A stretch of DNA of 64,000 bases from Fidelibacterota bacterium (GTDB lineage: Bacteria; Pseudomonadota; Alphaproteobacteria; Rhodospirillales; Rhodospirillaceae): contig CANJPG010000008.1 of assembly GCA_947476065.1 (NCBI GenBank), positions 1-64,000 of the forward strand, in the 5' to 3' direction. The number at the start of each line of letters is the position of its first letter. Positions within the stretch are counted from its first letter, which is position 1. Made by a program: the position numbers and the translations under genes. Below, one piece after another: positions 1 to 64,000 of the stretch. The notes beneath the pieces were generated by a model. That model was not told where the DNA came from, did not search any database, and was given only the letters and a program-made list of their open reading frames with translations.

Positions 1-300
1 ATCGACGACCCGCAATTCATGGGCGCCGTGGTGCACTTCGGCGCCGATAAAATTGCCTGGTTGAAGGGCACGCCATCCCGCCCGATCGATCCGGCCGCCG
101 ACAATTGTGAAGGTGTACCCCATTTCACGCCAGCCGTTGCCCGCAACCCGGAAACCATATTTCAGGTGGACGGCGGCTTTAACGTGGTCTGCGGCGGGTA
201 CGGCTGGGGACCGGGGGCGGTGATCCGCCCGGTCGATGCTGGAACGGTCGCGCTCTATTGGTACGAGAACGGCGTTTTGACGCTCAAACGAGACAAATAA
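1..300 (+). CDS. C-terminal end of an unrecognised protein (5' truncated by window edge)
   Basis: The reading frame is open from the first base to a TAA at 298-300, so this is the last 99 residues of a gene that begins outside the window. The visible part is rich in glycine and aromatic residues (GGFNVVCGGYGWGPG near its middle) and ends in a short basic tail. I do not recognise a family. The pattern of short beta-like stretches suggests a small beta-rich domain, but this is only an impression. The next gene downstream is a tRNA on the other strand, so it is the last gene of its transcript. Confidence 0.55.
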   Translation: MDDPQFMGAVVHFGADKIAWLKGTPSRPIDPAADNCEGVPHFTPAVARNPETIFQVDGGFNVVCGGYGWGPGAVIRPVDAGTVALYWYENGVLTLKRDK

Positions 301-315
301 ATGAAAAGAGAGAAA

Positions 316-392
316 TGGCGCGCCCGGAAGGACTCGAACCTCCAGCCTTCTGATTCGTAGTCAGATGCTCTATCCAATTGAGCTACGGGCGC
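316..392 (-). tRNA. tRNA-Arg (anticodon ACG)
   Basis: A complete 77-base cloverleaf reads on the minus strand. The 7-bp acceptor stem pairs GCGCCCG with CGGGCGC, the D-arm and T-arm (GGTTCGAGTCC) are intact, and CCA is encoded at 316-318. The anticodon loop is CTACGAA, giving ACG, which after A34 deamination reads CGU, CGC and CGA arginine codons. A possible -10 hexamer TATGAT lies on the minus strand at 406-411, just upstream of the mature 5' end, without a convincing -35. Confidence 0.97.
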
Positions 393-800
393 ATCTCAGG
401 GCCGCATCATAAGAAATCCGGCCCTTTGAACCCACAAATCTGAAAAAGCGGCACGAATTCCGCCATTTCCCGGTTCGCGGGGAGGCCTGGGATACTAAGA
501 TCGTCAGAGGGATGCAAGGAAAACAATTGGAAATCCTTGGGGCCCTTGGGCCGCGGGAGTCGTCTGGCGACTTGTTCTTGCGGAAACCATTGAGTAAAGT
601 CGGTGTACGACTGGGGTGTTCCTAAATTTGGGAGTGTCGCCAAGCCTTTGGGGGCGAATTCTAAGGCTTGTTTTCGGGGCAGACCGGAATGACGCGCGCG
701 AAATCGCCCTGTCCGATCCGGTAGTGGGAATGTGAGTGTAAGGATGCAGTTTCAGGGGCTCTCCAAGCAATACCGGGGACAAGGCGTGGGGATTCAAGAA
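393..800. other. Intergenic region between tRNA-Arg and a lipoprotein gene
   Basis: About 400 bases with no gene I can support. Short open frames on the minus strand lack plausible start signals and show no protein-like composition. The left edge should hold the tRNA promoter (minus strand) and the right edge the promoter of the lipoprotein gene starting at 801. A short palindrome GGCCCTTGGGCC lies near 540-551. I see no good sigma-70 promoter pair, RNA family or repeat. Confidence 0.4.
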
Positions 801-1901
801 ATGCCGCGTCGCAGCGCAATAAGCACGCGCCGCAGCGCATTAAACTTCGGTAAGCCAATAACCATCGCCGCTCTGGCCGCTGTTCTCAGCGCCTGTTCGG
901 CCGTGGGTGGCATGGGCCTGTCTGGCGCCAATGCCGCCGAGCCCAAGCCCGTGCAAATGGCCGCCGAGGTTCAGAGCGGGCCGGTTGCACCGACCACCAG
1001 CAAATTTGGCCCGACCGCCGTCGGCCAAAAAGCCGCCCAGCTGCGTTCGGACTTCGAAAAGCTCAAGACCAATACCCAGACCCGCGCGGCCCAGCTGGAA
1101 ACGATCCGCACCCAGACTGTGGCCAATGTGAATTCCTACCACACCCGCGTCGGCGCGATCCGCTCGCGCCTGCAGATGGGCTCGACCCCGGGCAACCCGG
1201 AACTCCTGGCCGAGTGGAGCCAGGCCCAGACTCAGCTGACCCAGATCGACGCCGATATCGCCACCTTGAACACGCTGTCGGCCCAGGTTTCGGGCGACGC
1301 CGGCACCTCGGCCTTCATTCTTGAGAACATCCGCGCCGCCTACAACCTGTCGGGCGCGCTGGAAGAAGATCATCGCCAGCTCCGCATCCTCGAAGACGAA
1401 GTCAACCAGAACGCCATCGTCATCGACCGCGCGCTGCTCAGCCTCAACAACGAGATCAACCGCCAGGCCGTCTATGTCACCAACGAGCGCACCTCGCTGG
1501 TGCAGTTGGCCTCGGACATCAACACCGGACAGTCCTATGCCGCCGGCTCGTCTTCCGCGCGCCGTGTCGCCGCGGCCGCACCCCGCGCCGTCGCGTCGGT
1601 GACACCGGCGTCCTTCGCCGATAAGCGCCCGCTGGTCGTCATCCGCTTCGATAAACCGGATGTTGTTTATGAGCCCGCGCTTTACCAGGCGCTGAGCCGC
1701 GCCCTCGAACGCCGCCCCGATGCGACCTTTGATCTGGTCGCGGTGTCGCCCAACGAAGCCGGCCAGGCAGCCGCGCGTCGTGACGCCGATGCCGTGTTCA
1801 AGTCCATGACCAGCATGGGTCTGCCGGCGGAACGCGTCGCCATGGCGGCGATGGCTGCCCCAGCCGTAACGACACCGGAAGTGCACATCTACGTGCACTA
1901 A
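801..1901 (+). CDS. Predicted lipoprotein with long coiled coil and OmpA-like C-terminal fold
   Basis: The start at 801 gives a basic N-terminus, a hydrophobic stretch and a lipobox LSAC with Cys32, so the product is probably a lipoprotein of 366 residues. An in-frame start at 732 would put 23 unsuitable residues before the signal. Residues about 70-250 are Gln/Leu/Glu-rich and helical, consistent with a long periplasmic coiled coil. The last ~90 residues (from RPLVVIRFDKPD) alternate beta strands and helices and end in EVHIYVH. This resembles OmpA/MotB-type peptidoglycan-binding domains, but the usual Asp/Arg signature for diaminopimelate binding is not obvious. The gene is transcribed alone and converges on panC. 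A role linking membrane and cell wall is inference; the substrate is unknown. Confidence 0.7.
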   Translation: MPRRSAISTRRSALNFGKPITIAALAAVLSACSAVGGMGLSGANAAEPKPVQMAAEVQSGPVAPTTSKFGPTAVGQKAAQLRSDFEKLKTNTQTRAAQLETIRTQTVANVNSYHTRVGAIRSRLQMGSTPGNPELLAEWSQAQTQLTQIDADIATLNTLSAQVSGDAGTSAFILENIRAAYNLSGALEEDHRQLRILEDEVNQNAIVIDRALLSLNNEINRQAVYVTNERTSLVQLASDINTGQSYAAGSSSARRVAAAAPRAVASVTPASFADKRPLVVIRFDKPDVVYEPALYQALSRALERRPDATFDLVAVSPNEAGQAAARRDADAVFKSMTSMGLPAERVAMAAMAAPAVTTPEVHIYVH

Positions 1902-1932
1902 GCCGGCGCGCTTTCGGATCAGGCGGCTTTTT

Positions 1933-2790
1933 CTAAATAGTGACGTTATCAATCAGGCGTGCACGGCCCATGTGCGCGGCGGCCAGCACGCGTCCGGGCT
2001 CGCCGGCTTTGAGAGGCTGCAGGGTTTCCGCGTGGCGCGCTTCAACGTAATCGATGGTGCCGAAGCCGGCTTGGCCGATCGCATCGCGCGCGACGGCGAG
2101 GGCCGCCGCAATATCCCCGCCTTTTGCAATCTGGGCTGCGGCGGCGGTGATCGCTTTATATAGTGCTGGCGCCCGGGCGCGTTCGTCGGCGCTGAGATAG
2201 GCGTTGCGCGACGACATCGCCAGGCCATCGGCTTCGCGCACGGTCGGCACACCGATGATGTCCACCGGGATATTCAAATCCGCCACCAGCCGGCGGATGA
2301 TCATCAGCTGCTGATAGTCCTTCTCGCCGAACAGCGCGATATCGGGCAGCACCTGCAACAAGAGCTTAGTCACCACCGTCGCAACACCATCGAAGTGACC
2401 CGGACGATGGGCGCCGTCGAGAACATCGCTGAGGCCGGTGATGCCTACATTGGTCGCAAATCCCGGCGGATATATCGCCGGCACGTCGGGCGCGAACAGC
2501 ACGTGCACGCCGGCAGCCACCAGCATTTCAAAGTCTTCGGTTTCGCGCCGCGGATAAGCCGCGAAGTCCTCGCGCGGTCCGAACTGCTTGGGGTTGACGA
2601 AGATCGTCGCAACCACGCGATCGGCCATTTTCTGCGCGCGGTCCATGAGAGTCAGATGACCCTTGTGCAGCGCGCCCATGGTGGGCACCAGCGCAACCGA
2701 CAGGCCTTCGCGCCGCCAAGCCTGGATGCGTCGGCGAAGACTATCGACGTCGCGCACGGCGACCATTGCTCCTGCGTATGCACTTGCCAT
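1933..2790 (-). CDS. panC: Pantothenate synthetase (pantoate--beta-alanine ligase)
   Basis: Joins pantoate and beta-alanine using ATP via a pantoyl-adenylate, the last step of vitamin B5 synthesis, in the cytoplasm. The sequence has the nucleotidyltransferase signature PTMGALHKGHL near the N-terminus, the FVNPKQFGP segment, GEKDYQQ in the middle and the KMSKS-like loop AMSSRNAYLS. The length of 285 residues is normal for the family. The start at 2790 lies 8 bases after the panB stop codon; a second ATG at 2766 has AGGAG close by and matches the usual N-terminus equally well, so the exact start is uncertain. It forms an operon with panB, which makes its pantoate precursor. Confidence 0.96.
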   Translation of the reverse strand: MASAYAGAMVAVRDVDSLRRRIQAWRREGLSVALVPTMGALHKGHLTLMDRAQKMADRVVATIFVNPKQFGPREDFAAYPRRETEDFEMLVAAGVHVLFAPDVPAIYPPGFATNVGITGLSDVLDGAHRPGHFDGVATVVTKLLLQVLPDIALFGEKDYQQLMIIRRLVADLNIPVDIIGVPTVREADGLAMSSRNAYLSADERARAPALYKAITAAAAQIAKGGDIAAALAVARDAIGQAGFGTIDYVEARHAETLQPLKAGEPGRVLAAAHMGRARLIDNVTI

Positions 2791-2797
2791 GGCGCGG

Positions 2798-3652
2798 CTA
2801 TTTTTTCGGTTTTGCGGGTTTGTTCTTTTTGTCGGCGACGAAGCAATGCTCCATCGTCGGGAAACGGCCGGCACGCACATCTGCGGCATAGGCCGCGACG
2901 GCATTGCTCACATCGCGGCCGACTTCGGCGTAACGTTTGACGAACTTCGGCTTGAACTGATCGAAGACACCGGTGACGTCATCAACGACGAGAACCTGGC
3001 CATCGCATGCCGGCGACGCGCCGATGCCGATGGTCGGCACCGACACGGCTTTGGTGATCGCGCGGGCCAAAGGCTCCAGCGTTTTTTCGATGACCAGCGC
3101 AAAGGCCCCGGCCGCGACAACGGCCTTGGCGTCGGCGGTGATTTTCTGGGCTTCGGCAGCAGTGCGCCCTTGCGCGCGGTAGCCGCCGAACCTGTTCACC
3201 GACTGCGGCGTCAGGCCGACATGGCCGACGACGGGAATCCCACGGGCGACGAGAAAGGTAATGGTCTCGGCCATTTCCACGCCGCCTTCGAGCTTCACCG
3301 CGGCGCAGCCGGTTTCGGCCATCACGCGCGCCGCCCCGCGGTAGGCGTCGGCGGGCGAGGCCTGGTACGAGGCAAAGGGCATGTCGACGATGACACAAGC
3401 TCGCGACGATGCCCGCACCACGGCTCGGCCATGGGCGATCATCATGTCGAGGGTTACCGTCAGCGTTGAGTCCATGCCGTAGACGGTCATACCCAAGGAG
3501 TCGCCCACCAGAATTGCGTCCACATGCGCATCCATGGCGCGGGCCGTCGGCGCCGAATAGGCCGTCAGCCACACCATCGGCTCGCCACCTTTGCGGGCCG
3601 CTAGATCACGCGTAGTCAGCCTCGAAACTTTGGCCTTTGGTTCTGTGCTCAT
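2798..3652 (-). CDS. panB: 3-methyl-2-oxobutanoate hydroxymethyltransferase (ketopantoate hydroxymethyltransferase)
   Basis: Transfers a hydroxymethyl group from 5,10-methylene-tetrahydrofolate to 2-oxoisovalerate, giving ketopantoate for pantothenate synthesis. A TIM-barrel enzyme of 284 residues. Visible signatures are [13 protein letters not shown], the metal-binding [21 protein letters not shown] and the late [16 protein letters not shown] segment. The tail after the barrel ends in a lysine-rich [10 protein letters not shown] stretch. It is upstream of panC in the same operon. A gap of about 115 bases separates it from the small membrane peptide and kinase upstream, so it may have its own promoter. 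Confidence 0.96.
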
Positions 3653-3690
3653 GGGATAAGGTTTAGCTTAGATTTGCATAGGCCGGAAGG

Positions 3691-3774
3691 CTAGTCGCGG
3701 GCGCGGTAATACCACATCACGGCGCCGATAGCCGCGACCAGCACGATCATGCCGATAATTTCAGACAGGCCCAC
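3691..3774 (-). CDS. 27-residue single-span membrane peptide downstream of a sensor kinase
   Basis: A short open frame starts with GTG at 3774, 33 bases after the kinase stop codon, and ends with TAG at 3691-3693. GGCGGA lies about 7 bases upstream and could serve as a ribosome binding site. The predicted peptide begins MGLSEIIGMIVLVAAIG and continues AVMWYYRARD. That is one hydrophobic helix of about 18 residues followed by an aromatic belt and a positively charged end, the typical layout of a small inner-membrane protein with its C-terminus in the cytoplasm. I do not recognise a named family. The position suggests co-transcription with the kinase. It could be a chance frame, but the composition and ribosome site argue for a gene. 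Confidence 0.5.
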   Translation of the reverse strand: MGLSEIIGMIVLVAAIGAVMWYYRARD

Positions 3775-3807
3775 GTGATTTTCCGCCGCTCTATATATGG
3801 CGCAGTG

Positions 3808-5262
3808 TCATAGCGGAAGGCGCACGACAAAGCACGTGCCCTCTGGCGATGTCGACAGCAGCGTGATGTCGCCGCCTTGCACACGCAAAAGCTCGCGCGC
3901 GATCGGCAGGCCCAGCCCGAATCCGCCCGCCCGCGTCGAGCCGGCAAAGGGCACGAAAAGATTGTCGCGGGCCTTCTGCAGAAGACCTGTGCCCGTGTCG
4001 GTCACATGGATTGTTTGGTAGCCGCCTTCTTCCATGGCCGTCAGCGTAATGCAGGCGGCCCCGGCTTCGTCGGCGTTGCGCAGAAGGTTTTCAAAGGCCC
4101 GGTGCAGGAGGTCGAGATCGCCCGCGAACACCGTATCGGCGCGGGCGTCTATTGTGATGACACTGTTTTTCAGGATCGGTTGGATAGACTGTTTGAGGTC
4201 GGCCAGCAATACCGCCACCTGCAGCGGTTGTTTGTGAACCTGCGGCAGGCCTTCCTTGGCGAAGCGCAATGTCGAGGCCGACAGCTGCACGGCGCGGTCG
4301 AGAGCGCGCACCATGCCGGCGGTCAGGCGTTTGACTTCCGGGTCGGGCATGGCCTCGAGGCGCTCGGACTCCAGCATCGCCGTCGCCAGGAGATTCTTGA
4401 GGTCGTGGGAAATCTTGGTCACCGCCGTGCCCACGCCGGCCAGGCGTTCTTTTTGCAAGAGCGCGGTGCGCAGTTCCTGCTGCATGGCCGCAAGCGTGCG
4501 CTCGGCGACGCCGACTTCGTCACGGCGCGCCGAAGGATGGATGACGCTGCGCGGGTCTTCCGGCGCTTTCTGGAAACCCGTCATGCTGGCGGTGATGCGG
4601 CGCAGAGGCAGCACCGCCAGCCATTGCAGCGTGGCGTAGACCAGGACCGCCGAGACGACCGAGATGATCACGCTGATGAGAAGAATACGGCCCGCATAGG
4701 CCCATAGCTCGCTACGCAAGGGGCGCTCGTCGAACACCGCGTCAACAAGCACCGCCGGATTGGACGGACTGAGGCCGGTGACCATGACGGCATAGGTGTC
4801 CCGGCGCAGCATGGTCTTGAAGGCATCGACCACCAGATCCCAGAACATGTCGCGGCGCAGGTCGTAGGCATAAGGAATACGCGACGGAATTGCGGGGCCG
4901 AAGGTGCGCGTGGGCAAACCAGGGCGCTGCACCGACATGCCGAGGATACGGCCTTGGGACAGCAAATTATCGCGCAGCAACGGATCGATCTGGCCGGTCT
5001 TGACGGCGGCGACGTCGAGGGCCGTCAGCACCAGATGCGCCGTGGCCAGTTTGTCGTTGAGGTAGTTGACGCGGTAGTGGGCCACGCTCGGCATAAAGAA
5101 GACGATTTCGGCCATCATCACGAAGGCAATGGTGAACCACAGGAGCCGGGCCGACAGGCTGGACGTTTTCGAGTCGCGCTGCGGGGCGGCCACGACACTG
5201 TCCGCACGCGCCGCGTCCAGGCCGGCCTCGTCTAACCTCAGATCCGTACGCGCATCGTCCAT
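3808..5262 (-). CDS. Orphan membrane sensor histidine kinase
   Basis: A two-component sensor kinase of 484 residues. Transmembrane helices at about 40-60 and 190-211 flank a periplasmic sensing region of ~125 residues of no family I recognise. A HAMP-like linker follows, ending near residue 270. The H-box is KISHDLKNLL with His286. The ATPase domain has an N-box NLLRNADEAG (Asn396), DTGTGL at 422, an F-box FVPF and GGFGLGLPIA near 447. All catalytic elements are present. No response regulator gene lies nearby. A tiny membrane peptide gene follows 33 bases downstream. The kinase is divergent from rpmH across about 280 bases that hold the rpmH promoters. Confidence 0.93.
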   Translation of the reverse strand: MDDARTDLRLDEAGLDAARADSVVAAPQRDSKTSSLSARLLWFTIAFVMMAEIVFFMPSVAHYRVNYLNDKLATAHLVLTALDVAAVKTGQIDPLLRDNLLSQGRILGMSVQRPGLPTRTFGPAIPSRIPYAYDLRRDMFWDLVVDAFKTMLRRDTYAVMVTGLSPSNPAVLVDAVFDERPLRSELWAYAGRILLISVIISVVSAVLVYATLQWLAVLPLRRITASMTGFQKAPEDPRSVIHPSARRDEVGVAERTLAAMQQELRTALLQKERLAGVGTAVTKISHDLKNLLATAMLESERLEAMPDPEVKRLTAGMVRALDRAVQLSASTLRFAKEGLPQVHKQPLQVAVLLADLKQSIQPILKNSVITIDARADTVFAGDLDLLHRAFENLLRNADEAGAACITLTAMEEGGYQTIHVTDTGTGLLQKARDNLFVPFAGSTRAGGFGLGLPIARELLRVQGGDITLLSTSPEGTCFVVRLPL

Positions 5263-5372
5263 GGCGCCAGTTTACCTGGGCCAGGGGCGAATCGGTACGA
5301 CCGTCCGCCGGTTACGCCCTCCCAGGCCCCAAAATCGCTCGCTGGCACAGGGCCGAAACCGGACTTGGGCCG

Positions 5373-5400
5373 TTAACAGTTGATAAATAATTGATATAAT
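5373..5400 (+). promoter_or_regulatory. Distal sigma-70-type promoter for rpmH operon
   Basis: TTAACA at 5373-5378 and a perfect TATAAT at 5395-5400 are separated by 16 bases. They lie in a conspicuously AT-rich island (about 5373-5411) within GC-rich DNA. Direction and position suit rpmH, giving a leader of about 135 bases. The same AT-rich stretch could also contribute to the divergent kinase promoter. Confidence 0.65.
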
Positions 5401-5445
5401 TGAATATTATCGTGCGCTTCGGGCAAATTTCGCTGCGCCGGAGCA

Positions 5446-5474
5446 TTGACTTTGCCCCCCCTCGCCCGTATACA
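5446..5474 (+). promoter_or_regulatory. Proximal sigma-70-type promoter for rpmH operon
   Basis: TTGACT at 5446-5451 and TATACA at 5469-5474 are separated by exactly 17 bases, each five of six to consensus. Transcription would start near 5481 and leave a leader of about 60 bases containing the hairpin at 5487-5507. Confidence 0.75.
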
Positions 5475-5486
5475 CCGCCGGCACAT

Positions 5487-5517
5487 CGCGCCGGGTCTTC
5501 CGGTGCGGGTGTTTTTT
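5487..5517 (+). terminator. Attenuator-like hairpin with T-run in the rpmH leader
   Basis: CGCGCCGG at 5487-5494 pairs with CCGGTGCG at 5500-5507 (8 bp including one G-T pair) around the loop GTCTT. Four bases later comes a run of six T at 5512-5517. This looks like an intrinsic terminator placed between the promoters and the rpmH start at 5544, so it may partly terminate or be regulated. Whether an alternative antiterminator structure exists cannot be settled by eye. Confidence 0.5.
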
Positions 5518-5543
5518 CTCTTTGATTAACTGGAGTTGGTGAC

Positions 5544-5678
5544 GTGAAACGCACCTATCAGCCGAGCAAACTCGTGCGCAAGCGCCGTCACGGCTTCCGT
5601 TCCCGTATGGCAACCGTTGGCGGCCGCAAGGTCATTGCCAACCGTCGCGCCAAAGGCCGTAAGCGCTTGTCGGCCTAA
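5544..5678 (+). CDS. rpmH: 50S ribosomal protein L34
   Basis: A 44-residue, very basic protein starting [18 protein letters not shown] and ending KGRKRLSA, which matches the L34 family over its full length. It is a component of the large ribosomal subunit. The start is GTG at 5544, eight bases after GGAG. It is the first gene of the conserved rpmH-rnpA-yidD-yidC cluster and follows two sigma-70 promoters and a leader hairpin. Confidence 0.98.
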
Positions 5679-5748
5679 CGTCGATCTCCGCCGACTTCTC
5701 CGGCGGATGACGACGCTGAAGGGCCGATGCCTCATCGGATGGAACGCC

Positions 5749-6195
5749 ATGGCCTGGGACACGGAGCAAGCCTTACAAAAGCTGCCGGGTTCTGGAACGC
5801 CCCAAGAGCGTCAAAAAGCTGGCCGTCGCTGGACTACGCTCAGGACGCGGGCGGACTTTCTGCGCCTGGGTGCTAGCGGCGCGCGCCGGTCGACCCCAGG
5901 CTTCACCGTTCAAACCGCGCCCCGTAATGTTGAGGCCCACGTCTTGCGGGTGGGCTTCACCGCCAGCCGTAAGGTCGGCAACGCGGTCGCCCGCAACCGC
6001 GTGAAACGCCGCCTGCGGGCGTTGGTCGATAAAGTCATGCCGGAAGCCGCCGATCCGGCCCAGGACTATGTTTTCATCGGCCGACCCGAGACCCTGACGC
6101 GCGACTTTACCGTGCTCGAGCAGGAGCTGCGCCAGGCCCTCAAGAAGCTCGCCGAGAAGAAGCCCGCCCAAGCGAACCCGGTGAGCCGGACCTGA
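5749..6195 (+). CDS. rnpA: Ribonuclease P protein component
   Basis: The protein subunit of RNase P, which helps the catalytic RNA remove 5' leaders from precursor tRNAs. The family hallmark is [16 protein letters not shown], the basic RNR helix, preceded by [10 protein letters not shown]. Its N-terminal part [11 protein letters not shown] is also typical. With the start at 5749 the product is 148 residues, about 25 longer at the N-terminus than many homologues, so an internal non-ATG start is possible; 5707 is an alternative. It ends with TGA overlapping the yidD start by one base (TGATG), suggesting translational coupling. Confidence 0.93.
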
Positions 6196-6503
6196 TGCAG
6201 GCCTTGTTTCGTATTCCGGCGCTGATCCTCGGCGCCTTGATCCGGCTCTATCAGCTGTTCATCGCGCCGCTGCTCGGACCGCGTTGCCGCTTTTATCCGA
6301 GCTGTTCGCATTATGCCGCCGAGGCCATCGGCGCGCACGGGGCGCTCAAGGGCTGCTGGCTCACGATCCGGCGCATCCTGCGCTGTCACCCGTGGACAGC
6401 CGGGGGTTTTGACCCCGTGCCCGAGACGTTTTCGCTTAACTTGACGGGACTGGCCAAGGCCCATAGGTCTTGCTGCCCGCAAACTCCTCCCACCTCAAAG
6501 TAA
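6195..6503 (+). CDS. yidD: Membrane protein insertion efficiency factor YidD
   Basis: A small protein of 102 residues thought to assist YidC-dependent membrane insertion. The conserved block [15 protein letters not shown] followed by [16 protein letters not shown] and GGFDPVP is complete, including the three cysteines of the family. An amphipathic N-terminal helix ([14 protein letters not shown]) probably associates with the inner face of the membrane. Its start overlaps the rnpA stop, and yidC begins 18 bases after its end, the standard order of this cluster. Confidence 0.96.
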
Positions 6504-6521
6504 CAGTACCGCAGACCGTTC

Positions 6522-8252
6522 ATGGACAGCCGCAACACCATCGTCGCCATCATCCTGTCGATCGCCATCCTGCTGGGCTGGGAGCTGTTCTTCTCGCCCA
6601 AGGCGCCGCCGCCGGGCGAACAGACCGCCGACGCGCCCGCCACCAACGCCGTGCCGCCGAAACCGGGCGATGCACCGGGTGTCTCGGCGCCCGCTGCGAT
6701 GGCGCCGGCAACCGATACAACACCCGCCGCACCCGCCCGGCGCGTGCGCATCACCACACCCCATGTGCATGGCTCGCTGTCGCTGACCGGCGGCCGCTTC
6801 GACGACATCACCCTGGCCAACTACCGCGAGACTCTGGATACCGCCAGCCCCGAGATCGTGCTGCTGGCTCCGCAAGACACGCCGCATCCTTACTACTCCG
6901 AATGGGGCTGGATCGCCTCCGACAGCACCGTCGCCCTTCCCGGCCCGACCACCGATTGGGCTGCCACTCCCGATGCGGTGCTGACCGAAACCACGCCGCT
7001 GGTGCTGACTTGGGACAATGGTCAGGGACTGGTGTTCACGCGCACCATCCGCGCCGACAAGGAATACCTGTTCACCGTTGAGCAATCCGTCGCCAATGGC
7101 GGCGACAAGCCGGTCACGCTCTACCCCTATAGTCTTGTCGTGAGATTCGACGTGCACGAAAGCAAAGGCATGGGCATGGCCTTTGAGGGCCCCATCGGCG
7201 CCTTCAACGACGCCTCCAAAGAGGTCAGCTACAAGGACCTGAAAAAGAAAAGCAGCGACACCGCCGAGTCTGTCGGCGGCTGGATCGGCTTTTCGGACAA
7301 ATACTGGCTGGCCGCCGTCGCCTTTGATCCCACCGTGAAAGTCACCGGCACCTACCGCCATGCCGACGCCGGTGGCCGCGACCGTTTCCAGACCGACCTG
7401 CGCGCCGATCCCATCACGGCCCAGCCCGGTGAAACCAAGTCCATCAAGGGCTATCTGTTCTCGGGCGCCAAGGAACTTGAGCTGCTGGACGCCTATTCCA
7501 AGGATCCGGGTCTGATGCGCTTCGACCGCGCCATCGACTTCGGATGGTATTGGTTCCTGACCATTCCGTTCTTCAAGCTGCTGCGCTGGCTGCACAGCGT
7601 CATCGGCAACTTCGGCATCGCGATTCTGGCCTTCTCGACCATCGTGCGCATCCTGATGTTCCCGATCGCCAACAAGCAGTTCAGCACGATGAACAAGATG
7701 AAGCGCCTGCAGCCCGAGATGAAACGCCTGCAGGAGCGTCACGCCAACGACCGCCCCAAGCTCAATCAGGAGCTGATGGAGCTTTATAAGCGCGAGAAAG
7801 CCAATCCCTTGGCCGGCTGCCTGCCCATCGTGATTCAGATCCCCGTGTTCTATGCGCTTTATAAAGTGCTTTCGGTAACCATCGAGATGCGCCACGCGCC
7901 GTTCTACGGCTGGGTGCACGATCTGTCGGCGCCCGATCCCACCAGCGTGCTCAACCTGTTCGGCTTGCTGCCTTACGACATTCCCTCGTTCCTGACCTTC
8001 GCGAGCATCGGCGCATGGCCCTTGATCATGGGCGTGACCATGTTCATGCAGCAGCGCCTAAGCCCGCAGCCGGCGGATCCCATGCAGGCGCGCATCATGA
8101 TGCTGATGCCCGTGGTGATCACATTCGTCCTGGCGCCCTATGCGGCCGGTCTGGTGATCTACTGGGCCTGGAGCAATACCCTCGGCATTCTTCAACAGTG
8201 GGTGCTGCTGAAGCGCGGTGAACGCGCCGAAGCTAAAGCCAAGACCACTTGA
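6522..8252 (+). CDS. yidC: Membrane protein insertase YidC (Oxa1 family)
   Basis: Inserts and folds inner-membrane proteins alone or with SecYEG. The product has 576 residues. It has an N-terminal membrane anchor (residues ~6-22), an Ala/Pro-rich linker, a large periplasmic beta-sandwich domain (~60-340) and the C-terminal five-helix insertase core. The core is recognisable from GWYWFLTIPFFKLLRWLH, the cytoplasmic coiled coil rich in MKRLQ repeats, NPLAGCLPIVIQIPVFYALY and the final helices ending near YWAWSNTLGILQQW. A short basic tail follows. Its stop overlaps the engB start by one base. Confidence 0.98.
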   Translation: MDSRNTIVAIILSIAILLGWELFFSPKAPPPGEQTADAPATNAVPPKPGDAPGVSAPAAMAPATDTTPAAPARRVRITTPHVHGSLSLTGGRFDDITLANYRETLDTASPEIVLLAPQDTPHPYYSEWGWIASDSTVALPGPTTDWAATPDAVLTETTPLVLTWDNGQGLVFTRTIRADKEYLFTVEQSVANGGDKPVTLYPYSLVVRFDVHESKGMGMAFEGPIGAFNDASKEVSYKDLKKKSSDTAESVGGWIGFSDKYWLAAVAFDPTVKVTGTYRHADAGGRDRFQTDLRADPITAQPGETKSIKGYLFSGAKELELLDAYSKDPGLMRFDRAIDFGWYWFLTIPFFKLLRWLHSVIGNFGIAILAFSTIVRILMFPIANKQFSTMNKMKRLQPEMKRLQERHANDRPKLNQELMELYKREKANPLAGCLPIVIQIPVFYALYKVLSVTIEMRHAPFYGWVHDLSAPDPTSVLNLFGLLPYDIPSFLTFASIGAWPLIMGVTMFMQQRLSPQPADPMQARIMMLMPVVITFVLAPYAAGLVIYWAWSNTLGILQQWVLLKRGERAEAKAKTT

Positions 8253-8908
8253 TGGCCGAAGTTGAGCTCAATCCAGTCTTCAAGCCTGAGGTCATCGAGG
8301 CCGGACGGCTGCTGTTTGCCCAGGAAGGCACCTTCTTGCGCGGCGTGCTCAAGCTCGAGGAAATGCCCGATGCGGATATTCCCGAGATCACCTTTGCCGG
8401 GCGCTCCAATGTCGGCAAATCGAGCCTGATCAACGCGCTCACCGGGCGCAAGGCGCTGGCGCGCGTTTCGGTCACGCCGGGGCGCACCCAGGAAATCAAC
8501 TTCTTCCACCTGGCCCACCGGCTGATGCTGTCTGACTTGCCCGGCTATGGCTTCGCCCAGGCGCCCAAGGACAAAGTCGCCTCCTGGACCAATTTCATCA
8601 AACTCTACCTCAAGGGCCGCCCGACGCTGCGCCGCGCCCTGGTGCTGGTCGACAGCCGCCATGGTCTCAAAGAGGTCGACCGCACGATCATGAAGCTGAT
8701 GGACGATTCGGCCGTGAACTATCAGATCATCATGACCAAGGCAGATAAAGTGAAGCCGGGGCCGCTCATGGCCGCCCGGGAGGCCATCGCCCTGGAGCTC
8801 AAAGAGCATGTCGCCGCACACCCTGATATATTGGTAACCAGCGCTGCCGAGGGTTTTGGCCTCGCCGAGGTGCGAGCCGCCTTGTCAGAGATGGCCTTGC
8901 CAGAGTAG
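8252..8908 (+). CDS. engB: Ribosome biogenesis GTP-binding protein EngB (YihA/YsxC)
   Basis: A small essential GTPase that acts in assembly of the large ribosomal subunit. The product has 218 residues. G1 is [10 protein letters not shown], the switch I threonine lies in [11 protein letters not shown]3 is DLPGYGFA and G4 is TKADK. The C-terminal region IALELKEHV and the G5-like TSAAEGFGL complete the domain. The ATG at 8252 overlaps the yidC stop (TGATG), so translation is probably coupled, continuing the ribosome and membrane biogenesis operon that starts at rpmH. Confidence 0.97.
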
Positions 8909-8951
8909 GAAAAGTCACTCACCGTCCTTCACTCATTCGCCGAGAGATCAA

Positions 8952-9854
8952 GTGGCCGACAAGACCGACAACGACATCTGGCTCGAGAAAGCCGGCATCC
9001 TGGCCGAGGCGCTGCCGTTTATGCGCGAACACTCGGGCGAAACGGTCTGTGTGAAATACGGCGGCCACGCCATGGGCGACGAGAAAGTCGCTGACAGCTT
9101 TGCCCGCGACATCGTGCTGCTCAAGCAGGTAGGCATCAATCCCATCGTCGTACACGGCGGCGGCCCCCAGATCGGCGCCATGCTCGACCGCCTCAAGATC
9201 AAAAGCGAGTTCATCGACGGCCTGCGCGTCACCGACGCCGCCACGGTTGAAATCGTCGAGATGGTGCTGTCGGGCTCCATCAACAAGCAGATCGTGTCCG
9301 CCATCAACAAGGCCGGCGGCTTCGCGGTCGGCATGTCGGGCAAGGACGGCAATCTGATCAAGGCGCGGAAATTGCGCCGCTCGAAGAAAGACCCGGGCTC
9401 GAACATCGAAAAAATCCTCGACCTGGGTTTTGTCGGCGAGCCGGCCGAGATCAATCCGCATATTCTCGATACCTTCGAAGAATCCGACATCATCCCGGTC
9501 ATCGCCCCCATCGGCATCGGTCCGAACGGCGAAACCTTCAACATCAACGCCGACACCGTCGCCGGCGCCATCGCCGGCGCGGCGGGGGCTGCGCGTCTGT
9601 TGATGCTCACCGACGTGGCGGGAGTGCTGGATGATACCGGCCGCCTGATCAAGGAAATGACCGTCGAGCGCGCCAAGACCCTCATTCAGTCGGGCACCAT
9701 TTCCGGCGGGATGATCCCGAAGGTCGAGACCTGCCTGGAAGCGGTCGAGCTGGGCGTCGAGGGCGCCGTCATCATCGATGGCCGTGTGCCGCACGCGGTA
9801 TTGCTCGAGCTGTTCACGCCGTCGGGTGCGGGCACGCTGATCCGTGCCCGATAG
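8952..9854 (+). CDS. argB: Acetylglutamate kinase
   Basis: Phosphorylates N-acetyl-L-glutamate, the second step of arginine synthesis. It belongs to the amino acid kinase family, with [10 protein letters not shown] for the phosphate-binding loop, [10 protein letters not shown] near residue 70 and [11 protein letters not shown] in the nucleotide-binding half. The start is taken as GTG at 8952, giving 300 residues, the usual length. The long N-terminus with [16 protein letters not shown] is like the arginine-feedback-inhibited hexameric type, which is inference. The end overlaps the next gene by 11 bases. Confidence 0.97.
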
Positions 9855-10518
9855 GGCATTGAACCAGATCGAGGACTGGGTCTTCGATCTCGACAACACG
9901 CTTTACCCGGCCAGCGCACATCTGTTTCCGCAGATCGATAAACGCATGAAAGCGTTCATTGTCGATCTCTTGAGAATTCCGCCGGACGAGGCCTTCAAGC
10001 TCCAGAAGCACTACTACTGGACTTACGGCACCACCCTGCGCGGGCTGATGCTCAACCACCACATCGAACCCGATGATTTTTTAGACTACGTGCACGACAT
10101 CGACCATTCAGTGCTGGCGCCCGACCTGCGCCTGGATGCCGTGCTCGCGCGCCTGCCGGGCCGCAAATTCATCTACACCAACGGCTCCGAACGTCACGCG
10201 GTCAACGTCATTGAACGCTTGGGCATCACGCGGCATTTCGCGGGCATCTTCGATATCAAGGCCAGTAGCTACATTCCCAAGCCGGAACCGGCGCCTTACG
10301 GCGAACTCGTGGCGCGCCACGGCATTGCCCCGGCCCGGGCGATCATGTTTGAAGACATCCACCGTAATCTCAAGCCGGCGGCCGATCTCGGCATGACTAC
10401 GGTCTGGGTGCAACATCCGGAGAGCCCGGCCAGGGCGGACGAGGACACGAGCCACTGTCATTTCCTGACGGATGATCTGATCGCTTGGCTGGAAGAACGG
10501 GCCAAGGCGCGCGCCTAG
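9844..10518 (+). CDS. HAD-family hydrolase, pyrimidine 5'-nucleotidase type
   Basis: A soluble 224-residue HAD phosphatase. Motif I is FDLDNTLYP with the nucleophile Asp, motif II is IYTNGSERH, motif III is the lysine in YIPKPEP and motif IV is MFEDIHRNL. The helical cap between motifs I and II, including [14 protein letters not shown], matches the pyrimidine 5'-nucleotidase (SDT1/PHM8-like) subgroup often found beside argB in alphaproteobacteria. The substrate is probably a nucleoside monophosphate but is not proven by sequence. The GTG start overlaps the argB end, and the stop overlaps that of the convergent DUF2336 gene. Confidence 0.9.
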
Positions 10519-11858
10519 CCGATCGGCGAGGCTTTGCCTTCGGCGATATCCTTGAACATCTCGAGCTGCCACTCGAGTTCGGCTTCGGTCGAGTCGAAGC
10601 CACCGCCGGCGCGCGGTTTTATCACGGCATCGGGCGTGACGCGCGCGACCTTCAGTTGCAGCTGTGCGGCATCCTCGGCGCTGAAATCGGCGGCCCAGGC
10701 GACCGCCAGCATGCCTTTGGCGCTGGCAGTGCGAATCACTTCTGCCACGGCGCCGGTCGGCAGATCGGCCAGACGCGCGAGCGCGCTTACGATCAGCGGC
10801 GTGACACCTTCGGCGGAGGCGTTGAGGACGTATTGCGGCGTCAATTTGCCGCTTTGCGCCAGCGCCTCGGTTTGCTTTTCGGCCAGCTTCAGCACTTCCG
10901 GATGCAGAATAGCCTCGCGGTCCTCGGGCGAGAGTCCCTTACCGTCGTCGCGGCGCAGCTTCTCGCGTACGATCTTGCCCAGGGCCGCCATGGTTTCGGC
11001 ATCGATGTCGGTGCGCGACGCCAGGGTCTGCAGCAGGGAGTCGGCGACGAACTCGGCGATGCGCAAGGCTGCGCGCGCATTCAGCATGGGGCGATGCACG
11101 AGAGGCTCGTGCCAGGTGCTTTGGCGGGGAGCTGCGTCGATGATCGCATCCAGGGTTTCTTCGCGGATTTGGGCGCTGGCATTCATCAGCAGGGCGGTGA
11201 TGGCCTTGACGTTGCCGGTACCGACGATGGCGTTGGACACCTCCTCGCCGACATTGATGCGCCGGGAGATGGCGGCGATCTGCGCGGTCATGGGGCTCGC
11301 CTGGATCACCGCCTGCAGGTCTTCGTCGGTCAGCACCGGCGAGAATTCGAGCACGGGAGACGCGACCGCCGTCTCGGCATCCATGGCCAATGCGAAAACA
11401 ATGTCGTGCGGCGCGTCGGGCAAGGTTTTCAGCGCCTCGGCCAGCGCCCGGCGCACGCGCGGCAGCTGGTCGCGCGCCAGCAGGCTCAACACTTGATGCA
11501 CCGACCGCCAGGCTTTGGTCTGCTGGTCCTGGCTGAGGCCTGGCACCAGACGTCCCACGCGGTCAGCAAGGTCTGTGCGCACGTCGCCGTCCGCATCGGA
11601 TGCCAGCACCAGCGAGGCCTTGACCGGCGTTGCCTGGTTAGTGGCAATGGCCCGGCGCACGGTGGTGTCGGGATCACGCGCGAGGAAATAAAGAATCTCG
11701 GGCTCTAGGTCGTCGCGGGCGGCCAGGGTGAGGCGCACGCCAGGATCCGGATGATCGAGCAGCGCGCGCGCCTGCTCATAAGTCACGCGCTGGCCGTTGA
11801 TGCCGAGCATATGAACCAGTCGGTCTTTGGACGGCGTGGTCATGGCATCGGGGCTCAT
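10515..11858 (-). CDS. DUF2336 domain protein (HEAT-like repeats)
   Basis: A 447-residue cytoplasmic protein made of repeated helical pairs. The N-terminal segment YEQARALLDHPDPGVRLTLA and the following LARDPDTTVRRAIA show HEAT-like repeat texture, and the whole fits the alphaproteobacterial DUF2336 family. Its function is not known. The start ATG overlaps the stop of the upstream diguanylate cyclase gene by four bases (ATGA), so the two are translated together, which suggests a shared signalling role. DUF2336 genes often lie next to GGDEF or two-component genes in this class, but no mechanism can be read from the sequence. Confidence 0.88.
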   Translation of the reverse strand: MSPDAMTTPSKDRLVHMLGINGQRVTYEQARALLDHPDPGVRLTLAARDDLEPEILYFLARDPDTTVRRAIATNQATPVKASLVLASDADGDVRTDLADRVGRLVPGLSQDQQTKAWRSVHQVLSLLARDQLPRVRRALAEALKTLPDAPHDIVFALAMDAETAVASPVLEFSPVLTDEDLQAVIQASPMTAQIAAISRRINVGEEVSNAIVGTGNVKAITALLMNASAQIREETLDAIIDAAPRQSTWHEPLVHRPMLNARAALRIAEFVADSLLQTLASRTDIDAETMAALGKIVREKLRRDDGKGLSPEDREAILHPEVLKLAEKQTEALAQSGKLTPQYVLNASAEGVTPLIVSALARLADLPTGAVAEVIRTASAKGMLAVAWAADFSAEDAAQLQLKVARVTPDAVIKPRAGGGFDSTEAELEWQLEMFKDIAEGKASPIG

Positions 11859-13609
11859 GGCGCGGCCTCGGCCGCCGCCTTGGGCGGCGCAGCGATGGTA
11901 TACGCGCCTTTGCCGCCGCGTTTGGCCTGATACATCGCAGCGTCGGCGCGCGCGAGTAGGCCGTCCAGGTCCTCATCGGCGGTCGGTTCCCAGGCGGCGA
12001 TGCCGATCGACATGCCGATGGGTTTGTCGACGGTGCCTGACAGATGGACTAGAGCCTTGATGCGCTCGAGGAACTGCGAGGCGCGGGTCTTGGCTATGGT
12101 GAGATCGGCGCCGTTCAGCCAGACGGCAAACTCGTCGCCGCCCAGGCGGGCGATGGCATCGGTCGGGCGCGTGTGCTGCACCAGGATGTCGCGAATCTGC
12201 ATCAACATGTCGTCGCCGGCCTGGTGGCCTCGCATATCGTTGACGGCCTTGAAGTTGTCGAGGTCGACATACATCAGAACGCCGCTGCCTCCGTCGCGCT
12301 TCAGGCGGCCCAGGAAGCGGCGCAACGCTTCCATAAAGGCGCCGCGGTTGAGCAGTCCTGTGAGCGCATCGGTGCGCGAGATGCGCAGTACGTGTTCATG
12401 ATGGGTGAATTGCTCGATGGTGATGCCGACCTGGTTGGCGATATCGCCGATGAGCAGGCGGTCGTCGTCGCTCCAGGTGCCGCGCTCCACGGGGCGCCAC
12501 AGCACCACGGCGCCGTTGGAATCGCCTTGATAGCGCGCGGGTGCGGCCAGGACCTGGCGCTCGCCCAGCAGAAGTTCCACGGCACCGGCTCCCCCAGCAA
12601 TGGTGCTGAGCACCGAGGCGGCCTGGGCCGGTTCAAGATCTCCGTAGCGCGCGGCCCATTGGAAGCCCGGCGTCGATCCAATCGCCGACGCCGTGCCGAC
12701 TTCAATCGGCATGCTGCGGAAGATGTGGCAATGCTCGGCGCCCAGCCCCTTGGCCAGGGCTTCGGCGGCAACGCCCAGCATGGCTTCGGGATCAACTTCG
12801 TCGCGGAAAGCGCGCACGATGCGCGTAAGCACGCGTTCGCGGTTCCGGACACGGGTGAGGGTGGCTTCGCGGTCGCGGGTTTCGGTGACATCGCGGCAGA
12901 CACCGCGCGCGCCCATCCATGTCCCATCCTTGGACATTAGCGGCATGGCCGAGACCACGACGCAGGCCGAGCGGCCGTCAGCGCGCCGCAGCCAGACTTC
13001 TTCGCTTTCGATGCGCCGGCGCGCGAGGAACGGCACCTCGCCGTTGACGATATGATCGCCGACCATCAGCGCCGCCGGCTCCAGCGCCATCAGGCCGTCG
13101 GCGCTGTAGCCCAGCGCGCCGCGCGGGGGCACGAAGGTGAAGCGCTGATCGGGCCCGGTTTCGAAGGCGAAGTCGGTCGAGATGTCGATAAAGTCTTTGT
13201 AGCGACGGCGGCTGTCGACCAGCGCCAGGCGCAAACTTGTATCCAGCGTCAGATCGCGCACGAACAGCAGCGTGCCGCGGCCCTGATCGAGGGGCACCAA
13301 TGTGACCTGAAGGTTTTGCAGACGCTCGGCCGCCCCCACGTCGACCATGTCGACCAGGGCGCGCTCGGCGATTCTGGATTTTGCCGCAGCGGCCACAAAG
13401 CGGGCGATATCTTCAGGCGCGAGGCGTGCAGCGAATTCCTTGGCTACCGGATTGGCCGGTTCGATCCGGCCATCGACGGTGACGCAAAAGACCGCTTCTT
13501 CATATCGCTGGAGGGCAGCCGCAGATACGCCCAGCGGCGAGGCCACCCCGGTCGTTTCCGATGCGGGAGATGGAGTTGACGGTGATGAACCGGCGCGATC
13601 GAGCGCCAT
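11855..13609 (-). CDS. PAS-PAS-GAF-GGDEF diguanylate cyclase
   Basis: A 584-residue cytoplasmic signalling protein without obvious membrane segments. A first PAS-like region lies at about 30-125, a clearer PAS domain at about 140-250 (FIDISTDFAFETGPDQRF to VCRDVTETRDRE), a GAF domain at about 255-405 and a GGDEF domain from about 415. The active-site loop is RLGGDEFAV at 488-496 and a perfect product-inhibition site RPTD lies at 481-484, five residues before GGDEF. The enzyme should therefore make cyclic di-GMP and be feedback inhibited. No EAL domain is present. It is coupled by a four-base overlap to the DUF2336 gene. Confidence 0.94.
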   Translation of the reverse strand: MALDRAGSSPSTPSPASETTGVASPLGVSAAALQRYEEAVFCVTVDGRIEPANPVAKEFAARLAPEDIARFVAAAAKSRIAERALVDMVDVGAAERLQNLQVTLVPLDQGRGTLLFVRDLTLDTSLRLALVDSRRRYKDFIDISTDFAFETGPDQRFTFVPPRGALGYSADGLMALEPAALMVGDHIVNGEVPFLARRRIESEEVWLRRADGRSACVVVSAMPLMSKDGTWMGARGVCRDVTETRDREATLTRVRNRERVLTRIVRAFRDEVDPEAMLGVAAEALAKGLGAEHCHIFRSMPIEVGTASAIGSTPGFQWAARYGDLEPAQAASVLSTIAGGAGAVELLLGERQVLAAPARYQGDSNGAVVLWRPVERGTWSDDDRLLIGDIANQVGITIEQFTHHEHVLRISRTDALTGLLNRGAFMEALRRFLGRLKRDGGSGVLMYVDLDNFKAVNDMRGHQAGDDMLMQIRDILVQHTRPTDAIARLGGDEFAVWLNGADLTIAKTRASQFLERIKALVHLSGTVDKPIGMSIGIAAWEPTADEDLDGLLARADAAMYQAKRGGKGAYTIAAPPKAAAEAAP

Positions 13610-13780
13610 AGTAAGCCCCCGCTCAAAATCAGCGGCCCTGTTCTGGAACCTCTGGTTGTTACCTCCACGGCGCCGGGGAGGTTTCGAGTAAAATTGATGT
13701 TACAGCGCTGGGCCGCGCTTGGCCAAGTATCCCTTTGCCGGTCCCCGCGCTGGTTTAGGTAACACCGCCGGCTCGCCCGG

Positions 13781-13808
13781 TTGACTCACCCCCTTAAGCG
13801 GCTATGTT
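13781..13808 (+). promoter_or_regulatory. Sigma-70-type promoter for dapD-dapE
   Basis: TTGACT at 13781-13786 and TATGTT at 13803-13808 are separated by 16 bases and lie 45 bases before the dapD start codon. The position and orientation fit the only plus-strand gene that follows. Confidence 0.6.
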
Positions 13809-13852
13809 CTGGCCCACATTTATGGAACCGGCGTCTAGGTCTGGAATATCAC

Positions 13853-14695
13853 ATGGAAATCAATAGCTTAGTGTCTTCGGTCGAGGCCGCGTGGGACGCT
13901 CGGGAGAGCCTTGGCCCGCAGAGCACGGGGGTTGCCCGCGATGCGGTGACCACCGCGCTCAACATGCTCGACTCCGGCACCCTCAGGGTCGCCGAAAAGA
14001 AAGACGGCGCTTGGACGGTAAACCAATGGCTGAAGAAGGCGGTACTGCTGTCCTTTCGCCTCAACGACATGACACCCATCACCGGCGCGCCGGACGGTGC
14101 ATCGTGGTGGGACAAGGTCCCGTCCAAATTCCACGGCTGGGGCGCGCCCGAGTTCAAGAAGGCCGGCTTTCGCGCCGTGCCAGGCAGCGTCGTGCGCCGT
14201 TCGGCCTACATCGCGCCCGGCGTCGTTCTGATGCCTAGCTTCGTCAACGTCGGCGCCTTCGTCGATACCGGCACCATGGTTGATACCTGGGCGACGGTCG
14301 GCAGTTGCGCCCAAATCGGCAAGAACGTGCACATCTCGGGCGGCACCGGCATCGGCGGCGTGCTCGAGCCGCTGCAGGCAGGCCCCGTCATCATCGAGGA
14401 CAACTGCTTTATCGGCGCGCGTTCGGAAGTCGCCGAGGGCGTGATCGTCGAGGAAGGCGCGGTGCTGTCCATGGGCGTGTTCATCGGCGCCTCGACCAAG
14501 ATCATCGACCGCAGCACCGGCGAAGTCTTCATGGGCCGCGTGCCCTCGCACAGCGTGGTCGTGCCGGGATCTCTGCCGGGCAAGGCCCTGCCCGACGGCT
14601 CGCCGGGTCCGGGCCTATCCTGCGCTGTCATCGTCAAGCGCGTCGATGCCAAGACCCGCTCTAAGGTTTCCATCAACGAATTGTTGCGCGACTAA
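13853..14695 (+). CDS. dapD: 2,3,4,5-tetrahydropyridine-2,6-dicarboxylate N-succinyltransferase
   Basis: Succinylates tetrahydrodipicolinate in the diaminopimelate/lysine pathway, using succinyl-CoA. The product has 280 residues. An N-terminal helical domain is followed by a left-handed beta-helix, seen as hexapeptide repeats from [20 protein letters not shown] through [16 protein letters not shown] and [19 protein letters not shown]. The start at 13853 is the ATG nearest the promoter and gives the normal length. dapE, two steps later in the same pathway, follows after 7 bases. Confidence 0.97.
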
Positions 14696-14702
14696 GCCAG
14701 AC

Positions 14703-15857
14703 ATGAGTTCCGCTGCTCTCACCGATGCCCTTCCGCTTGCGCAAGCGCTGATCCAGCGCCCGAGCGTGACGCCCCGCGACGAGGGCGCTCTCGATGTATT
14801 GGAGACAGCCCTCAAGAGTCTTGGCTTTGTTTGCGAGCGTATGCGCTTCGAGGGCGGCGGCGACGCCATCGACAATCTCTATGCCCGCCTCGGTACCGCA
14901 TCTCCCAATTTCTGTTTTGCCGGACACACCGACGTCGTGCCCGTGGGCAACGGCTGGACGGTTGAACCTTTCGCAGGCCAAGTCATCGACGGCAATCTCT
15001 ATGGCCGGGGTGCGGCCGACATGAAAGGCGCCATCGCCGCTTTTGTGGCCGGCGTAGCGCGCTTCCTGAAAGACGGCAAACCCAAGGGCTCGATCAGCCT
15101 GTTGATCACCGGCGATGAAGAGGGCGATGCCGTCAACGGCACCGTGAAGATGCTCGAACGTCTGGCCGGGCGCGGAGAGACCCTTGATGTCTGCGTCGTC
15201 GGCGAACCCACCAATCCCACCAAGCTTGGCGAGATGATCAAGATCGGCCGGCGCGGCAGCCTGACGGCGAAATTGACGGTGCACGGCACGCAGGGCCATT
15301 CCGCTTATCCGCATCTGTCGGACAATCCCATCCCACGTTTGATGCAGATGCTGACCGCCATCACGGCCAAGCCTTTGGACGAGGGCACGGCCCATTTCCA
15401 GTCATCTACCCTGGCCCTGACCACCATCGATGTCGGCAACCCGGCGACCAATGTGACGCCGGCTGCCGCCCATGCGGGCTTCAACATCCGTTTCAACGAC
15501 CTGCATACCGGCGCCTCGCTCGGCACCTGGCTACGTGAGACCTTTGACGCCATCGCCAAGGATCACTACGACCTGGCGATCAAGATCTCGGGCGAGTCTT
15601 TCCTGACGCCCCCGGGCGGCCTCAGCGATCTGGTTGCCGATGCTGTGAAGGCGGTCACCGGCCTGACGCCGGAGCTGTCCACCACCGGCGGCACCTCCGA
15701 TGCGCGCTTCATCAAGAATGCCTGCCCGGTCTGCGAATTCGGCATGGTCGGGGTCAGCATGCATAAAGCCGACGAACATTGCGCCGTCGCCGACCTTGAG
15801 AACCTGAGCGCGATCTATCACAAGATTCTCGCGCGCTATTTCGGCGCCGCGGCGTGA
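14703..15857 (+). CDS. dapE: Succinyl-diaminopimelate desuccinylase
   Basis: A zinc peptidase-family enzyme that removes succinate from N-succinyl-LL-diaminopimelate, giving LL-DAP for lysine and peptidoglycan. The product has 384 residues. The metal-binding His is in [11 protein letters not shown], the bridging Asp in [12 protein letters not shown], the catalytic Glu in [10 protein letters not shown] and a further ligand in VVGEPT; the last ligand region is [10 protein letters not shown]. The lid domain lies between about 180 and 290. It is translated right after dapD. Confidence 0.97.
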
Positions 15858-15882
15858 TGTCCCCCCTTAAGAAGGGCCGCCG

Positions 15883-16446
15883 ATGATCTCCGCCCAGCAG
15901 GTGGCCGGCGCCCTCACCGGCCTCGGCAAACTCTATCGGTTTGATCACCAGGCCTGGGATGACTTCAACAAGACTCCGCAAGGGTTCTGGCAGGCTTTCA
16001 TTGTTGCCGTGCTGCTCGCACCCTTGGGTCTCGGCCACCGCTTGCTGCAGTTCAACGCCGAAACTCAAAGCCTCGACTTTGTGCCCTTCGCCATTGTCGA
16101 AGGACTGTCCTACATCGTCACCTGGGTGCTATTTCCTTTTGCGATGCTCTACATCGCGCGGCTGCTGAATCGCACACCGCGTTATTTCGCCTACATGGTG
16201 CCCTACATCTGGATGCAGCTGCCCATTGGCTTCTTGCTCTTCGCGGTCCAGTTGCTCACCGACACGCAGCTGCTGCCCATTGAGGTTCTGGAGGTCGTGA
16301 ACATGCTGGTGTTCATCGCCTTTGCCGTCTACGGCACCTACGTCGCCGGCATCGGCCTACAGGTGGCGACGGGAACCGCCCTCAGCCTGGTGGTGCTCGA
16401 CTACGTGCTGGGCCTTCTGGCCGACCAGATCATCTCGCAGATCTAG
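15883..16446 (+). CDS. Unrecognised membrane protein with about five helices
   Basis: A 187-residue protein with a short soluble N-terminus (to about residue 35) followed by about five hydrophobic helices, including IVAVLLAPLGLGH, YIVTWVLFPFAMLYIA, IGFLLFAVQLL, VVNMLVFIAFAVY and LSLVVLDYVLGLLA. The start is preceded by AAGAAGGG. I do not recognise a named family. It has some similarity in layout to Yip1-like membrane proteins, which is only an impression. It follows dapE by 25 bases and could be in that operon. Its stop codon overlaps that of the convergent truA. Confidence 0.7.
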   Translation: MISAQQVAGALTGLGKLYRFDHQAWDDFNKTPQGFWQAFIVAVLLAPLGLGHRLLQFNAETQSLDFVPFAIVEGLSYIVTWVLFPFAMLYIARLLNRTPRYFAYMVPYIWMQLPIGFLLFAVQLLTDTQLLPIEVLEVVNMLVFIAFAVYGTYVAGIGLQVATGTALSLVVLDYVLGLLADQIISQI

Positions 16447-17183
16447 GAGTATTTAACGTGCGTCAGATAGAGCCCTTCGGGTGGCGCCGTCGGGCCCGCG
16501 ATTGAACGGTCGCGGGCCTCCAGCACGCGCTTCACATCGGCCCGGGTCCATTTGCCGTCGCCGACAAACTTCAAGGTGCCGACGAAGTTGCGCACTTGGT
16601 GGTGCAGGAACGACCGGGCGCGCACCCGTATGGCGATCAGTTCGCCATCCTGCGTCACGGCGATCTCATCGAGTGTTTTGACCGGCGAATCCGCCTGGCA
16701 TTCGGCGGCGCGGAAACTTGAAAAGTCGTGCCGGCCCACAAGCGCCTGCGCCGCATCATGCATGGCGGAGGCATCCAGTGGGTTGGCCACCCACCAGGCG
16801 TGATTGATCTCGAGCACCGCCGGCGCGCGGCGATTGACAATGCGATAGACATAGCCGCGCTCGATGGCCGAGAACCGCGCATGGAAGTCATCACTGACTT
16901 TCTCGGCCTTCAACACGGCGATGGGATGCGGGCGCAAGTGCGCGTTCAAGGCATTGGCGACAACTTCGGCGCGATCGTCGCGCGGCAGATCCACGTGGGC
17001 CACCTGGCCCAAAGCATGCACACCAGCATCGGTGCGGCCGGCGCCCTGTACCAGCCCGTCGATCTGGCAATAGCCACGCACGGCGGCCTCGAGTGCGGCC
17101 TGCACCGAGAGCCCGTTGTCCTGGCGCTGCCAGCCGACAAAAGGCGTGCCGTCATATTCGATCGTCAGTTTGAAACGGGGCAT
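16443..17183 (-). CDS. truA: tRNA pseudouridine(38-40) synthase
   Basis: Makes pseudouridine at positions 38-40 of the tRNA anticodon arm. The product has 246 residues. The catalytic aspartate is in GAGRTDAGVHALGQ, the start LTIEYDGTPFVGWQRQ is typical, and the C-terminal FLHHQVRNFVGTL motif is intact. The start at 17183 was chosen over an upstream frame extension because it begins exactly at the conserved N-terminus. It is the last gene of a def-fmt-GNAT-truA run. Confidence 0.97.
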   Translation of the reverse strand: MPRFKLTIEYDGTPFVGWQRQDNGLSVQAALEAAVRGYCQIDGLVQGAGRTDAGVHALGQVAHVDLPRDDRAEVVANALNAHLRPHPIAVLKAEKVSDDFHARFSAIERGYVYRIVNRRAPAVLEINHAWWVANPLDASAMHDAAQALVGRHDFSSFRAAECQADSPVKTLDEIAVTQDGELIAIRVRARSFLHHQVRNFVGTLKFVGDGKWTRADVKRVLEARDRSIAGPTAPPEGLYLTHVKYS

Positions 17184-17193
17184 TTGGACTGGA

Positions 17194-17784
17194 TCAGACC
17201 ACTTCGCTGACCGCACGTCCGGCGGTTTGACCACCGTGGGCCGCCACCCAATCCTCCGACAGCATCGCCCAGCGTTCATGGTCGCGCCAAAGGCCGCCGA
17301 CCTTGAGGAAGGCTTTCGAAAAGCCCTCCTTCTGGAATCCCAGTCGTTGCACCAAAGCCAGCGAGGCCGCGTTGTCGGGCTGGATGTTGGCTTCCAGGCG
17401 GTGCATGTCGAGCATGGTGAAAGCCTGGTCGAGCACCAGGGCCAGAGCCTCGGTCATATAGCCGCGCCCGCCGTAGGCGCCCGCCGCGTAGTAGCCCAGC
17501 GACGCCGAGCGGAAGCCGCCCATGATCGGGTCGTTGATGTTGATCACCCCCACCAGCGAGTCATCTTCGCAGCGCCCGACGAAAAAGCCGTGGGCATAGC
17601 CGTTTTCCAGCCGATCGAGATAGGCGCGAAAATGCTTGAGGTCGATGGGCGGATAGACCCACGGACGGTGGTAGTTCATGCTGCCCGTGGTCAGCGTGAG
17701 GAAATCCTCCGCCGCATGCTTGGTGGGCGTGAACAGGTAGACCGCTTCGCCGCGCGAAATGGATTTTCGCCGCCGTCCGAACAT
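17194..17784 (-). CDS. GNAT acetyltransferase, RimJ/RimL type
   Basis: A 196-residue N-acetyltransferase of the GNAT fold. The acetyl-CoA binding region is GYYAAGAYGGRGYMTEAL, and the following helix plus strand contain HRLEANIQPDNAASLALVQRLGF, the usual signature of RimJ/RimL-type enzymes that acetylate ribosomal or other N-termini. The ATG at 17784 has AAGGGGAG upstream; frame extensions before it look non-coding. The target is unknown. Its position between fmt and truA, with def, suits a role around translation, which is inference. Confidence 0.88.
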   Translation of the reverse strand: MFGRRRKSISRGEAVYLFTPTKHAAEDFLTLTTGSMNYHRPWVYPPIDLKHFRAYLDRLENGYAHGFFVGRCEDDSLVGVININDPIMGGFRSASLGYYAAGAYGGRGYMTEALALVLDQAFTMLDMHRLEANIQPDNAASLALVQRLGFQKEGFSKAFLKVGGLWRDHERWAMLSEDWVAAHGGQTAGRAVSEVV

Positions 17785-17813
17785 ATGGCTCCCCTTGTCC
17801 TCTGCCCCGCAGT

Positions 17814-18725
17814 TTAGGCGAGCACGGTTCCCGTCGGCAATGAATAGCCACGCAAAAAGACTTGGGCTTCCATCGGGGCTTTGCCCGCCCGCTGCACCGA
17901 CAGAAGGCGTATGGCGCCCTCGCCGCAAGCGATTGTCAGGCGATCATCAAGGAGCGTGGCCGGCGCCCCTCTGCCCACAGCCAACTCCACCCCCAGCACT
18001 TTAATGCGCTCGGCCCCATGGGCAAACCAGGCGCCCGGGAAGGGCGATAGGCCGTGGATGTGGCGCAGCACGGCCCGGGCCGGGCGGTTGAAGTCAATAT
18101 GCGCCTCGGCCTTGTCGATCTTCGGCGCAATCACCATGCCGGCTGCAGGCTGCGGCGTGGGCGTGAGCGTGCCGTGTTCGAGACCGCGCAGGGCGTCGAG
18201 GATCAGCGCGCCGCCCATGGCGGCCAGTGTGTCGTGCAACGTACCGGCGGTGGTGCTGTCGGTGATGGGCGTCTCGGCTTTCAGCAGCATGGCGCCGGTA
18301 TCAAGGCCCGCATCCATCTGCATGATGGTGACACCGCTGACCGCATCGCCGGCCATGATGGCGCGCTGGATGGGTGCGGCCCCGCGCCAGCGCGGCAGCA
18401 GCGAGGCATGAATGTTGATACAGCCCAGGCGCGGCGCATCGAGCACCGCCTGGGGCAGGATCAGCCCGTAGGCCGCAACGACGGCAACATCGGCCTCAAG
18501 CGCGGCGAAGGCCGCTTGCGCGTCGTCTTTCTTCAAGCTTTTGGGAGAGTGCACTGGAATGCCGAGTTTCTCGGCATAAAGCTGCACTGGGCTGGGGCGG
18601 TCCTGCTGGCCGCGGCCAGCAGGGCGAGGTGGCTGGGTGTAGACCGCGATGACGTCGTGCTGCTCGCGCAGGCGTTCGAAAGCGCTGACGGCAAAGTCCG
18701 GCGTTCCCATGAAGATGAGGCGCAT
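17814..18725 (-). CDS. fmt: Methionyl-tRNA formyltransferase
   Basis: Formylates the initiator methionyl-tRNA using 10-formyl-tetrahydrofolate. The product has 303 residues. The N-terminal start [16 protein letters not shown], the basic loop after [11 protein letters not shown] and the catalytic [20 protein letters not shown] segment are all present. The C-terminal OB-like tRNA-binding domain runs from about residue 205. It begins 7 bases after def ends, the common def-fmt pairing of enzymes that add and remove the formyl group. Confidence 0.97.
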
Positions 18726-18732
18726 CGCAAGC

Positions 18733-19275
18733 TTACGCCGTTTCGAGGGCGTGACGCTTGGCGGAGGTCTGCAGTTTTTTCTGCTTGGTCAGACGGCGCA
18801 TGATCATGTTGCGCTTGAGGTTCGAGATGTGATCGACGAACAGTGTACCGTTCAGATGATCCATCTCGTGCTGGATGACCACCGACAGCAGGCCATCTGC
18901 CTCAATGGTGCGGATCTCGTTGTGCTCGTCGAGATAGCGCACCTTGATCTTGTCGGGACGGATGACCTCTTCGTATTCGTCGGGTAGCGACAGGCAGCCC
19001 TCTTCGTGGGGCTTGGTCTCGTCCGACGACCAGATGATCTCGGGGTTGGCCATTTTCATCGGCGCGGGTGGCGCACCCTCGCGGGCGGGGTCGACGACGA
19101 TGATGCGCTTGAGCACGCCCACCTGGGGCGCGGCGAGGCCAACGCCGGGCGCCTCGTACATGGTCTCGAGCATATCCGTCATCAGCTTGGCGGTGGCGGC
19201 GTCGACGCGTTCGACCGTCTCCGCCTTTTTCTTTAGGCGGGGATCGGGAGCGACGATGATCTCTAAAAGCGCCAT
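18733..19275 (-). CDS. def: Peptide deformylase
   Basis: Removes the formyl group from nascent proteins, a metal-dependent step. The product has 180 residues. All three class motifs are intact: [17 protein letters not shown] with the metal-binding Cys, and QHEMDHLNG with two metal-binding His and the catalytic Glu. The lysine-rich C-terminal tail ([10 protein letters not shown]) is common among Gram-negative deformylases and may bind the ribosome. It heads the operon with fmt. Confidence 0.97.
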
Positions 19276-19340
19276 GCCGAATGAACCTTGCAGTGTACGG
19301 CGTTGAAATAAGCTGCCGGGCCCCGCGGGTCAACGCACAA

Positions 19341-20753
19341 CTAAGGGACCGATTTCACGTTATATTCCAACACCGTCTGGCCCTTGGCCGGCACGTCCAG
19401 AAGCCATTCCGTGCTGCCAGCGGTGGGGTTCTTGTGGGGCTGGCTCTCCTTGGTGATCTCCCAGGAAGCCGGCATGGGCTCAATCAGGCGTACCTTCACC
19501 GGCCGCGCCTTGGCGTTTTTCACCGTGACCTGCCAGACACTGATGTTCACCGCATCCGAGGCGTGCACAAAATTGGTCTGTTCGCGCTGGATGGCGACAT
19601 CGAAATCCCGGCCTAGGGTAACGCGCACATCGCTGCCGACCGGCTTATGGCCGATGTTGGACTCGCCGACGAATTGCGCCGCGCCCTTGTCGTCCATGCC
19701 ATAGACGCGAATGACGCCGGCGGGCAACGGCACGCCCAGCTTCGAGGCCGTGTCATTCTTGAACGTCAGCTCGATGGAGGCTTTGACCTCGGGGATCTGG
19801 CCGCGCATGGGGCTGGCGTAGTAGTAGGGCTGGTCGTTGCGCACGACGAGTTCACGGGTTACGGCGATGCCTTGGCCGCTCAGCAGGGCCAACTGCTTGG
19901 TCTGCTTATCGGCGACCGTCGTCGGCTTGGCGATGGTGTAGATGTGGCTGCCGTCAAGCTCGCCTGCCGCCACGCCATCAGCCATGGGTGCCGCGGGGGC
20001 CGCCATGGCGCGCATCTCCTTGGCCATGGGGCGGGGCGCATAGACGCGGTTGATATCGCCGGCCACCAGCTTGAGCCGGGCGTCGGTGAAATCCACGCCG
20101 CTGGTATTGGTCAGCGTCGCCCAGGCGGTCAGGTCCATGCGCGCCGCATCGGTGTCGTAATTCATCACATAATCGGCGCGCCAGCTGAGGCCGCCGGTGA
20201 GGTAGCTGAACTCGGCGTCGGTGTCCTTATTGGCGGCACCCGTGACGTTCAGCAGAAGCGTCGGCGTGGCGCGCAGACCCGGCGGCAGGTTGTCGAATAC
20301 GATACGGCCATGCAGGCCGGTGTGAATCTTGCCGTCGATCTCGAACACTGGACCGTCCGCCGACAGTACGCGCGCCTTGACGACATTCTCGCGGCCGGTG
20401 TTGAGGATGGTCGTGACGATGGAGACTTCCTTGCCGACTGATTGCTCCAGCAGCGCCTGGGGATTGATGGTGTTGAAATTGAAATTCTGTTCGGTGATCT
20501 TGATCGCGTCACCCTTGACCACATCGAGCAGCGCCGTTTCCGGCTGCATGTGGGCCGAGACGCCGGTGAAAGCCAGTTGGGCCACCGCCGCGGGCAGCTT
20601 GAAGCTGCGCTTCTCGCGCACCAGGGCCAGGTCGCTGTTGTAAACCGTGATGTCGGCGCCGCCGGTGCCGGGCGGCACGTTCACTTCGGCGGCGCGTACG
20701 GTTGAAACCGTTATGAACATAGTGGCAGCGAGCAGCGGAGCAATCTTGTTCAT
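19341..20753 (-). CDS. Exported DUF4139 domain protein
   Basis: A 470-residue protein with a clear signal peptide (MNKIAPLLAATMFITVSTVRA, cleaved before AEV). The mature part is beta-rich and matches the DUF4139 family, with GGLSWRADYVMNYD, the KLVAGDIN segment and the C-terminal KVRLIEPMPASWEI typical of it. The function of this family in bacteria is unknown. The ATG at 20753 has GGAAG five bases upstream; an upstream in-frame ATG would spoil the signal peptide. It is divergent from rmuC and probably a single-gene transcript. Confidence 0.85.
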   Translation of the reverse strand: MNKIAPLLAATMFITVSTVRAAEVNVPPGTGGADITVYNSDLALVREKRSFKLPAAVAQLAFTGVSAHMQPETALLDVVKGDAIKITEQNFNFNTINPQALLEQSVGKEVSIVTTILNTGRENVVKARVLSADGPVFEIDGKIHTGLHGRIVFDNLPPGLRATPTLLLNVTGAANKDTDAEFSYLTGGLSWRADYVMNYDTDAARMDLTAWATLTNTSGVDFTDARLKLVAGDINRVYAPRPMAKEMRAMAAPAAPMADGVAAGELDGSHIYTIAKPTTVADKQTKQLALLSGQGIAVTRELVVRNDQPYYYASPMRGQIPEVKASIELTFKNDTASKLGVPLPAGVIRVYGMDDKGAAQFVGESNIGHKPVGSDVRVTLGRDFDVAIQREQTNFVHASDAVNISVWQVTVKNAKARPVKVRLIEPMPASWEITKESQPHKNPTAGSTEWLLDVPAKGQTVLEYNVKSVP

Positions 20754-20841
20754 ATGACTTCCATTGGTATCGATTGGTCTTTTCATTTAATCTCGGGATC
20801 ATGGCACGGATAGGGCGCCAGCGGCAAAAAGTGGGCAATAA

Positions 20842-22023
20842 ATGAGCGTAGGGGAAATCGTTCTGGTCGGCGCGGCGGTGATTGTGGCCGTCGCGGCATT
20901 GCTGGTCGCCCTGAAAGCCATGCGTCCGCAGCAGGGCGTGGACCGCCTTGCCCAGGTCGCTGAAACCGCCACGCGGTTGGCCGATGCGCAAACCCAATTG
21001 ACCGGCCGCCTCAGCCAGATGGCGGAAAGCCAGGCCGCGGCCCAGGCACGCACCGCCGAGCAGCTCCAGAACCAGGAGCGCGTGGTGACCAAGATGCTGG
21101 AGGAACGCCTGGCCGACGTCACGCGCCGCATCGGCGAAAATCTGGAAAAGACCAGCGAGAAGAACTCTCAGACCATGGGCCTTCTGCAGGAAAGATTGGC
21201 CGTCATCGACGCCGCGCAGAAGAACATCACCGAATTGTCGGCCGAGGTGGTCAGCCTCCAGGACATCCTGTCCAACAAGCAGGTGCGCGGCGCCATCGGC
21301 CAGACCCAGATGGAAGATCTGGTGCGCAACATGCTGCCGCCGGGCGCCTTCAACTTCCAGGTGACGCTGTCCAACGGCAAACGCGCCGACTGCGTCATCC
21401 GCCTGCCCAATCCGCCGGGCCTGATCGCAGTCGACTCAAAGTATCCGCACGAGGCCTTCATGCGCATGATCGCCGCGGCCGACGAACGCGAGCTGGCCCT
21501 GGCCGAGACTGCCTTTCGCAGCGACGTCATCAAGCACATTAAAGACATCGCCGAGAAGTACATCATCCCCGGCGAGACCGCGGACTCTGCCATCATGTTC
21601 GTGCCGGCGGAATCGGTCTTTGCCGAACTGCACGACCGCTTTCCGATGATCGTCGAGGAAGGCTTTCGGCGTCGGGTTTACATCGTCTCGCCGACGACGC
21701 TGATGGCCACGCTCAATACCGTGCGCGCCATCCTGAAGGACGCCCGCATGCGCGAGCAGGCCCACGTCATCCAGACGGAAATCGGAAAAATGATGGAGGA
21801 CGTTGTGCGCCTCGACAAACGCGTCGGCCAGCTGTCGACCCATTTCGCCCAGACCCAGAAGGACGTCGAGGAAATCCGCACCTCGACGACCAAGATCGTC
21901 CGGCGGGGTGCGGCCATCGAGAATATCCAACTGGAAGCGCCGGCCAAGCCCGGCCAGCTGCCCCTTGCCGGGCTCTTGGCTGATGATGAAGCTGCGGAGA
22001 CACAAACGCCGCGGCTTCAGTGA
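20842..22023 (+). CDS. rmuC: DNA recombination protein RmuC homologue
   Basis: A 393-residue protein with an N-terminal membrane helix (IVLVGAAVIVAVAALLVAL), a long coiled coil at about 30-125 and a C-terminal nuclease-like domain with VDSKYPHEAFMRM, MFVPAESVFAEL and VYIVSPTTLMATLNTVRAI. These are RmuC family signatures. RmuC limits DNA inversions in E. coli and its biochemical activity is not well defined. The stop codon lies inside the loop of a perfect 11-bp hairpin (22006-22033). Confidence 0.94.
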   Translation: MSVGEIVLVGAAVIVAVAALLVALKAMRPQQGVDRLAQVAETATRLADAQTQLTGRLSQMAESQAAAQARTAEQLQNQERVVTKMLEERLADVTRRIGENLEKTSEKNSQTMGLLQERLAVIDAAQKNITELSAEVVSLQDILSNKQVRGAIGQTQMEDLVRNMLPPGAFNFQVTLSNGKRADCVIRLPNPPGLIAVDSKYPHEAFMRMIAAADERELALAETAFRSDVIKHIKDIAEKYIIPGETADSAIMFVPAESVFAELHDRFPMIVEEGFRRRVYIVSPTTLMATLNTVRAILKDARMREQAHVIQTEIGKMMEDVVRLDKRVGQLSTHFAQTQKDVEEIRTSTTKIVRRGAAIENIQLEAPAKPGQLPLAGLLADDEAAETQTPRLQ

Positions 22024-22033
22024 GCCGCGGCGT
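22006..22033. terminator. Perfect 11-bp GC-rich hairpin at the rmuC stop codon
   Basis: ACGCCGCGGCT at 22006-22016 pairs without mismatch with AGCCGCGGCGT at 22023-22033 around the six-base loop TCAGTG. The loop includes the first two bases of the rmuC TGA stop. It sits between two convergent genes, so it probably ends transcription or protects both 3' ends. There is no T-run on either side, so it is not a classical intrinsic terminator. Confidence 0.5.
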
Positions 22034-22068
22034 CTAAATCAAATCCAGAAACTTAGTAGCGCGAGGCC

Positions 22069-22767
22069 TTAGTAGCTTGAGCGCGGGCTCGGACGCGGCG
22101 CGCGATCGGCCACCTGTTCGACAGCGGCCGGCACTTCGACCGTTACTGTATTAGAGCGTCCTGACTGGCCGGGGAAATCCTTAAGCACCGCATCCAGCAT
22201 GTACGGCATCACCGGCTCAATCTGGCCGTTGGTGCCGGTGCTGACGGCGCGGGCTTCAAACACGCGCTGCTTGGGGCCCGAGGTATAGGTCGCGCCGCGA
22301 TAGAGATCGAGTTCGATGCGGCGGGTAAACATCTGGCGGGTGTCGGTGGTCGGATAATCCCAGAACGGATCGTAGCCGCCGCCGAAGCCGTAACCGAAGG
22401 GACGGCGATAGTTGCTGTAACCAAAGCCGAAGGCGAAATTGCCGCCGCTGGTGCGCACATCGGGCGACGGCCCCCGCACGTCATAGTCCAGCGTCGCGAT
22501 ATAATCGGCGCCGGTCGGCGTCGGGCCACTGTACTGACGCATGCCGAGGGCGCTGAGGCGCGCATTGATCAGATCGCCGAACTGGCGGAAGGCAATGCTC
22601 TGCTCCTGATCGGGGCTTACGGCCACAATGGCGAAAGTCTTGCCGGCGAAGCTCTCGCCCGACGGCGCCAGCGTATGAAACCGCGTGACGTCGGAGACGA
22701 CATATCTCGGGCTGGCGCAGGCGCCGAGCGCCAGCAGCATGGCCGCGGCTGCAACAATACGCTTCAT
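22069..22767 (-). CDS. DUF4136-type lipoprotein
   Basis: A 232-residue predicted lipoprotein. The signal MKRIVAAAAMLLALGAC ends in a lipobox LGAC. The ATG at 22767 has a near-perfect AGGAGG site. The mature protein resembles the DUF4136 family of outer-membrane lipoproteins, with YVVSDVTRFHTLAPSGE at the N-terminus and a central Gly/Tyr/Phe-rich stretch (FAFGFGYSNYRRPFGYGF) followed by FTRRIELDLYRG. The function is unknown. It is transcribed alone, downstream of recR on the same strand. Confidence 0.75.
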   Translation of the reverse strand: MKRIVAAAAMLLALGACASPRYVVSDVTRFHTLAPSGESFAGKTFAIVAVSPDQEQSIAFRQFGDLINARLSALGMRQYSGPTPTGADYIATLDYDVRGPSPDVRTSGGNFAFGFGYSNYRRPFGYGFGGGYDPFWDYPTTDTRQMFTRRIELDLYRGATYTSGPKQRVFEARAVSTGTNGQIEPVMPYMLDAVLKDFPGQSGRSNTVTVEVPAAVEQVADRAPRPSPRSSY

Positions 22768-22906
22768 CTTTCTATCCTCCTGGAACGCAAGCAAAGGGGC
22801 TCGCCTAAAACGAGGTATCCCGTGATTACCCAGTATAACGCTCAAAAGCGTTTTAGGGTCCGTAATTGCTAAGCGGCAATTGTGGCCGAGGCGTGGCATC
22901 GCCGCT

Positions 22907-23500
22907 TTAAACAGGCCGGCGCGCCCGTAAGGCTGCGGAAATAGTGCCATCATCCAGATAGTCAAGTTCGCCGCCGATGGGCATGCCGTGGGCAAGTCCC
23001 GAGACGATTGTGTCAGTGCCCTGCAGGCGCTCAGCAATGTAATGGGCGGTGGTCTGGCCATCGACGGTGGCACTTAACGCCATGATGATTTCGCGCACCT
23101 CGGACCGGCCGGCGCGGGCGATCAGGCGGTCCAGTTTCAAATCAGAGGGACCAATCCCGTCGAGCGGCGAGAGCAATCCACCGGTCACGTGATAGCGTCC
23201 ACGAAATGCTGCCGTGCGCTCGAGCGCCCAAAGATCGGCGACATCTTCGACCACGCAGATCAGGCTTTGATCGCGCCGCGGATCGGCGCAAATCGAACAT
23301 GGGTCCTGACTGTCGTAATTGCCGCAGGCCGCGCAGATTTTCACGGCCTGTGCCGCAGCCCCCAAGGTTTGCACCAAGGGATCAAGCAAGGTTTCCCGGC
23401 GTTTGATCAGGGCCAGCGCAATGCGCCGCGCCGAGCGCGGACCCAGGCCTGGCAGCTTGGAGAGCTGACGGATCAGCGCCTCGATTTCAATGCCGGCCAT
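22907..23500 (-). CDS. recR: Recombination mediator protein RecR
   Basis: Works with RecF and RecO to load RecA at single-stranded gaps. The product has 197 residues. It has an N-terminal helix-hairpin-helix ([16 protein letters not shown]), a four-cysteine zinc site [16 protein letters not shown], a Toprim domain starting [14 protein letters not shown], and the Walker-like C-terminal [16 protein letters not shown]. Gene order dnaX-ybaB-recR is the usual one. Confidence 0.98.
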
Positions 23501-23510
23501 GGATGTCGGA

Positions 23511-23834
23511 TTAGAACGGCAGCTTGAGGCCTGGCGGTAGCGGCAGCCCGCCCGTCAACTTGCTCATCTCGCCCTGGCTCATCTCATCAACCTTGGACTT
23601 CGCATCGTTGAGGGCGACCACGATCAAATCTTCCAGCACATCGGTCTCGGCCGGGTTGACCACCGAAGGGTCGATCTTGAGAGTCTTCACGGTGCCCTTG
23701 CCGTTGACGGTCACCTGCACCGTGCCGCCGCCGGAAGCGCCGACGATCTCGATGTCCACGAGCTTTTCCTGCATTTCGGCCATGCGCGCCTGCATGTCCT
23801 GCACCTGCTTCATCATTTGCCCGAGGTTCTTCAT
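23511..23834 (-). CDS. ybaB: Nucleoid-associated protein, YbaB/EbfC family
   Basis: A 107-residue dimeric DNA-binding protein. It has an N-terminal helix ([18 protein letters not shown]), then the conserved [20 protein letters not shown] and [10 protein letters not shown] segments, and a Pro/Leu-rich tail. The ATG at 23834 is six bases after AGGAG and was preferred to the GTG immediately before it. It sits between dnaX and recR in the expected operon. Confidence 0.96.
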
Positions 23835-23855
23835 CACGCACTCCTGAACTTAGTT

Positions 23856-25553
23856 TTATGTATCGTCCGCGCGGCGCACGGTTTCGATGATCGCGCCGGG
23901 GAAAGCTTCGAGGATGGACTTCACCACGGGATCGGCCTTGGCCTGTTCCATCTCCTGATCGTGCAGCGTCGGCGCACCGGCGGCGTTGACCACGCTCACG
24001 ACCCAGCGCTGGCCGGTCCATTGGGTCAACAGCTTACCGACCTGTCCCGACAGATCCTTGGGTGCCAACTTGCCCGGATTGAATTCGATCAGCCCGATGT
24101 CAAAGCGCACCAGATGCACATGGCGCTTGAGATGATCCGCCAGCACGATTTCGCGTTTATCCGCGAATAGATCGACAATTGCGGCGAAGGTTTGCGGGGC
24201 CGGGAGTTCGACCGGCTTTGTCTGCGCGAGCTGCGCGGTGGGTTGTGAAACCGCTTCAGCCGAGGGCATGGCGCTACCGCGCGCCACTGCGCGGGCGCCG
24301 CCGTTGCTGCCGCCGGAAGGCGCCGCGGCGGAGGCCGACGGACGCGCCGATGCGCCGCCACTTTCGAGCGATTTGATGACATCGGCCGGGCTCGGCAGTT
24401 CCGCCGCATAGGCCATGCGCACCAGCACCATCTCGACGGCCTGGAGAGGCATCGGCGCGGCGCGGGCTTCGGAAAGGCCCTTCAGCAGCATCTGCCATGA
24501 GCGTGTCAACACCGGCATGCCAAGCTTGCCGGCCATGGCCACGCCGCGCGTGCGTTCGGTCTCGGCCAGGGCTGGATCATTGGCGCCGTCGGGGGCGACC
24601 TTCATGCGCGTCAGCCAATGCACGAGCTCGAGCAGGTCCTGCAAAATCACCACCGGGCTGGCCCCGGCGGCATATTGATCGGCCAGCAGATCGAGGGCTT
24701 TCTTGACGTCGCCGCTCATCACGGCGTCGAACAGATCGAACACCAGCGCGCGGTCGGCAAGGCCCAACATGTCGCGCACGGCGGTCTCGGTGACCTTCTT
24801 GCCGGCACTTTGCGAAATCGCCTGGTCCAGGATCGACAGGCCATCGCGCGCCGAGCCGTCGGCCGCGCGCGCGATCAAGGCCAAGGCACCCTCTTCAACG
24901 GTCGCACCCTCGGTCTTGCTGATCTGTGCGAAAAGCTTATGCAGGTCGGCGCTTTCGATGCGGCGCAGGTCGAAGCGCTGGCAGCGCGAAAGCACGGTCA
25001 CCGGCACCTTGCGGATTTCGGTGGTGGCGAAAATGAACTTCACATGCTCCGGCGGCTCTTCCAGCGTCTTCAACAGCGCGTTGAAGGCCTTCTCGGACAG
25101 CATGTGCACTTCGTCGACGATGTAGATCTTGTAGCGCGCCGAGGTCGGGCGATAGCGCACGCCGTCCAACAGTTCGCGGATATCGTCGATGCCGGTGCGG
25201 CTGGCGGCGTCCATTTCCAGCACGTCGACATGGCGATCCTCGGCGATGGCGGTGCAATTGGCGCAGACGCCGCAAGGCTCGGGCGTCGGTCCGCCCTTGC
25301 CGTCGGGGCCGATGCAATTGAGGGCCCGGGCGATGAGGCGTGCCGTGGTGGTTTTGCCGACACCGCGTACACCGGTCAGCATGTAGCCCTGGGCGATGCG
25401 GCCCGAGGTGATGGCATTGGTCAGCGTGCGGACCAGGGCGTCCTGGCCGATGAGCTGGGCGAAAGTCGTGGGGCGGTATTTGCGGGCGAGAACCCGGTAG
25501 GCATCGGCGCCCGAATCTTTATGAGTATCTTTATCAACCTGTCTATCGGTCAC
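23856..25553 (-). CDS. dnaX: DNA polymerase III subunit gamma/tau
   Basis: The clamp-loader ATPase that also holds the polymerase cores. The AAA+ module has YRVLARKYRPTTF, Walker A GVRGVGKTTTARL, a zinc-binding CGVCANC-type region, DEVHMLSEKAFNALLKTLEE and the arginine-finger-type FATTEIRKVPVTVLSRCQRF. The middle is Ala/Ser/Pro-rich (about 385-440), and the C-terminal tau-like domain extends to 565 residues. The GTG at 25553 is favoured because upstream extension would run into the SRP RNA. I do not see a classical A-AAA-AAG slippage site for a short gamma form. Confidence 0.96.
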   Translation of the reverse strand: MTDRQVDKDTHKDSGADAYRVLARKYRPTTFAQLIGQDALVRTLTNAITSGRIAQGYMLTGVRGVGKTTTARLIARALNCIGPDGKGGPTPEPCGVCANCTAIAEDRHVDVLEMDAASRTGIDDIRELLDGVRYRPTSARYKIYIVDEVHMLSEKAFNALLKTLEEPPEHVKFIFATTEIRKVPVTVLSRCQRFDLRRIESADLHKLFAQISKTEGATVEEGALALIARAADGSARDGLSILDQAISQSAGKKVTETAVRDMLGLADRALVFDLFDAVMSGDVKKALDLLADQYAAGASPVVILQDLLELVHWLTRMKVAPDGANDPALAETERTRGVAMAGKLGMPVLTRSWQMLLKGLSEARAAPMPLQAVEMVLVRMAYAAELPSPADVIKSLESGGASARPSASAAAPSGGSNGGARAVARGSAMPSAEAVSQPTAQLAQTKPVELPAPQTFAAIVDLFADKREIVLADHLKRHVHLVRFDIGLIEFNPGKLAPKDLSGQVGKLLTQWTGQRWVVSVVNAAGAPTLHDQEMEQAKADPVVKSILEAFPGAIIETVRRADDT

Positions 25554-25611
25554 GGGGCAGGCTGATCCATGATGAAGAGGCGGGGCCCACTTAGAAGCCG
25601 AAAGCGGGAAG

Positions 25612-25711
25612 GTGAGAGACTGGACAGCGACCCGCACCGAAACTCGTTACGGCTGCTTCCTTCCGGACCTGACCGGGTTGGCGAGGGGTACGTCCACCGC
25701 CAGCCTCTCGG
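25612..25711 (-). ncRNA. ffs: Signal recognition particle RNA (4.5S, small bacterial type)
   Basis: The minus strand contains the universally conserved SRP RNA tip GTCAGGTCCGGAAGGAAGCA (plus-strand positions about 25650-25675), including the GGAA tetraloop and the asymmetric loop that binds Ffh. The outer arms pair: GAGAGGCTGG (minus strand, 25709-25700) with CCAGTCTCTC (25623-25614). That gives a hairpin of about 100 bases; the exact ends are estimated from pairing. It lies upstream of dnaX on the same strand, a placement common in alphaproteobacteria. Confidence 0.96.
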
Positions 25712-25888
25712 GGGCCACTATATCAGATGTTCTCAGGCGCGAAGCAAGGCCCCTAGCGAAGTCACGCGATGCGCCTTAACTACCTGGAGGTGTGGGCTTT
25801 TTTGCAGTTGCAAGACGGCCGGCAAGCGGTCAAAAAACCGGCACTTTTCCCCTTTTTCCGGCAATGGGCGCATATAGTATTGAGCGCG

Positions 25889-27472
25889 ATGAACACCCCC
25901 TCCTCAATCCGGCGCCCCAAACCCCTGGTCCTTTGCATATTGGACGGCTGGGGATACCGCGCCGAAAAGACCGACAATGCCATCGCCCTGGCCCGAGTCC
26001 CGACCTGGGACCGCCTGCTGGCGACTTCGCCCCACGCTCTCCTCGAGACCAGCGGTTTGGACGTGGGCCTGCCCGACGGCCAGATGGGCAACTCCGAAGT
26101 CGGCCATATGAACATCGGCGGCGGGCGCGTCATGAGCCAGGACCTGCCGCGCATCGACATCGCGGTGGAGAATCACAGCATCGCCAAAATTCCGGCGCTG
26201 ACGGATTTCATGGCCGCCCTGAAGACGAGCGGCGGCGCGGCGCACATACTCGGATTGATTTCGCCTGGGGGTGTGCACTCTCATCAGGATCATGTCGTAG
26301 CCCTCGCGCGCATCCTCGATGGCGCGGGCGTGCCGGTGCGCATCCACGCCTTCCTCGACGGCCGCGATACGCCGCCGCAATCGGCTTATGGCTTCATGGA
26401 AAAATTCCTCGCTGATCTGGCAGCGCTGCAGAACGTGCAGGTCGCCACCGTCGGCGGGCGTTATTACGGCATGGACCGCGACAAGCGCTGGGAGCGCGTT
26501 GAGAAAACCTACGCCGCCATCACGGACGGTAAAGGCGCCGCAGCACCCGATGCACTGACCGCCATCAAGGCCTCCTACGACGCCAAACTTACCGACGAAT
26601 TCATGCTGCCCACCGTCATCGGCAGTTACGCCGGCATCAAGGACGGCGACGGCGTAATGATGGCCAACTTCCGCGCCGATCGCGCGCGAGAGATTCTCTC
26701 GGCACTCCTCGATCCCGCCTTCAACGGCTTCGTGCGCCCGCGCGCGATCAAATTTGCCGGCGCCATCGGCCTAACGGAATATTCGGCGGCGCATAATGCC
26801 TTCATGACCGTAATGTTCCCCGCCGAGCAGGCTTCAAACATGTTGGGCGAGATCATCAGCCGTGCAGGCCTCACGCAACTGCGCATCGCAGAGACCGAAA
26901 AATATGCGCACGTGACATTCTTCTTCAACGGCGGGCTGGAAAAAGGATTTCCCGGCGAAAGCCGCATCATGGTGCCGAGCCCCAAGGTCGCCACCTATGA
27001 CCTGCAGCCGGAAATGTCGGCCAAAGAAGTCACCGACAACATCGTCGAAAGCATTGAAAAGGCCCGTTTTGACGTGATTGTCGTCAACTATGCCAACGGC
27101 GACATGGTCGGACACACTGGCATTTTACCCGCCGCCATCAAGGCGGCCGAAACCATCGATGCCTGCCTCGCACGCCTGGAAGCGGCGGTGAAAAAGTCGG
27201 GTGGCGTCCTGTTGATCTCGGCCGACCACGGCAATCTCGAGATGATGCGCGATCCCAAGTCCCACGAGCCGCACACCCAGCATACCGTGGGCGAAGTGCC
27301 GGTCATTCTCGTTAATGCCAAGGATGTCGATCAACTGCGTGACGGCCGCCTTGCGGACCTCGCGCCGACGGTGCTCGAACTCTTGGGTCTGGCGCAGCCC
27401 AGCGAGATGACGGGCCAATCGCTTTTGCACCCGCGCGCACTTGAAACCATCGGTCGCCGTGCCACGGCCTGA
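25889..27472 (+). CDS. gpmI: 2,3-bisphosphoglycerate-independent phosphoglycerate mutase
   Basis: Interconverts 3- and 2-phosphoglycerate in glycolysis and gluconeogenesis using two Mn ions and a phosphoserine. The product has 527 residues. The metal-binding start is CILDGWGYR, the catalytic serine is in QMGNSEVGHMNIGGGR, and the later ligands are in NYANGDMVGHTG and ISADHGNLEMM with TQHTVGEVPVILV. It overlaps the start of the LytM-like gene, an arrangement known from gpmM-envC-yibQ in enterobacteria. Confidence 0.97.
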   Translation: MNTPSSIRRPKPLVLCILDGWGYRAEKTDNAIALARVPTWDRLLATSPHALLETSGLDVGLPDGQMGNSEVGHMNIGGGRVMSQDLPRIDIAVENHSIAKIPALTDFMAALKTSGGAAHILGLISPGGVHSHQDHVVALARILDGAGVPVRIHAFLDGRDTPPQSAYGFMEKFLADLAALQNVQVATVGGRYYGMDRDKRWERVEKTYAAITDGKGAAAPDALTAIKASYDAKLTDEFMLPTVIGSYAGIKDGDGVMMANFRADRAREILSALLDPAFNGFVRPRAIKFAGAIGLTEYSAAHNAFMTVMFPAEQASNMLGEIISRAGLTQLRIAETEKYAHVTFFFNGGLEKGFPGESRIMVPSPKVATYDLQPEMSAKEVTDNIVESIEKARFDVIVVNYANGDMVGHTGILPAAIKAAETIDACLARLEAAVKKSGGVLLISADHGNLEMMRDPKSHEPHTQHTVGEVPVILVNAKDVDQLRDGRLADLAPTVLELLGLAQPSEMTGQSLLHPRALETIGRRATA

Positions 27473-28853
27473 CCACGCACTCATTGTTTTCGCGGCGCTG
27501 ATGACAGCGCAGCTTGCGATTGCTCAAGACACACCCGATCCGACCAAACTGCAAGCGCTTGAAAAACAGCTCGAGAAGAGCCAAGCGGAACGCCAGCGTC
27601 TCGAATCCCAGGCCGTCACGTCTGCCAGAGATTTGGAAACCATCCGCTCCGACATGATTGCGACCGCCAAGGAGATCCAGGATCAGGAACACTCGTTGAC
27701 GGTCCTCGAAGCCCGCGTCGGCGACCTCGAAGCCGAGGCCACACGCATGACCACGACCTTGGGCCGGCGCGATGCACAGATGGTCGAAGCGCTGCTGGCC
27801 ATCGAGCGTCTGGCCTTGCGTCCATCCGATGCGCTGACCCTCAGCCCCTTGTCGCCGTCCGATGCGGTGCGCAGCGCAATCCTGCTTCGCGCCGCCATAC
27901 CGAGCATCAAGCAGTCGTCGGCGACGTTGCAGGGTGAGCTGAAGGAACTGTACCGCGTGCGCGCCGAAATCATCGACCGCAAAGAGCAGGCGGCGTCCGG
28001 CGCCGCAGCGCTGTTGGAAAAACACAAACGTCTTGATGCCTTGTCCCGCGAGAAGGCCGACAAGCATGAAGTCCTGCTCGCCCGCGGTGAGGACGTCACC
28101 CAGCGCGTAAGCAAAATGGCCCGGGAGGCCGACGACCTGCGCGCACTGTTTGCCAAGCTGGCCGAGGAAAAAGCCCGCCGCGACGAGGAGGAGCGTAAGG
28201 CCGCGGCCTTACGCTCCGAAGAGCGCCGGCAGCAGGTCGAACGCGAGAAAGAGCAGAAACTTGCCGCCGACCAGGCCAAAGCGGCCGCGGCCCAAAAGGC
28301 CGCCAAAGAGGCGACTCCGCCACCGGCCGCCGCGCCCGAAAAGCCGTCTGATACCAAGCTCGCGGCCTTGCCGCCGTCGTCGGTACCCACGCAATCGGTC
28401 AAAACCCAACCAGCCGGTGAAGAAGCTGTAACCCGTTCATTCGCAAAGGCACGCGGCACCATGCCGTTTCCTGTGGCCGGCACCCTGGCCAGCCGCTACG
28501 GCGCAGCAGCCCAAACAGCGGGAGATGCAGGTTTATTGGCCAAAGGCATCACGATCACCGCCCGTGCCGGGGCCCAGGTGGTGGCGCCCTTTGACGGCAT
28601 TGTCGCCTTTGCGGGGGTCTTCCGCGGCTATGGGCAACTCTTGATCATCGAACATAGCGAGGGATATCATACCCTTCTGGCTGGTATGGGACATATCGAC
28701 GCGACAGTTGGGCAACGTGTCCTCGCCGGCGAACCGGTCGGCGTAATGGAGAACGATGGCGCACCCGCGCTGTATGTCGAGTTACGCCGCGACGGCCAAC
28801 CCATTAATCCCCTTCCCTGGCTCGCTGACCGCGCAGGAAAGAACAGCGGATAA
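27459..28853 (+). CDS. EnvC-like murein hydrolase activator with degenerate LytM domain
   Basis: A 464-residue periplasmic protein. The GTG at 27459 gives a signal peptide ending QLAIAQ; an alternative TTG lies at 27441. Residues ~25-260 form a long coiled coil (LEKQLEKSQAERQRLESQ onward), with a basic, Ala/Lys-rich part and a Pro/Ala linker to ~330. The C-terminal LytM domain keeps its fold (ARAGAQVVAPFDGIVAFAGV, HSEGYHTLLAGM). The zinc ligands are lost: no HxxxD precedes it and YVELRRDGQPINP replaces the HxH segment. This matches EnvC, which activates amidases rather than cutting peptidoglycan. It overlaps gpmI and is followed by ctpA and a YibQ-type gene. Confidence 0.88.
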   Translation: MPRPDHALIVFAALMTAQLAIAQDTPDPTKLQALEKQLEKSQAERQRLESQAVTSARDLETIRSDMIATAKEIQDQEHSLTVLEARVGDLEAEATRMTTTLGRRDAQMVEALLAIERLALRPSDALTLSPLSPSDAVRSAILLRAAIPSIKQSSATLQGELKELYRVRAEIIDRKEQAASGAAALLEKHKRLDALSREKADKHEVLLARGEDVTQRVSKMAREADDLRALFAKLAEEKARRDEEERKAAALRSEERRQQVEREKEQKLAADQAKAAAAQKAAKEATPPPAAAPEKPSDTKLAALPPSSVPTQSVKTQPAGEEAVTRSFAKARGTMPFPVAGTLASRYGAAAQTAGDAGLLAKGITITARAGAQVVAPFDGIVAFAGVFRGYGQLLIIEHSEGYHTLLAGMGHIDATVGQRVLAGEPVGVMENDGAPALYVELRRDGQPINPLPWLADRAGKNSG

Positions 28854-28896
28854 AAAATTGCGTGTCGCACATCTCAATCGGAACGGTGTCATCCCT

Positions 28897-30276
28897 ATGC
28901 GCGTGAAACTTTTCGCCGGCGTTGCTCTCCTGGCCATCGGTCTCGGTTTAGCCGGATCTCCTGCCCCGGTGTTCGCCGCCGCAGCGACAGCCGTGAAGGA
29001 CAGCGGCAAATTCTCCGAGGATACGTACAAGTATCTCGAGCTCTTCGGGGACGTCTTCGAGCGCGTGCGCAAAGATTATGTCGAAGAAGTCTCCGACCAG
29101 ACGCTTCTGGAAAACGCCATCAACGGCATGCTCACCGGCCTCGATCCGCACTCCAGCTATATGCCCGCCAAGGGCAATCAGGAGATGCAGGAGCAGATGA
29201 AAGGTGAGTTCGGCGGCCTCGGCATCGAAGTCACCATGGAAGGCGGCCTGGTGAAGGTGGTCTCGCCCATCGACGACACACCCGCCTCCAAAGCCGGCGT
29301 GCAGCCTGGCGACTTCATCATCGCCATCGACGGTAAGCCGGCCATTGGTCTTACGCTCAACGAGGCCGTCGACAAGATGCGCGGGCCCCTCAACAGTTCC
29401 ATCGTCATCACCCTGCGCCGCATCGGCGTCGATCCCTTCGACGTCAAGCTGACACGCGCCGTGATCAAGGTGCAGTCGGTCGCCAGCCGCGCCGAGGGCG
29501 ACGTGGGCTACATCCGCATCTCGGGCTTCACCGAGCAGACTCAGACCGGCCTCGACAACGCCATCAAGAAGCTGAAGGCTTCGATCGGCCCCGAGAAGAT
29601 CAAGGGCTACGTCGTGGACCTGCGCAACAACCCGGGCGGCTTGCTTGATCAGGCCGTGTCGGTGTCCGACACTTTCCTCGACCGCGGCGAAATCGTCTCC
29701 ACCCGCAGCCGCCGCGCCGAAGAGACCCAGCGCTATAACGCCAAGCCGGGCGATGCCACCGACGGCAAGCCCCTCGTGGTGCTGATCAATGATGGCTCGG
29801 CCTCAGCCTCGGAAATTGTCGCCGGCGCGCTGCAGGATCATGGCCGCGCCATTCTGCTCGGCACGAAGAGCTTCGGCAAAGGCTCGGTGCAGACCGTCAT
29901 CCCACTGGCGCGGGGTGAGTCCGCCATGCGCCTGACCACCGCGCGCTACTTCACGCCGAGCGGCCGTTCGATCCAGGCCAAGGGCGTTGAGCCCGATATC
30001 GAAGTGCAACCGGCCAAGGTTGAGACCATTGCCAGCAACGGCTTCCGCCGCGCCGAAGGCGACCTCAAAGGTGCGCTGAAGAATCCCGACGTGAAGGACA
30101 CGCCCGCCGCGAAGACGCCGGCAGCGCCGATTACGCCGCCGGCCCCGGGCGCCAACGCCGACCCCGACAAGAAGCCCGAAGAAAAGCAGGCTGCCGCCGA
30201 TCAGGACTATCAGCTGCGCCGTGCGCTCGACCTGCTGCAGGGCATTGCGCTGTATCAGCGGGCGAGCACCAACTAG
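28897..30276 (+). CDS. ctpA: Carboxyl-terminal processing protease, S41A family
   Basis: An exported serine protease of 459 residues. The signal peptide is MRVKLFAGVALLAIGLGLAG with cleavage near VFAAAA. A cap/tail helical region leads to FLTGLDPHSSYM-like LTGLDPHSSYMPAKG, then a PDZ domain (~95-175, GLVKVVSPIDDTPASKAGVQ) and the protease core. Catalytic Ser is in NDGSASASEIVAGAL and Lys in SFGKGSVQTV. A Pro/Ala-rich tail precedes a final helical segment. Such proteases degrade or process periplasmic cell-wall enzymes. Placement after the EnvC-like gene suggests regulation of murein hydrolases, which is inference. Confidence 0.95.
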   Translation: MRVKLFAGVALLAIGLGLAGSPAPVFAAAATAVKDSGKFSEDTYKYLELFGDVFERVRKDYVEEVSDQTLLENAINGMLTGLDPHSSYMPAKGNQEMQEQMKGEFGGLGIEVTMEGGLVKVVSPIDDTPASKAGVQPGDFIIAIDGKPAIGLTLNEAVDKMRGPLNSSIVITLRRIGVDPFDVKLTRAVIKVQSVASRAEGDVGYIRISGFTEQTQTGLDNAIKKLKASIGPEKIKGYVVDLRNNPGGLLDQAVSVSDTFLDRGEIVSTRSRRAEETQRYNAKPGDATDGKPLVVLINDGSASASEIVAGALQDHGRAILLGTKSFGKGSVQTVIPLARGESAMRLTTARYFTPSGRSIQAKGVEPDIEVQPAKVETIASNGFRRAEGDLKGALKNPDVKDTPAAKTPAAPITPPAPGANADPDKKPEEKQAAADQDYQLRRALDLLQGIALYQRASTN

Positions 30277-30305
30277 GTCTCGCCTAGGCAGCGTTCAACG
30301 ACGGG

Positions 30306-30332
30306 CACCCTTTAAGGGGGTGTTAAAGGGTG
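30306..30332. repeat. Perfect inverted repeat between ctpA and the deacetylase gene
   Basis: CACCCTTTAA at 30306-30315 pairs with TTAAAGGGTG at 30323-30332 around the loop GGGGGTG, 10 bp without mismatch. It lies 30 bases after the ctpA stop and about 70 before the next start. No T-run follows, so it may be an RNA stabiliser, a weak terminator or a protein-binding site. Confidence 0.5.
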
Positions 30333-30404
30333 GCCCCGTACAACAGAGTCGGGGAAAACTGTGATCCGCGCGCATGATGCCGCGGGGCAAACCCGGAGGA
30401 TGGC

Positions 30405-32069
30405 ATGGGCCTCGCTGATCTCTTTCGCCGCGACACGGTGAAGGATCCCTTTGGTGGCGAAGACGGCTTCGACGGCGAATCGCGTTTCGCCGGCAAGGGC
30501 CCGAAGATCGCACTTGCCGCCAGCGGCGCCTTGTTTCTGCTGCTGGTCGGCGGCGTCACCGCCGTGGTGCTGACCGGCGAAGACGCACCTCCCCCGCCGG
30601 TGTTGGGCAGTCTAAGCGATCTGCAGGTTGTCGAAGACACCGCCGAGGCGCCCCACGAAGCTGCTCCCGCCGCGTCTGCGCCGAAAGCTCCCGTTGTCGC
30701 CGATGCGACGGCGGCAACTGATATGTCCGTGGAACGCCGCCCATGGCTCAATGCCACCCCCAGCGCGCCGGCCGACAATGCCCCGCGCCCCGGCATGACT
30801 GCCAAGCCCAGCGCGTCCGCAACACCTCCCCCGGCGCCAGCGAAAACCGCCGCCGCGACGCCGCCGCCTGTTGCGCCGGCTGCACCGTTAGCCAAGCCCG
30901 CCGGCCAGACACCGATGCCGCCGGTCAATGCAGTCATCAAGCCTACCGAGCCGCCCGCCGCCAAGCCGGCCGAGAGCAAGGTGGCGGTGATGACACCGCC
31001 GCCCGCGGCCCCAACGGCCGCCGCGAAACCGGGTGCGCCGACGTCACTGACACCGCCGGCGCCGACCGTCTCAGGCATCACCGCCTCGGGCGTCACCGCT
31101 TCTGGTGCCAAGCCTGACGTCAAGTCGGGCGCCAAGTTCATCGAGCCCATGCCGGCGGACGAAGAGGTTAACCCGGCCCGCGATATCGGCGGCATTCCGG
31201 CCCTGCGCGCCTCCGGCGAAGCGCCAGGTGCCCCGCGTCGCTTTGACGCACCCGCCGGCGATGGCCAGGCCGCCGTGGCCGGAGGCCGTCCGCGTCTGGT
31301 CGAACCGCCGCTGCCGCCGACGGATAAGGTCGCCGTGGCCGCGCCGCCGCCGCGCTATGCCAATCTCACCGACGTCAAACGCGACGCCGGCAAGGAAACT
31401 CCGCCCGCTGCGACCGCCACCAAGGTCGCGTTCATCGTCGATGGCCTGGGCCTGAGTCAGACCGCGACCGATGCCGCCATCAACAAGCTGCCGGCGGCGG
31501 TGACGCTGGCATTCAGTCCCTATGCGCGCAATCTCAAGAGCTGGATGGAAAAAGCCAAAGCCAAAGGGCACGAAGTGCTGATCGAAGTGCCGATGGAAAG
31601 CAAACAGTTCCCCGCCGACGATCCGGGCCCCTTGGGCCTGCTGACCAGCCTCGAAGCCAAAGAAAACACCGAACGCCTCGACACCATCCTCAAGGAATCC
31701 AGCAACGCCGTAGGCGTTCTGGACGTCACCGGCAGCAAGTTCCGGGAGTCGAGCGAGCACATCAATCCGGTGTTCGCCAAATTGAAGGCGTCCAATCTGT
31801 TCTACGTGCAGGGCGAGCCCGGCGTGCGCACCGGCGAAGCCACTGTACCGACGGCCATCGCCGACCTGATCATCGACGAGCGCCCCTTCCGCGCGGCAAT
31901 CGACGCGCGTCTCGATTATGCCGAACGCCTGGCCAAGTATCAGGGCAGCGCGGTCGCGGCCATGTCCGCCAAGCCCGTCAGCTTCGAGCGTCTGGTACTG
32001 TGGATCGAGCAGGCCCGGAAAAAGGGCATCGTGCTCGCACCCATGTCGCAAGTCCTGATCAAGCAGTAA
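30405..32069 (+). CDS. Divergent polysaccharide deacetylase (YibQ/DUF610) with long Pro/Ala linker
   Basis: A 554-residue membrane-anchored protein. A short cytoplasmic N-terminus is followed by one membrane helix (IALAASGALFLLLVGGVTAVV, residues ~35-56), then ~240 residues of Ala/Pro-rich low-complexity sequence. The C-terminal domain (~335-554) matches the divergent polysaccharide deacetylase family: KVAFIVDGLGLSQTATDAAI, LAFSPYARNL, GHEVLIEVPMES and GVLDVTGSKF. It should face the periplasm. Whether it is catalytically active is unknown for the family. In E. coli yibQ also sits with envC and gpmM, so the association with cell-wall separation is conserved here. Confidence 0.9.
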   Translation: MGLADLFRRDTVKDPFGGEDGFDGESRFAGKGPKIALAASGALFLLLVGGVTAVVLTGEDAPPPPVLGSLSDLQVVEDTAEAPHEAAPAASAPKAPVVADATAATDMSVERRPWLNATPSAPADNAPRPGMTAKPSASATPPPAPAKTAAATPPPVAPAAPLAKPAGQTPMPPVNAVIKPTEPPAAKPAESKVAVMTPPPAAPTAAAKPGAPTSLTPPAPTVSGITASGVTASGAKPDVKSGAKFIEPMPADEEVNPARDIGGIPALRASGEAPGAPRRFDAPAGDGQAAVAGGRPRLVEPPLPPTDKVAVAAPPPRYANLTDVKRDAGKETPPAATATKVAFIVDGLGLSQTATDAAINKLPAAVTLAFSPYARNLKSWMEKAKAKGHEVLIEVPMESKQFPADDPGPLGLLTSLEAKENTERLDTILKESSNAVGVLDVTGSKFRESSEHINPVFAKLKASNLFYVQGEPGVRTGEATVPTAIADLIIDERPFRAAIDARLDYAERLAKYQGSAVAAMSAKPVSFERLVLWIEQARKKGIVLAPMSQVLIKQ

Positions 32070-32077
32070 TCGGCTTC

Positions 32078-32611
32078 ATGAAAAAACCTTATCGTCGCGG
32101 CGTGGGCATTGTCCTCGTCAATGCCCGTGGACGCGTCTTCGTCGCTCAGCGTATCGACACCAAAGAGCTAGCCTGGCAGATGCCCCAAGGCGGCATCGAC
32201 GACGGCGAAACGCCGCGCGCGGCGGCTTTGCGTGAGCTGGCGGAAGAGATCGGCACGGACAAGGCCCGCGTCATTGCCGTGACGCGCAGCTGGCTGCGCT
32301 ACGATTTACCCCCGGACTTGCAGGCGAAGGTCTGGAAGGGAAAATACCGCGGCCAGGCGCAGAAGTGGTTCCTGATGCGCTTCACCGGCGTTGATGCCGA
32401 TATCAATCTCGACACCGATCATCCCGAATTCTCGGCCTGGAAATGGCTGCCCTTCACCCACCTGCCCCGCGTCATCGTCGGCTTCAAGCGCGAGATCTAC
32501 AAGCAGGTGGTGGCGGCTTTTAAAGATAAAGTTGGCGCCCTCAAGAAACCGCCTGCAAAAAAATCGGGGCGCAAAACCAAAGCAATTCCCCTAAAATCCC
32601 GGCGACGCTAA
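32078..32611 (+). CDS. rppH: RNA pyrophosphohydrolase
   Basis: A Nudix hydrolase of 177 residues that removes pyrophosphate from mRNA 5' ends and so starts decay. The Nudix box is complete: GGIDDGETPRAAALRELAEE followed by IGT. Other family marks are the N-terminal YRRGVGIVLVNARGRVFVAQR, WQMPQGG, and GQAQKWFLMRF. The C-terminal tail is very basic (KKPPAKKSGRKTK), possibly for RNA contact. The start ATG at 32078 lies just after the deacetylase stop. Confidence 0.96.
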   Translation: MKKPYRRGVGIVLVNARGRVFVAQRIDTKELAWQMPQGGIDDGETPRAAALRELAEEIGTDKARVIAVTRSWLRYDLPPDLQAKVWKGKYRGQAQKWFLMRFTGVDADINLDTDHPEFSAWKWLPFTHLPRVIVGFKREIYKQVVAAFKDKVGALKKPPAKKSGRKTKAIPLKSRRR

Positions 32612-32634
32612 TCGTCTTCATGCGGGGGACCAGC

Positions 32635-33201
32635 ATGACCAAACGCAGAATCCTCATGCTTCTGACCACCCTTGCGTTCGCGCCCTCTGCGGATGCGGCG
32701 GATACCGTCATCAAAGTGCCCTACGGCATCACCAGGATGCCGCTTTTGCCCAACGGCTTGATGGGCGCGGTCGCGCTGGCGTGGCGAGATAATTACAACG
32801 CGCACGGATTTGCCGTATTGACGATCTACGCCGAGAAGGTCACCACCGAAGATCAGCCCTATCCCCTTCTGCTTGTCCCGACCTTCGACGGCGGAAAGGA
32901 GAGACTTGAGATCACCGCGGGCGGCGGCGCCGACTGCCGCCTGCATGACTTCAGGCTGGTGCGCGGCGACGGCGGTGATGTCCAACTGATCACGGCCGAA
33001 CGCGACTTGGTCAAGAGTTTTGCCGACGACGAGAAGGTCACCTTCAAATATTTTGATTTTAAGCAAAACACCGAACACGAGCCGGGAAACCCGCAGTACT
33101 ACTTTGCGTCGACAAAGAGTGTTCCCGCGAAACAGAAGTATTGCGACGTCAACGAGGCCTTCCAGGCCGAACTCGGCCTCGGGCCCTATCAGAATAAATA
33201 G
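32635..33201 (+). CDS. Secreted protein of unknown function
   Basis: A 188-residue protein with a signal peptide (MTKRRILMLLTTLAFAPSADA, cleaved before ADT). The ATG at 32635 follows GGGGGA; an earlier ATG at 32620 has no such site. The mature part looks beta-rich (GFAVLTIYAEKV, YPLLLVPTF, VTFKYFDFKQN) and carries two cysteines, in DCRLHDF and YCDVNEAF, which could form a disulfide. I do not recognise a family. It lies 23 bases after rppH and may be in the same transcript; its stop converges with the diiron protein gene. Confidence 0.65.
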   Translation: MTKRRILMLLTTLAFAPSADAADTVIKVPYGITRMPLLPNGLMGAVALAWRDNYNAHGFAVLTIYAEKVTTEDQPYPLLLVPTFDGGKERLEITAGGGADCRLHDFRLVRGDGGDVQLITAERDLVKSFADDEKVTFKYFDFKQNTEHEPGNPQYYFASTKSVPAKQKYCDVNEAFQAELGLGPYQNK

Positions 33202-33206
33202 CCGAT

Positions 33207-34028
33207 TTAAGCGCGTGCCAGCTGCGGGCGGAACTTGCGGCCGCGGAACCAAATCACTAGCCACAGCACTCTTGCTAGCAGCTTGGCCGCCAGACCTTCG
33301 GGCGCAAGGCCCGCCGCCTGGGCGAACATGACACTCGCACGACGGACGTGGCGTTCCTGATAGAAACCAAAAGCCCGCTCGCCATAGCCGGCATTGGCCG
33401 TGGCCCGGTCGTAGGGCGCGCGCACGGCATTGCCGGCATGAAAGGCCGAGGCAATCTCGTCGTCGTCGGCTTCTTTGAAGCGCGTGAAGGCCACGCGCAA
33501 GCGGTCCCACTTGGAAAAGGATTCGATGCCGGCGTAGCGCTCCATATGCGACTGGAACAGCTTGAAGTGCCGGAACTCGTCGGCGGCGATGTTCTTGCAT
33601 ATCTGTTTCAACACCGGCTCATCCACCGCATCGCGGATGGCGGAGTAGAACGAACTGGTGCCGGTCTCGACCACACAGCGCGCGCACAGCTCGGCGATGC
33701 GCGAGCCGCGCACGGAGGATGTCGCGTCCACCGGGATGCGGTACATAGCGGTGAAGTCGGCGAAACTTTTGTCAAAGTCGAAGCTGGGATCGGCGAGCGC
33801 TGCCCAGCGGCCCAAGGCCATGCCGTGCTGTTCTTCTTCCGCCGCCCAACGGTTGGCCACATCGCAGAAGGCGGGATCGTCGCTGAACACGTTGCAGAGG
33901 TAACGGCCATAGTCGGCGCCGTTGCGCTCAACCATGGCGGCGGTCTTGATGACCTTCACAACGTCGGGCGACACCTTCGCGGCGTCGAAGCGCTGCCAGT
34001 CGATATCGTTGAGGGTCCAGCTTTGCAT
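33207..34028 (-). CDS. Ferritin-like diiron protein of unknown function
   Basis: A 273-residue helical protein with a full set of diiron ligands spaced as in ferritin-like oxygenases and rubrerythrins: Glu34 (AAMVERNGADY), Glu65 and His68 (AEEEQHG), Glu121 (CVVETGTSS), and Glu151 and His154 (AADEFRHFK). The N-terminal ~170 residues carry the four-helix bundle. The C-terminal part holds basic residues and a hydrophobic segment AKLLARVLWLVIWFRG that may touch the membrane. I cannot assign the substrate; oxidase, oxygenase or peroxide-scavenging roles are all possible. It is a single gene, convergent with the secreted protein gene. Confidence 0.78.
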   Translation of the reverse strand: MQSWTLNDIDWQRFDAAKVSPDVVKVIKTAAMVERNGADYGRYLCNVFSDDPAFCDVANRWAAEEEQHGMALGRWAALADPSFDFDKSFADFTAMYRIPVDATSSVRGSRIAELCARCVVETGTSSFYSAIRDAVDEPVLKQICKNIAADEFRHFKLFQSHMERYAGIESFSKWDRLRVAFTRFKEADDDEIASAFHAGNAVRAPYDRATANAGYGERAFGFYQERHVRRASVMFAQAAGLAPEGLAAKLLARVLWLVIWFRGRKFRPQLARA

Positions 34029-34158
34029 AGCGATCCGCCGCTCTTTCGCGAAGCCCACCTAACGGCTGTCAGGCCATGAGGTTCCTATAGCCGAATCGGC
34101 CCATTAACAAAACTATCATGTTCGTAAGGGCTTAGCTTGCCCGTTGGCGAAGCGAGAC

Positions 34159-34563
34159 CTAGCCGACCGAGATCTGAGCCATAAATTCGGCGGCGGCAAT
34201 CGCGCCGGCGGCCTTTTTGCGCTCGTCTTCGCCGCCGGCCTGGTCGAGCAGGGCCTTGGCGCGCGCCAGACGCTCGGCGGCATAGGCGGCCGTCAACGTC
34301 GCCTGCGGAATGGCTTCGTCCACCAGCACCGTGCAGGTTTGCGGGGTGACCTCGGCGAAACCGCCGGTGACGAAGAAACGCTCTTTCACCGCGCCGGCCT
34401 CATAAACCTCGACGAAGCCGGGCTTGAGGGTGGACAGCGTGGGCGCGTGCTGGGGCAGCACGCCGAACACGCCTTCGGTGCCGGGCACGAGTACCATTTC
34501 CACCTGCTCGGAGAGCAGGAGGCGTTCCGGCGAAACCAGTTCCAACTTCAGCGTATCGGCCAT
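34159..34563 (-). CDS. atpC: F1 ATP synthase epsilon subunit
   Basis: The small central-stalk subunit that couples and inhibits F1. The product has 134 residues. The N-terminal beta-sandwich shows LKLELVSPERLLLSEQVEMV and PGTEGVFGVLPQHAPTLSTL, and the C-terminal helical hairpin is Ala-rich (AAERLARAKALLDQAGG). It is the last gene of the atpHAGDC operon, 12 bases after atpD. Confidence 0.97.
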   Translation of the reverse strand: MADTLKLELVSPERLLLSEQVEMVLVPGTEGVFGVLPQHAPTLSTLKPGFVEVYEAGAVKERFFVTGGFAEVTPQTCTVLVDEAIPQATLTAAYAAERLARAKALLDQAGGEDERKKAAGAIAAAEFMAQISVG

Positions 34564-34575
34564 CGTGGTGTCCTA

Positions 34576-36916
<2,341 letters not shown>

Positions 36917-36944
36917 GGGTCAAACCCACTCCTGAACGCGGTAC

Positions 36945-38477
<1,533 letters not shown>

Positions 38478-39038
38478 TTATCCGACCCCTTTCATGGCGA
38501 GCTTCAGACGTTGAAGTTTTGATTTCAGGGAACTGTCCACCATGCGCGAGCCTACCTTGACGATCAGGCCGCCCAGAATGGACGGGTCAACTTTGGAGAC
38601 GATGTCGACGTTGCGGCCGACGGATTTCTTGAGAGCGGCGATCAGCGACGTGGTTTGCGCATCGGTGAGCGGGGCGGCGCTGGTGACCTGCGCCGTCGCC
38701 TGACCGCGGCGATCGGCGAGAATCGCGCGGAAACCGGCGATGGCGCCGGGCAATGCGGAAAGACGGCGGTTGGACGCCAAAAGGCCCAGAAATTTGTGGC
38801 TGATGGGCGAAAGCTGGGCTTTATCGGCCACGGCCGCAATGGCTTTGCTTTGGTCGGCGCGGGAAATCACCGGGCTCTTGATGAAACGACGGAAATCGTC
38901 GCTTTCATCTACCATTTTCTGCAAATTTGAGAGATCGCTGGCGACGGCGTCGAGCGCGCCTTTTTCGTCAGCCAAGTCGTATAGCGCCGATGCGTATCGC
39001 GCGCTTACGCCACTGACATTCAGATTGTCCGCTGGCAC
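38478..39038 (-). CDS. atpH: F1 ATP synthase delta subunit
   Basis: Links F1 to the peripheral stalk. The product has 186 residues, starting with GTG at 39038. The N-terminal helical domain shows SARYASALYDLADEKGALD, and the C-terminal conserved part is DPSILGGLIVKVGSRMVDSSL with LKSKLQRL. It heads atpHAGDC. The F0 genes (atpB, E, F) are not in the window, the usual split in alphaproteobacteria. Confidence 0.97.
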   Translation of the reverse strand: MPADNLNVSGVSARYASALYDLADEKGALDAVASDLSNLQKMVDESDDFRRFIKSPVISRADQSKAIAAVADKAQLSPISHKFLGLLASNRRLSALPGAIAGFRAILADRRGQATAQVTSAAPLTDAQTTSLIAALKKSVGRNVDIVSKVDPSILGGLIVKVGSRMVDSSLKSKLQRLKLAMKGVG

Positions 39039-39203
39039 CTGGAAAACGCCCCTTAAGCCTTACCCGTGAGATCAATCTAAGTGATTGATTTGGCGTGCGA
39101 TTTTTTGATTGTTACAACCGGGACCGCAGCGCCGGCGGGTTGGTACCATACCGGCTTTGGCGTTGCAACAGACTCACGTCAGGGCTGGTATGCGCCGGCG
39201 GGG

Positions 39204-41438
39204 CTAATAGAAGCTATAGGGGTCGACATCCACCTGGATTCGCACCGACGACGGCGCCTTGATTCCGCCCAGCCAGGCCTGCACCAGGGGCTGGGGGGCG
39301 ATATCGCGGCGGGTTTTGAGCAGGAGGCGGTGGCGATGGCGTCCCCTGAGCAAAGCCATGAAGGCCGGGGCCGGGCCCAGCACCTCGATGCCGTCGCCCT
39401 GGGGGGCCTTGGCTGCCAGCCCGCGCCCAGTGGCGATGACCGCCCCCTCGTCCGGACCCGACAGAATAAGGGCGGTCAGCCGTCCAAAGGGGGGCATGTC
39501 GAGGGCCTGGCGGGCGTCGATCTCGCTGTCGATGAAACCGTCGTCGTCGCCGGACACCATGGCCTGCAGCACCGGATGGGCGGGATCGTGGGTCTGCAGG
39601 AATACCCGGCCTGGCCGTTCGGCGCGGCCGGCGCGGCCTGCGACCTGATGCAAAAGCTGGTGGGTGCGTTCGGCGGCGCGCAGGTCCCAGCCCGAAAGCC
39701 CCAAGTCGGCATCAACGACGCCGACAAATGTCAGGCCGGGAAAATGGTGACCTTTGGCCAACACCTGCGTGCCGACAACGATGTCAATGCGGCGCGCAAG
39801 AATGTCGTCGATCAATTCGGCCACGGCAGAGGGCCGCTCGAGCATGTCGCTCGAGACCACGCGCACACGCGCGTCGGGCCAGCGTGCAACTGCTTCCTCG
39901 GCGACGCGTTCGATGCCCGGACCGCAGGGCACGAATGAATCCGCGGCCCCACAGGATGAACAAGTCTCCGGCAGCCGCGCGCTAAAGCCGCAATGGTGGC
40001 ACTGCAGTTTGCGTGTCAGCCGGTGCTCCACCAGCCAAGCGCTGCAACGCGGGCAGTTCAGGCGGTGGCCGCAGCTGCGGCACAACGTCAAAGGCGCGTA
40101 GCCGCGACGATTCAAGAACAATAGTGTCTGATCGCCGCTGGCCAGCGTCTGATCCACTGCCTTCACCAGGGGCGGCGCGAGCCAAGCCCGGCCCCAGCGG
40201 CCTTTCTCGGGCGGGTGGGCTTTCATATCGACCACGCCGATGCGCGGCATGCTGGCGGTGCCGAAGCGTTTGGGCAGCTGCACCTCGGCGTAGCGGTGAT
40301 TGCGCACGTTGATCACGGTCTCGAGTGACGGCGTTGCCGAGGCCAGAATGATCGGGATGCTGCCCTCTTTGGCCCGCACCACCGCCATATCGCGGGCGTG
40401 ATAGATGACGCCGTCTTCCTGCTTGAAGGCGGAATCGTGTTCTTCATCGACGACGACGAGGCCTAGATTTGTGAACGGCAGAAACAGGGCCGAGCGCGCG
40501 CCGACAACAACCTGCGCGGCGCCCGTAGCCGCGCCATGCCAGGTTTCGCGGCGCGCTTTATAGGTGAGGTCCGAGTGCCATTCAGCCGGCTCGGCGCCGA
40601 AGCGCTCTTGAAAGCGTGCGAGACTTTGGGCCGTCAGCGCGATTTCCGGCACCAGCACCAGCACTTGTTTGCCGGCGCGCAATGTGGCTGCCACGGCCTC
40701 GAGATAGACTTCGGTCTTTCCCGACCCCGTCACGCCGTCCAGCAAGGTCACCGAAAATCCAGCACCCACTTTGCTGCGCAGCGACGCCGCCGCCGCTTCC
40801 TGGTCGGCCTCCAAGGTCGGCTGATGAAAGTCGGGCTGTGACAGCGTGAAAGGCGAGGCCGGCATCGCTTCGACAATGGCAAGGGCGCCCTTGGTAATGA
40901 GATCGCGAATTACGCCCGCGCCGACGCCGGACTCGCGTGACAAGGCGGCGGCCGATTCAAACGGCCCTTTCTGCGCGACGATGGCCAGCACAGTGGCGCG
41001 GGCCGGGGTTTCCTTCACGCCGCAGGCGATCAACGACAGCCCGGAGACCGCCACAGCCGTCGGCGCCTTCTGCTGCGGCCAGCGGCGCGCCGGGTTCAGC
41101 GTCATGCGCAAGACGGCCCCGGTCGGCTGCAGCGTATAGCCCGCCACCCAGTCGATGAATTTGCGCAACACCTCAGGTAAACTTGGCAGGTCCAGCCTGT
41201 GGACAACTTCGCGCAGTTTGGCCTCCGCTATATCCCCAAGGCCCGGACCCCAGACCACGCCGACTTCAAAACGTCGCGCGAGGGGCACTTCAACAATATC
41301 GCCGACTTCTAATGTCAGTCCTTCCGGCACCAGATAGTCGTAGGCCGTCTCAACCGGTAGCGGCAGCAGCACGGCCACGCGCGAGCCCGCCGTAAAGGTC
41401 GTGGGTATTTCGCTAGGCGTGGATTGGGCCGAGGTCAT
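39204..41438 (-). CDS. priA: Primosomal protein N' (replication restart helicase PriA)
   Basis: A 744-residue 3'-5' helicase that reloads replisomes at stalled forks. The N-terminal DNA-binding domain is followed by Walker A LLDGVTGSGKTEVYLEA, DEEH in VVVDEEHDSAFKQ, the zinc-binding cysteines in LCRSCGHRLNCPRCSAWL and CHHCGFSARLPETCSSCG, and late helicase motifs including GTQVLAKGHHFPGLTFVG and QVAGRAGRAERPG. Its end lies 165 bases before atpH, a conserved neighbourhood. It is divergent from the transaldolase gene. Confidence 0.97.
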   Translation of the reverse strand: MTSAQSTPSEIPTTFTAGSRVAVLLPLPVETAYDYLVPEGLTLEVGDIVEVPLARRFEVGVVWGPGLGDIAEAKLREVVHRLDLPSLPEVLRKFIDWVAGYTLQPTGAVLRMTLNPARRWPQQKAPTAVAVSGLSLIACGVKETPARATVLAIVAQKGPFESAAALSRESGVGAGVIRDLITKGALAIVEAMPASPFTLSQPDFHQPTLEADQEAAAASLRSKVGAGFSVTLLDGVTGSGKTEVYLEAVAATLRAGKQVLVLVPEIALTAQSLARFQERFGAEPAEWHSDLTYKARRETWHGAATGAAQVVVGARSALFLPFTNLGLVVVDEEHDSAFKQEDGVIYHARDMAVVRAKEGSIPIILASATPSLETVINVRNHRYAEVQLPKRFGTASMPRIGVVDMKAHPPEKGRWGRAWLAPPLVKAVDQTLASGDQTLLFLNRRGYAPLTLCRSCGHRLNCPRCSAWLVEHRLTRKLQCHHCGFSARLPETCSSCGAADSFVPCGPGIERVAEEAVARWPDARVRVVSSDMLERPSAVAELIDDILARRIDIVVGTQVLAKGHHFPGLTFVGVVDADLGLSGWDLRAAERTHQLLHQVAGRAGRAERPGRVFLQTHDPAHPVLQAMVSGDDDGFIDSEIDARQALDMPPFGRLTALILSGPDEGAVIATGRGLAAKAPQGDGIEVLGPAPAFMALLRGRHRHRLLLKTRRDIAPQPLVQAWLGGIKAPSSVRIQVDVDPYSFY

Positions 41439-41504
41439 GGTCTACACTCTTTGCCGAAGCGCACGCGCAACGCAACAGTGGCCATATAGGGACGACCGAC
41501 GACC

Positions 41505-42158
41505 ATGAAATTCTTCATCGACACCGCCGATATCAAGGAGATCAAAGACCTGGCCGCCACGGGCATGGTGGATGGCGTGACCACTAATCCCTCGCTGGCG
41601 GCGAAGTCGGGCAAGAAATTCGTCGATCTGATCGCCGAGATCTGCGCCATCGTTCCGGGCCCGGTGAGCGCCGAGGTCACCGCGCTCGATTTCGACACCA
41701 TGATGAAAGAAGCCGCTGTCCTCAGAAAGATTGCGAAGAACGTCACCATCAAAGTGCCACTGACACCGGACGGGTTGAAAACCTGCAAGGCGCTCTCGGA
41801 TGACGGGACCATGGTCAACGTCACGCTGTGCTTCTCGCCCGCCCAGGCGCTGTTGGCCGCCAAAGCAGGTGCGTCCTTCATCTCGCCCTTCGTAGGAAGG
41901 CTCGATGATGTCGGCCAGGACGGCATGGAGTTGATTGATGATATTTGCACCATCTATGGGAATTACGGGTTCAACACCGAGGTATTGGTGGCTTCGATCC
42001 GTCACCCCATGCATATAGTGGAAGCGGCGAAGATCGGCGCTCATGTGGCGACGATGCCGCCCGCGACCCTACGCCAGCTGTTCAACCATCCGTTAACCGA
42101 CAAAGGGTTAAAAGCATTCATGGATGATTGGGCGAAGACCGGGCAATCGATTCTCTAG
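41505..42158 (+). CDS. tal: Transaldolase, small TalC type
   Basis: Transfers a dihydroxyacetone unit in the pentose phosphate pathway through a Schiff base. The product has 217 residues, the length of the short TalC/MipB class. The catalytic lysine is Lys83 in [12 protein letters not shown], and [11 protein letters not shown] and DGVTTNPSL mark the N-terminus. Glu57 (SAEVTALD) and Phe129 (SPFVGRLDD) are the residues that separate true transaldolases from fructose-6-phosphate aldolases, which have Gln and Tyr there, so transaldolase activity is favoured. The gene starts 66 bases from the divergent priA. Confidence 0.94.
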
Positions 42159-42198
42159 CCCGGCCAAAACGGCCTCGAATGGGGCCAGGACGGGGAAG

Positions 42199-42930
42199 AT
42201 GGCTGATAACTTTAAAGCTGGGTCCAACAAGGACATCGGCGTCGGACCCAAGATCGATTTGCGCGAGGCGGATGTCATCGCCTATCTGCGCCGCAATCCC
42301 CGCGTGCTGCTTAACAACCCCGACCTGTTGACGATCATCGCCCCCGAGACGCGCTTCGAGACCGACACGGTCGTCGTGGACATGCAGCGCTTTGTTGTGG
42401 ATCGCCTGCGCCGTCAGGTCGACGACCTGAAAGCTTCTAGTGCCAGCCTGGTCTCCACCACGCGCTCCAACATGTCGCTGGTCGAGCGCACCATGGAATG
42501 CGCGCTGGCCCTGCTGTATGCCCGCGACTTCACCGAACTGGCCCAGGTTCTGCAAGACGACCTGCCGGTGCATCTGGGCGTCGATGCCGTTGCCGTGGGC
42601 TTTGAAACCGATTCCCTCCCGGTGGAAGCCGGCGACATCATCAAAGCGCTCCCGGTCGGCAGCGTCGATGCACTGGTCGGCGCCGACATCACCACGCGCA
42701 TCCGCGTCGAGACCGAAGGCGATCCGACCCTCTACGGCAGCGCGGCGGGCCTCGTGCGTTCGGATGCTCTCGTCGCATTGCCGGATGGCGAGGGATTGCC
42801 CGCCGGAATCTTTGCCGTCGGCTGCCGCAATCCCGGGCACTTCGACGAAGGCCAGGGCACCGAGCTGATCGCATTCCTCGGGCACGTCACCCGATACGCC
42901 GTGGGGCGTTGGTGGACGCTGAAACTGTAA
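42199..42930 (+). CDS. DUF484 family protein (GAF-like)
   Basis: A 243-residue cytoplasmic protein. The N-terminal part VIAYLRRNPRVLLNNPDLL, a basic helix (RFVVDRLRRQVDDLKASSASL) and a GAF-like C-terminal domain (PVHLGVDAVAVGFE to LIAFLGHVTRYAVGRWW) match DUF484. The start at 42199 has GGGGAAG just before it. The function is unknown. The gene is next to xerC in many proteobacteria and here overlaps it by 19 bases, so the two are coupled and perhaps act together in chromosome-related processes. Confidence 0.92.
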   Translation: MADNFKAGSNKDIGVGPKIDLREADVIAYLRRNPRVLLNNPDLLTIIAPETRFETDTVVVDMQRFVVDRLRRQVDDLKASSASLVSTTRSNMSLVERTMECALALLYARDFTELAQVLQDDLPVHLGVDAVAVGFETDSLPVEAGDIIKALPVGSVDALVGADITTRIRVETEGDPTLYGSAAGLVRSDALVALPDGEGLPAGIFAVGCRNPGHFDEGQGTELIAFLGHVTRYAVGRWWTLKL

Positions 42931-43886
42931 CCCCCGACAAGACACGCGCTATTTCCTACGCCGCGCGTGGTGACCTCCCGCCTGCTATTGCCGATTGGCG
43001 CGAATGGCTGACCTCCGAACGCCGCGCCTCCGCCCACACCGCCGACGCCTATGGCCGCGACCTTTCGGTCTTTCTGACCTTCCTCACCGATCATCTGGGC
43101 ACGGAAGCGGATACGTCTGATCTCGCCGATCTGAAGCCCGCCGACTTCCGCAGCTATCTCGCCCATCGCGCGGGTCTTGGGATAGCGCGCAGCTCCATCG
43201 CCCGGGGCATGTCCACTTTGCGTAACTTCTTCCGCTTCCTCGACCGCACCGGCCGCGTACACAACCCGGCCGTCGCCGCGGTGAAAACGCCGCGCCTGCC
43301 GAAGACCGTGCCGAAGGCTCTGGATGAAAACGACGCCATGGCCGCCATCTCCACCGCCGGCGAGATGCAGGATGAGCCGTGGCTCGCCGCCCGCGACACA
43401 GCTCTGCTGATGTTGTTGTACGGCTGCGGTCTGCGTATCGGCGAAGCCTTGTCGCTCACGTGCGCCGAATCACCCGACAGCGACACCATGCGCGTTGTCG
43501 GCAAAGGCCGCAAAGAACGCATCGTGCCCGTGCTCGCCGTGGTGCGCGAAGCCATCGATGCCTACCGCAAAATCTGTCCCTACGCGCCGCTGCCAGACTC
43601 GCCGCTGTTCGTGGGCGCGCGCGGCAAAGGCCTCAACCCCGGCGTGGTGCAGCGCCAAGTCCGCCGCTTGCGTGCGCTCTTGGGTCTCGCGGAAACCGCA
43701 ACGCCCCACGCCTTGCGTCACAGCTTCGCTACCCATCTACTTGCCGAAGGCGGCGACTTGCGCACTATTCAGGAATTATTGGGCCACGCGTCTCTCTCGA
43801 CGACGCAGCGCTACACCGTTGTCGATGCCGCGCACCTCGCCCGCGTTTACAACGGCGCTCACCCCCGCGCGAAAATAGCGCGCTAG
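42912..43886 (+). CDS. xerC: Tyrosine recombinase XerC
   Basis: One of the two recombinases that resolve chromosome dimers at dif with FtsK. The product has 324 residues. The SAM-like N-terminal domain (SAHTADAYGRDLSVFLTFL) is followed by the catalytic domain with Arg in YGCGLRIGEALSL, Lys in VGKGRKERIVPV, HALRHSFATHLL for the HxxR pair, His in LLGHASLSTTQ and Tyr in RYTVV. The start is GTG at 42912 (or TTG three bases earlier) inside the end of the DUF484 gene. Chromosomal setting argues against a mobile integrase. Confidence 0.95.
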   Translation: MDAETVTPDKTRAISYAARGDLPPAIADWREWLTSERRASAHTADAYGRDLSVFLTFLTDHLGTEADTSDLADLKPADFRSYLAHRAGLGIARSSIARGMSTLRNFFRFLDRTGRVHNPAVAAVKTPRLPKTVPKALDENDAMAAISTAGEMQDEPWLAARDTALLMLLYGCGLRIGEALSLTCAESPDSDTMRVVGKGRKERIVPVLAVVREAIDAYRKICPYAPLPDSPLFVGARGKGLNPGVVQRQVRRLRALLGLAETATPHALRHSFATHLLAEGGDLRTIQELLGHASLSTTQRYTVVDAAHLARVYNGAHPRAKIAR

Positions 43887-44638
43887 CCCCAGGGGCCCTT
43901 CCGCCAGCCTGACTCCGGCACCGACCCGCGCCGTGGTCTGCGTTCCACCGCGAAGGCCCGCGTATGGGCCGGCTCGAAAACCTGCACGCCGCGTTGCCTG
44001 AAGAAGAACACCAGCACCGCCCCGGCGATGAACCCGCCGATATGCGCCATGAAGGCAACCCCCGGTGCGCCGGCGCTGGCGGCCGCCGAACTCATCAGCT
44101 GACCGGCAAACCAGAAGCCGAGCACGATGAAAGCCGGGATGTTGAGCGAGAAGAACAGAAAGACGATGACGCGAATATTCGCCCGCGGATGCAGGATCAG
44201 GTAGGCCCCCAGGACTCCGGCGATGGCGCCCGAGGCGCCGATCATCGGCACGTCCGACGTCGGCGCCGAGAAACACTGCGTCAGGGCGGCAGCCACACCG
44301 CAGACCAGATAAAAGGCCAGGTAGCGCTTGTGCCCGAGTGAGGCTTCGATGTTGTCGCCGAATATCCACAGGTAGAGCATGTTGCCGAGGAAGTGCATCC
44401 AGCCGCCATGGAGGAACATGGAGGTGAAAATGGTCACAACGGCCGGGGCGTCGCCCGGGTTGGATTGTACAGTGCCGAACAGGTGCCCGGGGGTCAGGCC
44501 ATAGGCCGCTACCGCGGCGTCGCCGTTCTCGCCCTGGGACAATTGCCACAAAAATGCCGCCGCACAGGCGATAATCAGCCCATAGTTCACGAAAGGCGTG
44601 ATGGTGTGCGGATTGTCGTCGCGGATCGGCAGAAACAT
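43883..44638 (-). CDS. Rhomboid family intramembrane serine protease
   Basis: A 251-residue membrane protein with about six hydrophobic helices. The catalytic serine is in MIGASGAIAGVLGAYL and the partner histidine in VAFMAHIGGFIAGAVL; the conserved HGGWMHFLGNMLYLWIFG segment is present. The soluble C-terminal tail is basic (RRPRRGSVPESGWRKG). Substrates are unknown. It is convergent with xerC, with overlapping stop codons. Confidence 0.94.
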   Translation of the reverse strand: MFLPIRDDNPHTITPFVNYGLIIACAAAFLWQLSQGENGDAAVAAYGLTPGHLFGTVQSNPGDAPAVVTIFTSMFLHGGWMHFLGNMLYLWIFGDNIEASLGHKRYLAFYLVCGVAAALTQCFSAPTSDVPMIGASGAIAGVLGAYLILHPRANIRVIVFLFFSLNIPAFIVLGFWFAGQLMSSAAASAGAPGVAFMAHIGGFIAGAVLVFFFRQRGVQVFEPAHTRAFAVERRPRRGSVPESGWRKGPWG

Positions 44639-44752
44639 GCGGACTCTTTGCTAGAAAACGCGTTGATCTTCCAGGCCGGGGACTTTAACAGAAACAGGTC
44701 CCCGACTTCCGGGGGAATATAGTGGATGTGTAGCGGCGTGCGGGGAGGACGG

Positions 44753-45415
44753 GTGAGGATCAGGCTGGCATTTATCGCTGTGTGCATGATGGTATACGCC
44801 GGCCTATTGCTGCCGGCCGTCGGCTTTGCGGCGGCGGCTCCCGAAGCGCCGCTGACCTATCCCGACTCCGATACCGAAAAGCCCTGCAGCACGCCGGGCG
44901 AAAGCCCGGAATGTGCCGCTAAGACCTTCTGGCTGTGCACTGAGAAATCCGTGGCCACTTGCAAGCTGGCCGGCCTTACGGTCCAGCCCGACGGCGCCCA
45001 GCATAAAGAAGACGGTACCGTAGCCAGTGAGGCCTGGGTGAAGCCATGGACCTGGACCTGGACGTCGCTGCTCAATGTGACCCATGCCGATTATACGGTC
45101 TGGCAGATCGAGGGCCTGCGCGAGGTCACGCAGCCCCGTTTACGCGGCGTGCCAGGAAGCCGGCGTCCCCTCACCGGCAGCCACGAACTGATGATCAAGA
45201 TGGTCAACGCCGGTGGCGACGAGGAAAAGGAAAGCGTGTTCCTGATCCAGAAGAAGGGTATCTGGAGCGCCACCGGATTCGCTAAATGGCGCAATGGCGA
45301 GATCATCAATGCCTGCGAGAAGCGCAAGCTCGGTTCCCTGGCGTGCCGCTACGGCATTCCAAACCTCGCACCGTGGGATCTGACGCCCCCGGCGCCGCCG
45401 GCCGCGCGGCCCTAA
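44753..45415 (+). CDS. Exported six-cysteine domain protein, family shared with the gene at 57426
   Basis: A 220-residue predicted periplasmic protein. GTG at 44753 follows GGGGAGG and gives a signal peptide (MRIRLAFIAV then a hydrophobic core ending near GFAAAA); an ATG at 44726 is an alternative. Mature cysteines Cys45, Cys54, Cys62 and Cys70 have spacing x8-x7-x7, in the frame PCSTPGESPECAAKTFWLC. A second pair lies near the C-terminus (INACEKRKLGSLACRYG). The same layout, with matching flanking residues (KT[FY], GL after the fourth Cys, CR at the last), is found in the protein at 57426-58532. No family recognised. Disulfides are likely. It is convergent with the glycosyltransferase gene. 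Confidence 0.72.
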   Translation: MRIRLAFIAVCMMVYAGLLLPAVGFAAAAPEAPLTYPDSDTEKPCSTPGESPECAAKTFWLCTEKSVATCKLAGLTVQPDGAQHKEDGTVASEAWVKPWTWTWTSLLNVTHADYTVWQIEGLREVTQPRLRGVPGSRRPLTGSHELMIKMVNAGGDEEKESVFLIQKKGIWSATGFAKWRNGEIINACEKRKLGSLACRYGIPNLAPWDLTPPAPPAARP

Positions 45416-46179
45416 ACCTGCCCTAGCAGCTTGGCCACGTGAGCCAAACGGGCCAAAGCCACCTCCTCCATCTGCGGCGTCATCCTGAAACCGTCATCGA
45501 TGCCTTTGCTTTGCCACGTGGCTTTTGAATTGGCGAACTTCTCCCGCTGGCGATCAAGCGCGTTGCCGTCTGATACAAACTGCTCGCAAGTTTCGACGTC
45601 GAGCTTTTTATGTTTGACCAGCCGGCGTAGGCAGGCGCGGTATAGCGTGTCTTCGGTGCGGTAGGTGGTGAAATCGGGCTCCTCGGCAAAGCCCTGGATC
45701 ATCTCGTGCCAAACGCGCCGCACACAGAAATTGATCGGGCAGCTTTCATCTAGCGACGGCGGCCAGTCCGGGTGCATGGGCATGTCGATCTTCAGGCGGG
45801 TGAAAACGTATCCCAGCGTGTCGTCGCCCAGTAACGCCTGGAGACAGGCATGAATATGATTCGGAAAGAACACGTCATCGGCATCGAGGAAAAACAAAAA
45901 CCCACCGCTTGATTGCCGCACGCCTTCGTTGCGTGAAAAGCCCGGACCGCGATTGACGGCGTTGCGGATCAGGCGCACCCGGCTGCCGGCCGCGCCCACC
46001 ACATCGGCGGTCGCGTCCGTCGAGCAATCATCGACGACGATGATTTCTATATCTGCGGCGAGTCCCGCCGCGATACAAAACTGTCTGGCGGCAACGGCGC
46101 TCGCTACGGTGCGGGCGATTGTCTTAGCCGCGTTATAGGCCGGGATAATGACGTTGGCGGTCGGCGTGCGGGCGCGCAT
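45412..46179 (-). CDS. Family 2 glycosyltransferase
   Basis: A 255-residue cytoplasmic GT-A enzyme. The nucleotide-sugar fold is shown by ANVIIPAYNAAKTIARTV, EIIVVDDCSTDATADVV and the metal-binding GFLFFLDADDVFFPNHI. The C-terminal half contains TTYRTEDTLYRACLRRL, placed where the catalytic base region (ED) of GT2 enzymes occurs. The acceptor is unknown. It follows lpdA by 9 bases on the same strand, so it is likely transcribed with the 2-oxoglutarate dehydrogenase genes, an odd place for a glycan enzyme. Confidence 0.9.
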   Translation of the reverse strand: MRARTPTANVIIPAYNAAKTIARTVASAVAARQFCIAAGLAADIEIIVVDDCSTDATADVVGAAGSRVRLIRNAVNRGPGFSRNEGVRQSSGGFLFFLDADDVFFPNHIHACLQALLGDDTLGYVFTRLKIDMPMHPDWPPSLDESCPINFCVRRVWHEMIQGFAEEPDFTTYRTEDTLYRACLRRLVKHKKLDVETCEQFVSDGNALDRQREKFANSKATWQSKGIDDGFRMTPQMEEVALARLAHVAKLLGQV

Positions 46180-46187
46180 GCCCGCGT

Positions 46188-47606
46188 TCAGATATGTAGC
46201 GCGCGTTTATCGACGGCCAGGGCCGCTTCCTTGACGGTCTCGGCCAATTGCGGATGGGCATGGCAGGTGCGCGCGATATCCTCGCTCGAGGCGCCGAATT
46301 CCATCGCCACCGCCACTTCCATGATCAGGTCGCCGGCGGCCGGCCCGACGATATGGCAGCCGAGCACGCGGTCGGTGGTAGCGTCGGCCAATATTTTGGC
46401 AAAGCCATCCGTGTCACCATTGGCGCGCGCGCGGCCATTGGCGGTGAAGGGAAACTTGCCGACCTTGTAGGCGACGCCCGCGTCCTTCAATTGCTCTTCG
46501 GTTTTGCCGATGCCGGCGACTTCCGGCCAAGTGTAGACCACGCCGGCGATGGCATCGTAGTTGATGTGGGCCGCATGTCCCGCCAGGATTTCGGCGCAGG
46601 CCACACCTTCTTCTTCGGCCTTGTGCGCCAGCATCTGGCCGCCGATGACATCCCCGATGGCAAATATGCCTTCGACGTTTGTCTGCAAATTCTCGTCTAC
46701 TTCGACAAAGCCGCGGTTGGAAACTTTGACGCCGACCGTATCAAGGCCAGCGCCCGCGATGTAGGGACGCCGCCCGATGGCGACCAGAACAATTTCGGCG
46801 TTGATCGTCTGGGCCGCGCCGCCCTTGGCCGGCTCGATGTTGACGGCAACGCCGTCCTTGCCCGGCTTTGCAGCCGTAACCTTGTGGCCCAGCTTGAATT
46901 TCATGCCCTGCTTTTCAAGGATGCGCTGCATCTGCTTGCGCACTTCGCCGTCCATGGGCGGCAGGATGACATCGAGGAACTCGACGACGGTGACGTCGGT
47001 GCCCAAGCGGCGCCAGACCGAGCCCATCTCGAGGCCGATGACGCCCGCACCGATGATGACCATGCTCTTGGGCACCTTCGACAACACCAGGGCGCCGGTG
47101 GAGGACACAATCTGCTTCTCATCGATGGTCACGCCCGGCAGCGGCGTGACGTCGGAACCGGTGGCGATGACGACATATTTCGTCGTGTAGGTAGTTTCCT
47201 TGCCGTCCAGGTCTTTCACGACGATTTCGTGGGCCTCGCGCTGGGCCTTGGCGACGCGGCCCCAGCCTTTGAGATAGGCGACCTTGTTTTTCTTCAAAAG
47301 AAATTCGATACCGGTGGTGTTCTGCTTCACCACGTCATCTTTGCGCGCGAGCATTGTGGCCAGATCAATCTCGACTTTGCCGACGAGAATGCCGTGATCC
47401 GCGAAAGCGTGATTTGCTTCATCCACGAGATGCGAAGACTGCAGAAGAGCCTTTGAAGGAATGCAGCCGACGTTAGTGCAGGTGCCGCCCAAGGCGCCGC
47501 GGCCTTCGATAACGGCAGCTTTAAGGCCCAACTGCGCAGCACGGATAGCGCAGACGTAACCGCCCGGGCCGCCGCCGATGACAATGACGTCGAAGTTATC
47601 GGCCAT
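46188..47606 (-). CDS. lpdA: Dihydrolipoyl dehydrogenase (E3)
   Basis: The flavoprotein that reoxidises lipoyl groups of 2-oxoacid dehydrogenase complexes. The product has 472 residues. It starts DVIVIGGGPGGYVCAIRAAQ for FAD, has the redox pair in GGTCTNVGCIPSKALL, the NAD-binding VIIGAGVIGLEMGSVW and ends with the dimerisation domain containing the His-Glu pair in CHAHPQLAETVKEA. It lies downstream of sucB, separated by a methyltransferase gene, and presumably serves the 2-oxoglutarate complex. Confidence 0.97.
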   Translation of the reverse strand: MADNFDVIVIGGGPGGYVCAIRAAQLGLKAAVIEGRGALGGTCTNVGCIPSKALLQSSHLVDEANHAFADHGILVGKVEIDLATMLARKDDVVKQNTTGIEFLLKKNKVAYLKGWGRVAKAQREAHEIVVKDLDGKETTYTTKYVVIATGSDVTPLPGVTIDEKQIVSSTGALVLSKVPKSMVIIGAGVIGLEMGSVWRRLGTDVTVVEFLDVILPPMDGEVRKQMQRILEKQGMKFKLGHKVTAAKPGKDGVAVNIEPAKGGAAQTINAEIVLVAIGRRPYIAGAGLDTVGVKVSNRGFVEVDENLQTNVEGIFAIGDVIGGQMLAHKAEEEGVACAEILAGHAAHINYDAIAGVVYTWPEVAGIGKTEEQLKDAGVAYKVGKFPFTANGRARANGDTDGFAKILADATTDRVLGCHIVGPAAGDLIMEVAVAMEFGASSEDIARTCHAHPQLAETVKEAALAVDKRALHI

Positions 47607-47618
47607 GGAGGTAGTCCT

Positions 47619-48176
47619 TCACGAGTTGAGCTGTTCCGGCGGAATGTCCCGCCGCGTCGCGCCGATGTAGATGAATCTGGCTTCGTGCTGAAGTTCGTAG
47701 ACCTGCTTGAAGTAGCGCCCGAATTGCTCCTGCCACCAAGCCTTGGGTTGGACGATCAGATGGGCATTGCGTCCATCGGCTAGAATTTTGCTTGCAGGGC
47801 TTGTCGCCACCAGCATGTACACACACTTGGCGCCGGTGGCTGCCATGCTGCGCAGCACGTCGTCGAGGTGGTCGGGCTCCACATGCTCCATGACGTCAAG
47901 CGCCGCCACAATGTCCACCGGCACTTCGGGGATCGTGTCCTTACCGGGGATGGCCGGGTCGTATTCCAAAACGGTCAGTTCGGGTGCGGCCGCTTCAACC
48001 GCCGGCTTAAGCGTGCCTTTACCGCACCCGTAGTCGAGGATCACCTTCAGGCCGTTCTGGCGTGCTAATTGCACGATTTTAGGCGCGCTGGTCGCTCCCT
48101 TGGCGCCGTAATCCTTGCGCTCGACATGCAATTGTCGATTGAGGGCTTGGTATTCAGGGGAGAGGAGCGGCGCCAT
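47619..48176 (-). CDS. Class I SAM-dependent methyltransferase
   Basis: A 185-residue protein with motif I ILDYGCGKGTLKPAV, an acidic residue after strand 2 in VLEYDPAIPGKD, and motif IV/post region VDIVAALDVMEHVEPDHLD, as in small-molecule methyltransferases. The N-terminus (YQALNRQLHVERKDYG) and C-terminus (WWQEQFGRYFKQV) look like those of methyltransferases found in polysaccharide loci, but the substrate cannot be named. It sits between sucB and lpdA with gaps of 18 and 12 bases, so it is embedded in the TCA operon. Confidence 0.88.
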   Translation of the reverse strand: MAPLLSPEYQALNRQLHVERKDYGAKGATSAPKIVQLARQNGLKVILDYGCGKGTLKPAVEAAAPELTVLEYDPAIPGKDTIPEVPVDIVAALDVMEHVEPDHLDDVLRSMAATGAKCVYMLVATSPASKILADGRNAHLIVQPKAWWQEQFGRYFKQVYELQHEARFIYIGATRRDIPPEQLNS

Positions 48177-48194
48177 TGACGAGACGGATCCGCC

Positions 48195-49475
48195 TCAGGT
48201 CTCGATCAAGAGGCGGCTGGGATCTTCGATGGCTTCCTTGACGCGCACCAGGAACGTCACCGCCTCGCGGCCGTCGACGATGCGGTGGTCGTAGGACAGG
48301 GCGAGGTACATGATCGGGCGGGAGACGATACTGCCGTCATCCAGCACCACGGCTCGCTGCTTGATGTTGTGCATGCCCAGGATGCCCGACTGCGGTGCAT
48401 TGAGGATCGGCGTCGACAGCATCGAGCCGTAGATGCCGCCGTTGGTAATGGTGAAGGTGCCCCCGCTCATGTCTTCGATGGTCAACTTGCCGTCGCGGGC
48501 TTTGCGGCCGAGGCCGGAAATCTCGGCTTCGATTTCCGCATAGGACTTGGTATCGCAGTCGCGCACGACCGGCACTACCAAGCCCTGCGGCGTGCCGACG
48601 GCAACGCCGACGTCGTAGTAATTTTTGTAGACCAGTTCATCGCCTTGGATTTCGGCATTGAGCGCGGGCAATTCTTTGAGCGCATTGACGCAGGCCTTCA
48701 CGAAGAAGGACATGAAGCCCATCTTCACGCCGTGTTTCTTCTCGAAGGACTCTTTGAACTTATTGCGCAGGCCCATCACCGCCGACATGTCGGCTTCGTT
48801 GAAGGTGGTCAGCATGGCCGCGGTGTTCTGGGCTTCCTTCAGGCGTTCGGCGATTTTCTTGCGCAGACGCGTCATCTTGACGCGTTCCTCGCGCGGACCG
48901 CGGTCGGGCACGCTGGCCTTGGTGGCGCGTTCACCGCCGCCGGCGATGTAGATCAGCACGTCGGCCTTGGTCAGGCGGCCGCTTTTACCCGAAGCCGGGA
49001 TTTTCTTGGGGTCGAGGCCGTGCTCGTCCACCAGATGGCGCACGGCGGGCGCTAGCGGATAGTCGGAGGCCAGCGAGACTGGGGCCGCGGCCGGTTTTGC
49101 CGCTGGCGGTGCGGCCGGCTTCGGCGCGGGCGGCGGCGCAGGCGCGGCAGCTGGCTTTGGCGCTTCAGCTTTGGCAGCAGGCGCCGGAGCAGCGGCGGCT
49201 TTCGGGGCATCGGCTTTTTTGGCGGGCGCGGCAGCACCGGCGGCACCAATGGTGCCAAGGATCGCGCCTACGCCGACCTCAGCGCCGGCATCGGCGATGA
49301 TCTCACCCAAGGTGCCCGCCGCCTCGGCACGCACTTCGACCGTGACCTTGTCGGTCTCCAATTCCACCAGCGGCTCATCGACGGCGACAGCGTCGCCGAC
49401 TTTCTTGAACCACTTGGCCACCGTCGCCTCGCTGACGGATTCGCCCAAGGTAGGCACTTTGATTTCGGTCGACAT
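48195..49475 (-). CDS. sucB: 2-oxoglutarate dehydrogenase E2, dihydrolipoyl succinyltransferase
   Basis: The core enzyme of the 2-oxoglutarate dehydrogenase complex, moving succinyl from lipoate to CoA. The product has 426 residues. The lipoyl domain has [17 protein letters not shown] with the lipoylated Lys near 43. An Ala/Pro/Lys-rich linker (~80-130) leads to the E1/E3-binding domain ([20 protein letters not shown]) and the catalytic domain ending with the active-site motif [18 protein letters not shown] at 49475 follows GAGGA. A terminator-like hairpin lies 15-37 bases upstream. Confidence 0.98.
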
Positions 49476-49489
49476 GGCGTCCTCAATTC

Positions 49490-49512
49490 AAAAAGGCGTC
49501 CGTTTTCCGGAC
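49490..49512 (-). terminator. Terminator-like hairpin between sucA and sucB
   Basis: Read on the minus strand, GTCCG (49512-49508) pairs with CGGAC (49502-49498) around GAAAA, followed by GCC and a T-run at 49494-49490, only 15 bases before the sucB start. A second hairpin, CCGCGC with GCGCGG around a 4-base loop, lies just upstream at 49529-49544. The stem is short, so read-through is expected. It could lower sucB relative to sucA or process the message. Confidence 0.4.
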
Positions 49513-49553
49513 ATTGTTGGTATATGTCCCGCGCGCTTGCGCGGCACGAAAAG

Positions 49554-52496
49554 CTACTCAGCCGCGAGCTTGCCGATCTTGGACAGACGGCGGAAGGGCT
49601 GCGGAATCTGTTCGAGCGGCGTATTGAGCGCCCATTCGCACAGCTGGTTCTGCTCGCGCACATGGATCTTCATCAGGCCCGTGGCCGGCGAGGCCGCCGG
49701 CGGACGGCCGGCGTAGACCGGACGCTTGGCTTTGATATCGACACCATCGAGCGCGTATTCCAGGCGGCGGTCGACGAAGGTCCAGGAGCCCATGTTGGCG
49801 GGTTCTTCCTGGCACCAGACAACCTCAGCGTTTTTGTATTTGGCGAATTCGCGCGCTAACGTCTCTTTCGGCCACGGATAAATCTGCTCGACGCGCACGA
49901 TGGCGACGTCGTCGATGCCCTTGTCTTCGCGGGCCTGCAAGAGGTCGTAATAGACCTTGCCCGTACATACGACGACGCGGCGCACTTTCGCGGGCGCCGC
50001 GATCTTTCCGGACTCGCCGTAGACGCGCTGGAAGCAGGAGTTCTCGACCATCTCTTCGAGCGTCGAGACGCAACGCTTGTGCCGCAGCAGCGATTTCGGC
50101 GTCATGATGACCAGCGGCTTCCTGAAATTGCGGCGGATCTGGCGGCGCAGGGCGTGGAAGTAGTTGGCCGGAGTGGTAAGGTTGCAGATCTGCCAGTTGT
50201 CCTGTGCGGACAGCTGCAGGAACCGTTCCATGCGCGCCGAGGAATGTTCGGGGCCCTGGCCTTCGAAGCCGTGCGGCATTAGCATGACGAGGCCGCACAG
50301 ACGCAGCCACTTGCTTTCGCCTGAGTTGATGAACTGGTCGATGATCATCTGGGCGCCGTTGCCGAAGTCGCCAAACTGCGCTTCCCAGATCGTCAGCGTA
50401 TTTGGGTCGGCGAGGCTGTATCCGTATTCGAACCCGAGGATCGAGAGTTCCGACAGCGGGCTGTCGATGACTTCGAACTTCGCCTGTTTGCCCGGGCGCA
50501 CGTTGTTGAGATAGACGTAACGCTGTTCTGTGTTCTGATCGACCAGCACCGATTGGCGCTGCGAGAACGTGCCGCGGCCGCAATCCTGGCCCGACAAACG
50601 CACGGCATTGCCTTCGACCGCCAGCGTGCCATAGGCGAGCGCTTCAGCCGTCGCCCAGTCGATGTCCTTGCCGGTGTCGATAGCTTCTTTTTTCGCCTTC
50701 AGCTGACGCGTGATCTTCGCATTGACCGCCCAGCCGTCGGGCGTCTTGCAGATCGCAGCCCCCACTTCCTTCAGCAGATCAAGGGGGGCTCCGCTCTTGT
50801 CGTCGCGGAATTCCTCTTCCTCGCCCATTTGCGCGAGGCCCTTCCAGGCGCCCTCAAGCCAGTCGGCCTTGTTGGGCTTGAAGCTGGCCGCCGATTCGAA
50901 ATCGGCTTCCATCATGTGCATGAATTTGGCCATCATCAGATCGGCCTCTTCCTGCGAATAGAGGCCTTCCTTGACCAGCTTCTGGGCATAGATCGTGCGC
51001 ACGCTCGCGTGGCCTTCGATCGCCTTGTACATCAGAGGCTGGGTGAATTTCGGCTCGTCGCCTTCGTTGTGGCCGAAGCGGCGGTAGCAGACCATGTCGA
51101 GCACGACGTCGCCGCCGAACTCCTGGCGGAACTCCATGGCCAGACGCGCGCAATAGACCACGGCCTCGGGGTCGTCGGCGTTGACGTGGAAGATCGGCGC
51201 TTCAACCATTTTGGCGATGTCGGTGCAGTAAAGGCCCGAGCGGCTGTACTGCGGCGTGGTGGTGAAGCCGATCTGGTTATTGATGACGAAGTGTAGCGTG
51301 CCGCCGGTCGTATAGCCTTTGATCTGCGAGAAGCCGAAACATTCGGCGATGATGCCCTGGCCCGCGAAAGCCGCGTCGCCGTGGATCAACAGGCCCATGA
51401 CCTGCTTGCGGCCGGTGTCGCCCAGCTGCTCTTGCTTGGCGCGCACTTTGCCGAGCACGACGGGGTCGACCACTTCGAGATGCGAGGGATTGGCGGTCAG
51501 TGACAGGTGCACGACGTTGCCGTCGAAATCACGATCCGCTGACGTGCCCAGGTGATACTTCACGTCGCCCGAGCCTTCGACGCTTTCGGGGTTCGGCGAG
51601 TTGCCCTGGAACTCCGAGAACAGCGCGCTGAATGGCTTGTGCATGACGTTGACCAGCACGTTCAGACGCCCGCGGTGGGCCATGCCGATGACGATCTGCT
51701 TCAGACCCAATTGACCGCCGCGCTTGATGATTTGTTCCAATGCGGGGATGGCAGATTCACCGCCGTCGAGGCCAAAGCGCTTGGTGCCGGTGTATTTGAT
51801 GCCGAGGAATTTCTCGAAACCTTCGGCCTCGGTCAGGCGCTCGAGAATGGCCTTCTTGCCGTAGTCGGAGAACGACGGCTCCAGACGGTCTTTTTCGAAA
51901 CGGCGTACCAGCCAGTCGCGCTGCTTGGGCGACTGGATGTGATTGAACTCGACGCCGATGGTGCCGCAGTAGGTCTGATTGCAGACATCAAGAATCTGCT
52001 GCAGCGTCGAGTGCTCCATGCCCATGACGCCGCCGAGGTGAATCTCGCGGCCCAAGTCGGCCGCGGTGAATCCATGCGTGCGGTAGTCGAGCTCGGGATG
52101 GTCTTCCGACTTGGTATTGGCCAGCGGATCGAGTTTCGCAATCTGGTGTCCGCGCGCGCGATAGGCGCGGATCATCTGCAAGGCGTGAATGGAATCTTCG
52201 GTCTGCTTCAGCAGCGCGGCTTTGTCGCCGCTCGCGGGTGCCGCGGCGCCGTTAGTCTTGTCGCCTTTGCCTTTCGCAGGCTTCGCAGCGTCCGGATCGG
52301 CGACACCGATGACGCCCGCATCGGACGGCGCCCAGCTCGCACCCTCGATGTCCTTGAGCAGTGCGGCTTCATCGTCCGCCATATCGCGGAAAAAAGCCGC
52401 CCAACTTGCGTCGACGGCGGCTGGGTTCTTTAGAAAGGTGGCGTAAAGCTCGGCGATGAAGGTGGCGTTAGCGCCAGTAAGGAATGAGGCGTCCAC
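49554..52496 (-). CDS. sucA: 2-oxoglutarate dehydrogenase E1 component
   Basis: The thiamine-diphosphate enzyme that decarboxylates 2-oxoglutarate and transfers succinyl to E2 lipoate. The product has 980 residues, a normal length. Visible marks are the N-terminal E2-binding segment FIAELYATFLKNPAAVD, YRARGHQIAKLDPL, GMAHRGRLNVLVNVMHKP, the ThDP/metal region IHGDAAFAGQGIIAECFGFS with VINNQIGFTT, and MPHGFEGQGPEHSSARMERF. The GTG at 52496 is preceded by AAGGA. It has a possible promoter of its own at 52593-52621. Confidence 0.98.
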   Translation of the reverse strand: MDASFLTGANATFIAELYATFLKNPAAVDASWAAFFRDMADDEAALLKDIEGASWAPSDAGVIGVADPDAAKPAKGKGDKTNGAAAPASGDKAALLKQTEDSIHALQMIRAYRARGHQIAKLDPLANTKSEDHPELDYRTHGFTAADLGREIHLGGVMGMEHSTLQQILDVCNQTYCGTIGVEFNHIQSPKQRDWLVRRFEKDRLEPSFSDYGKKAILERLTEAEGFEKFLGIKYTGTKRFGLDGGESAIPALEQIIKRGGQLGLKQIVIGMAHRGRLNVLVNVMHKPFSALFSEFQGNSPNPESVEGSGDVKYHLGTSADRDFDGNVVHLSLTANPSHLEVVDPVVLGKVRAKQEQLGDTGRKQVMGLLIHGDAAFAGQGIIAECFGFSQIKGYTTGGTLHFVINNQIGFTTTPQYSRSGLYCTDIAKMVEAPIFHVNADDPEAVVYCARLAMEFRQEFGGDVVLDMVCYRRFGHNEGDEPKFTQPLMYKAIEGHASVRTIYAQKLVKEGLYSQEEADLMMAKFMHMMEADFESAASFKPNKADWLEGAWKGLAQMGEEEEFRDDKSGAPLDLLKEVGAAICKTPDGWAVNAKITRQLKAKKEAIDTGKDIDWATAEALAYGTLAVEGNAVRLSGQDCGRGTFSQRQSVLVDQNTEQRYVYLNNVRPGKQAKFEVIDSPLSELSILGFEYGYSLADPNTLTIWEAQFGDFGNGAQMIIDQFINSGESKWLRLCGLVMLMPHGFEGQGPEHSSARMERFLQLSAQDNWQICNLTTPANYFHALRRQIRRNFRKPLVIMTPKSLLRHKRCVSTLEEMVENSCFQRVYGESGKIAAPAKVRRVVVCTGKVYYDLLQAREDKGIDDVAIVRVEQIYPWPKETLAREFAKYKNAEVVWCQEEPANMGSWTFVDRRLEYALDGVDIKAKRPVYAGRPPAASPATGLMKIHVREQNQLCEWALNTPLEQIPQPFRRLSKIGKLAAE

Positions 52497-52592
52497 AGGT
52501 GAGGTCCTTAAGGTACCGAATTGAGGTCCCAGAAACAGGCGCCCGGCGGACCCGGTAAGGGGCCAACGACACAAGGCAGCCAACGAAGCTTA

Positions 52593-52621
52593 GTAATAGA
52601 CGAATATCCCGTTTCGGACAA
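52593..52621 (-). promoter_or_regulatory. Possible sigma-70-type promoter for sucA
   Basis: On the minus strand TTGTCC (52621-52616) and TATTAC (52598-52593) are 17 bases apart, each four of six to consensus, about 95 bases before the sucA start. The gap between the sulfotransferase and sucA (272 bases) is larger and more AT-rich than others in the cluster, consistent with an internal promoter. Confidence 0.4.
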
Positions 52622-52767
52622 CGACTTAGACGACAATGCTGCCCACCGGAAACGACCGGACAACCAGCGGAATACGAAGCAGCCCCCGTATTGCGGGAAA
52701 ATTTTGGCGACTTATACGCTTGATCGGATTTCGCTGATAATTGCGTTATTTGTCAGATACTTAGCGC

Positions 52768-53442
52768 CTAATTAATACCATAGGCGGCGGGGTCCGCGGG
52801 GTAGCCGAAAAGAGCCGCATCGCGGGCAACCAACCCTCCGACGACGGCAAATGTCTCGGGCGTGTAAAGATCGGCCCACGGAGCGTGATAGCTCTGGTTG
52901 AAGTGATCGAGCTCCAGAGTGGTGATGCCAAGCCGGGCCGTGACGGCGGCGAAGTCGGCCATCAGCGATTCGTAGCGGCCGATGAACGTGACGGCCATGT
53001 CGCCGGCCTCATCGACCACGAACGGATGCTGCAGCCCAACCCAGTGGGCGCCGTCGGAAGCCGCAAGGATGCGCTTCACGTAGCTGGAAAAATCGCCCGC
53101 GGCCTCGGCCTGTTTGTGGCCAGCGACCTGAGGATTGATGAGGCGATAGTGAAACCACGATACCGCCACGTCCCAAGGATTGCGGACGAAAGCGAAGGAA
53201 TAATAGCCGTCGTAGGTTTCACGGCCCAGCGCCGCGATGAAGTGCTTGGCCGCCGCGTGTTCGCCGAGGTCGGCTGTTGCCGGCGGCAACTTTGCTTTTT
53301 CGGCATGGGCGTGCCGGATGGCGGGCCCCGCGCCGCGCACGGGATAAAACACATCGTGCAGCGAAAGCGCCGCGTTGAGGGACGTGCCTGCGGCCTTGGG
53401 AACGTGGATGAAGATGAAGCGTTTGTCTTGTGACAGAATCAT
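52768..53442 (-). CDS. Sulfotransferase family 2-like protein
   Basis: A 224-residue protein. The 5'-phosphosulfate binding loop is FIFIHVPKAAGTSLNAAL near the N-terminus and the 3'-phosphate binding region is SFAFVRNPWDVAVSWFHYRL near residue 90, the two signatures of PAPS-dependent carbohydrate sulfotransferases. No membrane segment is seen. The acceptor is unknown; polysaccharides and lipids are typical for bacterial members. It lies between a PagL-like gene (25 bases upstream) and sucA on the same strand, breaking the usual sucCDAB order. Confidence 0.85.
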   Translation of the reverse strand: MILSQDKRFIFIHVPKAAGTSLNAALSLHDVFYPVRGAGPAIRHAHAEKAKLPPATADLGEHAAAKHFIAALGRETYDGYYSFAFVRNPWDVAVSWFHYRLINPQVAGHKQAEAAGDFSSYVKRILAASDGAHWVGLQHPFVVDEAGDMAVTFIGRYESLMADFAAVTARLGITTLELDHFNQSYHAPWADLYTPETFAVVGGLVARDAALFGYPADPAAYGIN

Positions 53443-53467
53443 GGGGCGAGGATCATCTCGCGCCGGA

Positions 53468-54013
53468 TCAGCGGTCGCCGAAGGTGAAAGCCCAGGTGAC
53501 CAGGATCGAGTTCACACCCGGGTTCTTGCGATACGTATTGGCGTTGGAGATGTGATAGATGCCAACACCCAGACGGCCTGAGTCGGTGACGGCGTAGCTG
53601 GCATTCAGCCCGACGTGAAACAGGCGCTCGCCGCCGAGGAACAATCCTTTGCCTTGGCGATAATAGCCGATACCGCCTTCGGGTACGATTTCCCAACGGC
53701 CTCCATCCCAGACCATCGGTGCGGCGAGACCGGCATAGACAAAAGCCGAACCGCCCGTGTTGGCGGTGACACCCAGAAGCGGCTTGAAGCCGCGAAACCA
53801 ATCCTTGGTGCCGAGGAAGCCCCAGGCGAAGCGATATTCGGCACGGCCTTCCACTTCATCGGGCTTGCTCGCTACACCGAAGCCGAAGGGCCCGACGCCG
53901 ACGGTAAGCTGCGCATCATCTTTTGCAACAGCTGGCGTTGCGAAACCAAGCGGGGCGCAAACCGCCGCGGCCAACACTATGAGAGCCGCGGCAATCTGTC
54001 GTTTGAACATCAT
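53468..54013 (-). CDS. PagL-like lipid A 3-O-deacylase (acyloxyacyl hydrolase family) with altered active site
   Basis: A 181-residue outer-membrane beta-barrel candidate. The signal peptide ends near TPAVA. The mature protein is made of alternating aromatic and glycine-rich strands and ends FTFGDR, near the expected barrel end. The PagL signature is visible as GIYHISNANTYRKNPGVNS: His154 and Ser156 fit the catalytic His and Ser. The position of the usual catalytic Glu, 14 residues after the His, is Asn168 here. It may be inactive or use another acid. Starts at 54010 and 54019 are alternatives. It follows sucD by 36 bases. Confidence 0.68.
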   Translation of the reverse strand: MMFKRQIAAALIVLAAAVCAPLGFATPAVAKDDAQLTVGVGPFGFGVASKPDEVEGRAEYRFAWGFLGTKDWFRGFKPLLGVTANTGGSAFVYAGLAAPMVWDGGRWEIVPEGGIGYYRQGKGLFLGGERLFHVGLNASYAVTDSGRLGVGIYHISNANTYRKNPGVNSILVTWAFTFGDR

Positions 54014-54049
54014 CGTCACCTGAATGAAGCGGACAGGAATGAAGGGCTG

Positions 54050-54925
54050 TTAGCCCTTCATCGCCTTGACCATGGTCGAGCCGAGTGATGCCGGCGAGTC
54101 CGCGATCAAGAACCCTGCGCTCTTCATGGCTTCAAACTTAGCAGCCGCCGTGCCTTTGCCGCCCGAGATGATAGCGCCGGCATGGCCCATGCGACGTCCC
54201 GGCGGTGCAGTGGCACCGGCAACGAAGCCGACGATGGGTTTTTTCTTCTTGGCGGCTTTGTAGAATGCAGCGGCGTCTTCTTCGGCGGTGCCGCCGATTT
54301 CGCCGATCATGATGATGCCTTTGGTCTCGTCATCATTCAGGAACAGATCGAGGCAGTCGATGAAGTTGGTGCCGTTGACGGGGTCGCCGCCGATGCCGAT
54401 GCAGGTGGTCTGGCCCAGACCAGCAGCCGTCGTCTGTGCGACGGCTTCGTAGGTCAGCGTGCCGGACCGCGAGACGATGCCGATGGTGCCGCGCAGATGG
54501 ATGTGACCGGGCATGATGCCGATCTTGCATTCACCTGGCGTAATGACGCCGGGGCAGTTCGGACCGACAAGGCGGGTCTTCGAGCCCTGCAGCGCGCGCT
54601 TGACCTTGACCATGTCCAGCACCGGGATGCCTTCGGTAATGCACACCGCCAAAGGAATTTCGGCGTCGATGGCTTCCAGGATCGCATCGGCCGCGAACGG
54701 CGGGGGCACGTAGATCACCGTTGCATCGCAGCCAGTTTTCTTCTTGGCGTCGGCGACAGTGTCGAACACCGGCAGATCGAGGTGCGTCGTGCCGCCCTTG
54801 CCGGGAGTCACGCCGCCGACCATCTGCGTGCCGTAGGCGATGGCTTGTTCGGAATGGAACGTTCCCTGGCTTCCGGTGAAGCCCTGGCAGATGACTTTGG
54901 TATTTTTATTGATCAGAACGGCCAT
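54050..54925 (-). CDS. sucD: Succinyl-CoA synthetase alpha subunit
   Basis: Makes succinate and a nucleoside triphosphate from succinyl-CoA together with SucC. The product has 291 residues. The CoA-binding start is [20 protein letters not shown], the middle has [11 protein letters not shown] and [18 protein letters not shown], and the phosphorylated His is in [17 protein letters not shown]. It starts directly at the end of sucC. Confidence 0.98.
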
Positions 54926-56125
54926 TTACGCAGCCTCCTTAACGGCCTTGACGACTTTTTGAGCCGCATCGGCGAGGTTGTCCGCGGAAATGATCGGCAG
55001 GCCGGAATCGGCCATAATCTTCTTTCCCAGTTCTACGTTGGTGCCTTCGAGGCGCACCACGAGAGGCACATTCAAGCTGATCTCGCGCGCGGCCGAAACC
55101 ACGCCTTCGGCGATGACATCGCAACGCATGATGCCGCCGAAGATGTTGACGAGAATGCCTTCGACGTTCGGATCGGAGAGGATGATCTTGAAGGCGCGGG
55201 TAACGCGTTCTTTGGTCGCGCCGCCGCCGACGTCTAGGAAGTTTGCGGGGGCAGCTCCATACAGCTGGATGATATCCATGGTCGCCATGGCCAGACCGGC
55301 GCCGTTGACCATGCAACCGATCGAGCCATCGAGCTTGATATAGTTTAGGTCGTGCTTGGAGGCTTCGAGTTCCATCGGATCTTCTTCGTCTTCGTCGCGC
55401 AGTTCGACGATTTCAGGATGACGATAGAGCGCGTTGGTATCGAAGTTCATCTTGGCGTCCAGCGGCAGGACGTCGCCTTCACCGGTGACCACCAGCGGAT
55501 TGATTTCCAGCATCGAGGCGTCGGTGTCGAGGAAAGCGCGGTACAACGAAGTCAGCAGCTTGGTGCAGGATTTGACCTGGTTATCCTTGAGGCCCAGCGC
55601 GAAGGCGATCTTGCGGCAGTGGAAACCCTGGATGCCGGTGGCCGGATCGATGCTCTGGAAGATGATCTTTTCCGGCGTGTCGTGGGCAACGTCTTCGATG
55701 TTCACGCCGCCTTCGGTCGAAGCCATGATGGTGACGCGCGAGGTACCACGGTCCACCAGGAACGCGAGGTAGAGTTCGCGCGCGATGTTGCAGCCGGATT
55801 CGATGTAGACGCGCTTGACCTTCTTGCCTTCCGGGCCCGACTGGTGCGTGACCAGCGTATTCCCGATCATCTGCTTGGCGTTCTCTTTCACGTCGGCGAC
55901 GGATTTGACGACGCGCACGCCGCCTTTGCCGCCCGCAGCCGCTTCCTTGAAGGTGCCTTTGCCGCGGCCGCCGGCGTGGATCTGCGATTTGACCACATAG
56001 ACGCTGGTCTTGAGGCCTTGCGCGACTTTCTCGGCTTCTTCGGCGGTGTAAGCCACGCCACCGTCGAGCACGGGAACGCCGTACTTCTTCAGCAGCTGCT
56101 TCGCCTGGTACTCATGAATATTCAT
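54926..56125 (-). CDS. sucC: Succinyl-CoA synthetase beta subunit
   Basis: The nucleotide-binding partner of SucD. The product has 399 residues. The ATP-grasp N-terminal domain begins [19 protein letters not shown] and contains [14 protein letters not shown]; later marks are [20 protein letters not shown], the signature [15 protein letters not shown] and [15 protein letters not shown]. It lies between mdh and sucD, abutting the latter. Confidence 0.98.
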
Positions 56126-56184
56126 TGACGTTCCGTTTGTTACTTATCCGAATGCTGAATGGCCGGCTTACTTGCCGACCCCCG

Positions 56185-57357
<1,173 letters not shown>

Positions 57358-57425
57358 TCAGTATCTTTAGTGAACTAAGCTTTTCCCAGGGACGGGCCGG
57401 GGCGGCGCATCTGGGAAGGGCTGTT

Positions 57426-58532
57426 ATGTCGTCGGCGAAGTGGCAAAAGACGGCCCTTATGCCCCTGTTTTGGGGCTTTTTCACCGTTGCGAGCCCAGCT
57501 AGAGCGCAAACTTCAGCCGCCCCGCCCCCGCAAACCGGCGCGCAAATGCCGGATTCCGCCTTATGGACCGGCGCCGAGGCCCCCGCAGAGCTGAACCAAG
57601 CCTGTACGGGGCCCGGTAGCACCCCCTTGTGTGCCTTAAAGACCTATCTCGCCTGCATTCTGTATGACGCACCGGCGCTCTGCGCCGCGGTCGGCCTCGA
57701 TGACGTGCCCGAGCGCTACCCCGGTCCCGACACCTTGGACAGCGAGGTTCTCGCGACACCCTGGTTCTTGCCCTTCGAGCGTCTGATGCCCGAAGGTTTT
57801 GCCCTGCACCTCTATAATGGCGGCCAGGTGCCGGGGGCCCGCTTTCAGACGGTGCGGCTCGCGGGCGAAACCGCGACCTTTGCCCCCATCACGGCTTACA
57901 AGGATGGCGCTTACGAGTTGGTCCTCGATATCCCTGAGCCCTACGTGAAGGGTCTGGTCTACCGGCTTTCAACCTTCTTTCGCCAAATCGGGGGCCAGTG
58001 GCGCCTGATTGCTTGGTCCAGCAGCCGCGCTAAGGCCTGCGACGCCGATTTCGGCACCGCCTCCTGGGCACCCTGCCGCTGGTTCATCAAGGACCTGCAG
58101 CACCGCAACGTCCTGGCCCCCGATATGAAGCAGATCTGGGCCTCGCCCAAGCAGCCGGGCCGCGACGACTACCCCCACCCCGGCCTGGAACTGATGATGG
58201 GCCTGCCCAATCAAGCCGTGGTCGCCCCCTTCGCCGGCACCATCGTCCGGCGCAGCCTGAAATATCCCGATGTGCCGCTGTACGACTGGGTGGTGATCGA
58301 AGGCGAGGGGCGCCAGTCCAACATGACGGTCAAGCTGGCCATGGTCGACCGCACCGGCCCCGGACCCGGCGCCCGTGTCGATGCCGCCGCGGCCCTTGGT
58401 CAACCGCAATGGGTCGAGAGCGAACATCCCGGCGCCGGACGGTTTGTACATATTGAATTGCTGCGCAACCGCATGCAGATCGATCCGAGGACGGTGATGC
58501 GCGAGCGCAAAGCGCAGGAGCTCCAGAAGTGA
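57426..58532 (+). CDS. Exported protein: six-cysteine domain fused to a variant LytM/M23 domain
   Basis: A 368-residue periplasmic protein with signal peptide MSSAKWQKTALMPLFWGFF to SPARA and AAGGG before the start. Residues ~58-222 carry Cys60, Cys69, Cys77, Cys86, Cys205 and Cys217, matching the protein at 44753. Residues ~248-358 resemble a LytM peptidase: HPGLELMMGLPNQAVVAPFA corresponds to the canonical HxGxD region with Glu255 in place of Asp, and RFVHIELLRNRMQIDP to the HLHFE region, keeping one His (342) and losing the other. Catalysis is doubtful, so it may bind peptidoglycan or activate another enzyme. The stop overlaps the next start (GTGA). Not a family I recognise as a whole. Confidence 0.75.
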   Translation: MSSAKWQKTALMPLFWGFFTVASPARAQTSAAPPPQTGAQMPDSALWTGAEAPAELNQACTGPGSTPLCALKTYLACILYDAPALCAAVGLDDVPERYPGPDTLDSEVLATPWFLPFERLMPEGFALHLYNGGQVPGARFQTVRLAGETATFAPITAYKDGAYELVLDIPEPYVKGLVYRLSTFFRQIGGQWRLIAWSSSRAKACDADFGTASWAPCRWFIKDLQHRNVLAPDMKQIWASPKQPGRDDYPHPGLELMMGLPNQAVVAPFAGTIVRRSLKYPDVPLYDWVVIEGEGRQSNMTVKLAMVDRTGPGPGARVDAAAALGQPQWVESEHPGAGRFVHIELLRNRMQIDPRTVMRERKAQELQK

Positions 58533-59575
58533 ATTTCACCAAACACGCCGTGGTGATCGGCGCCGCCTTGGGATTTGCAGCCTGCGCATCAATGCCGGTG
58601 GAACCTAGAGTCCCCACGACGCTGCCTGACCTGACGTCGTTCATGCTTATGCGCACGGACGGCGGCGCGCACCCGACGACGCGCGTTTCCGTGACAGAAG
58701 CCGCCGCGGTGCTCGCCGGCTACGACGTGATCTTCATCGGCGAGGCCCACGAACATCCCGGAAATCACCTGGCCGAGATGGCGCTGTTCCGCGCGATCTA
58801 TGACCGCGCGCCGCGCCTCAGCCTGTCGATGGAGCAGTTCGAACGCGACGTGCAGCCCGACGTGGATGATTACCTCGCCGGCAAGATCGGCGAGAACCCC
58901 TTCACGTCAAAGGCGCGCACCTGGGCCAACTACACCACCAGCTATCGCCCGCTGGTAGAGTTCGCCAAGGATCACAAATTGCCGGTCATCGCCGCCAATG
59001 CGCCCGAGAAAGTCATCCGCTGCGTCGGCCGCGAAGGCGAAGCGTTCTTCACGCGCATGAAGCCTGAAGAGCGCGGCTGGGCCGCCGCCCAGCTGAATAC
59101 GCAGGATGGTCCCTATAAGGATAAATTCATGGGCTTTGTCGGCGGCGACGAAGGCCACGGCGGCGATGGTTCAAAAGACAAGTCGGCGCCCCGCAAGCCC
59201 CCCAGCGAACAGCAGATCCGCAGCTTCGCCGCGCAGGTAACCCGCGACGACACCATGGCCGAGTCCATCGCGCTGCATCTGCAGAAAAACCCGGGCCGCA
59301 AAGTCGTGCAGATCAACGGCTCATTCCACAGCGATGGATTCTTAGGCACCGTCGAGCGGCTGAAGCTGCGCATGCCGAATTTGAAGATCGCCGTGGTCAA
59401 CCCGGACTTCGCTGACGATCCACTGCATCCCAAGGTCAGCGACAAGGAAGCCAAGGCCGGAACGTTCACGCTGCTCCTGCGCGAACTGCCGGACTTCTAC
59501 GCCAACGACGAGGAGATGGCGGCAGCCATCAAAAAACAGATCGCCGCGCGTGATCGCAATAAGTGCGAGCTCTGA
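58529..59575 (+). CDS. ChaN-like (DUF399) haem-binding type lipoprotein
   Basis: A 348-residue predicted lipoprotein. The signal MNFTKHAVVIGAALGFAAC ends with a lipobox. The mature protein matches ChaN: YDVIFIGEAHEHPGNHLAEM, LSMEQFERDVQPDVDDYL, VIAANAPEKVIRCVGREG, and QINGSFHSDGFLGTVERL. A Gly/Lys/Pro-rich loop (~200-232, with EGHGGDGSKDKSAPRKPPS) is inserted before the second half. ChaN of Campylobacter binds haem; an iron role here is inference. GTG at 58529 overlaps the stop of the LytM-variant gene, so the two are coupled. Confidence 0.88.
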   Translation: MNFTKHAVVIGAALGFAACASMPVEPRVPTTLPDLTSFMLMRTDGGAHPTTRVSVTEAAAVLAGYDVIFIGEAHEHPGNHLAEMALFRAIYDRAPRLSLSMEQFERDVQPDVDDYLAGKIGENPFTSKARTWANYTTSYRPLVEFAKDHKLPVIAANAPEKVIRCVGREGEAFFTRMKPEERGWAAAQLNTQDGPYKDKFMGFVGGDEGHGGDGSKDKSAPRKPPSEQQIRSFAAQVTRDDTMAESIALHLQKNPGRKVVQINGSFHSDGFLGTVERLKLRMPNLKIAVVNPDFADDPLHPKVSDKEAKAGTFTLLLRELPDFYANDEEMAAAIKKQIAARDRNKCEL

Positions 59576-59578
59576 CGC

Positions 59579-60703
59579 TTACTCCACGTGCCGCTGCTTG
59601 ATGTAGTCCGCCGCCTGCATTTCGATGAGGCGTGACGCAGTGCGGTGGAACTCAAAACCGCCTTCGTTCCCGCTGTAAAGTTCCGTCGGCGGCACCGCTG
59701 CTGAACAGACCAGGGCCGTGCGGTGCTCATACAGCGCGTCAATGAGAGTGACAAAACGCCGCGCGGAATCCTTCTTCTCCTCGGTCATCTGCGGGATGTC
59801 CTTGAGGATCACCGTCGAGAACTGGGCGGCGATGGCGAGATAGTCGCTGGGTCCCAGCGGTTGTTCGCAGAGATCGCTGAAATCGAACCGCGCCACCTCG
59901 CGGGCCGCCGCCGGCACTGTGATCCTGCGGCCCGGCATCTGCACAAAATCGGGGTTCGGCTCCGCATCATCGGTGAGGCGGGCCCAGGCGGCATCCAATG
60001 CGGCGTCGGCAACCTGCCCCAAAGGCGTATGATAGACCGCCTGCCCGGCAAGACGCCCCAAGCGGTAGTCCTGCGCCGATTCAAGACCCAGGATATCCAG
60101 CTTCTCCTTGATGATGGCGATGAACGGCAAAAAGCGGTCGCGCTGTAGGCCGTGTTTATAAAGATCATCCGGATGGCGGTTGGACGTCGTCACCACCACG
60201 ACGCCGCGCTCGAACAGCTTCTGGAACAGTCGGCCCACCACCATGGCGTCAGCAATGTCGCGCACTTCAAGTTCATCGAGGCACAAAAGTGTCGTGTTGT
60301 CGGCGATGCCATCGGCCATGCCGGGGATCGGATCACCTTCGTCGGCATACATCGGCATCTGGCGACGGCGGTGGATTTCGAGATGGATGTCGCGCATGAA
60401 AGCGTGGAAGTGCACGCGTTCTTTCGCCGCAATTGGGGCCACGCCAAAGAACAGGTTCATCAGCATCGACTTGCCGCGCCCGACGCCGCCGTACAGGTAC
60501 AGTCCCTGGGGCGGCGGGGTTTCGTCGCGGGCTTTCAGACCAAAGCGGTCCATCCAGCCGCGCTTGCCGCTTTTTGGCTGATAGCCTTTGAGGGCATTGG
60601 CCAGGCTGGTGAGCTTCTCCGCCGCCAGTTCCTGTGCGGAATCCGACTTCAGCTCGCCGGCGGCGACCAGCGCGCGGTAGCGTTGCAGAGGCGAATCAGT
60701 CAT
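59579..60703 (-). CDS. zapE: Cell division protein ZapE (AFG1-like ATPase)
   Basis: A 374-residue AFG1/ZapE AAA ATPase that associates with the division ring in E. coli. The N-terminus MTDSPLQRYRALVAAGELK is typical. Walker A is LYGGVGRGKSMLMNLF, Walker B is LLCLDELEVRDIADAM, and VVTTSNRHPDDLYKHGLQR is the sensor region with the family Asn-Arg. The C-terminal FDFSDLCEQPLGPSDYLAIA segment is conserved. In alphaproteobacteria the gene commonly lies upstream of mdh as here, though here two plus-strand genes intervene. Confidence 0.96.
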   Translation of the reverse strand: MTDSPLQRYRALVAAGELKSDSAQELAAEKLTSLANALKGYQPKSGKRGWMDRFGLKARDETPPPQGLYLYGGVGRGKSMLMNLFFGVAPIAAKERVHFHAFMRDIHLEIHRRRQMPMYADEGDPIPGMADGIADNTTLLCLDELEVRDIADAMVVGRLFQKLFERGVVVVTTSNRHPDDLYKHGLQRDRFLPFIAIIKEKLDILGLESAQDYRLGRLAGQAVYHTPLGQVADAALDAAWARLTDDAEPNPDFVQMPGRRITVPAAAREVARFDFSDLCEQPLGPSDYLAIAAQFSTVILKDIPQMTEEKKDSARRFVTLIDALYEHRTALVCSAAVPPTELYSGNEGGFEFHRTASRLIEMQAADYIKQRHVE

Positions 60704-60714
60704 GGCGGATCATG

Positions 60715-60752
60715 AAAAAAGTCGTGCCGCCTCTCATAAGGGAGGCGGCACG
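60715..60752 (-). terminator. Intrinsic terminator after the DHH phosphoesterase gene
   Basis: An 11-bp perfect hairpin (60723-60733 with 60742-60752; CGTGCCGCCTC pairing with GAGGCGGCACG) is followed on the minus strand by two bases and then six T (60720-60715). It closes the transcript from 61708 and sits just before the zapE start at 60703. Confidence 0.9.
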
Positions 60753-60778
60753 GAACCTATAGCGCATAAAGGAGCGGG

Positions 60779-61708
60779 TTAGCCGTCCTTATTGATCTTC
60801 TCGATCAGGTCTTTCAGCGTCTTCTCAGACTGGTCGTTGGGGACCTGGCAGGTGCCGGCCGCCTGGTGACCGCCGCCGCCGTACTTCAGGCACAGCTCGC
60901 CGACATTGGTCTTGCTCGAGCGGTCGAAGATCGACTTGCCGATGGCAAACACAGTGTTCTGCTTCTTCAGGCCCCACATCACATGGATCGAGATGTTGGT
61001 CTGGGGATACAGGGCGTAAATCAGGAAGCGATTGCATGCCCAAATTGTCTCTTCATCGCGCAGGTCCAGGATCACCAGATTCTTGTGCACCGTTGAGCAG
61101 CGCTTGATCTGGTCCTTGGCCTTGGTTTCATGTTCGACGTAGAGATCGACGCGCTCGACGACGTCCGGCAGCATGAGGATGTCTTCGACCGACATCTGCA
61201 CGCATTTGTCGATGAGCTCCATCATGAGTTGATAATTGGAAATGGTGAACTCGCGGAAGCGTCCTAAGCCGGTACGCGCGTCCATGATGAAGTTCATCAG
61301 ATCCCAACCCTGAGGATTGAGGACTTCGTCCTTGTTGAACTGCGCGGCGTCGCCCTTGTCGACCGCGGCCATCAGGGAATCCGAAATGCGCGGGATCTTT
61401 TTCTTGCCGCCGTAGTAGTCGTAAACAACGCGCGCCGCCGAAGGGGCGTTCTTGTCTATGACGTGGTTGTCTTTTTTGCCGACACGAATGGTTTCGCTTT
61501 CGTGGTGGTCGAAAGCGAGGTGTACGCCCTCGACAAACGGAAGGTTGGTGGTGATGTCACGGTTGGTGATCTCGATCACCCCGTCTTGCATGTCCTTCGG
61601 GTGAACGAACTTGATCTCATCGATCATGTTCAGTTCCTTTAGAATAGCCGCGCAGACGAGACCGTCGAAATCGCTGCGCGTAACGAGCCGGTATTTCCCT
61701 GAGGACAT
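60779..61708 (-). CDS. DHH family phosphoesterase (exopolyphosphatase/nanoRNase-like)
   Basis: A 309-residue protein. Metal-binding motifs are TRSDFDGLVCA (Asp13 and Asp15), LAFDHHESETI (Asp67-His68-His69) and VDKGDAAQF; the C-terminal DHHA1 domain has KYGGGGHQAAGTCQVP. This fits the DHH superfamily of exopolyphosphatase-related and nano-RNase proteins; the substrate is not set by sequence. The ATG at 61708 has GGGGAG upstream. It is a single gene ending in a strong terminator. Confidence 0.92.
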   Translation of the reverse strand: MSSGKYRLVTRSDFDGLVCAAILKELNMIDEIKFVHPKDMQDGVIEITNRDITTNLPFVEGVHLAFDHHESETIRVGKKDNHVIDKNAPSAARVVYDYYGGKKKIPRISDSLMAAVDKGDAAQFNKDEVLNPQGWDLMNFIMDARTGLGRFREFTISNYQLMMELIDKCVQMSVEDILMLPDVVERVDLYVEHETKAKDQIKRCSTVHKNLVILDLRDEETIWACNRFLIYALYPQTNISIHVMWGLKKQNTVFAIGKSIFDRSSKTNVGELCLKYGGGGHQAAGTCQVPNDQSEKTLKDLIEKINKDG

Positions 61709-61836
61709 CGAAAACTCCCCTCGACAAAAGTGCGTTCGGGCGAAAAGATAAACAGGACGGGGGGTTAAGACAACGCCCCTTCGTCGGCCCAAAGGCCGGA
61801 AGCGCCCGCCCGGATAGCGCTCAGCCTGTGGATAAC

Positions 61837-62181
61837 ATGAACGGAACGGCCCCAATGGCACTGCCGAGACGGCTTTTTACAGCGAAAACCATGGTTGGGA
61901 TGGCCATGGGCCTGCCTCTGCTGCTCGCGGGTTGCGGCTCGACACCCTATGTCGATAGTCGCCGCGAGGCCGGCCAAAAGGACCCGGTGGGGCAATCTAC
62001 CCCCAATATGGTTTCGATCTGCTACTCCAGCAGCGGCGCCGGCAAGGCCGAGGTCCAGAAGCTGGCCGAGTCGGAATGCGCCAAAACAGGCCGCATGGCC
62101 GTGCTGCATCACGAGGACCGCTGGGGCTGCAGCATGCTGACGCCGCGCAGAATCTTTTTTAGCTGCGTAGCTAAACCTTAA
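61837..62181 (+). CDS. Small lipoprotein of unknown function
   Basis: A 114-residue predicted lipoprotein with lipobox LLAGC in MGLPLLLAGCGSTPYVDSRR. The mature part (~80 residues) has further cysteines in VSICYSSSG, AESECAKTG, RWGCSML and IFFSCVAK, four in all, which could form two disulfides. No family is recognised. Starts at 61828 (GTG) and 61855 (ATG) are alternatives. A possible partner frame, broken by a frameshift, follows at 62229. Confidence 0.65.
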   Translation: MNGTAPMALPRRLFTAKTMVGMAMGLPLLLAGCGSTPYVDSRREAGQKDPVGQSTPNMVSICYSSSGAGKAEVQKLAESECAKTGRMAVLHHEDRWGCSMLTPRRIFFSCVAKP

Positions 62182-62228
62182 ACCCAAGCGTTCTTCCTGC
62201 AGGCAAACTACCCATTGAGGGGGTTTTG

Positions 62229-62511
62229 ATGCGGCCGCTGCGCTACGGTGCAATGGTGGCGGCGATCGTGTTCGGTGTTGACGCATTTGTCGCGCTCCAG
62301 CGGATGATGCCGGCACCCGACCTTGTCAGCCAAAGCCCGACATTTCAGGCTTACTTTGGGGCCTCCGGCCAATCATACGCCGCCTTCTCGGCCGCCATCG
62401 CCGATGAGGGCCGTGCGAGTCTGGCTGACGCGCGCAAGCCTCGAGGCCGGCCTGCCCGATCCCGGCCTCACGATACAGGCCGCAACACTCGCGCAAACCA
62501 GCGCGCAATAA
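62229..62511 (+). pseudogene. Short unknown gene probably broken by a frameshift
   Basis: ATG at 62229 has GAGGGGG about seven bases upstream and the first ~60 codons look coding (RYGAMVAAIVFGVDAFVALQ is a membrane or signal-like helix). After about position 62410 the same frame turns Arg/Pro-rich and runs through the terminator at 62510. In the +1 frame the sequence looks coding instead (WLTRASLEAGLPDPGLTIQ), with GC-rich third positions, and stops with TAA at 62509-62511 immediately at the terminator. The simplest reading is one gene of about 93 codons with a single-base insertion or deletion near 62400-62430, real or a sequencing error. No family is recognised. Confidence 0.45.
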
Positions 62512-62540
62512 AAAAGGCCGCTGAGGGAGCGGCCTTTTTT
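62510..62540. terminator. Bidirectional intrinsic terminator between convergent genes
   Basis: GGCCGCT (62516-62522) pairs with AGCGGCC (62528-62534) around the loop GAGGG, flanked by six A on the left and six T on the right. The stem extends to 13 bp if A-T pairs are counted. It can end transcription from the plus-strand gene at 62229 and from sdhB on the minus strand, whose stop is 20 bases to its right. Confidence 0.93.
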
Positions 62541-62559
62541 GTAGCGATGCGCGTGTCTG

Positions 62560-63342
62560 CTAGCCGGCGCGCTCCATCATCTTCATCTTGATGTCGCCGA
62601 TGGCCTTGGCGGGGTTCAACCCCTTCGGACAGGTATTGGTGCAGTTCATGATGGTATGGCAGCGGTACAGCTTGAACGGATCTTCAAGATTGTCCAAACG
62701 CTCGCCAGTGGCTTCGTCGCGGCTGTCGTTGATCCAGCGCGCCGCCTGCAAAAGGACGGCCGGGCCCAGGTAACGGTCGCCGTTCCACCAATAGCTGGGA
62801 CAGCTGGTGGTGCAGCAAAAGCACAAAATGCATTCCCACAAGCCGTCGAGCTTGGCGCGCTCTTCGGGGGACTGCAGGCGCTCGCCCGACGACGGCGGCG
62901 GGGTGTCGTTCTTCATCCACGGCTCGATCGACTCATATTGCGCGTAGATATGCGTGAGGTCGGGGACCAGATCCTTGACCACCGGCATGTGCGGCAGCGG
63001 ATAGACCTTCACCGTGCCATTGCACTCGTCGATGGGCTTCAAGCAGGCCAGCGTATTGCCGCCGTCGATGTTCATCGAACATGAACCGCAGATGCCCTCG
63101 CGGCACGACCGGCGCAGCGTGAGCGTCGCATCGGTTTCGTCTTTGATCTTGAGCAGCGCGTCCAGCACCATGGGCCCGCAGGTATCCAGGTCGACGTCGT
63201 AGCTGTCGATGCGCGGATTGGCGCCCGAGTCAGGGTCGTATCTATAAATGTCGAAGCGCTTGACGTTCTTGGCGCCCGCGGGCGCCGGAAACGTCTTGCC
63301 CTTGGTGGGCTTGGAATTCTTAGGGAGTGAAAACTCAACCAT
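62560..63342 (-). CDS. sdhB: Succinate dehydrogenase iron-sulfur subunit
   Basis: Carries electrons from the flavoprotein to quinone in complex II. The product has 260 residues. The 2Fe-2S site is [16 protein letters not shown] with a further Cys in NTLACLKP, and the other clusters are in [19 protein letters not shown] and [17 protein letters not shown]. It follows sdhA by 12 bases on the minus strand. The sdhC and sdhD genes are not in the window. Confidence 0.98.
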
Positions 63343-63354
63343 CTGCGTCGTCCT

Positions 63355-64000
63355 TTAATACACGCGAGCTTTTGGCGGGATGTACTTCACGTCGTTGGTC
63401 AGCGTGTAGGTGTGCACCGGGCGGTAATCCAGCTTCACTTTCCAGTCATCGCCGATCCAGGCCAGCGTGTGCTTCATCCAAGTCTCGTCGTCGCGGTTCG
63501 GGAAATCCTCGTGCGCATGGGCACCGCGGCTTTCGTGACGCGCTTCGCCGCCGCTGATGGTGGCCAACGCACAAGCCATCAGGTTTTCGAGCTCCAGCGC
63601 TTCGATCAGATCGGTGTTGAAGATCAGCGAGCGGTCAGAGATTTTCAGGTCACGCAAGGACTGGGCAATCTGGCCCATCTTGTCCATGCCTTCCTTCAAC
63701 GTCTTCGAGGTGCGGAACACCGCGGCGTCGTTCTGCATGGTGCGCTGCATGTTCTTGCGGATCTGCGCCGTGCTCAAGGACCCGTTGGCATTGCGGATGC
63801 GGTCGAGACGGCTGAGCGCGAGGTCGGCGGCGTTCGCAGACAACGGACGGTGCGGCATGCCCTTCTTGATGAGGTCTTTCGCGCGCAGCGCAGCCGCGCG
63901 GCCGAAGACGACGAGATCGAGCAGCGAGTTCGTGCCGAGGCGGTTGGCGCCGTGCACCGACACCGAGGCCGCTTCGCCGATGGCCATCAAGCCGGGAATG
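63355..64000 (-). CDS. sdhA: Succinate dehydrogenase flavoprotein subunit (C-terminal part; cut by window edge)
   Basis: The last ~214 residues of SdhA, running off the window. The start of the visible part, GLMAIGEAASVSVHGANRLG followed by TNSLLDLVVFGRAAA, is a conserved active-site/FAD segment, and the end KLDYRPVHTYTLTNDVKYIP is typical of SdhA. The intervening helical domain is complete. The N-terminal FAD domain with the covalent flavin histidine lies outside the window. Confidence 0.97.
   Translation of the reverse strand, partial: IPGLMAIGEAASVSVHGANRLGTNSLLDLVVFGRAAALRAKDLIKKGMPHRPLSANAADLALSRLDRIRNANGSLSTAQIRKNMQRTMQNDAAVFRTSKTLKEGMDKMGQIAQSLRDLKISDRSLIFNTDLIEALELENLMACALATISGGEARHESRGAHAHEDFPNRDDETWMKHTLAWIGDDWKVKLDYRPVHTYTLTNDVKYIPPKARVY

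Follow-up and report, generated by a model that had tools for sequence, protein, structure and literature searches.

We analysed P0001, a gene in a 64,000-nucleotide stretch of bacterial DNA (the window), whose product joins a cysteine-rich domain to a degenerate M23 (LytM) domain of the LECT2 type. The reading that we tentatively prefer, and that may well prove wrong, is that P0001 is a domesticated immunity/toxin chimera, a non-catalytic periplasmic binder that would most likely act as a chromosomal guard against LECT2-type lysins and toxins. It draws on the fold and the lost catalytic residues of the M23 half, on the kinship of both halves with proteins encoded by neighbouring genes in other genera, and on the locus (see below).

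The open reading frame of P0001, as read within the window, encodes 368 amino acids. The features of the gene and its surroundings are listed here; profiles are named A2 (fusion C-domain), A3 (fusion N-domain), A4 (stand-alone cysteine domain), A5 (enzyme) and A6 (cysteine family).

57426..58532, + strand: fusion gene P0001, with leader, cysteine-rich domain and degenerate LECT2-type M23 domain (open reading frame; full-length relatives)
57426..57509, + strand: putative Sec signal peptide, residues 1-28, MSSAKWQKTALMPLFWGFFTVASPARAQ (read from the sequence)
57579..58121, + strand: cysteine-rich immunity-like domain, residues 52-232 (profile A3 against A6; cysteines in 12 of 12)
58131..58493, + strand: degenerate M23 (LytM) domain, residues 236-356 (Pfam on relatives, tree, model, structure matches)
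58176..58190, + strand: HPGLE, altered HxGxD site with H251, G253 and E255 (site table of 12 fusions)
58341..58343, + strand: M306, at the position of the catalytic His of ordinary M23 or the Tyr of LECT2-type domains (joint alignment)
58443..58451, + strand: FVH, residues 340-342, altered HxH site within FVHIE (joint alignment)
58529..59575, + strand: ChaN-like gene, overlapping P0001 by 4 bases (PF04187, E 2.1e-54)
44726..45415, + strand: stand-alone paralogue of the cysteine-rich domain, 229 aa, six cysteines in the order of P0001

The putative leader reached a hydropathy peak of 1.69 ahead of the first cysteine, which is consistent with export, and the cysteines (C60, C69, C77, C86, C205 and C217) may form disulphides in the periplasm. 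A search of NCBIfam with P0001 gave no match.

The fusion gene within its genus

Full-length relatives of P0001 were found in 11 of the 19 genomes of the genus, its own included, and were missing from the other eight. One genome (G001) carries two fusion genes in tandem, so that the 11 carriers yield 12 fusion proteins in total; the tandem copy among the 12 rows is L024. The initial annotation had pointed to six ordered cysteines, and these, from C60 to C217, proved invariant in all 12 relatives.

In all 11 carriers the fusion gene, or the tandem pair, is followed downstream by chaN; mdh lies upstream in nine, the contig ending at that point in the remaining two. In all eight non-carriers of the genus mdh and chaN are directly adjacent. 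A tree of the 19 ChaN proteins, unrooted, placed the fusion carriers all on one side of a branch with support 89/96; because one branch splits them off, a single change of the trait, either a gain or a loss, suffices. As judged from gene order and this tree, the fusion occupies one fixed site, the mdh-chaN interval, in one clade of the genus. The stand-alone cysteine-domain copy was matched more widely (18 of 19 genomes of the genus), and no open reading frame matching both profiles turned up outside the genus among the 28 loci examined, the fusion being seen in this genus alone.

Among the fusion relatives the median dN/dS was 0.155 for the C-domain and 0.189 for the N-domain, values from pairs close to saturation (median pS 0.62-0.66; 8 of 110 pairs saturated; L024 omitted). 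The ratios indicate that the fusion gene is kept under purifying selection. Conservation among the fusions was 78% in the C-domain against 66% in the cysteine-rich half.

Fold, active site and kinship of the M23 domain

Pfam M23 matched P0001 weakly when it was searched alone (E 0.28; 11.9 bits, with a cut-off of 28.7), and matched 11 of the 12 fusion members at E<=1, the best at 5.3e-11. A genome-wide Pfam M23 search took in 16 of the 19 genomes of the genus, that is, nine of the 12 fusion genes. Two of these passed the cut-off (L024 with 45.4 bits and the gene of G015 with 29.9 bits), those of G011 and G010 were listed below it, and the other five, P0001 included, were unlisted at E<=0.001. 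The C-domain was modelled with AlphaFold2 using 11 relatives from IMG/VR, which gave a mean pLDDT of 81.3 and a pTM of 0.76. Foldseek matched this model to M23 structures (LytM, EnpA, EnvC and lysostaphin), and with VIA-align the best score was Z 15.2 (9gy1, rmsd 2.2, 119 aligned). EnvC (8c0j) scored Z 14.2, tied with other M23 structures; LECT2 scored Z 12.7 and had the highest identity, 24%, among the 50 matches listed. When the C-domain profile was run against PDB sequences, human LECT2 came first at E 0.048, a match that is weak taken alone because alcohol dehydrogenases followed at 0.062. The LytM/M23 fold, which had been proposed by eye for the C-terminal part, is thus borne out by the predicted model and its structural matches, and we regard it as secure. 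Profile matches and fold together place the fusion family in Peptidase_M23 (PF01551).

The residues of the active site were compared in a joint alignment of 12 fusion, 14 LECT2-type, 11 viral and 12 ordinary M23 rows. Two ordinary rows without the HxGxD motif (L002 and L132) and five of the 16 viral loci (near-copies L179 and L181; long proteins L187, L191 and L192) were left out of this table and of the tree described below. The LECT2-type, viral and ordinary rows were excised by the HxGxD motif, so that conservation of H, G and D in them follows from the selection; the Tyr/His and HxH columns do not depend on it. According to the excerpted text of PMC9662197, zinc in M23 peptidases is bound via H(x)nD and the second His of HxH, and the first His of HxH is the proposed water activator.

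At the first zinc ligand, position 251, ten of the 12 fusions have His (Y in L014, P in L016). The second, position 255, is acidic throughout, with Glu in ten and Asp in two (L016 and L024). Position 306 holds L in seven, M in three, F in one and N in one, so the catalytic residue is gone from every fusion; its equivalent is His in 12/12 ordinary M23 rows and Tyr in 14/14 LECT2-type and 11/11 viral rows. The first His of HxH, position 340, is likewise lost in all 12 (F in ten, K in one, T in one), with HxH intact in 14/14 LECT2-type and 11/11 viral rows. The last zinc ligand, H342, is present in 12/12 fusions, and H334 is equally invariant.

The altered ligand sites HPGLE and VHIE therefore read as originally described (H251, G253, E255 and H342). 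The earlier statement that one His is missing was right as to the HxH His at position 340 and incomplete, as the second catalytic position, 306, is lost too. It had also been suggested that conservation of His251, Glu255 and His342 be surveyed; with H342 in 12/12, H251 in only 10/12, and Glu in ten and Asp in two at 255, the three residues are neither fixed nor free. The fusions lack the catalytic set of PF01551 (HxxxD, catalytic His, HxH), making them members of the fold and not of the active-site family, and P0001 also lacks the LECT2-type hallmarks (Tyr at the catalytic-His position, intact HxH, HxGxD). With both catalytic positions lost in 12/12, a normal endopeptidase is improbable, as had been anticipated, and P0001 is most likely a pseudo-peptidase. 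The tandem copy L024, on the deepest branch of the fusion group in a quick tree, retains the H-D-H zinc triad and lacks both catalytic residues, which suggests that catalysis was lost before the zinc ligands began to drift. The enzyme was apparently inactivated stepwise, catalytic residues first and zinc ligands afterwards.

Profile A2, run over 297 genomes of the order, matched 16 genomes, six in the genus and ten outside; typed by tree, nine of these ten have a LECT2-type domain and one an ordinary domain (L106). LECT2-type domains predominated in this way although M23 genes were present in 25 of 25 genomes searched. The quick tree covered 49 domains (fusion, LECT2-type, viral and ordinary M23 rows, LytM factors lying outside the sample) and united the 12 fusion and 14 LECT2-type rows in one 26-row set (SH-aLRT 99), with the 12 ordinary domains set apart (support 100). 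The exact sister of the fusion group is unsure, given the group's long stem (1.8) and the weak support at many forks. Comparison of profiles A2 and A5 gave 99.2%. By this grouping, the M23 domain of P0001 belongs with the LECT2-type domains of phages and toxins rather than with ordinary M23.

An EnvC-like amidase activator, the function offered in the initial annotation, found no positive support, the domain grouping with LECT2-type phage/toxin M23. Orthology with EnvC is also unsupported, as the window holds a separate LytM-factor-like gene. This gene, at 27441-28853 (+), encodes a degenerate M23 protein of 470 aa (PF01551, 80.7 bits) whose three zinc-ligand positions are occupied by A, T and Y; we take it to be a coiled-coil LytM factor of the EnvC type, and its flanking genes to be presumably those of a phosphoglycerate mutase and a C-terminal processing protease.

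The cysteine-rich family and its neighbouring hydrolases

No family was found for the cysteine-rich domain in Pfam or NCBIfam, a PDB sequence search with it returned unrelated weak matches only, and in the open-access literature we recognised no paper describing the family or its pairing with M23. The family thus appears to be undescribed in these sources. An NTF2-like fold was considered for the domain and is unsupported, the two-row model of the full protein having a pLDDT of 40.3. Four N-terminal cysteines and a conserved Trp occur in 21/21 family rows, in a cysteine order that matches 12/12 fusions, and comparison of the fusion N-domain with the stand-alone family (A3 with A6) gave 98.6%.

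The proposal that no described family has this domain pairing held in so far as Pfam and NCBIfam have none for the cysteine domain; it did not hold for the association itself, as the halves are linked genes in other genera. What is unusual in P0001 is therefore the fusion. Eight of the nine LECT2-type enzymes found by the C-domain profile alone (L098, L100-L105, L107) adjoin a cysteine-domain gene. The ninth (L099, in G040; locus L146, 5020-5790 (-)) has a convergent neighbour with a leader-like start that lies outside the cysteine family, is unmatched in Pfam and may represent a further type of antidote. Counted over the rows of the domain tree, 13 of the 14 LECT2-type domains have a cysteine-domain neighbour, L099 again being the exception.

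With wider profiles, the 297 genomes yielded 29 enzyme matches at E<=1e-12 and, outside the genus, 66 cysteine-domain matches. A cysteine-domain match lay at most 231 bases away for 20 of the 29 enzymes (20 of the 25 with E<1e-27 and none of the four weak ones). Five of the 14 A5 rows (L047, L049, L054, L062 and L063) came via the cysteine-domain search and at least four of the 21 A6 rows (L098, L101, L104 and L107) via the enzyme search, so that the figure of 20/29 is partly circular and that of 8/9 unbiased. Chance adjacency is ruled out by a rough estimate of about 0.05 linked pairs expected against 20 observed. In these 20 pairs the genes were convergent in 15 and co-directional with the enzyme first in five, and none was divergent. 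In 13 of 14 partners, a crude hydropathy scan showed a strongly hydrophobic stretch ahead of the first cysteines (the anchor was mis-set in the exception), and in none of 13 enzymes did it show one within the first 60 residues. This linkage suggests an immunity role for the cysteine family.

The link is not universal. For 44 of the 66 cysteine-domain matches outside the genus there was no M23 match within 1.5 kb. Outside the order, six genomes had an enzyme match at E<1e-16; two of them (G346 and G462) had an adjacent cysteine domain, and the other four gave no cysteine-domain match. The same search found eight cysteine-domain genomes besides G000, two of them with linkage to an enzyme. Some of these proteins (L196 in G416, L197 in G606 and L194 in G346) have two or three tandem cysteine domains, with an M23 match beside L194 alone. 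A three-gene variant of the pair was seen at L212 in G462 (920-1453 (-) and 1405-2373 (-)), in the order leaderless LECT2-type M23 enzyme, leader-bearing M23 with HxGxD and HxH, and tandem two-cysteine-domain protein.

At eight loci where the cysteine domain lacks an M23 neighbour, five (L050, L055, L056, L060 and L064) showed it convergent with a different lysin family. All four translated members of this second lysin family contain an EGG motif, and Pfam covers the family weakly (L055, L056, L064 and L050 are among its loci), PG_binding_3 being barely over the cut-off in two; one member matches a PHROG endolysin (E 1.6e-7), and the N-terminal module of the L055 lysin is common to an M23 enzyme (36% over 119 aa). 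The seven cysteine-domain rows of the M23-less kind grouped together in the cysteine-domain tree (support 93), a quick tree that carried warnings of long branches. From the pairing with the second lysin and this set, the cysteine family seems to follow peptidoglycan hydrolases and to be divided into sub-clades according to the enzyme.

To place these genes in context, 20 chosen neighbours at 12 loci were compared with PHROGs. Tail, head, terminase, lysis or integrase families were found near nine loci (L137, L139, L140, L142, L144, L146, L149, L152 and L156), of which L146 and L156 are enzyme loci without a cysteine gene; the neighbours tested at L151, L154 and L155 gave no phage family. Among other loci, L141, L143 and L150 had, by eye, housekeeping-type neighbours. 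At L156 (G145) the LECT2-type M23 gene, 3268-4965 (+), lies amid phage tail genes and has a convergent neighbour, 5012-5938 (-), of 308 aa with no Pfam match. The N-terminus of the enzyme is repeated in a nearby gene at three loci: at L145 the paralogue has 87% identity over 135 aa of the N-terminus and no Pfam match; at L155 it has 70% identity in an alignment spanning residues 1-333 and a colicin-type Cytotoxic C-terminus (PF09000, E 2.2e-10); at L152 it has 87% identity over 130 aa and is cut by the contig end. A shared N-terminus with differing C-termini is, on these alignments, the layout of polymorphic toxins.

In IMG/VR neither the DNA pattern of the cysteine motif nor profiles A2, A3 and A8 found a match, and one cysteine-domain protein used as query found none in the phage collection. 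LECT2-type M23 genes were present on 16 viral contigs, with no cysteine-domain match in the stretches examined, and one partner enzyme, searched against the phage collection, aligned with M23 genes in 89 records along no more than half its length. The pair was thus seen in prophage-like regions of bacterial genomes and not in catalogued viruses. A contig of a Flavobacteriales genome gave a weak match of 34 residues.

G285, a genome from the taxonomic family to which the genus belongs, has a co-directional pair in a prophage-like setting, flanked by phage portal and major head genes. Outside the genus the C-domain profile scored highest here (E 1.5e-14), as did A4 among the 28 loci (E 1.8e-17). 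Of 21 cysteine proteins, that of G285 alone shares with P0001 the spacing of the last two cysteines (12 residues), and in the cysteine-domain tree a split (99, though on a long branch) places it with the genus. Against this, A3 ranks L049 first (2.3e-12) and G285 at 2e-7, though the latter match spans the full length. By these resemblances a G285-like prophage pair is a possible source type of the fusion.

Possible functions and relation to known systems

Under the preferred reading, two partner proteins would have been fused into one periplasmic pseudo-peptidase, its export being deduced from the putative leader. The front half would derive from a family placed beside peptidoglycan hydrolases in the manner of a cognate inhibitor (immunity protein), the back half would be a catalytically dead copy of a LECT2-type M23 hydrolase, and the protein would act through binding and no cutting. 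As a guard, the inhibitor half would intercept LECT2-type M23 lysins or toxins that enter the periplasm, and the dead M23 half might be an internal plug, a decoy or a wall anchor. A broader version, in which the cysteine proteins are periplasmic inhibitors of LECT2-type M23 and EGG-motif lysins alike and P0001 a domesticated chimera serving as permanent chromosomal shield, is doubtful. Against the preferred reading, convergent gene order is uncommon for effector-immunity pairs. Both halves change slowly and the C-domain is the better conserved, as one would expect of a steady partner more than of a guard in an arms race. The 12 genus members searched gave no LECT2-type match at E<=1e-12, which likewise counts against a guard.

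In the main rival reading, P0001 would instead be an exapted cell-wall regulator. Like EnvC, NlpD and DipM, it would use the dead M23 groove to bind and either activate or restrain a wall enzyme of the host, the cysteine domain being no more than a fused scaffold or sensor. The stronger conservation of the M23 half, the stable chromosomal locus and the presence of one Amidase_3 gene in the genome agree with this, as does the statement, in the part of PMC9662197 cited here, that degenerate M23 folds act via protein contacts. We nevertheless consider it unlikely, given that the domain groups with phage/toxin M23 away from the ordinary set, that the fusion is missing from 8/19 genomes of the genus, and that another LytM-factor-like gene is available at 27441-28853.

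Rather than inhibiting phage hydrolases, the cysteine proteins might also assist them in folding or export, or set the timing of lysis, P0001 then being a helper fused to a relic. The co-directional G285 pair between portal and major head genes would suit a co-expressed helper as well; the convergent order of 15 of the 20 linked pairs, which means that the genes are separately transcribed, and the leader seen on the partner and not on the enzyme in the crude hydropathy scan make this improbable. Finally, a rearranged site (H251, E255, H342 and perhaps H334) that still bound zinc or kept weak activity would account for the invariance of H342 and H334, for the acidic residue at 255 in 12/12 and for the H-D-H triad in the tandem copy L024. 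The replacement of H251 by Y or P in two of 12 fusions and the loss of both catalytic positions in all of them leave this very improbable.

If P0001 is the chimera that we prefer, it combines known kinds, the M23 pseudo-enzyme and the effector-immunity pair. It resembles LECT2, a mammalian pseudo-enzyme, in its M23 fold and lost catalytic His (the latter as given in the portion of PMC9662197 consulted), and differs from it in the Glu for Asp at the second zinc ligand, the loss of the first HxH His, the fused cysteine domain and its bacterial origin. Like EnvC, NlpD and DipM it has a degenerate M23 fold, predicted to be periplasmic and probably acting by contact; unlike them it retains His342, an acidic second ligand and an N-terminal cysteine domain, and it grouped with LECT2-type domains in a tree whose sample was without LytM factors. 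Its relatives resemble effector-immunity pairs and polymorphic toxins in having a leaderless hydrolase beside a small leader-bearing protein, and a shared N-terminus with a different C-terminus nearby. P0001 itself departs from that layout as a single protein with the cysteine domain first, a dead enzyme domain and a housekeeping locus. In Acinetobacter baumannii, the T6SS effectors include M23 domains, and of the nine groups of immunity proteins cognate to peptidoglycan hydrolases seven had predicted signal peptides, according to the extracts of PMC6833914. Phages do encode periplasmic hydrolase inhibitors, as illustrated by T4 Spackle, a periplasmic phage protein that inhibits a peptidoglycan hydrolase and targets a lysozyme domain (PMC7677548, in the part used here). 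Spackle is an analogue for the role proposed for the cysteine family; the comparison is by analogy alone and claims no homology.

The leader-bearing cysteine-rich family and the LECT2-type M23 enzymes of prophages and toxin islands are two unannotated groups that can be read jointly. If the former inhibits the latter, it would be a new antidote family against cell-wall enzymes, and the fusion would be a weapon and its antidote made into a single host protein following inactivation of the enzyme. Stepwise inactivation of this kind might then be one way in which other pseudo-enzymes, LECT2 for example, come about.
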